From NCBI GenBank assembly GCA_024220525.1, contig JAMYWO010000330.1, positions 6,619 through 39,965 on the forward strand: DNA of 33,347 nt, given 5' to 3'. The DNA comes from Cochliopodium minus. Taxonomy: Eukaryota; Discosea; Himatismenida; Cochliopodiidae. The translations under genes were made by a program, and so were the position numbers. Positions 1-33,347 of the stretch are shown one piece after another. Within the stretch, counting starts at the first letter, position 1. Every line of letters starts with the position of its first letter. The notes beneath the pieces are model-generated. The model made no database searches. It was not told the DNA's origin and saw only the letters and a list, made by a program, of their open reading frames with translations.

Positions 1-139
1 AAATAAAAAATAAAAAATAAAAAATAAAAAATAAAAAATAAAAAATAAAAAATAAAAAATAAAATAAAAATAAAATATATAAAATAACAAAAGAAAATAA
101 AATAAAAAACAAATAAAATTATCAAAAATTAAAAAGTAC
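1..139. repeat. A-rich simple repeat, probably intronic
   Basis: The first 80 bases are a near-perfect run of the unit AAAAAT with small variants, then mixed A-rich sequence. It follows the likely splice donor of the last visible exon of the GPR107-type gene, so it is probably the start of the next intron. I see no coding signal. Confidence 0.7.
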
Positions 140-2056
140 ATAAACAAACCAAAGTGCATGAGAAAATCCTTGCAAAAAGAGAACGACCATGAGACCAACA
201 ATACGAGTATTCAGATTGTCGTCAGTGGTTCCAAGAAAAGAAAGGTACTGATAAATGAAAGAAATGATAAAGTAGATCACTCCGAACACCGCAGTCAACA
301 CTGTTGTTTTCTTTGTTATCACATCGTTTATTGTCGACCACCCTTTTACTATCAAAAATAGCACCACCAATGAAAATGTGTACCTTATTGATGCTTGAAA
401 AAAATCAAATAAAAAATAAACGAAACGAAATAATGAATAAAATAAAATAAAATAAAATAAAAAAAAAAATACAAATTAAAAAATTACAAATTAAAAAATG
501 AAATAAAGTAGAAATAAAATAAAAATAAAAAAATTAAAAAAAATCAAATTTTTATTGATGGTAGTTTGAATCATTTTTGAGAATAAAAATAAAACGAAAT
601 AAAAAACAAAATTTGAATTTTTATCATGAAAAAATCTATCAAAAAATAAATGAATAACAAAAAAAATATCATGTCATATAACAACAAAAAGAAAAAAATT
701 AAAAAATGATTAAAAAAAAATATAAAACCTCAAAATTCAAAAAATTCATTTAAAAATTAAAAAAAAAAATACATAATAAAATATTAATTATGTTCAAAAC
801 TGTGGAAACTCTTCCAGAGTTATAATTAAAGTGCCCATAGTCCAAACAGAGGAAGAACTGTTCAAGAATATTCATCGCTATCAAAACAGTGATGAGAGAT
901 TGTATGATCATCATGTCTTTGTGGTATTTCACGAGTAATGTTCCCCAAATTATTCCGATTGTCACGTACAATATCAACAAACTCAAATAGAAAGGGAAAT
1001 ATGCTCTTTGTTTAAAAAAAAAATAAAAATAAAAATAAAAATAAAAATAAAAATAAAAATAAAAAATAAACAAAATAAAAAAAAATAAATAAAAAATAAA
1101 TAAAAATAATAAAAATAAAATAAATAAGATATAAATTAATTATTTTTACATTAAATCTCCCGCTAACCATCCATACGGATTTTTAATTTCGATAGAACCC
1201 GACATCAACTTTGATTGGTTTTGTGCACAAAAGAGTGTAACAATAAACCACTCTGACGTTTTATTTATCAAAATTTTTTCTTTAATAAAAAATAAAATTA
1301 TAAACAATATTGCTAAAAAAAACAGGTTTAAAATTACCTCTAATATTTCCTTCTCCATCTTCTAGGAATTTGTATATTTCATCATTGTTAGTAGGCACAT
1401 TCAAAATTACCCGGTCCTTCAATATAAAAAGATTATTTATATTTTGATATTATTTATTTTAAAATTAATTTTATTTTAATTTATTCAATTCATTTTAATT
1501 TTGTTTATTTTTATTTAATTGTTTTTAATTTAAATTTTTTTCTTTACCAGATCCGAGCAAACTTTTGCATCATAGAACTCTTTTGTACAACACAATTCAT
1601 ATTTATCACCAAGAATAGCTCCAAAGTATTTTGCAGCTTCATACTCAAAGATTACCTTTATTTATAGAGTGAAAATTATAAATTAAATAATTCAGAGAGG
1701 AAATGTTTTAACTATTTCTGCAAGACTTTCTGTGAAACTAAATTGCACTTTGATTTTTTAGGTTAAAATTAGTATTTGTAACTTTTATTATTTAATAATT
1801 ATCCATTATTCACCGTTTATATCAATGAATGGTTGATCCCTCCCAAAAAAATACCTATTTCAGAATATATAATTTTAAAATACGTGACTTATTTTTTAAA
1901 TTACCCATTTTTATTGTAAATAGGAGATCTTTCTATTATATAGCTATCTTTGTATATATTTGAATTATTATATATAATGAATCCTCCTTGGCAATATACA
2001 CCACTGATCTGCAATATTATACAACATAAAACTAAAAATAAATATTTTTGATTCAT
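1..2056 (-). CDS. GPR107/GPR108-type seven-transmembrane protein, 3' part beyond left edge
   Basis: Exons on the minus strand that join in phase: 2056-1905, 1854-1814, 1747-1713, 1655-1548, 1416-1338, 1279-1150, 1005-773, 393-about 140; the rest lies outside the window. The ATG at 2056 opens a clear signal peptide (MNQKYLFLVLCCIILQISG). The luminal part has the paired cysteines (YELCCTKEF) and CSDLDRVI typical of GPR107/108, then NPYGWLAGDL just before the first membrane helix, the hallmark of this family (the GOST or lung-7TM domain). About five membrane segments are visible; the last ones are missing with the 3' end. Family members sit in the Golgi/trans-Golgi and act in membrane trafficking. 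Exons of 41 and 35 nt are unusually short. Family assignment is firm; GPR107 versus GPR108 cannot be decided. The last donor (near 140) is a guess. Confidence 0.85.
394..772 (-). other. 379-nt A/T-rich intron of the GPR107-type gene
   Basis: This lies between the exon ending at 773 (donor GTATTT) and the exon starting at 393 (acceptor TTCAAG), both phase 1. The join gives a continuous membrane helix. It holds A-runs and AAATAAAA-type low complexity with no other gene visible. Confidence 0.7.
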
Positions 2057-2373
2057 TTTATTTTTTTATTGAGATCAAAAAGATCAAATATATTTTCTAT
2101 TCAATTAAAGAGATGTCAAAAAAGGTCATGATGATCTATGAAAAAAATTATAATATATAAAAGGTTAGTCATTAATTTGATTATTATACCCAAATAAAAA
2201 TAAATAATTATTTAAGTAAGAAAGAAAAAATTATGATATCCACCATTATTCTAATTTTGATAACAAACTAAAAAAGCAGATTTATTTTTAATAAAAACCT
2301 TCATAAATTTCATTTAACTATTTAAATTAAAAATAAAAAAAAAAAATTGAAAAATATTAATATTTTTTAAAAA
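2057..2373. promoter_or_regulatory. Divergent intergenic region between the GPR107-type and first GYPPQQ genes
   Basis: 317 bases separate two outward-facing start codons, so the region should hold both promoters. It is A/T-rich with poly-A and poly-T runs and an A-run directly before the plus-strand ATG. No specific factor site can be named from sequence alone. Confidence 0.4.
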
Positions 2374-2871
2374 ATGAATTATCCTGGTTACCCTCCACAA
2401 CAAGGTGGCTATCCTCCACAACAAATGGGAGGCTATCCTCCACAACAAGGTTATCCTCCTCAACAAATGGGTGGTTATCCTCCACAACAAATGGGCTATC
2501 CTCCACAACAAATGGGATATCGTCCTCCAATGCAACAACCCCCAATGCATGGTGGCTATCCTCCACAGCAAATGGGTTATCGTCCTCCAATGCAAGGTGG
2601 TTATCCTCCACAACATGTTCATACTGTTGGTTATCATGGAAAGAAATTTAAACATAAAAAATTTAAACAAAAAAAATTCAAACACAAAAAATTCAAATTG
2701 GGAAAAGGAATGAAGGTGATAACATATATTTCATTTTTAAAAAGTTTATAATTTATTCTTCAATTAAAATTTCAATAATAACAGAAAGCATGGAAGGGAA
2801 AGGTAAAATGAAATTAAATTTATTATATATTTATATCTCAAACTTTTTTTCTCTTTTAGTTCAAATTTTGA
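2374..2871 (+). CDS. GYPPQQ-repeat protein 1 with basic tail (123 aa)
   Basis: Three exons: 2374-2715, 2785-2802 (18 nt, six codons) and 2860-2871 (FKF and stop), all phase 0. The first 85 or so residues are repeats of GYPPQQ/MGYRPPMQ, rich in Pro, Gln, Gly and Tyr and without charge. The tail is strongly basic, with KKFKHKKFKQ-type repeats ending in KGKFKF. There is no signal peptide or membrane segment. Such repeats are flexible and low-complexity; they occur in many amoebal membrane-associated or condensate-forming proteins, but no enzyme activity can be inferred. The next gene downstream is a clear paralogue with the same architecture and the same last-intron position. A consensus AATAAA lies at 2910-2915, about 40 nt past the stop. 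Confidence 0.8.
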
Positions 2872-2909
2872 AAGGATATTTCTTCATTTTAGGATGAAAC
2901 TGAATTTTC

Positions 2910-2915
2910 AATAAA
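2910..2915 (+). promoter_or_regulatory. Possible polyadenylation signal AATAAA
   Basis: AATAAA about 40 nt after the stop codon of the first GYPPQQ gene. In DNA this rich in A the motif is frequent by chance, so position is the only support. Confidence 0.3.
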
Positions 2916-3147
2916 AATGTTTCAACAAAAAAATTTATTTTTATTATTTTTTTTTGATATTTTGTGAAATTTGCCAATCACATTTTTGATCTTTTAGAAA
3001 ATAACTGATATTTTACAAAATATTGAACTGAATTTTTAAATGTTTGTCATCAGAAATTAAACACCCAACATTATTGAAGAAAAGCTTTCATATTTAATTT
3101 TAATATCAGAAAAATATATATATAATAAAATATAAAAAAAAAATTTG

Positions 3148-3841
3148 ATGAATAATTATCCTCCAAACCAACCAGGCAAATTTTTTTCATACTCTTTTTT
3201 TTTGTTCATTCATAAAATATCGAATTTTTCTCACAATTCTTGATTTTCTCAAATTTAACATTTTTAGGGATGCAACCGGGATATCCGACACAACAAGGAT
3301 ATCCACCTCAACAAGGTTATCCTCCAATGAATCAACCACCTATGCAAGGATATCCACCCCAACAAGGTTATCCACCACAACAAGGTTATCCTCCAATGAA
3401 TCAACCACCAATGCAAGGTGGTTATCCTCCACAACAAGGGTATCCTCCAATGAATAGACCACCAATGCAAGGTGGATTACAACCTCCAATGCAAGGTGGT
3501 TATCCTCCTATGCAACCTACCATCCAAATTGGTATCCAACCAATGCAAGGTGGATTACAACCACCAATGCAAGGTGGTTATCCTCCAGTTCATGGTGGCT
3601 ATCCTCCAATGCATGGCACTCAAGTTCATGTTGTTCATGGAAAAATGAAAAAATTTAAAAAATTTAAAGCTAAAAAATACTACAAAAAAATGAAAAAAGG
3701 AAAGGTAAAAACAAATTTTATTCATATCTCTAACAAATAATCAAAATATATATCCTTTAAATATTTCGCTTACCATTTGATTTACTTCTTTAAATTAACT
3801 TATCAATTTTCAAAAAAAAAAAAAATTAGTTCAAATATTGA
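3148..3841 (+). CDS. GYPPQQ-repeat protein 2 with basic tail (158 aa)
   Basis: Exons: 3148-3175 (28 nt), 3268-3704, 3830-3841. The first intron has a GC donor (CCAG|GCAAAT) and a normal TTTTTAG acceptor: no GT lies between the ATG and the point where the frame would be lost, and GC-AG splicing restores the [10 protein letters not shown] frame. The product begins [10 protein letters not shown], continues with GYPPQQ/PPMQGG repeats, and ends in a basic [16 protein letters not shown] segment and GKFKY. It is a tandem duplicate of the gene 276 bases upstream, longer in the repeat part. The last intron lies at the same place (phase 0, directly before FKY-stop, FKF-stop in the paralogue). Its function is unknown. 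Confidence 0.78.
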
Positions 3842-4040
3842 ATCAAAAATAGATGAGACTTGTTTTTTTGGTGAATCAGGCTTAAATCTGAAAAAGAATA
3901 TTTTATTAAAATAAAACTTTAACCAAAATTTTTTTTTTTTGATCACATAAATGATAGGAATTAAATTTGGATTTAACTTTTAAGATAAAAATTGATTTAA
4001 TTTAAGCTATTTTTGACAATTCGCAAATTTTATATATCTT

Positions 4041-7000
4041 TCAATCTCCATTTTGTATTTGAAGATAGGAATAAGGAGCATATCCCAATTTCCCATTACA
4101 TTCACTCAAAGTCCAACCATCATCGTGTATCTCCATAACAGTTAGAGAATCCCCTTTAGAAAAAGAGAAATCCTCAAAACTATAATCATAAAGGGCAGTC
4201 GCAAAAATTGATTGATCTTCGTTGGAGTTGTCGTAGATCTCTGTGCTTTGATCTTCATCAGTCCTTTCACTGTGCTCAGATTGCTCAGAGTTTTGAGATT
4301 CAAAAATAAAATTATCAGAATCCCTATTCTCTGAGACAGAGTAGTGATCAGTGCTGGTGGTAGGCTCGTTGTAAATTTCGTTGTTTTCATTGCTTTCGTA
4401 CAAAATGTTTTCATTGCTTTCGCCATTCTCATTCTCTTCATCAGAGAGCTCACCCAAGTTTTTCATGGAACCCTTCTTCCAAGAAGTTTTCTTGTGAGTT
4501 CCAATAATCATGCTTTTACTCAGAGAGGAGCGTCTTTCTCTTTCCTTTTCATTGTTGCTCTGGTTGAAAAGGGTTCCAGACAAACGTTCGACCTTGATGG
4601 GAGAAGAAGACTTGACACGAGGTTTAGGAACGTTTGGAATTTGAGGTTTTTTGATGCCCAAAGGAGAGGGAGATTTGTAGTTGGTGTTTTCATTAGATTT
4701 GGCGAGCATCTTGAGGGGATCAAAGGAGGTGTTCTTGGCTAAAAAATTTTTCTTGACGGATGTGTTCTTCTTGAGTGCTTTGTTGAAGGACTTTACTCTA
4801 CGCTTTTCGGGGACGGGAACTTCTTGAGGTTGATGAGTTTTGACGGGAGGATAAGTGTTGATGTTGGGTCTTTTCACAGGGTTCTGCAAAATGGCCTCTT
4901 TCAACAAGTTAAGATGGTTCATGTTATTGTTATTCGCGTTGTTGTTGGAGATGGTAGGGCTTTGGTTGGTGGGACTGTTGGGAACGATCTTGATGCTGTT
5001 CCCAGAGATTTTCTTGGGTTTTTGAAAAGAGAAGGGATCTTCTTTGTGAGAATTTTCGGGAGAAGTGACCATGCAATCAAAGGGTTTTTTTTCATTGTTC
5101 TCCACGGTGTTCTTCTTTCTGGGGATTTCTCTCGGTTCTTTCTTGGGGAACTTGGCCAATTCCTTCGAATCTTTCTTAGAAAGGACGGGCTCCTCCCTTT
5201 TTTCTTTCCCATTCAAATTAGGAGAATGAATGTTGTTGTTGTTGCTGGTATGATTGTTTCTATGGTTATTATTGATATTGTTGTTTATGTTGTTGTTTAA
5301 ATTGTTGTTAGTGTTGGGAGAAGTGGAAAGATCATTTTTGAGAGGAGGGAGTACTTTGAAGGGAATTTTGAAGGAGGGATTGATTTTGAGAGGGTTGATT
5401 GCTTTGTTGGGAGTGGCATTGGGGAGCTGCTTGTTGGGCATGTTGTTTTGTTGGGTGATGTTTTTTTTGACGGGGGTTTTGGTGACAGCTACTATTTTGT
5501 TGGGTTCTTGCTTTTCTACTGTCCCCACGTCCACTTGTACTGGCTGCATCTTTTTTGGGTTTGGCAATGGCCTGTTGGGCGGTGTGCTCCCTAATTAAAA
5601 AGATTAAATAAAATGTAGAAAAAAAAAAATTCAAAAAAGAATTTAAAAAAAAAAATTTATCAAAAAGAAAAATTAAAAGAAACAAATCAAGCAATTCTTT
5701 TGAATGATTAATGTTAAAATAAATGTTAACAAATTCGTAAATAAAGAAAATGATTAATTATTTTAAAAAGGAAAAATACCAGAATTGGACAAGAAAGAAG
5801 GGTTGGGAGGGCTGTTTTCGGGAGGAGTAGAAGAAGGAGGAGGATTGGAAAGGGGAATGTCGACAGAGTTAGAAGGAGGGTCAGTGAGATTATTAGGATT
5901 ATTAGGGTTGGGAGTGATTTTGGAGCCACCCCCTCTAAGAGAGTTGAATTTGGGAACGGGGTTACTTAGAGGGGGGACAGGAGGGTTGTTTGGAGATTCT
6001 TTGTTTTCTTTTTCTTTGTTAATTACTTTTTTTTCTTTGTTAATGTTGAATTTGGTGGGGAGAGGGTTTCGAGGGGGTGTGGAAAAGTTTTCTGCTTTCG
6101 AAACGTTATTACTGACATTGTTATGTGTGTTGATGTTGTTGTTGTTACTAATAGGACTGTTCATATTAATAGTATTAATATTGTCGTTAATATTGTTATT
6201 ATTTACATTATTATTCACATTATTTAAATTATTGACATTATTATTATTATTATTAGTATTATTGTTAGAATTATTATTAGTATTATTATTAGTATTATTG
6301 TTAGTGTTATTGTTAGAATTATTAGAATTATTAAGATTAACATTAGAATTAAGATTAATATTAGAAAGATTATTATTGGAATTATTCAGATTGTTATTGG
6401 AATTTTTAAGATTGTTAATGTTGTTAGGAGTGCTGGGCAGAGGTGGTGGAGCTTTGTTTGTCGAGTTTGGCGTGTTGGGCAAACTTGGGAGGCTGGGTAG
6501 AGGTGGTTTGGGCTATTAAAAAAAAAAAAATGAGTTAACGGTTTAAGAAAAAAAACAAATATATTATAGAAATGTCAAAAAAAATTGAATAAAAAAAAAA
6601 TCAAAGCCTCATAAAAAAAAATTTAAAAAAAAAATTAAAAAAGTTTTAAAATAGATAAAAAAATAGTTTAAAAAAAAAATAAATTATAATTTAAATTAAA
6701 AAAATAAGAAATCAAAAATAAAATTAAGAAAAAATCAATTGAATTTTTTTAAAAAAAAAAAAAAGAAAAAGCATACAAGGATCTTGGGGAATTTTCTTTT
6801 GAGGATGTACTTCTGAGAATTTTCGGCGCCATTGGGAAAGAAGACAGAGTAGTTGGAAAGAAGGTTGAAAATGACCGAAACGGATTTGGGGGAGACGAGG
6901 GAGTAGTTGAGCTCCCTCGTCTTGGGGAAGAGGATGTGTGAACCAATCACGTTGGCAAAGTAGATGAGGTTGGAGTTTGACTTTGATATTTTGTGTAAAA

Positions 7001-9547
7001 ACCACAGTGTGAATTCCAAGAATTGATAGTTTTTTTGAGGGATGTTTTGTAGTGTTGAACTCAGTTTTTCTGTTTTTTTTTTTTTAAAAGTTTAAAATTT
7101 AAAATTTTTTTTTTTGTAAATTAAATAATCTTTTTGTTTTTTTTTTTATTTAATTAAATTTTTATCTTTTGTTTTATGTTTCTTCAAAAAAAAAATTCGA
7201 ATTTGATTATCGTTCCTTTCAAATTTCTGATGTATATTCAATTTTGTTTTTAAAATTTTTTTGTTGTAATATTGAAAAAATTTTTATTTTATTTATTTTT
7301 TTTATTTTTGTTTTATGTTAAATTTTGAAAAAAAAAAAAATTTTTTTTTTGTTTATCATTTTAAATCTTTCAAAATTTTTGGTGTGATACATTTATTTTT
7401 AGTAAAAATGTTTTTGATAGAAATCTTTTTTCATAAACATTTCCAATTTTTATATTCATTTTTTTAATTGAATTTTATTAATAAAATGACAATTTTCATT
7501 TTTACTTGTAAAATTATTCAAAAAATAAAAATGTAGTTTTTTGATTTTATTTTTTTTTTTTGGTAAATTTTTTTTTTTACTCGGTTCGCAGCTCAACACA
7601 GTTTCGTAATATTCGAAAGGGATGATGGGGGAAGGCTGCTCCTTGAAAAACTCTAACAAAAGAGTTGCCAATACATTGGTGGGGATGTTTTCCAACTGTG
7701 TTAAATACTCCTCATTCTCATCTAGACAAACGAAAAAATAATGAAAGAAAAAATAAAAAAATTGTTAAAAAATAAAATAAATAAAAATAAAAATAAAATA
7801 AATTTGATAAAGTATCTAATTCTAAAATTATAAAATAAAACCTATAATTCCTATAAAATGAATATAATATTGCTCATATATTAAAAATAAACCAAGTAAC
7901 TGATAAAAAATAAAAATAAAAAATAAATAAATGAAAAACTGAAAATAAACAAAAATTAAATTAAAAAAAATGAATAAAAGTAAATGAAAATAAATAAAAA
8001 TTAAAGTTAAAAAAATAAATGAAAAAAATGATTAATTTAATAATAGAAAAAAAAGAATTCTCCACCTTCCAACTTTTGTTTCATTTGGGTGATGGTGTAG
8101 GAATCGACTTTATAAGAGAAAAGACCATCGACATTGGTGAGATCTCTGTGGAGAAGAAGGGAGAACATGAAGGAGATGGGTTTGGGGAAAGTGTTCTCCT
8201 CTCTTGAAAACAGCACGTCAAACTCCACCCCGAATATCCCGTACTTCGAATGTTCTATGTATTGATTGAATGCACCTTTTTTTTGTTGATAAAATCAAAA
8301 ATAAACAATTAAAAAATTTTAATATTCTTATTCAATATTCTGAAAAAGGTTTTCCAAAAAATAAAATTAAAAAAAAATTTGATAAAAAAAAAAAAATTAA
8401 AAAAAAAAAATTAAAAAAAAAATTGATAAAAAAATAAAAAATAAAGAAAGTTAATTAAGAAAAATTTTTACTGCTCCAAAAAGCTGTTTCTTCTTTAGTT
8501 TCTCCAGAAATATCTTTTTTTAAAAAAAATTCAGTGGTTAAATGGAAAAAAGAATGATTGTCTCAAAAAAAAAATTTATGAACAAAAAAATAAATGAAAA
8601 AAATGAAATATAAAAATTTGATGTTAAAAAACCATGATTCCAAGTGCTCTTGTCCATTTGAATGGACAACTTGAAACAGATGGTGGTGGAGTTTTTGATG
8701 GAACACTTGTCGAGACGATAGATGTCGTCAAGGGAATAAGCCTTGAAGGAGCTCTTGGCGCTCTTCTTGTGGGTGGTGAGAACAAAGACGTCGTTGAAGA
8801 GGAAACAGTAGAACTTTTTGGAAGAAAAGGTGATTTTGCCCTCCTTGACGAGGAAACGTCCGCTCTTGGTGGGAGAAAAGTTTTTGTCTTTAGGAACCTC
8901 GAGACGTAAGGCGACAGAGTTGGTGAGTTGAGTGGATTCTTCGTTCTTGAGGAAAAGATCCAAAAGAAAGTTGAGATGCGAGATGGTGATGTAGCTGTCG
9001 CAGATCTCCCCAAACTCCTCGCTGGTGAAGGAGATGGTGGAGAAGTAGGTTTCGCAGGACATGGAGTAGTTTTTGATGTAGGTGAGGGGGAGTTGGAGGA
9101 TGTGTTTGAGCTCTCTCCTTCTGTTCTTCAAAGTACGACTCTGGATAAAGTTTTTGAGCGTCTCGCTTTTCACCGTACAAAAAGTCAATGTGTCGAGTGC
9201 CTTTTTGATGTTGAGGGAGTACTCCCTGATTTCCCTGGTGATGTCTTCTAACAATGAGAACATGGTGGCTCCCAATCCCTCTACAAATGGCCATTTTGAT
9301 TCCATTTCTATTTTCCCAAAGTAGGAGGCCACTTTACAATGGAAGTTGAAGGATTCTTCTATTTTGTAGAAGATAGTGTTGTGTTCTTGTGTGGTGAGCA
9401 TTGATTTTTTGGAGTTTTCCAAGTGATCTTTGAGTGGCATGACGAATGTTTGCAGCAGCTCCCCCATCTCCACCACGTATCTCTTCTGATTCTTGCACAG
9501 CTGTTGGAAAGAATCATATCTCTTCTTGGAGGATGTCAACAATTGTT
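4041..9547 (-). CDS. RhoGEF (DH-PH) / RhoGAP-like / SH3 multidomain protein, 5' end unresolved
   Basis: Exons: 9547-8633, 8513-8472, 8275-8066, 7721-7581, 7069-6777, 6512-5780, 5590-4041; all join in phase and give about 1,294 residues. Order: a DH-type GEF domain (QKRYVVEMGELLQTF is its first conserved helix, near residues 20-200), a PH domain (FLVKEGKITF to FWSSAFNQYIEHSKY), a RhoGAP fold (IFGVEFDVLF, then LATLLLEFFKEQPSPIIPF, then SNSNLIYFANVIGSHILFP), a long Pro/Asn-rich linker with PxxP motifs (PPPLPSTP) and poly-Asn, and a C-terminal SH3 domain (ALYDYSFEDFSFSKGDSLTV). It should load Rho-family GTPases at membranes and bind partners by SH3. The RhoGAP arginine-finger position reads GLFSYK, not GLFR, so GAP activity is doubtful. 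The start codon is not resolved; it should lie in a short exon between 9550 and 9770. Confidence 0.82.
5863..6460 (-). repeat. Asn-rich low-complexity coding tract in the RhoGEF/GAP gene
   Basis: On the coding strand this is a run of AAT/AAC codons broken by Ser, Thr, Leu and Val (pattern NNNTNNNT, densest at about 6160-6420). On the plus strand it appears as TTATTATTG triplets. It forms part of the disordered linker between the RhoGAP and SH3 domains, the usual place for homopolymer growth in such genomes. Confidence 0.75.
7070..7580 (-). other. 511-nt intron of the RhoGEF/GAP gene
   Basis: Between donor A|GTAAAA (exon end 7581) and acceptor ACAG (exon start 7069). It is one of the longest introns here, made of poly-T/poly-A runs. 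The in-phase join restores the RhoGAP sequence, from YYETVLSCEPK into KLSSTLQNIP. No gene is seen inside. Confidence 0.7.
7722..8065 (-). other. 344-nt intron of the RhoGEF/GAP gene
   Basis: Between donor G|GTGGAG (exon end 8066) and acceptor TCTAG (exon start 7721), phase 1 on both sides. It holds A/T-rich low-complexity sequence without coding signal. Confidence 0.65.
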
Positions 9548-9769
9548 CTATCAAATAAATTCAATTAAAAAAGATGTGAACATCATTAAAGAGAATAACG
9601 AAAATTATTTTAATGTGATTCCAATCTAAATAAATAACACTGTATATTTGAGTTTATCTTGAAAATATGTCTGGATATAGACACATTTATAATTTTTATA
9701 TTGCATTAAGAGATTTATGACTTCAAATAAGTTATAATTGAAATATGAATCTTCAATTTATATTGATTA

Positions 9770-11462
9770 TCAAGAATAAAAAAAATGTTTTTTACTGTAT
9801 TCTCTCAATTTTCTTCTCACCAAAAATCCTCTGGCTATCGATTGGACTTTTACAATATGCATTAGTGTTTTTTTGCCATCTGTTGGTTCAGGAGGAAGAT
9901 GGGATACAGCTTTCTTGATTACTGCTTTCTCTTCTTTTTCTGATTTGAATTTTTCCCATTGAAGGACCTTGCCATCATCTGAACAACTCCATATCTTATC
10001 ATTGATGATGGTTATTGAATTTATTCCTTTCTGATGTCCACGATATAGACCCAAACATTGTCCGCTCTTGAGATTCCAAACCCTTATTGAATTATCTCCG
10101 CCAGATGTGTATAAATATTCTTCATTAAATAAAATTGATCTGATCTTCCCAGTATGACCTTTTTAATTCAATAAATTAATAAATATTGAATTCTTGATTT
10201 AGAATTGAATATATAGAAGAATGGATAAATAATTATTCGAACAACTAAGTAAAATATATATATAATAATTTTGAATTATAATTCAATAAGGATTCTTATA
10301 TGGAAATCTTAGGATCTATTATTTTTTAATATTTTTTTATATACCTTCCATTACTCTATTCCTTTTGCCAAATTTGAAATTCCAAATGGTGATTCTCATG
10401 TGATTATCAATGGCATACAAAAGATCATTGTGCAATCTGAAGAAATGGAAGGGAGCTTCACCAGTCATCACCTTTACACATTTTCCCGATTTCACATTCC
10501 ATACACGAATGGTTTCATCAGTTGAACAACTGATTATAGTGTCTTTGATTACTTGAAAATAATAAATCCAATCTTTATGTCCTCTCAATGTTTGTATGCA
10601 ATTCCCTGTTTGGGAATTATAGATCCTGATGGATCCATCACAAGATGAAGAATAAATAAAGTCTCCCTTTTTTACCACTTTAGTCAAAAAATCGGTATGA
10701 CCTTCCAATGACAATGTATGATTTATAGTCTAACATTAAAAGGAAATAATGTATTAAATTTTGTATGAGTTGTTTTTGATTTCAATCAATATCAAATGAT
10801 ATGTTTAATATTAAATATGTTGTTATAAAATAATTGAGGAGTGGAGAGATTTAAGTGTTTGTATGTATGATGTTTCCAAATTATGGTCATTTGGTTTATA
10901 TTTACAATTTAATTATAAATAATTTACCATTGTGGGAGATTCCAATGGAGGAATTGGAAAGATTTTTGAAGTAAAATCAGCACTCGCAGTAAATAAAAAA
11001 TTATCTTTAATATACAGATTGGGAATCCAACTGACATGCCCCACGAATTTATGTGATTTTTGTTTCAGTCTTTGTAAATTCCACGCTCTTACTATAGATT
11101 CTTTTTCAGAGGTGGCGAATAAATATTGTCCAACCACTTTTGCTTTATGTATGATTTTTTTATATGTCACGAGCATTTCAAGAGTCTAATAATAATTGCA
11201 TATATAAATTGGCATTAATTTTAATATATATGTTACTTCTCTATCCCATATTGTTATTTGTTCTTCATGTACAAGTATTATCATTTCTCGTGGTTGTGAA
11301 GCAAAAAGAAATTGTTTGATTGGTATTTTTTGATCAAATATTACATCTGTGTGATTTAATATCTTTCGAAAGATATAAGTTTATTTGTCAAAAAATGGCA
11401 AAAAAATTTACTTGTGGCTCAATATTTTTTTCCTGTCTAAGGAATGTAAATGCCTTCATCAT
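9770..11462 (-). CDS. WD40-repeat protein with C-terminal IQ motif (402 aa)
   Basis: Exons: 11462-11412, 11362-11237, 11185-10928, 10729-10345, 10158-9770; lengths 51, 126, 258, 385 and 389 close to exactly 403 codons. The start is the first of two ATGs (MMKAFTFLRQ). About eight WD-type blades are visible, with clear examples GSIRIYNSQTGNCIQTLRGH, DETIRVWNVKSGKCV and NSIRVWNLKSGQCLGLYRGH. After the last blade comes a linker and an IQ motif (VQSIARGFLVRRKLRE), a calmodulin or myosin-light-chain binding helix, then the end. It is probably a scaffold that may respond to calcium through calmodulin; no specific orthologue is recognised. It diverges from the F-box gene, 152 bases apart. Confidence 0.85.
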
Positions 11463-11614
11463 TTTTCAATCCTTATTTTTTATAATTTTAAAGCAAAAGA
11501 TTTACTTTCCTCAAAATTTTGATAATACCATAAAATCCTTTGGAGCATGTCCTTTGTAAATGATTTTGATAAATTAAGTATTTCATAAGTCAAAGTTTCT
11601 ATTTGAAAAAAAAA
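11463..11614. promoter_or_regulatory. Divergent promoter region between WD40 and F-box genes
   Basis: 152 bases between two outward-facing start codons, so both promoters should overlap here. The plus-strand ATG is preceded by a run of A. No named motif is identified. Confidence 0.4.
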
Positions 11615-12180
11615 ATGGACACTACAGAAATAAATTCATCACAGGATATACGAAAAATAAAATTCCAAAAGAGAGAAATACCAAATTTAGAATTTTTGGA
11701 TTCATCTGATCTATACAAAAGGATATTTCCAACAAATAGGTATATAAAGATATTTTTATTAAAATTAAAAACGATTGACCTTTGTTAAACTCATTTTCAA
11801 GGATATGGTTAAAAATATTTTCTTATTGTGCTTTAGTAGATATCCTCAATTTCAAACAAACAAGCAAACATTTTCATAAATTATTGGAAGATGATTTTTT
11901 CTGGAGAAAATTGTTTATGGATTCATATAGCGACTCCCTTTTTTTCAATGCTTTCAGCAAATTGGAAAGTGGAGAAGAGAAATTGGAATTTTCGGGTTAT
12001 TGGTTGGATAGATATAAAAGATCTATCATCAGAAATTTTGGAAGATTAGAACCAGTATGTGTCAAATGTAATTTATCAAGCACCATTGTAAATGGTAAGA
12101 CCAATGGGAAATATAAGAGATGGAGATATAATGGAGAGAAAACTTTCAAATGTGTTGAATGCCAAAAGTTGATTGATTAA
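11615..12180 (+). CDS. Small F-box protein with Cys4 zinc-ribbon-like tail (167 aa)
   Basis: Two exons: 11615-11739 (phase 2 end, AG|GTATAT) and 11802-12180. Residues 37-82 read as an F-box: IWLKIFSYCALVDILNFKQT followed by SKHFHKLLEDDFFWRKLF, with the conserved late tryptophan. F-boxes bind Skp1 in SCF ubiquitin ligases. The C-terminus has two CxxC pairs (C128/C131 and C159/C162, in PVCVKCN and FKCVECQ) about 28 residues apart, which look like a zinc ribbon and could be the substrate-binding part. The start was chosen as the first ATG after the A-run. I do not know a named family with this exact pairing. Confidence 0.78.
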
Positions 12181-12275
12181 ATACAGAAAATTTAACAAAC
12201 ATCTCTTCATATATGATCATTTATTTCAAAGATCATCCATTTAATCTAAAAAAAAAAAAAATTATAAAAAAAAAT

Positions 12276-14966
12276 ATGAAGAATAAAACTGCAAATTATC
12301 TTTCAATGGGAGCAACTGTTATATTATCTTCCCTTTATTTTGTCAAATGGTTATACAATCTCAAAAATACTGGTCAAAAAAAGTTTTCATATTTCAAATA
12401 TTTAATAAAATCATTTTCAAAATTATATCAGAGACCAATGAAAAGTTGGTTAATGATGATGATACGAATGTAGGATTGGAATTTTTTTATGGAATAAATA
12501 GAAAAATTAATGTAAAGGAAGCAATAGAAATCTTCTTTGAGAGAAAAAATAATTTTGCAATTTTGATGCGACAATTCTTGAGGAAAGAGTACGATTCGAT
12601 GGATAGAATATGCTTGGAGATAATAAATTATGAATCCAATCCAAAACAAGCATATTTTGTATTGGGATGGATGAGCGAAGAAGGGAATGGAAAAAACAAA
12701 AATTTGCAAGAATCATTTCACTTTTATCAAAAAGCAGCGTAAAAAAAAAAAATTGAAGAAATTTCGATCGATTGAAATTTTTTTTTTTTTTAATTCAATG
12801 CAGAGATTTGGGGCATCCTGTTGCTTTATCCAAATTGGCATGGATGTATGAGAGGGGCATCCATGTGGAGAAAGATTTCAAGAAAGCGATTGATTATTAT
12901 AAATTATCAGCAATGAGAGGATATAGCTATTCTATGCATAAATTGGGAGGTTCAAAATATTTTATCATTTTTATTATTTAATTATTTTAAAAATATTTTA
13001 ATTATTTTTATTTTGTTATTTAATTAATTTATGTATTAAATAATTCATCATTTTTAGTCTTGTTGATCGAGGGAAATGTCGAAGAGGGATTAGAGAAGGA
13101 TGTTGAAGAAGGCATATCTTTGTTAGCAGCGGCGTGTGACCTGAAATACACCAAATCGATGTATCTTATGGGTTTACTGTTACATGAAGGTGCTATTGTA
13201 CCAAAGGATTCTTTCTTGTCAAAAGTAATTTTGAAAAAAAAAAATTAAAACATTTTTTTTACAATAATATTTAATTGTTTTTTATTTAATTTATAATCCT
13301 TCAAAAAAAATTCCAACTTTTATTTTCATTTTTTAAATTAATTTTTTTTTAAAAAAATTCCAACTTTTATATTCCATTTATTAAATTTATTCTAATTTAT
13401 TTTATTTTTTATTTTTTATTTTTTTTATTGTTTTTTTTATTTTTTATTTTTTATTTTTTATTTTTCATTTTTTATTTAATTTATTCTTTCCATTTTTTAA
13501 AAAAGAAATATTTAGAAAAAGCATCAGAGAAAATACCAGAAGCATTTTTTATGATTTCCCTTTTGAACGCACCATCCATTCCCAAAAAAATTGATGTGTA
13601 CAGATGCCACAACGTCTCCCAAAAATTCAACAACTTTCTCCCTTGTGAAGTTTTGTTAGATTTAATGAAACTTTCTCTCTACAAACATATCCCTTTTGAT
13701 GATTATAAAATTCTTCTCGAAAAGGTTTTACCATTTTTATTTTTAAATTTTTAATATTTATTTCAACTATTTTAATTTTTAATTTTTTAATTTTTTAGTT
13801 TTTAAATTTTTTAGTTTTTAAAATTTTAACTTTTGAAATTTCAATTTTTAATTTTAATTTTTTTTTTTTTATTATTAATTTATTAATTTTCTATTTTTAT
13901 TTTTGAATTTTTTATTTTTTATTTTTTATTTTATCATTTTAAATTTTAACTATTTAAATTTTTATTTTTAATTTATCATTTTAAATTTTTTGATTTTAAT
14001 GTTTTTTTTTTAATTTTAGGCATTTATAAACAATGATACGGAAGCAATTTATCAATTGACGCTGATTTATGACCAGAACAATTATTATTTTTTGCGTTTT
14101 AATCTCAAAGTCAACCTCTATCAACTCGCAATCAAAAAGGATCATGTAAAATCTCTTTACAACTATGCTTTCATTCTGTTCAAAGGTGCAAAAAAAGAAA
14201 AAAAAATTAAATTTAAATTTAAGAAAATATATTTTTTAAATTATATTTTTTAAATATTTTTATTTTAAATTTTATTTTTATTTTAAATATTTTTATTTTA
14301 AATTTTATTTTTATTTTAAATTTTATTTTTATTTTAAATTTTATTTTATTTTTATTTTGAAAGGGAAATACAGAGAAAGAGATTTAAAATTGGCCAAGAC
14401 TTATTTCAAAAAAGCTTCGAGCTTGGGCCACGCTCCTTCTATGAACTGCCTTGCAGTCATTTACAACGAGCTCAAGAATGAAGAAAAAACCCTTTACTAC
14501 GCAGATCTCTCTTCTAAAAATGGCTGTCCTTATGCTTTTTATAACCTTGGTTGCATTTTTGAATTAGGTTTTTCTTTTTATTGTTAAATTTTTTTGAAAC
14601 TTTTTTTGTATTTTAAAAAAAAATTTATTTTTTTTTAAACAAAACAATCTCATTTTTTTTTTCTTATGTAACCATTCTTGTTGAATAGATGATAGAGATC
14701 TCGAAAAAGCTTCTCAATACTATTTCATTGCCTACCAGAAAAAAGTGGAAAAATCTTTGGAATCCTTACAACGATTGATCCTCACCAAAGAAGTGAGATA
14801 CAGGAAGGACTTTCACGTTATTTGGCCTTCTGAAGACCCTTTATTTTTTAAAATCTCTGTTGTTCTCATGTTTTGTTTTAGACACAAAAGAATTGCCAAG
14901 TTTAAACTTTCCAGAGATTTGTTTATTAGTATCATAGAACAATTGTCTTACTTATACCTCTATTGA
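12276..14966 (+). CDS. Membrane-anchored Sel1-like repeat protein (527 aa)
   Basis: Eight exons: 12276-12372, 12432-12738, 12804-12949, 13058-13224, 13506-13724, 14020-14185, 14364-14567, 14689-14966; all phases agree. The N-terminus (YLSMGATVILSSLYFVKWLY) is a single membrane helix. The rest is about eight Sel1-like helical pairs, e.g. VALSKLAWMYERGIHVEKDF followed by KKAIDYYKLSAMRG, and KLAKTYFKKASSLGHAPSMN. Sel1 repeats are protein-binding scaffolds; SEL1L/Hrd3 in ER quality control is the best-known eukaryotic case, but there the anchor is C-terminal, so orthology is not claimed. Introns fall inside or between repeats and are nearly pure A/T. The gene follows the F-box gene by 95 bases on the same strand. 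Confidence 0.82.
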
Positions 14967-15023
14967 TTTTGTAAAAATAAAAAATAAAAAAATTTAAGTG
15001 AAAATAAAATATAAAAAAAAAAA

Positions 15024-16139
15024 ATGAGAAAGATGGATTTCTTTATAAAATTGCTGGATATCAGAGTTTCTTTGACTATCTTTTCAATGGTTTTTATTCT
15101 TTTTTTATTTGTCTCTTCACCTTCATCCGATCTTCCAACGACGATTGATAATTATAAAAATATGACCATTCATAATATTCCTCCAAAAAAAAAATCACAT
15201 TTCAAAGCTTGTAATGATAAAATAGAATACACTAATATGGAAGTAAAAACCACAATAACAGTACCTCCTTTCAAAATTTTCACCACAAAAATCCAAAGTG
15301 AACAAATTACACATGAAATTAAAAAATATGGTATTTTTGCACCACAAGAAACCAAAATATTCAGAAGTATTTTAGAAGAGAAATGCAAAAAAATTGATGA
15401 AAAAAGTAGGCATCCTTTAGTTGTTGATATTGGTGCCAATTTGGGTTATTTTAGCTTGTATGCTGCCAAAATGGGATGTAGGGTCATTTCTTTTGAACCT
15501 CAACTTTATTTGCAGAGTTTGATTCACCATTCAATAGTCATTAATGGGTAAAAATTTTGAAAGGAAATTTGAAAAAAAATCAAATTAAATTTCATTCAAT
15601 TTATTAGTTTGGAAGAAAATCTAAAGTTCTATGGATCTGCTGTGGGATCAGAAAATAAAGTTGTCAAAATTTTTTTGCCTGGTGGTGATAAAAGAAGAAG
15701 TGGATATGCTTCTGTCATCAAACCAGGTCAGGAAGTTCCATTAGATGGGACCTTTGAAAACATTATGATAGCTAATTTCTCAGAAATGATCAATGAAGAT
15801 ATTTTACTCTTGAAAGTGGATATTGAAGGTATTTTGTGGCCACAAACATTTTATATCACTTTAAATAATTTTGCTTTTAATTTAGGTGAAGAACATGAAG
15901 TTTTTGATGCTTTGGAAAAGTTCAAATACTCTGTAAATAATATTGTGGTTGAATTAAAGTTGAGTGTTGAGGAAACAAAAAAAAGAAATTTTCTGAAAAA
16001 GATTCATCAAACAAAAACCCTCACTTTTTACAAAGAGGATTATGGATTGGAAATCGATGATTGGGATTTGGATTCTATCACCAAATATGATTGGGATGGT
16101 AAAGGAGATATATTGTATGAAGATTTATGGATACATTAA
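15024..16139 (+). CDS. FkbM-type SAM-dependent methyltransferase, type II membrane protein (332 aa)
   Basis: Exons: 15024-15547, 15608-15828, 15886-16139. A short basic N-terminus is followed by one membrane helix (about residues 13-31), giving a type II topology with the catalytic part probably in the Golgi/ER lumen. Motif I of class I methyltransferases is clear at residues 132-145 (LVVDIGANLGYFSLYAAKMG), followed by VISFEPQ, where the acidic residue binds the SAM ribose. KVDIEGEEHEVFDALEKF matches the conserved KIDVEGxE region of the FkbM (Methyltransf_21) family. In this family, sugar O-methylation is the common reaction; the substrate here is unknown. The last intron (15829-15885) is 57 nt, a multiple of three with no stop, so retention would add 19 residues inside the conserved DIEG-EE motif. 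Confidence 0.85.
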
Positions 16140-16247
16140 TACAATTAAACCATTATTTATTGAGAATTTATCAAATAATTTTTCTTTTATTCAAATCTCT
16201 TGAAAAAATAAAAAAAAATTGAAAGAAAAATTTATACTGTGGAAAAA

Positions 16248-17984
16248 ATGATGAAAGATTTTGATATTCTTGTAAATATGATAAGAGAGAATGACATATT
16301 AAAAATAGAAGATGCATTCAAAAAAGGAATTAATGCCAAATCAACAAATAAAAACAAAAATTTTCTACATATTGCATGCGAAATGAGCAACACCAAAATA
16401 GATATCCTAAAACTTCTCGTGAAAGAAGGAGTAGGAATAAATGAAATAGACAAATACCAAAAAACACCACTCAGCTATTTAACAATGGGATTGAATAATG
16501 CGAATAATCTAAATTCTATGGTGGAAAAAATAGAATATTTGTTGTCCCAAAAAGCAGATGTGAATATTAAAGATGGTGATAAAAAATCTCCCTTCCATTT
16601 GCTTCTTTCAAGTGAGAATCTTTCGGAAAAAATTCTCTTAAACTTTCTCAATAACAAAGCCGACACTAATTCTAGGGGAGTACACTCCAAGACATCCCTA
16701 CATTTGATCTTACAAAATAAAAAAGTGAGTTTAAAAATGATAGAGGATCTCATTATTAACGATGCAGATACCAATTTAAAAGATTCTTTCGATCAAAATA
16801 TTTTACACATTTTATTGAGCAACAACAGCAATAATAGTTTTAATAGTGTTTTGAATAATAACAATTGTGTAAATAACAAAATATATAATAATGTTAACAT
16901 TGTTAAAGAGTGGATCTCCTTTTGTGAAGCATTGGTAGTTTTATTGAAAAATAAAAAGGGATGCAGGTTTCCTTTTGAAGCTTTTTCACTTAATCAGTTT
17001 GATAAGTTTGGGAAATATCCCATTCATTATCTTTGTTCCTCTCCTCTACTCTCCCCCTTTCTTTTATCAGTAATTTATTTTTTCTTTTTTCAATAAAAAA
17101 ATTTTCAATTTATATGAAAAAGAGTTTAATGTCGATGGGTTCTGACGGAAATGCACTTACTAAAGGTTATTTTTTTATTAGTTTTTCGATTCATTTCACA
17201 ATTATTCAAAGATAAACTTGGTCAAAACGCCCTTCATTTTCTTTGTTGCAACGAAAAATTAACAATTGAAATGTGTAAAGATTTCTATGATAAATCAAAA
17301 TTTGAAATAAAAACGGATACATGTGACGTCACCTTTCAAAAAACTGCCCTTCAGTTTTACTGCTCAAATAAAAATATAAATTTAGACATTTGTGAGTTTT
17401 TGATTGAAAAAAAAGTGAATGTCACCTCTGTATCTCTTAACCAAAGAAATGTTCTTCACTATTTGATCAGTAACAAATCTTCTGATTCTCTCATTTTTAT
17501 TTATTTCATTAAAATGGGTGTTGATCTGTTTTCTCTCACAAGTGATGGGTTTTCTTGTTTAACCCTTTCCATTTGTGAGAATAGACCAGATTTTCTTTTC
17601 TATGTCTTATCACATCATAAAAACCCTCATCAAGAGAGATACCAGGTAAATTATCATTTTTAATTTATAAATCTATTATAAATTTGTTTTTTTATTAATC
17701 AAAAGGGAAAATCTCCTTTGGAATTATCAATCAATTTTGTAAAATGCCATGAAATTTTAGAGATGTTTGAAACTAACAAGAGTTTCTTTGAAAATTCAAA
17801 TCCTATTTACTCGAGAAAAAATCATTTTCTTTTCCCCCAATATTGCAAAAATATTATTTTCTCCTTTCATTTAATTCTGTACTACTTTTCTCAAAAAAAT
17901 AATTCAAAAGGGAGTTTTTTACCAAAACCAATCATCGAAATTATTATACAAAAATTTATTTCTTTTTTTCTATTTGGTATCTAA
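16248..17984 (+). CDS. Ankyrin-repeat protein (525 aa)
   Basis: Exons: 16248-17069, 17123-17165 (43 nt), 17212-17645, 17706-17984, all in phase. The start is the first of two ATGs (MMKDFDILVNMIREND). Divergent ankyrin repeats fill most of the protein: NKNFLHIACEMSNTKIDILK, KTPLSYLTMGL, KSPFHLLLSS, KTSLHLILQN, QNILHILLSN, KYPIHYLCSS, QNALHFLCCN, RNVLHYLISN. An Asn-rich insert (NNSNNSFNSVLNNNN) sits in the middle. The C-terminus (GSFLPKPIIEIIIQKFISFF) is a hydrophobic helix that weakly recalls an F-box or SOCS-box start; I do not claim this. Its partner is unknown; ankyrin repeats bind proteins. An AATAAA lies at 17992-17997, just after the stop. Confidence 0.82.
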
Positions 17985-18292
17985 AATTTTCAATAAACTT
18001 TCAAAATCACCCAAAATATTTCAGAAACTATCCAAAATGAAACTATCGAATACATATAGTTTCCATATGGAATTGATTAAAACCCTTTTGATAGTTGAAA
18101 TAAATTATAAAATAGTTTTATACTTATTTTTAAACCTTTTAAAAAGTTAGATAGATACAATTTGCGTATGTAATTGTTAAACTAATCAGTGTTGACAATT
18201 CCCGTACAAATTAATATTCAAATGCTTGATTTCTCTTTTGACTTTTACAAGGTGTAATTTTCATTGAAAGCTTGCAAATAATTTTTTTTTTT
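17985..18292. other. Intergenic region between convergent genes, no gene seen
   Basis: 308 bases between the stop codons of the ankyrin gene and DPH4, so it should hold both 3' untranslated regions. It is less biased than the introns and has a short imperfect palindrome around CATATGGA at about 18063, but no frame or RNA gene that I can support. Confidence 0.5.
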
Positions 18293-18721
18293 TCACAAAA
18301 TTATTTTAATGTTTATTGAACACATTTGGCATGGGAATATGGAATAACCTTCTTCCAAATCATTATAAGATATTGTTATTTTTCCATTACATCTGCAATC
18401 ATATTCAAATAATTCTTTTTCTTCATTATTGTATAAATCTTCAATACTTATTTCATAATGAGCATGTATTTTTTCTTTATTCAGTTTATTATTATATTCA
18501 ACTCTCCTTATATCATCATATAAAGTATAATAAGCCTCTTGAACTAGATTAAACTTTTTCCTAAAATATTCTTTATTTTCTTCATTTCTATCAGGATGTA
18601 TTATTAAGATTAATTTTTGGTAAGATGATTTTATTTCTTTCTTTGTTGAATTCTGATTAACAGATAATATTTCATAGTAATTTTGATTATCTTCTTTATT
18701 TTGGAGCAATTCTACACTCAT
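18293..18721 (-). CDS. DPH4: Diphthamide biosynthesis protein 4 (J-domain + CSL zinc finger, 142 aa)
   Basis: A single exon. Residues 14-80 are a J-domain with the essential HPD at 42-44 (IIHPDRNEE), so it can stimulate Hsp70 ATPase. Residues 90-142 match the DPH-type zinc domain: ISIEDLYNNEEKELFEYDCR with cysteines C109 and C111 (CRC), and C131 and C134 (CQMC), which bind zinc or iron. This J + CSL pairing is diagnostic for DPH4 (DNAJC24/JJJ3), which works with DPH3 to support the radical step of diphthamide formation on elongation factor 2. Length fits the family. It is one of the few intronless genes in the window. Its stop faces that of the ankyrin gene. Confidence 0.92.
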   Translation of the reverse strand: MSVELLQNKEDNQNYYEILSVNQNSTKKEIKSSYQKLILIIHPDRNEENKEYFRKKFNLVQEAYYTLYDDIRRVEYNNKLNKEKIHAHYEISIEDLYNNEEKELFEYDCRCNGKITISYNDLEEGYSIFPCQMCSINIKIIL

Positions 18722-18918
18722 TATTTTTTTTTTATTAAATTAAATGGCTTTGTTGAAATAAGAAGAGATGATCCAAACCTTAAAGGATAATTATACTTTG
18801 TATTAATTTTTTTTTTTTTTTTTTCAGTTGGAAGAGGGATATAAAACTTTTCAAATGAATAGAGGAAAATTTTTTTTTAATTTAAACTCTTTTTATCAAT
18901 TTACACATAAGAAAGAAA

Positions 18919-19499
18919 TTATCTCAACAAAATCTTATTTCTTTGTGATTTTATGCCTTCTTTCAATAATTTTATTTTGTTGATGCCCTGATATTTAGGA
19001 ATATTCTCTCTTTGAAAAGGTCTCAGGTAATTCTTTTCTATCTCCTTGATTTCGGATTTTTGTTTCTTATATCTTGCAATAGGATTTTCTATAATTGTGA
19101 ATAAAAATATAAAATATTATTGAAATTATTTATTTATTTTATACCATCCTCTTCATTTGATTGTTCTTTATTGATAAAGTGATTTTGTTCTTTTGATTCT
19201 TCTTCGACTAAAAAAATTGTTTATAAATTTAATTTTATTGAGAACACAAAATGTAATTTACCAGGATTCATAGAAATTTTTATTTCTTCATTTTTTATCA
19301 CTGTTTCTTCTTTTGGGGTAATATTGATTGGCTCTTCTTTCATATTAAACTTTTCTTTATCTTCTTTTACATTAAAAGAATTCATGAAAACCATTCCAAG
19401 GATTATCATCATTATCCCCAATATTATACCAATTATTATTGGAATATAATTGGAGGGCTTTTTATTCTTGATACCATTCAAAGGAAGTTGGGAATCCAT
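18919..19499 (-). CDS. Small single-pass membrane protein of unknown function (156 aa)
   Basis: Exons: 19499-19262, 19207-19145 (63 nt), 19088-18919, with phase 1 at both joins; the total is exactly 157 codons. The N-terminal 16 residues are followed by one strong membrane helix (YIPIIIGIILGIMMIILGMV). The rest is highly charged, Glu/Lys-rich, and ends with a basic stretch (NPIARYKKQKSEIKEIEKNY, then PFQRENIPKYQGINKIKLL). No domain is recognised. The topology cannot be fixed from the few charges. It starts 186 bases from the divergent gene at 19686. Confidence 0.68.
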
Positions 19500-19685
19500 T
19501 TTATTTTTTTTTTATTATTTATTATTTCGAATAATATTATTGAGATCTCACCAGTCAAATTAAATATTTGGGCCAAATGAATTGATATACCAAAAAAATA
19601 AGATTACATCTTGTTTTGGATCTAAATTTAACAAGATTATAAAATAAAAAAATAATTGAGAGAATTTTTTGAATAATTTATTTGA

Positions 19686-20310
19686 ATGATGGAAAAAGAT
19701 TTTGAAGATTTAAATTATAGTCAAATCTTATTTACTTTGAATGAATATGTCAATGACAAAGGTGATATGAAGAAAGCAAGGATAGCTTTCAATACTCTTT
19801 CTTCAAAGTTAATTCACCATACGATGACAATGAGCGAAAATAAGAAACGAGCTATCAAATTAGGAGAGGTATTGGATGATATCAAGAAAAATAATACAAT
19901 AAAGGAAGAAGAATTAGAATTTCTTGATGGTTTTTCTACCATTGTTGTACATGAAGAAGATGGAGATAATGAGATTGGAAATAAGGAATGGAAAGATGTT
20001 GTTGACAAATTTGTACGAATTTTTATATTTAATTTTAAATTTCACTTTATTAAACTGACAATTAATTTTTAAGGAAAAATCGAATCCTCAACCAGAAACA
20101 TCCAGCACAAAAAAGAAAGGATCTTTATTTGAAATAGTTCAATTGATGAAAGATGTAAATACAGGAGATGAAAATATCTTAAAAGAAGAAGAGGAGAATG
20201 CATTCTCTAAAAAATTTAAATTTTCCACATTTGCGAAAGATAGAAACAAAAAGAAAGAGAATGATGGATTATTTATAGGGAAAAAGAGATCTTTTAATAG
20301 GAATAAATAA
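19686..20310 (+). CDS. Hypothetical acidic helical protein (187 aa)
   Basis: Two exons, 19686-20012 and 20074-20310, phase 0, with donor TTT|GTACGA and acceptor TTTTTAAG; stop TAA at 20308-20310. The start is the first of two ATGs (MMEKDFEDLN). The product is hydrophilic and helical without a signal peptide or membrane segment. The first half is mixed-charge (LSSKLIHHTMTMSENKKRAI); the second half is Lys/Glu-rich and ends in a basic tail (FIGKKRSFNRNK). No family is recognised. Its stop codon is one base from the stop of the opposite gene. Confidence 0.65.
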
Positions 20311-20311
20311 T

Positions 20312-20569
20312 TTAATTTTCATTACAAATATTCGTGTGATTATTTTGTTCTGTTTTAATTTTTTTGCTATTTTCAATCCAATCAGACCAATTTTCATAAA
20401 TATTCACAATTTTATTTTGCATCTCTTTAATTTTTGTGCAATTTTCTTTCAATTTTTTTGATTCTTCCTCCAAATCAGCCAATTCTTTTTTCATTTCTTT
20501 TGAAATAAACCAAATCATTCATTATAAAAGTTATTTTTGTCAAGTTTAATTACCCAAGATTATATTCAT
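20312..20569 (-). CDS. Short coiled-coil protein (66 aa)
   Basis: The preferred model has two exons, 20569-20554 (MNIIL plus one base) and 20496-20312, joined by a 57-nt GT-AG intron in phase 1. A simpler alternative starts at the ATG at 20518 and gives 68 residues with no intron. Both share the core EMKKELADLEEESKKLKENC, a heptad-like coiled coil, followed by NIYENWSDWIENSKKIK. Size and pattern resemble subunits of small coiled-coil assemblies, but no orthologue can be named. It ends one base from the convergent gene and starts 50 bases downstream of the TSC2 stop, so it may share transcription context with that larger gene. Confidence 0.55.
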
Positions 20570-20619
20570 TTTTTTTTTTCATTCAACAATTTATGATCTT
20601 CTATACAACATTGATTTAA

Positions 20620-21582
20620 TTATTTTTTTATGTTTTTCAATTTTTTTATATGCAACAATCTTTGTGCAATGTTTGAATAATTTGCAATACCACTAAGCTT
20701 TCCTTCTTTCTCCATTTTGAACATACTAGCAATATCTGCATTAATAGCAACAGCCAAAACAATTGAAATGAGAGACTTTTTGGAAACAACCTGGTTGTAA
20801 GAAAAGAGTCCATTGAAAGGTAAGTCATCTTTTTTGTGAATGATTATTCTGTAGAAACTGTTCGAAAGGGGATTAATTTCAATGTGAACAAAATTGAATT
20901 CGCCAGATAAAGTGTTTGGGTTGTAAGGGGAATCGCTTTCATTGAAAACAATATGGACATTATCATTACCCAGATGCCTTTTTTTGTTGTTCACCAAAAA
21001 GAGCTCATTCTGATAAAGATTGGGCATCATCGTAGCAACGTGAAACATGATGTGTTGTGTTTCTGTGTTTCTTGAAATGCTGAATTTTCCATCCAAGTCC
21101 TCACTTGTGTCAAGACCTCCAGTAAAGCCGGTATAATCTTTGAGTTTTACATAGTTACCCAGTCTTTTGAGGAATTTCAAGTATTTGGTTGAGGAAGGTG
21201 TTGTTGACAAAATCAATTCAGAATGTTCCACCATTTCTTTGGGTATGTATATCACTCCTATTTTTCTGTTTATTATCGTTGAAGGAACATAATCTAATAC
21301 CTCAATCTCCCTTTCTATCCCTCCCACTTTTGGTAGCCCTATTTTCAAAAATAAATAATTAAGTTATTTATAAGTTAATTAAAATAATTACAATAAGTTA
21401 TTTATAAGTTAATTAAAAATTAAAATAAATTTTGGTTTTTTTTAAAGAAAAAAAAAATACGGAAGGGAGTGGAAGTGAAGGGGATATGGAACAATTGAAG
21501 AAAAATGAAAGAGGGATGAATATTTACAAAATCAAAATTAGAATCTGTCAAATCAGTGTCTAAATTGTTATTATTGTTATTA

Positions 21583-21626
<44 letters not shown>

Positions 21627-21645
21627 GTTATTATTATTGTTATTA

Positions 21646-21677
<32 letters not shown>

Positions 21678-24600
21678 GTTATTGTTATTGTTATTATTAT
21701 TTTCGTTTACACTGTTGTTTACTTCATTGAGATCACCATGAGTATGGATTTCGTTAATGTTTAAACTGTTATCTTTATCGTGATCATTGGTGGTATTTAA
21801 AGAGGAATTTGATTTATCAGAATTGAAAGAATTATTTAAGGAATTATCGAAAAGATTATTGTTGTTGTTATTATTGAGATTATTGTTATTACTGTTAATA
21901 CTGTTAATGCTGTTATTATTATTGATGTTATTAATGTTGTTATTGTTTACACTGTTACTGTTATTATTTTTGTAGAAATGGTTGTTGTGGGAAGGATTGG
22001 TGAAAGAAGAAGGGTTGGGAAGAGAAGATTTAGAAGAGGAAGTGGAGGAAGTGGAGGAAGTGGGAGAAAAATCAAAGGGGAAAAGAAAAGAATGAGAGGG
22101 AGAATTATAAGTGAGAGAGGAGAGGGGATTCTGTGGATTCGATTGATTGAAAAGAGATTTGGGATATGATGGTGAAACCCCTGATAAAAGAGAGGGAGAA
22201 ACACTGGAGAGAAGAGAAGAAGAAGAGGAAGAAGAGGAGGGGGAGGAAGAAGAGTTTGTTTCTTCTTTTTCGCTTTCTTCTCCGTTATCTTCTTTTCTTG
22301 GTGAAAACAATTCTCCTTCTCTTTTATTACTATTACTGTTGCTATTGTTACTGTTGTTACTGTTGTTGCTGTTATTACTATGGTTGTTTCTTTCTTCTTC
22401 TTCTCCTGCTTCTCTTTTGTTTTTGGGAAAACTTTTTTTGTATAGGGATTTGGGATGGAGAGAAGAGGGAGAGGGGTTTAATGGCGAGAGAGGAGATTTG
22501 GAAGTGAAGGAAGATTGAGAAAGCTTTTTTTGGTGTTTGTTTTTTTTCTTTGGAGAGGAGAGCTTTTCTTCCATGAGCTCGTATGCTGATTTTAATTGAT
22601 TATCAAATTTGAGAGAAGAATTACTCAACACATCATAAGGAAGAAAAGAATTTATCTGCAAATCATCGTTTTCATCTACTTTTTCTGTTTTGTTGAGTGA
22701 ACCATCCAAAGAATAATGCTGATCAGATTGAAGTTTCTCACTAGTTGTTTCTATTTCAGAAGTATCAAGGTTTGAATGATTCAAATTATTTGAATTGTTA
22801 AGGTTTGTATTAGAGTTATTCAGGTTAAAGTTGGAATGGTTCAGATTCATATTGGGAGAAGAAAATCCTTCTTTGGAGAAAGGAGAGATGTTTTTTATTG
22901 GATTGGGAGAAGTGATGGAATCTTTGGTAGAGGAAGAATCGAGATGAAAAGAAAAGGAATCGTCAAAAGTGAGAGAATGAATGGAAGAAAGAAGATCATT
23001 TTCCAATGTGTGGATGTTGAGAGATTGGGGAGAAGGATTGCTGGTAAGAGATTGATGGATCTTTAAAATCTGATTATCTATTTCTCCAAAACAATTAAAA
23101 GCAACCATCTTTTTCAAATTGTTTTGTAATCTCATCACCCACACCATTTTTTCAACAGATGGTCTTAAAAAAAAAAAAAATGAGAAAAAAATGTATAAAA
23201 AAAAAATTTTTTAAAAAGAAAAACCTTCTCATTACTACTTGTATCCATCCCATTTTACCCACATGTATGGAAACAACAGAATTCCCAAATAAATAATTGA
23301 TAGGATCTGTATTTTCAAAGATAAAATCGCTTTTGAGGAGGGTGGGTTGAGGGGTGGTGTTGAGAAAAGTGATATTGGAGAGATAATCAATGTTGGATTG
23401 AGCCAAAATATTGTTCATAGAGTTTTCTTCAGAGGAGGAAAGATAGTTCATCAACTCTCTTATTATATACTTGTAGTATTTCACTCTGTATTTCACTTCT
23501 AATGAAAGAATCCATTTCGCCATTGTTTCGTAGCTGAAACTAATAAGAAAAATTTTAAAAGTAAAATGTGAAAAAAAAAGTTTTTTTTTTAAAAAAAAAA
23601 TTTTACCAAACAACGTAAATGGAGTGAGTAAGAGTGTTGGTCATAGGAAAGATAACATCGAAAACACCATTTATGATTTGTTCAGGTAGATCTTTTATAG
23701 AGGAAGGAAAATTAGCGACAAAGTTGAGGTATTTGATAAATTCAAATAAAATTTCTTCCATTTCTTTTTTGTCAACTTCTTCGTTGGAAGGAAAGTTATT
23801 CTCAAGAATGGTGTTTGATGTTTTTCTTTTCAAAACATATCTTGACGCCATTATTCTGATGAAATCCAACACTTTTGGTAAATGGTTGCTTACTTCCTTT
23901 TCACTTTGCAAGATGCTCATCCCATTCAAACACATTTTCTGTTTAAAAAAAAAAAAAGAAAATTAAAAGAAAAGAAATACAAAAAAAAAAAAGAACAAAG
24001 ATTAATTTCTGAAATTAATTCTTGTAAAATTTAAATTAATTGATTCTTACAATGATTTGATAACGATGAAGAGGGAGGATGGTGTGGAGAGAGTAATTGG
24101 AAAAGGGGAGAAGGAGAATGGAAGAAATGTTGATGGAGGGAATAGAGGAAAGAGGGGAAGGGGACATCACTCCTCCAAAATTGGAAGGAGAAGAGATTAG
24201 GTTATTGAGATTAATGTCAAAAGGTTTTGAATCTTTAAAGAGATTGTTGGAAGAATTGATTTGAGGATTATTAGATGTGTTTGAAGAGATATTCAAAGTA
24301 TTAGATAAATAGGGCAGAGATAAATTAAAGAGTTTAAAGGAAAGAAGATAAAGGAGTGAAAGAGATGGTGGGGAGGAGAGCAAACTTAGGAAAGAAGGGG
24401 TGACAGTGAAAGAAGGGATATTAAAATCAGTGATGTGATCAAATCCTGAGAGGAGATGGGAAGAAATGGAAGAGAGGATAGAATCAAAGGAGATACCATC
24501 CAGGATGTTTTTGTTTAGCAACATTTTGTAGAAACTCTCCAACAATAGGAAATACACTGCTCCATTGTTTTCATTCTCGAATTGGAAAGAGAGGGCGTTT

Positions 24601-27600
24601 ATGAAAGGTTGAAAATCGAAAAATAATTGAGATCTGCTTTTTGTATTCAGGGAATTTGATCTATTCGTTCTGTTGTTGTTTGTATTTTTAGTGTTGGGAG
24701 TGATTTTGCTGCTTTCAAATAAATGTTTGGTGGAAGGGAGGGTATAAAAAAAGGAGGAGAGGTTTTGGTATTGAAGAAAGTGAGAGGAAGAAGAGTGAAA
24801 AGAGGAAAAAAAGGAGATGGAGAGAATTCTTATTTTGGGAAATGGATGTGACAAAAGTTTTTTGAGAGAATTGGAAAAAAGATATTTAAACTTTTTGAAA
24901 TCTCCACTAGAAAACTTATCGAGAATCAATCTTTTCAATTGAGAAAACAATTCTTCCAAAATTGAAAGAAAATTTAATTGATTTTTAGGAGAATTTTCAG
25001 AATTATTGTTATTTACATTATTGGTGTTGTTGTTGTTGGAAATAGAAGGAGAATTTGTGACGGGATTATTGATTATTGTTTCTTTATTGAGAATGGGAGT
25101 ACTGTTGATGTTTCCATTTGTAGAGGAGGTGGAAGGAGGAGAAGGAAATTTGAACATGAAAATATTGAAAAGCAAATCAGAAACCAAGTAAAAAGAATCT
25201 GTGTTGGAATGAAGAGCGATATCAACGATAAAAGAGAAAAGTTTCTTGGATAAATCTTCTACCAAAAGAAGGGTAGGAGAAAGAGGCAGAGTAAGAAGGG
25301 GAGAAAAAAAATGAGAGTAGAATTGTTTGAAAAAAGGAAGGATGGATTGAGTTATTTCAGAATCATAAAGAAGGTGATACTTGTAGTAGATCTTTTTCAC
25401 TTCTAAAAGTGCATTGCTTTTGATTTCAATCCTTTCTTCTTTTATGAAAAATGAGTAAAGAAATCTAGAGAGCAAAGTTAACCAATGCCTTTCTTTTCCC
25501 ACACTTGCTGGTGTAATTTCTTTGCTCACACTTTTCATTAGTTCCAATCCTTCTTCTATGCTTTGATATTCCAAATATTCTTCCAATAACTCTGTTACTG
25601 CTTCTTTGTCTCCTAATTTTTAAAAAAGAATGAATTGTTTAATAGAAATAAGAATTTAATAAAAAACAAAAATAAAATAAAAAGATTAATAAAAAAAAAA
25701 AAAAACCTTTAAAATTGGAAGAAGAAGAAGCAATACGCAGAGATTTCATTGTATTTTTCATTGCCTTTTCAAAAGAAGAGATACTCTTTCCTTCAACACC
25801 AGTATGTGTATGGTGATTAACATTGTTTTCTTTATGGAGAGAAACATTAGAGTGGCTATCAATATTGTTTCCATCTTTTGGTTTAAAATGTTCGATACTT
25901 TCTTTGTCTTTATTAATTTTAGAGATTAAATAAAAGAGTTCTTCTTTTATCATTTCTTTCGTGTCAATTTCTTTATTATTAATATTGCTAATTTCTTCTT
26001 TTGAATTTTTCTCTTCTTTGTTACTATTCTTACTGTGATTGTTATTTTTATTTTCGTTATTTTCGTTGATATCTTTGTCTTTGTTGTCTTTGTTATCTTT
26101 ATTATCTTTATTATCTTTATTATCTTTATTATCTTTATTATCTTTATTATCTTTATTATCTTTATTATCTTTATTATCTTTATTATCTTTATTATCTTTA
26201 TTATCTTTATTATCTTTATTATCTTTATTATCTTTATTATCTTTATTATCTTTATTGGGGGAAAAAAGAAGAGTAGAAGAAAAAAGACTGTGAGAAGTAG
26301 AATTTATGTCTATTGTATTATTATCATTACTAGTGTTGTTAAGATTATTGTTATCAATATTATTGTTATTTGTATTATTATTGTTATTTGTAGTATTATT
26401 GTTATTTGTAGTATTATTGTTATTGTTATGATTGAAAAGATTGGGAGAAGGAGTATTGATGTTGTTAGAAATGGGGAGGAGAAAAGGAGTACTATTGATA
26501 GTGTTTCCTGAAGGGGGCTGAGAGGGAAGAGAAGGAGAGTTATTTTTCGAATTATTGTTAGTGTTATTATTATTATTGTTATTATTATTGTTATTGTTAC
26601 TTGTATTGTTATTTTTACTATTGTTGTTATTGTTATTGTTACTATTATTGTTACTATTATTATAATTGTTGCTTGTACTATTGTTATTATTTCCATTGTT
26701 GTTATTGTTATTGGTATTCTCGTTATTAATAGGATTAATTTCATTATTAATATTATTGTCATTATTTGTAATATTACTTGTGTTATTGTTATTATTATTG
26801 GTATCAGAGGAAGTATTAGAGAAAGTATTAGAGGAGTTGTTAGAGGAGGGAGGATGAAAAGGAGAGTTGGAAGAGGGAGAGGAAAAAAGTATAAAGTTTT
26901 TCATTCTGCGTATTATTTCGATGATGATGTCCCATTCAACACCCAGTTTGTGTGCATATTTCCTCGTCACTCTGCTGATTGATAATAATATTTCGTATGC
27001 CACCGCACTGTGCCCATATGACAAAGATGTCAAAAATGATGGAAGTATAGAAAGGGGTGACCATCTCATGCTCTCGACCTTTATTTTTATTAAAATAAAA
27101 AATAAAATTAAAATAAAATTAAAATAAAATTAAAATAAAATTAAAATAAAATTAAAATAAAATTAAAATAAAATTAAAATAAAATTAAAATAAACTTTAT
27201 TAAGTAATAAATAAAAATAAATAAAAATAAAGAAGAGTTTACTCGGTCTCTTCCCCATTGAGACATTCCTAAATAAAAGACACTCCCTCTGAGTATGCCT
27301 ACACTGTCCTTGTTACGAGGATCTATCAATATTTCCAATAATGCTGAAAACGTTTCTCCTCCATACCCTTTGCTTCCCAACAAATTCCTCATTATTTGCC
27401 AACTCTTTAATTTTTTTAAAATATTAATATATGAATTTTATTTTTATTTTATTTTTATTTTTATTAATTTATTTTATTTTTACTAATTTATTTTTTATTT
27501 CTTTTAATAAATTTATTTTATTTATTAAATTAATGTTTCACCTTTTCACTTAATTTTTCAACATTCAAAGTTTTACAAAGAGAAATACTGATTAGACGAA

Positions 27601-28545
27601 TATAAGCACTGGGAATCAAAACACCAAATTTAATGAGAGAGTCAAAAAAGGAAATGCAACCGTCTATCATAGGTATTTGTTGTGGGCTTATTATATTGCT
27701 CGTAATATTGCATATTCTTCTTATCAAAGTTATTTTAGAGTTGTCAGACAATGATGTATACTTTGATTAAATTATTAGAAAATTTAATTTATTTTAAAAA
27801 AATGTATAAAAATATAAAAATATTAATTTTTTGCCTGATATTTGATTAGATTGGTGATAAATTTGATGAAATTGTTTTGATCTTCATAATTAGTTTTTTC
27901 AAAGATTTCTTCTGAAATCCATTTTTCAATCAAATCACCTATCAGCAGTTCAAATGGAGAAATCTCTCTTGAATCTTTTGTTAACAAAATCAAACAAGAC
28001 AATATAAGTCCAAATGATGTTTCCAAATCCCCATTATTCGCAGAATTGATCGCCTTAAAAAATTCTTTCAAATTTTTTGTTAGAAAAATATGGTTCAAGC
28101 AAAATATAAATCACTTACTCATTCTCATAATCGTTGTTATCTTTCCAAAATGAAGTTGAAGGGATATTTGAATGATTGGATAAATAGAGGTTGAGGAATA
28201 ATTGAAAATGAAATCAAAAATCATCCCCAAGAACTCTGATAAATCTTTGAATTGATATTGTTTGATTATTGAACATATATTTGACGAGAAGATTGGCAGA
28301 TAGGTTGAATATTCTGTCTTATTTCTTGAAATTTTTGTAAAAAGCTTTTTAAGGAAGAAAATTTTAAAATAGTGTACCTCTTTATATTGTTAAGAGGAGC
28401 CAAAATATTCTCTTCACAAATATTGTTTGGTATATTTGAGCTCTTTGATAATAAATTACATTTCTTGATAATTTCTTCTAATGCTTTTTCTTAATTTGGA
28501 TTTATGTTAATAATTAAAACAAGCATTATTTGTATATTTACCCAT
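20620..28545 (-). CDS. TSC2: Tuberin (TSC2), Rheb GTPase-activating protein (about 2,311 aa)
   Basis: Exons: 28545-28542 (ATGG), 28489-28378, 28324-28119, 28064-27835, 27760-27542, 27404-27243, 27078-25707, 25612-24051, 23938-23607, 23539-23225, 23163-21461, 21338-20620; all phases close. The N-terminal helical part matches tuberin: SWQIMRNLLGSKGYGGETFS, RGSVFYLGMSQWGRDR, and AYEILLSISRVTRKYAHKLG followed by EWDII. The C-terminal GAP domain is clearly tuberin, not RapGAP or RalGAP: HPSFIFLQLFHIPF, GFTGGLD, FHVATMMPN, KKRHLGND (the asparagine-thumb motif, intact), SGEFNFVHIEINPL, and the basic end RLLHIKKLKNIKK. Tuberin with TSC1 turns off Rheb and so TORC1. The two long low-complexity inserts make it longer than the human protein (about 1,800 aa). 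The 4-nt first coding exon is the least certain part. The intron after 27835 has a GC donor. Confidence 0.9.
21556..21705 (-). repeat. Poly-asparagine tract in TSC2
   Basis: On the coding strand nearly 50 consecutive Asn codons (mostly AAT with scattered AAC), just upstream of the GAP domain. On the plus strand it shows as TTATTATTG repeats. The AAT/AAC mixture means it is not a pure slippage product, although it is likely variable in length. Confidence 0.85.
26074..26256 (-). repeat. 9-bp coding minisatellite encoding (Lys-Asp-Asn)n in TSC2
   Basis: About 19-20 near-perfect copies of a 9-bp unit, ATTATCTTT on the plus strand and AAAGATAAT on the coding strand, giving Lys-Asp-Asn repeats inside the first low-complexity insert. 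The first copies use other codons (GAC, AAC); the rest are identical, which suggests recent expansion. The unit is a multiple of three, so copy-number change keeps the frame. Confidence 0.9.
26310..26830 (-). repeat. Asn-rich low-complexity coding region in TSC2
   Basis: Asn/Ser/Thr-rich codons (NNNNNTSNITNN-type) flank the Lys-Asp-Asn repeat on its N-terminal side. It encodes a disordered insert after the N-terminal helical domain. Its antisense strand gives long hydrophobic open frames that are not genes. Confidence 0.75.
27079..27200. repeat. 11-bp A/T tandem repeat in a TSC2 intron
   Basis: Repeats of the 11-base unit TAAAATAAAAT (about 10 copies) inside the intron between exons 27404-27243 and 27078-25707. 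The intron begins with GTAAAC and ends with AAAG before GTCGAGAGC. Confidence 0.75.
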
Positions 28546-28727
28546 TATTTCGAATTAAGAACAAAGCTAATTGCAATTTTTTTTGATTAATTCCTAAAAA
28601 AAAAAAATAATCAAAAGAATGCAAGTAAAAGATATCAAAATATCAAATGTTAGGTTTATATATTGATGAATTGGTTATCCTTATTGACTTTTAAATTGAT
28701 TTAATTCAAAAATTAAATGAATTGTAA

Positions 28728-30538
28728 TTAATTTCCTTCCAAATTTTGTAACTCCCTCAAAGCGTAGACTGTAAAATTTTTTTCAGCACGGGAAATCAAA
28801 AAAATTACACCACCACTGAGATAAATCAAACCGACAGGGATACCAGAGTTTTCATACAACATGAGAGAGGAATGAAATATTTTTAGGCTAAAGGTGTTTG
28901 AGATGTTGTTCTCATTCGTTTTTTTCATGAAATATTCCTTTTTTTCTTTTTCATGTCTCATTGAGAATTGTACCTTCAATTTATAGTTATAATTATATAT
29001 TTTTTGATTAATAAATATAAACCTTATTATTGCCTTCACGAGATTTAAAAGTCCAACTTTTGAGGAGATTAAGAGGAAAATCGATGAGAGGAGACTGATT
29101 TTTGAATTGAAGTTCACGTTTGTGAGAAGTGGTGGTAGATTTACAAACAATGAAAGTATCACTATTATTCTCCACTAAAGATGAAGAAGAAGATGAAGAT
29201 AAATTTTTCTCATCCTCTAAATTGGATGAAAAAGAGAAATTATTTTTAATATTTTTGTCATTATTATTATTATTATGATTATCATTTGTATTAGGCAGAA
29301 GATGATCGAGGGAATCATGAGGATAAAAAAACAAATGAAGTTTTTCTGTTTTCAATTCAATAACTCCATTTTCTATTTCACAGTTTTTTTCGTAAATGAG
29401 TTGTTCTTCTATCACCCCTGTTATCGATATCTTTATTGGATAATTTTTTGATTCCTGTGTTTTTTCCAAATACAATATCCATGGATGTATGTTTGATGAC
29501 TTTTTTTTGAAAAATTTGTTATTTTTTTTAAAAACAAAAATAGAAAATTTTGAATAAATTTTAAAAAAAAAAATTAAAAAATTAAAAAAATTTTACATTG
29601 TGTTCACGTGTTGATACTTTTTAAAAATGGTTTGTATTATTTTGTTTTTAATTTTTTTTTTTATTATTATCATTTTACCATATAATCCTAAATAAATAAA
29701 TAATAAAAAAAGTACAATAAATTAGTTTTGTATGTTTGAACCTTGTCGGAATGGGACAAGTGCGTCTGACAAATCTGTTTTTTTTTTTACATTTTTTTTT
29801 TATTAATTTTTTTTTTAGTAAAAGAAATTTACCAATTGAATAAAAATTGGATTCCAATATGATTGATCTTTTTTAAAAAAAAATTTTATTTTACCAAAAA
29901 TAGTTTTTAATTTTTTATTTTATAAACAAAAAATTTGTTCTTTAAATTTTATAAAAAGTTTTTGCAGACCTTATGTTCATATTTTTGGGTATGATTAAAT
30001 AACCCGTCCTCAAATAATCTTTTAAAAACGTTTAAAATGAAAAAAAAAAAAAGTTTTTTTTAAAAAAAAGAATTACCAAGTATTGGCTCAAAGAATCTTC
30101 CATTTCTTTCACAAAATGATTATAAAAACCAATTTTCCAATCAACTCTTACCTGTCTATGAATATGAACCTTTTTTAAAGTTTTTTCGATGAGAAATTTT
30201 ATAATTTTTCAAAAATATAATTTTTTCTACCCGTTCTCATCTTTTGTCAAATTCATTTTCCCAGAGAGCAAACCTTTATAATGTTTGAATTGAAATAAAA
30301 TGATTTACTCCAAATTTCAGTATAATTACCATTAAAGAAACTGTGAGGGATAATAATATTAACAATTTTATTTTGGAAATTAACGTGTAATCTTTGGATG
30401 ATAATAGAGTAGATTTGGTGGTCAAAAATTTTTTCCCTCCTTAATTTTTCGATATTTTGTTTTCAACATTCATCTTAAAAAAAGTTTAATATGAAACATA
30501 CCAATGTTTAATTTGATAATCTCATCAATTGATTCCAT
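28728..30538 (-). CDS. BTB/T1 (KCTD-like) domain protein, 12 exons with micro-exons (347 aa)
   Basis: Exons: 30538-30502, 30439-30385, 30340-30330 (11 nt), 30273-30231, 30169-30152 (18 nt), 30096-30077 (20 nt), 30018-29970, 29867-29833, 29774-29742, 29616-29597, 29499-29023, 28973-28728. Only this chain gives the full T1 fold: IIKLNIGGKKFLTTKSTLLS, GLLSGKMNLTKDENG, FIFIDRFFEPILDYLRTGYL, then IIPKNMN and ILESNFYSIDLSDALVPF. The canonical LNxGG, FxTT, STL, FIDR and YLRTG motifs all appear, and the total closes at 348 codons. KCTD-type BTB domains form homo-oligomers and often bring substrates to CUL3 ubiquitin ligase. After the BTB come a Asn/Ser-rich stretch and a C-terminal domain (SWTFKSREGNNK, SLMLYENSGIPVGLIYLSGG) that I cannot name. 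Confidence 0.82.
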
Positions 30539-30622
30539 TTTTTAGGAACAAAGACAAATTTTTTATATATTATGCCAAAACAAAAAACAATTATTCAAAA
30601 AATTAAATAAAATTGATTTGAA
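30539..30622. promoter_or_regulatory. Short divergent intergenic region, BTB and UFD1-like genes
   Basis: 84 bases lie between the BTB start codon and the first plausible plus-strand ATG (30623), so the two promoters must overlap or lie inside neighbouring transcripts. It is A-rich and no specific site is identified. Confidence 0.35.
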
Positions 30623-30711
30623 ATGAGAGGATACAAAATTAAACCTGTCAAAGAAGATCCAATCAACTATGAACAAAAAGAAATAATAAAATTTTGATAG
30701 AAATTATAAAG

Positions 30712-33261
30712 AAGTGATCTTATATTTCCTAGGTACTGGCAATGTGATGATATGTGGATGGCATATAATCTCAATCAATGCAAATTGATTGAAGATGAAT
30801 ATGCAAAGGGAAACCAAAAACAAGTTAAACTAGATAATCAAAGATACATCGATCTGATTTCAATGCAACAAAAAAGATATGATGATCCCAATGCCATCAG
30901 AACAGTTAAAAGAGAAGTAAAAGAGTTAATCAAGGATATTTGGTATTTGAATGCCTATAGTTCTGTTCATATTGGAAATGATAATGTCGCCAAACAAATT
31001 GAAAGAGGAAATAAGAGTAACCTTCTTTTTAAATAATTATCCTCTTTCCAAAAAGGAAATTTCTTTTTAAAAATGATTTAAAGTTTTTCAATTAGTACTC
31101 TAATACCTTTTAGCTTTAACTTTTTTGAACTAACAATATTCTCCTTGAAAAATCAGTTATTTTGCCACCAAATATTCTCCAAAGGATAATGGAACAAAGT
31201 GCAAACGGACCATTCTTCTTCAAATTGGAAAATCCTCATATAATGGGTAAATCATTCAATCATTCATTCAATCAATCTTTAAAGTTTCATTTGCATTAAA
31301 AAAAAAAATTCTCCAACAAATTTCTAATTCCAATCCAAATAAAAGAATTTATTAATTATTTGATTAAATAAATAAATCAACATTTATTTGATTTAATTTT
31401 TTATTTTATTTTTTTGATTTAATTTTTTCTGATAAATGAAATTTAATCAATTAATTTTTTCAAAAAAAAAAAAAAAGAGAGGACAGCAGTGGCAAGTGTA
31501 GCAGAATTTAACGCACCAGAAAACACATGTTACATACCAGAAAACTTGATGAACAGAATGTTGTTGAGTGAGGGAGAAGAAATAAATGTTTCATTCACCA
31601 TTTTACCACAAGGAGAATATGTTAAATTATTACCTCTTTCTTCTGATTTTTTGGATTTACAAGATCCCATTCAAATTTTAGAAACTGTTTTTGGTTATCA
31701 TTATTCTTCTCTTTCTGTTGAAGATCTTCTTTCTGTTCCTTTTGATAACAAAATTTATGATTTCACTGTTTTAGAAACCAGGCCCTCTCCTTCCAGTAAA
31801 AAAAATTTTAAAAAAATTTTAAAAAATAAATTTATACATACACCCACATATTTATTTTAAAAAATAAATATATACATACATCCACATATTTATTTTAAAA
31901 ATAAATATATACATACACCCACATATTTATTATTTTACTTTTTATCTTTACTTCATCATTTTTTTTTATTTTTTTTTTATTTTTTTTTGTTACTATTTTA
32001 TTTATTTTTTATTTTTTATCGTTATTTTTTAATTATTTTTTTTATTTCAACATCTTTTTTAATTATTTTTATTATTTTTTAATTAATTTTTATTTTTCCT
32101 TTTTAAAAATTTATTTCCTATTAACTTTTATTTTTTATAAATCTCTTTTTTACATTTTTTTTTAAAATACAATAATTAAATTTATTTCCTTATTATTTAA
32201 AATATTTAATTTTTTAAACTTTAATTTTTTTATCAAAAAAAAAACACAGTAAACATAATAGATCAGACGTTGAAGATAGATTTTGAAGCTCCCTCTGTCC
32301 AAAAAGAGGGGCCTCTTAATTTGAGAATAGGTGAGGAAGTTGAAGGAGAAGTAGGTGGAAATTCTTTCCGTTACTTCAAATTTTATGTAAAAAAAAAAAA
32401 TAAAAAATAAAAAAATAAAAAATTAATAAAATAAAAAATCAATAAAATAAAAAATCAATAAAATAAAAAATCAAAAAAAATGAAAAATAAAATAAGATAA
32501 ATAAAAATAACAAAATTAAAATAAAATAAAAAATAAAAATAAAAATAAAAAATTTTGAATAGGTAAAAGCAGAACAAAAGGATTTGGTGGTACGCGTTAA
32601 TGTGAAAGCTATCTCTGGAGATCCTGATCTCGTATTATTTTTATTTATTATTATTTTAATATATTTATATTTTATTTTATTTTATTTTATTTCATTTTAT
32701 ATTTCATTTTATATTTTATTTTATATTTTATTTTATATTTTATTTTATATTTTATTTTATATTTTTATTTTATTTTATTTTATATTTTATTTTATATTTT
32801 ATTTCATTTATTATTATTTATTTTATTTTATTTTATAACGTTAATTTTAATTAATTTTAAATTTTTTTTTAAAAAAAAAAGTACATATCTTTGGAGAACA
32901 AACAACCAGACCCAGTAGACAACACCTGGTCTGCGGTTACCACAGGAGGTGAAGAAATCCTTATTTACCCCAATGATCCTAACCGCAAAGATGGTACTAA
33001 AAAAATAAATAATAAAATATAAAAAATAAAAAATAAAAAAATAAAAAAATAAAAAATAAATTATTATAAATTTTATTCAATAAATAATAAAAAAAAAATT
33101 TTTTTAAAGATTCTACATATTATGTGGGAGTGAGAGGATACAAAAAGGACAGTAAATTCGCAATAAAGTATGAGTGTTTAGAAATAAGTGAGGTTATGTT
33201 GGTCAAAAAAGAAGAAACTAAAGTATCAAATTTTACTCTTTCAATTTATTCAAAAATTTAA
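30712..33261 (+). CDS. WWE + UFD1-like + PPC-like fusion protein, 5' end unresolved
   Basis: Exons: 30712/30715/30733-31016, 31157-31246, 31487-31795, 32250-32386, 32563-32631, 32882-32993, 33110-33261, all in phase. First a WWE domain: YWQCDDMWMAYNLNQCKLIE, then KQVKLDNQRYIDLISMQQ and IRTVKRE. WWE modules bind ADP-ribose polymers. Next a UFD1-type fold: KIILPPNILQRIMEQSANGP, SVAEFNAPENTCYIPENLMN, LPQGEYVKLLPLSSDFLDLQ, then DPIQILETVFGYHYSSLSVE. UFD1 is a p97/Cdc48 cofactor for ubiquitylated clients. The end resembles a bacterial-type pre-peptidase (PPC) beta-sandwich: SFRYFKFYV, VNVKAISGDPDL, STYYVGVRGYKKDSKFAI. The first coding exon is not settled: an ATG at 30623 opens MRGYKIKPVKEDPINYEQKE, but no GT donor joins it in frame. 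Together it suggests a link between ADP-ribose or ubiquitin signals and p97. Confidence 0.8.
31796..32249 (+). other. 454-nt intron of the UFD1-like gene
   Basis: Donor A|GTAAAA after PSPS and acceptor ACACAG before the exon starting at 32250, phase 1 on both sides; the join reads SINIIDQTLKIDF, matching the family's alternation. It holds three tandem hairpin-forming repeats at its 5' end, then poly-T low complexity. Confidence 0.75.
31824..31935. repeat. Three tandem 37-38 bp hairpin repeats
   Basis: Three copies of a unit spaced 38 and 37 bases apart, each with the core TACATACAYCCACA. The core is flanked by AAAATAAATAT on one side and ATATTTATTTT on the other, an 11-base inverted repeat, so each copy can fold into a hairpin with a loop of about 14 bases. 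The repeats differ by a few bases. Confidence 0.75.
32640..32835. repeat. A/T simple repeat in an intron of the UFD1-like gene
   Basis: Repeats of TTTTATTTTATAT and similar units between donor CTC|GTATTA (32631) and acceptor AAAAG (32881). No coding content. Confidence 0.7.
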
Positions 33262-33265
33262 AAAA

Positions 33266-33347
33266 TTTAAAAAATTTATTTATTTTATTTATTTTATTTA
33301 TTTTATTTATTTTATTTATTTTATTTATTTTATTTATTTTATTTATT
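33266..33347. repeat. 9-bp A/T tandem repeat at right edge
   Basis: About eight copies of ATTTATTTT just past the stop codon of the UFD1-like gene, running to the end of the window. It probably lies in the 3' flank. Confidence 0.7.

Follow-up and report, generated by a model that had tools for sequence, protein, structure and literature searches.

A WWE domain fused to a UFD1 N-domain and a PPC-like beta domain in two old paralogs of Cochliopodium minus

A gene near the end of the DNA analyzed here encodes, in one stop-free spliced frame, a WWE domain followed by the full UFD1 N-domain and then a PPC-like beta domain, and a paralog on another contig of the same genome (C110) repeats this order. 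The fusion put forward in the original prediction is therefore real at the level of the gene model. As an overall explanation, at about even probability, we favor a WWE-bearing UFD1/PPC-like/zinc-finger protein that may act as a reader of ADP-ribose and ubiquitin. Below, we describe the gene and its paralog and then weigh this explanation against the alternatives.

The window, that is, the whole 33,347-base stretch of DNA, corresponds to bases 6619–39965 of contig C327; the last base of the window is thus also that of this 39,965-base contig. The assembly comprises 44,654,751 bases in 598 contigs. Window DNA is AT-rich with intron-bearing genes and is eukaryotic judging from gene content. Several other genes lie on its minus strand. 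A Rap/Ran-GAP domain (20626–21363, E 2.6e-47) may form the end of a long Asn-rich gene that, judged by eye, extends to ~27129. Upstream of a RhoGEF domain (8541–9560) are WD40 repeats (10340–10729 scanned; 9773–10162 by eye), and the two (8541–10729) are perhaps one gene. Pfam places a DnaJ domain with a CSL zinc finger at 18299–18739, which we take to be the make-up of a DPH4-type protein.

By searching across GT donors and AG acceptors, we found an in-phase, stop-free GT-AG chain on the plus strand, running from 30733 to 33261, that encodes WWE, UFD1_N1, UFD1_N2, and PPC-like domains in that order. A single exon, 30733–31016, holds the WWE domain (residues 24–85) and the start of the UFD1 domain (IWYLNAYSSVHIGNDN...ERGNK), and the Pfam UFD1_N1 match begins inside it, at residue 99. 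This WWE exon had been proposed to start at 30712; the exon itself stands, with its start moved to 30733 by the splice model. It is followed, across a GT-AG join, by the UFD1_N1 exon 31157–31246 (PF03152, E 1e-19, residues 99–192), and the predicted 31016/31157 junction restores the UFD1 sequence GNKIILPP. The end of UFD1_N1 and UFD1_N2 occupy 31478–31795 (PF24842, E 5.1e-18, residues 194–270), where the acceptor at 31477 was picked among several and yields ERTAVASV, aligning with ERVTIASV in C110. Based on the splice chain and Pfam, 32250–32386 contains the end of UFD1 and the start of the PPC-like domain, which continues through 32563–32631 and 32882–32993 (PF04151, E 2.4e-5, 25.5 bits against a cut-off of 25.9, residues 296–371). 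The last in-window exon, 33110–33261, carries the end of the PPC-like domain and is open to a TAA at 33259–33261, or to onward splicing past the contig end. The profile searches thus bear out the proposed WWE and UFD1 assignments: the window protein matches PF02825 at 38.8 bits (C110 at 43.3; curated cut-off 21.1), UFD1_N1 at 70.3 bits (cut-off 29), and UFD1_N2 at 65.3 bits (cut-off 37), with the PPC match alone falling just short.

Because 30733–31016 has no in-frame ATG ahead of the WWE core, we searched upstream for a 5′ exon; the earlier model had also lacked the domain's first Trp. A plus-strand exon from an ATG at 30623 to 30696, encoding MRGYKIKPVKEDPINYEQKEIIKF plus the first two bases of Trp25, joins to 30733 in phase 2 and creates Trp25, the first W of W-x-W. 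This position is invariant in all 15 rows of our WWE alignment (the window, C110, RNF146, DTX1, and 11 further loci from the genome, with seven of 20 fetched WWE loci excluded). With the exon added, the Pfam WWE match improves from 33.6 to 38.8 bits (E 5.3e-8 to 1.3e-9). The C110 exon ends at the matching alignment column, also in phase 2, and uses a GT donor. The window copy has a non-GT site (ATAGAA) at this point, and the implied intron is 36 bases. A scripted search of 29600–30732 returned seven alternative single first exons with an ATG, a GT donor, and phase 2, none of which makes the WWE Trp or resembles, by eye, the C110 first exon. Altogether, the restored Trp, the profile score, and the match to the C110 exon make 30623–30696 the probable 5′ coding exon. 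Its non-GT donor could reflect an unusual site, an assembly error, a damaged copy, or a different true first exon.

The paralog (locus L034, minus strand of C110) was modeled by hand with 15 exons and 632 residues, and its introns are GT-AG in 14 out of 14 cases. Pfam identifies WWE (43.3 bits), UFD1_N1 (70.9 bits), and UFD1_N2 (62.9 bits), followed by the same beta domain and then a Cys/His-rich region. Zinc fingers in this region are called by Cys/His pattern, with Pfam zinc-finger matches under their cut-offs (best Znf_XAF1_N, E 6.6e-5, 22.7 bits against 27). Across the shared part, the two proteins are 55% identical; five of the seven window introns match C110 introns in alignment column and phase, and each copy has two private introns. 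A genome search with the window protein matched C327, C110, and a UFD1-only locus on C14 (E 6.5e-10), with weak matches on C19 and C4; it revealed no third WWE-UFD1 gene.

Nei-Gojobori comparison of the two copies gave synonymous and nonsynonymous differences per site of 0.95 and 0.26 for the WWE domain (62 codons), 0.76 and 0.28 for the linker plus UFD1 (185 codons), and 0.72 and 0.31 for the PPC-like domain (119 codons); the first exon gave 0.56 and 0.38 but, with only 10 aligned codons, is little informative. These counts indicate that the copies are old and that the WWE, UFD1, and PPC-like parts are under constraint. Domain order is the same in both copies, and each domain is constrained in both. 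We rejected a recent assembly duplicate, since identity to C110 is 55% and synonymous sites are saturated or nearly so, and also a chimeric exon chain, against which the paralog argues. More broadly, an artefact, in which neighboring genes were wrongly joined or the copy is decayed, would fit the non-GT donor of the probable first exon and a contig end within or just past the gene. However, in both paralogs a single exon spans the WWE domain and the beginning of UFD1, the C110 model is intact over its 632 aa, and the substitution pattern is that of constraint, all of which make an artefact very improbable.

The spliced protein matches the human UFD1 chain (9yrc_H) by phmmer (E 1.7e-30, residues 80–269 of the first model). 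UFD1_N1 is found at seven loci of the genome (eight exon matches). The locus on C14 is a canonical UFD1 that, like the human chain, shares both UFD1 N subdomains with the window protein; it differs in that its ORFs contain two SHP boxes but lack a WWE domain, a PPC-like domain, and zinc fingers. C19 encodes one SHP-like box and Cys/His-rich ORFs, and C79 combines UFD1 with Cys/His-rich ORFs. In C4 and C9, UFD1 is accompanied by zinc fingers and by a beta domain resembling the one in the window gene. Among the UFD1 loci, an exon-by-exon search, which an intron-split WWE could escape, found WWE matches at C110 and C327 only. A search of NCBIfam gave no family.

The original prediction also implied that the UFD1 domain would work with p97. 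PMC5389986 gives the SHP consensus as h(x)1-2F/W(x)0-1GxGx2L; we dropped the leading hydrophobic residue and allowed the last L to be I, V, or M. The positive controls behaved as expected, with two matches in the C14 ORF and one, ending in Ile, in the C19 ORF. No SHP pattern occurs in the window, C110, C4, or C9 proteins, nor in three C79 ORFs, and no VIM or VBM pattern occurs in the first four of these. The p97 step was consequently not borne out, given that neither the window nor the C110 protein has such a pattern and canonical UFD1 from C14 has two SHP boxes. Could the protein nevertheless be an alternative UFD1 subunit of p97-NPL4, whose WWE domain would steer p97 directly to ADP-ribosylated clients? 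Its UFD1 N-domain is complete, NPL4 is encoded in the genome (four exon matches at one locus), and canonical UFD1 acts with p97 according to PMC5389986. Yet SHP boxes are recognizable in C14 and C19 and absent, like VIM and VBM, from the four proteins with the beta domain, and what follows UFD1 is a PPC-like domain rather than an SHP-bearing tail; we regard this role as unlikely. Because the known motifs for p97 recruitment were not found, direct recruitment lies outside our preferred explanation. Direct p97 binding is not supported by the motif content of these proteins, although they could contact p97 in other ways and the 3′ end of the window copy may be missing. The UFD1 variant on C19 (locus L033, 150970–153200) has an SHP-like box and several Cys/His motifs. 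By its motifs, it is a better candidate for a p97-linked UFD1 than the window gene.

How likely is it that the WWE domain reads ADP-ribose? The window domain has the WWE fold, and by sequence alignment, it retains four of four core ADP-ribose contacts: the stacking aromatic (W27), the Gln that contacts adenine (Q71), and the Tyr and Arg that contact the proximal phosphate (Y63 and R81). The C110 copy retains three of the four (W13, Q58, and R68), with Phe50 where the phosphate-binding Tyr is expected. RNF146 surrounds the distal phosphate with Arg110, Trp114, and Lys175; the positions of the first two hold D30 and M34 in the window copy and D16 and N20 in C110, so both copies differ there from an RNF146-type iso-ADP-ribose reader. 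Elsewhere in the genome, we found 23 exon matches to the PARP catalytic domain, 10 to PARG (three main loci), and 28 to WWE; the genome therefore likely encodes ADP-ribose writers, erasers, and further readers. With the core residues kept and PARP and PARG genes in the genome, it is plausible that the window WWE is able to read ADP-ribose.

A competing explanation is that the WWE domain is a protein-binding or ATP/ADP-sensing module that does not read ADP-ribosylation, in an otherwise ordinary UFD1/zinc-finger adaptor. According to Table 1 of PMC11269756, the WWE domains of HUWE1 and TRIP12 bind ATP (59 and 316 uM) tighter than monomeric iso-ADP-ribose (132 and >500 uM), and this explanation would also agree with the replacement of RNF146 Arg110/Trp114 by D30/M34 in the window and the loss of the phosphate Tyr in C110. 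In the same table, however, five of five WWE proteins, including HUWE1 and TRIP12, bind 11-mer PAR tighter than ATP. The stacking Trp, Gln, and Arg are present in both copies, and PARPs and PARG are present in the genome. We consider such a module unlikely and retain ADP-ribose reading as the preferred function.

WWE domains in this genome also occur as tandems, often in one open frame, on contigs C156, C129, C105, C63, C43, and C71 (loci L009–L028 and L039–L047). C156 has two similar WWE arrays, at 60282–60938 and 64175–64840, and the WWEs at 60282 and 64175 translate identically. The Deltex DTC domain had no match in the genome, and the control genomes likewise gave none. Scans of viral contigs and of bacterial and archaeal genomes, each with two short WWE-region peptide patterns, returned no relatives.

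The beta domain had been likened to bacterial PPC domains. The window copy scores 25.5–25.7 bits with PF04151, just under the cut-off of 25.9, and Pfam does not list PPC for C110, C4, or C9 at E 0.5. A profile of the four paralogs aligned by hhalign to three PPC domains from C113 of the same genome with a probability of 84.5% and E 6.9e-6 (a single pairwise comparison; the WWE control gave 0.1%). Searching the PDB with the PPC profile returned 30 sequences, mostly antibody chains (best E 0.02), plus a metalloprotease chain, 2luw, at E 0.3, and no convincing PPC. PPC is a weak label here, and the domain is best termed PPC-like. The C113 locus itself (L037, 118914–120207) has PPC domains beside Cys-rich stretches that look EGF-like by eye and may encode a secreted protein.

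Whether the beta domain is also C-terminal, as originally described, is doubtful: C110 goes on to zinc fingers, and the window stops at the contig end. The window frame ends in VSNFTLSIYSKI with a stop at 33259–33261, and C110 at the matching place runs on into its zinc fingers. Beyond 33261, the DNA is an AT-rich repeat of the kind found in introns, and the contig ends at window base 33347. Candidate donors are a GT at 33223 and four more at 33188–33202. A genome-wide search for zinc-finger exons of the window gene, using the zinc-finger part of C110, gave nothing that looks like a close partner: of the eight matches, three fall on C110, and C19, C9, C4, C79, and C339 have one each, the last of these weak (E 0.04). 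Because the contig goes no further than the window, the 3′ boundary of the gene is insecure; its protein could end with the beta domain or continue past it. We infer that zinc fingers of the window copy were either lost beyond the contig end or are absent. With a non-GT donor and no in-contig zinc fingers, the window copy could be damaged or truncated.

The closest relatives of the fusion within the genome, C4 and C9, suggest how it arose. Like the window and C110 proteins, they have a UFD1 N-domain, a similar beta domain, and no SHP, with several Cys/His zinc fingers like those called by pattern in C110; unlike them, their models lack WWE. The C9 N-terminus is charged and coil-like, and the C4 model begins at UFD1, with the upstream sequence partly unreadable. 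The simplest history is that a UFD1/PPC-like/zinc-finger protein of this make-up gained an N-terminal WWE domain, which would have been present before the old duplication into the C327 and C110 copies. In plants, PRLI-interacting factor K (At4g15420) is a putative relative of this type. That name appears in PMC4855317 and PMC3565376, in one of them for zinc-finger proteins.

Under the preferred explanation, the WWE domain would bind ADP-ribose or an ADP-like group. The N-domain of canonical UFD1 binds ubiquitin, and the UFD1 N-domain here would do the same. The protein may then serve as a coincidence reader that gathers doubly marked proteins and passes them on for processing. A more far-reaching version, in which WWE and UFD1 recognize clients or hybrid chains bearing both ADP-ribose and ubiquitin and couple PARP signaling directly to ubiquitin-dependent extraction without a PAR-directed ubiquitin ligase, seems to us improbable.

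In having a WWE fold with core ligand residues, and a putative ADP-ribose reader in-chain with the ubiquitin system, the window protein resembles RNF146, HUWE1, TRIP12, and DTX1. Those proteins carry ligase domains, as stated in PMC11269756, whereas the partner here is a UFD1 domain, and Pfam lists no ligase domain for the model of either paralog. Word searches of openly licensed papers brought up no WWE-UFD1 fusion. Among WWE proteins that connect ADP-ribose with ubiquitin, the best studied are ligases, i.e., writers of ubiquitin; here, WWE is joined to a domain from the apparatus that processes ubiquitylated clients. Provided that each domain has the binding activity of its relatives, the protein would be a one-protein test case for the combined reading of two marks. 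Judging by the constraint seen in each of these old paralogs, the WWE-UFD1 combination seems to have long been useful.
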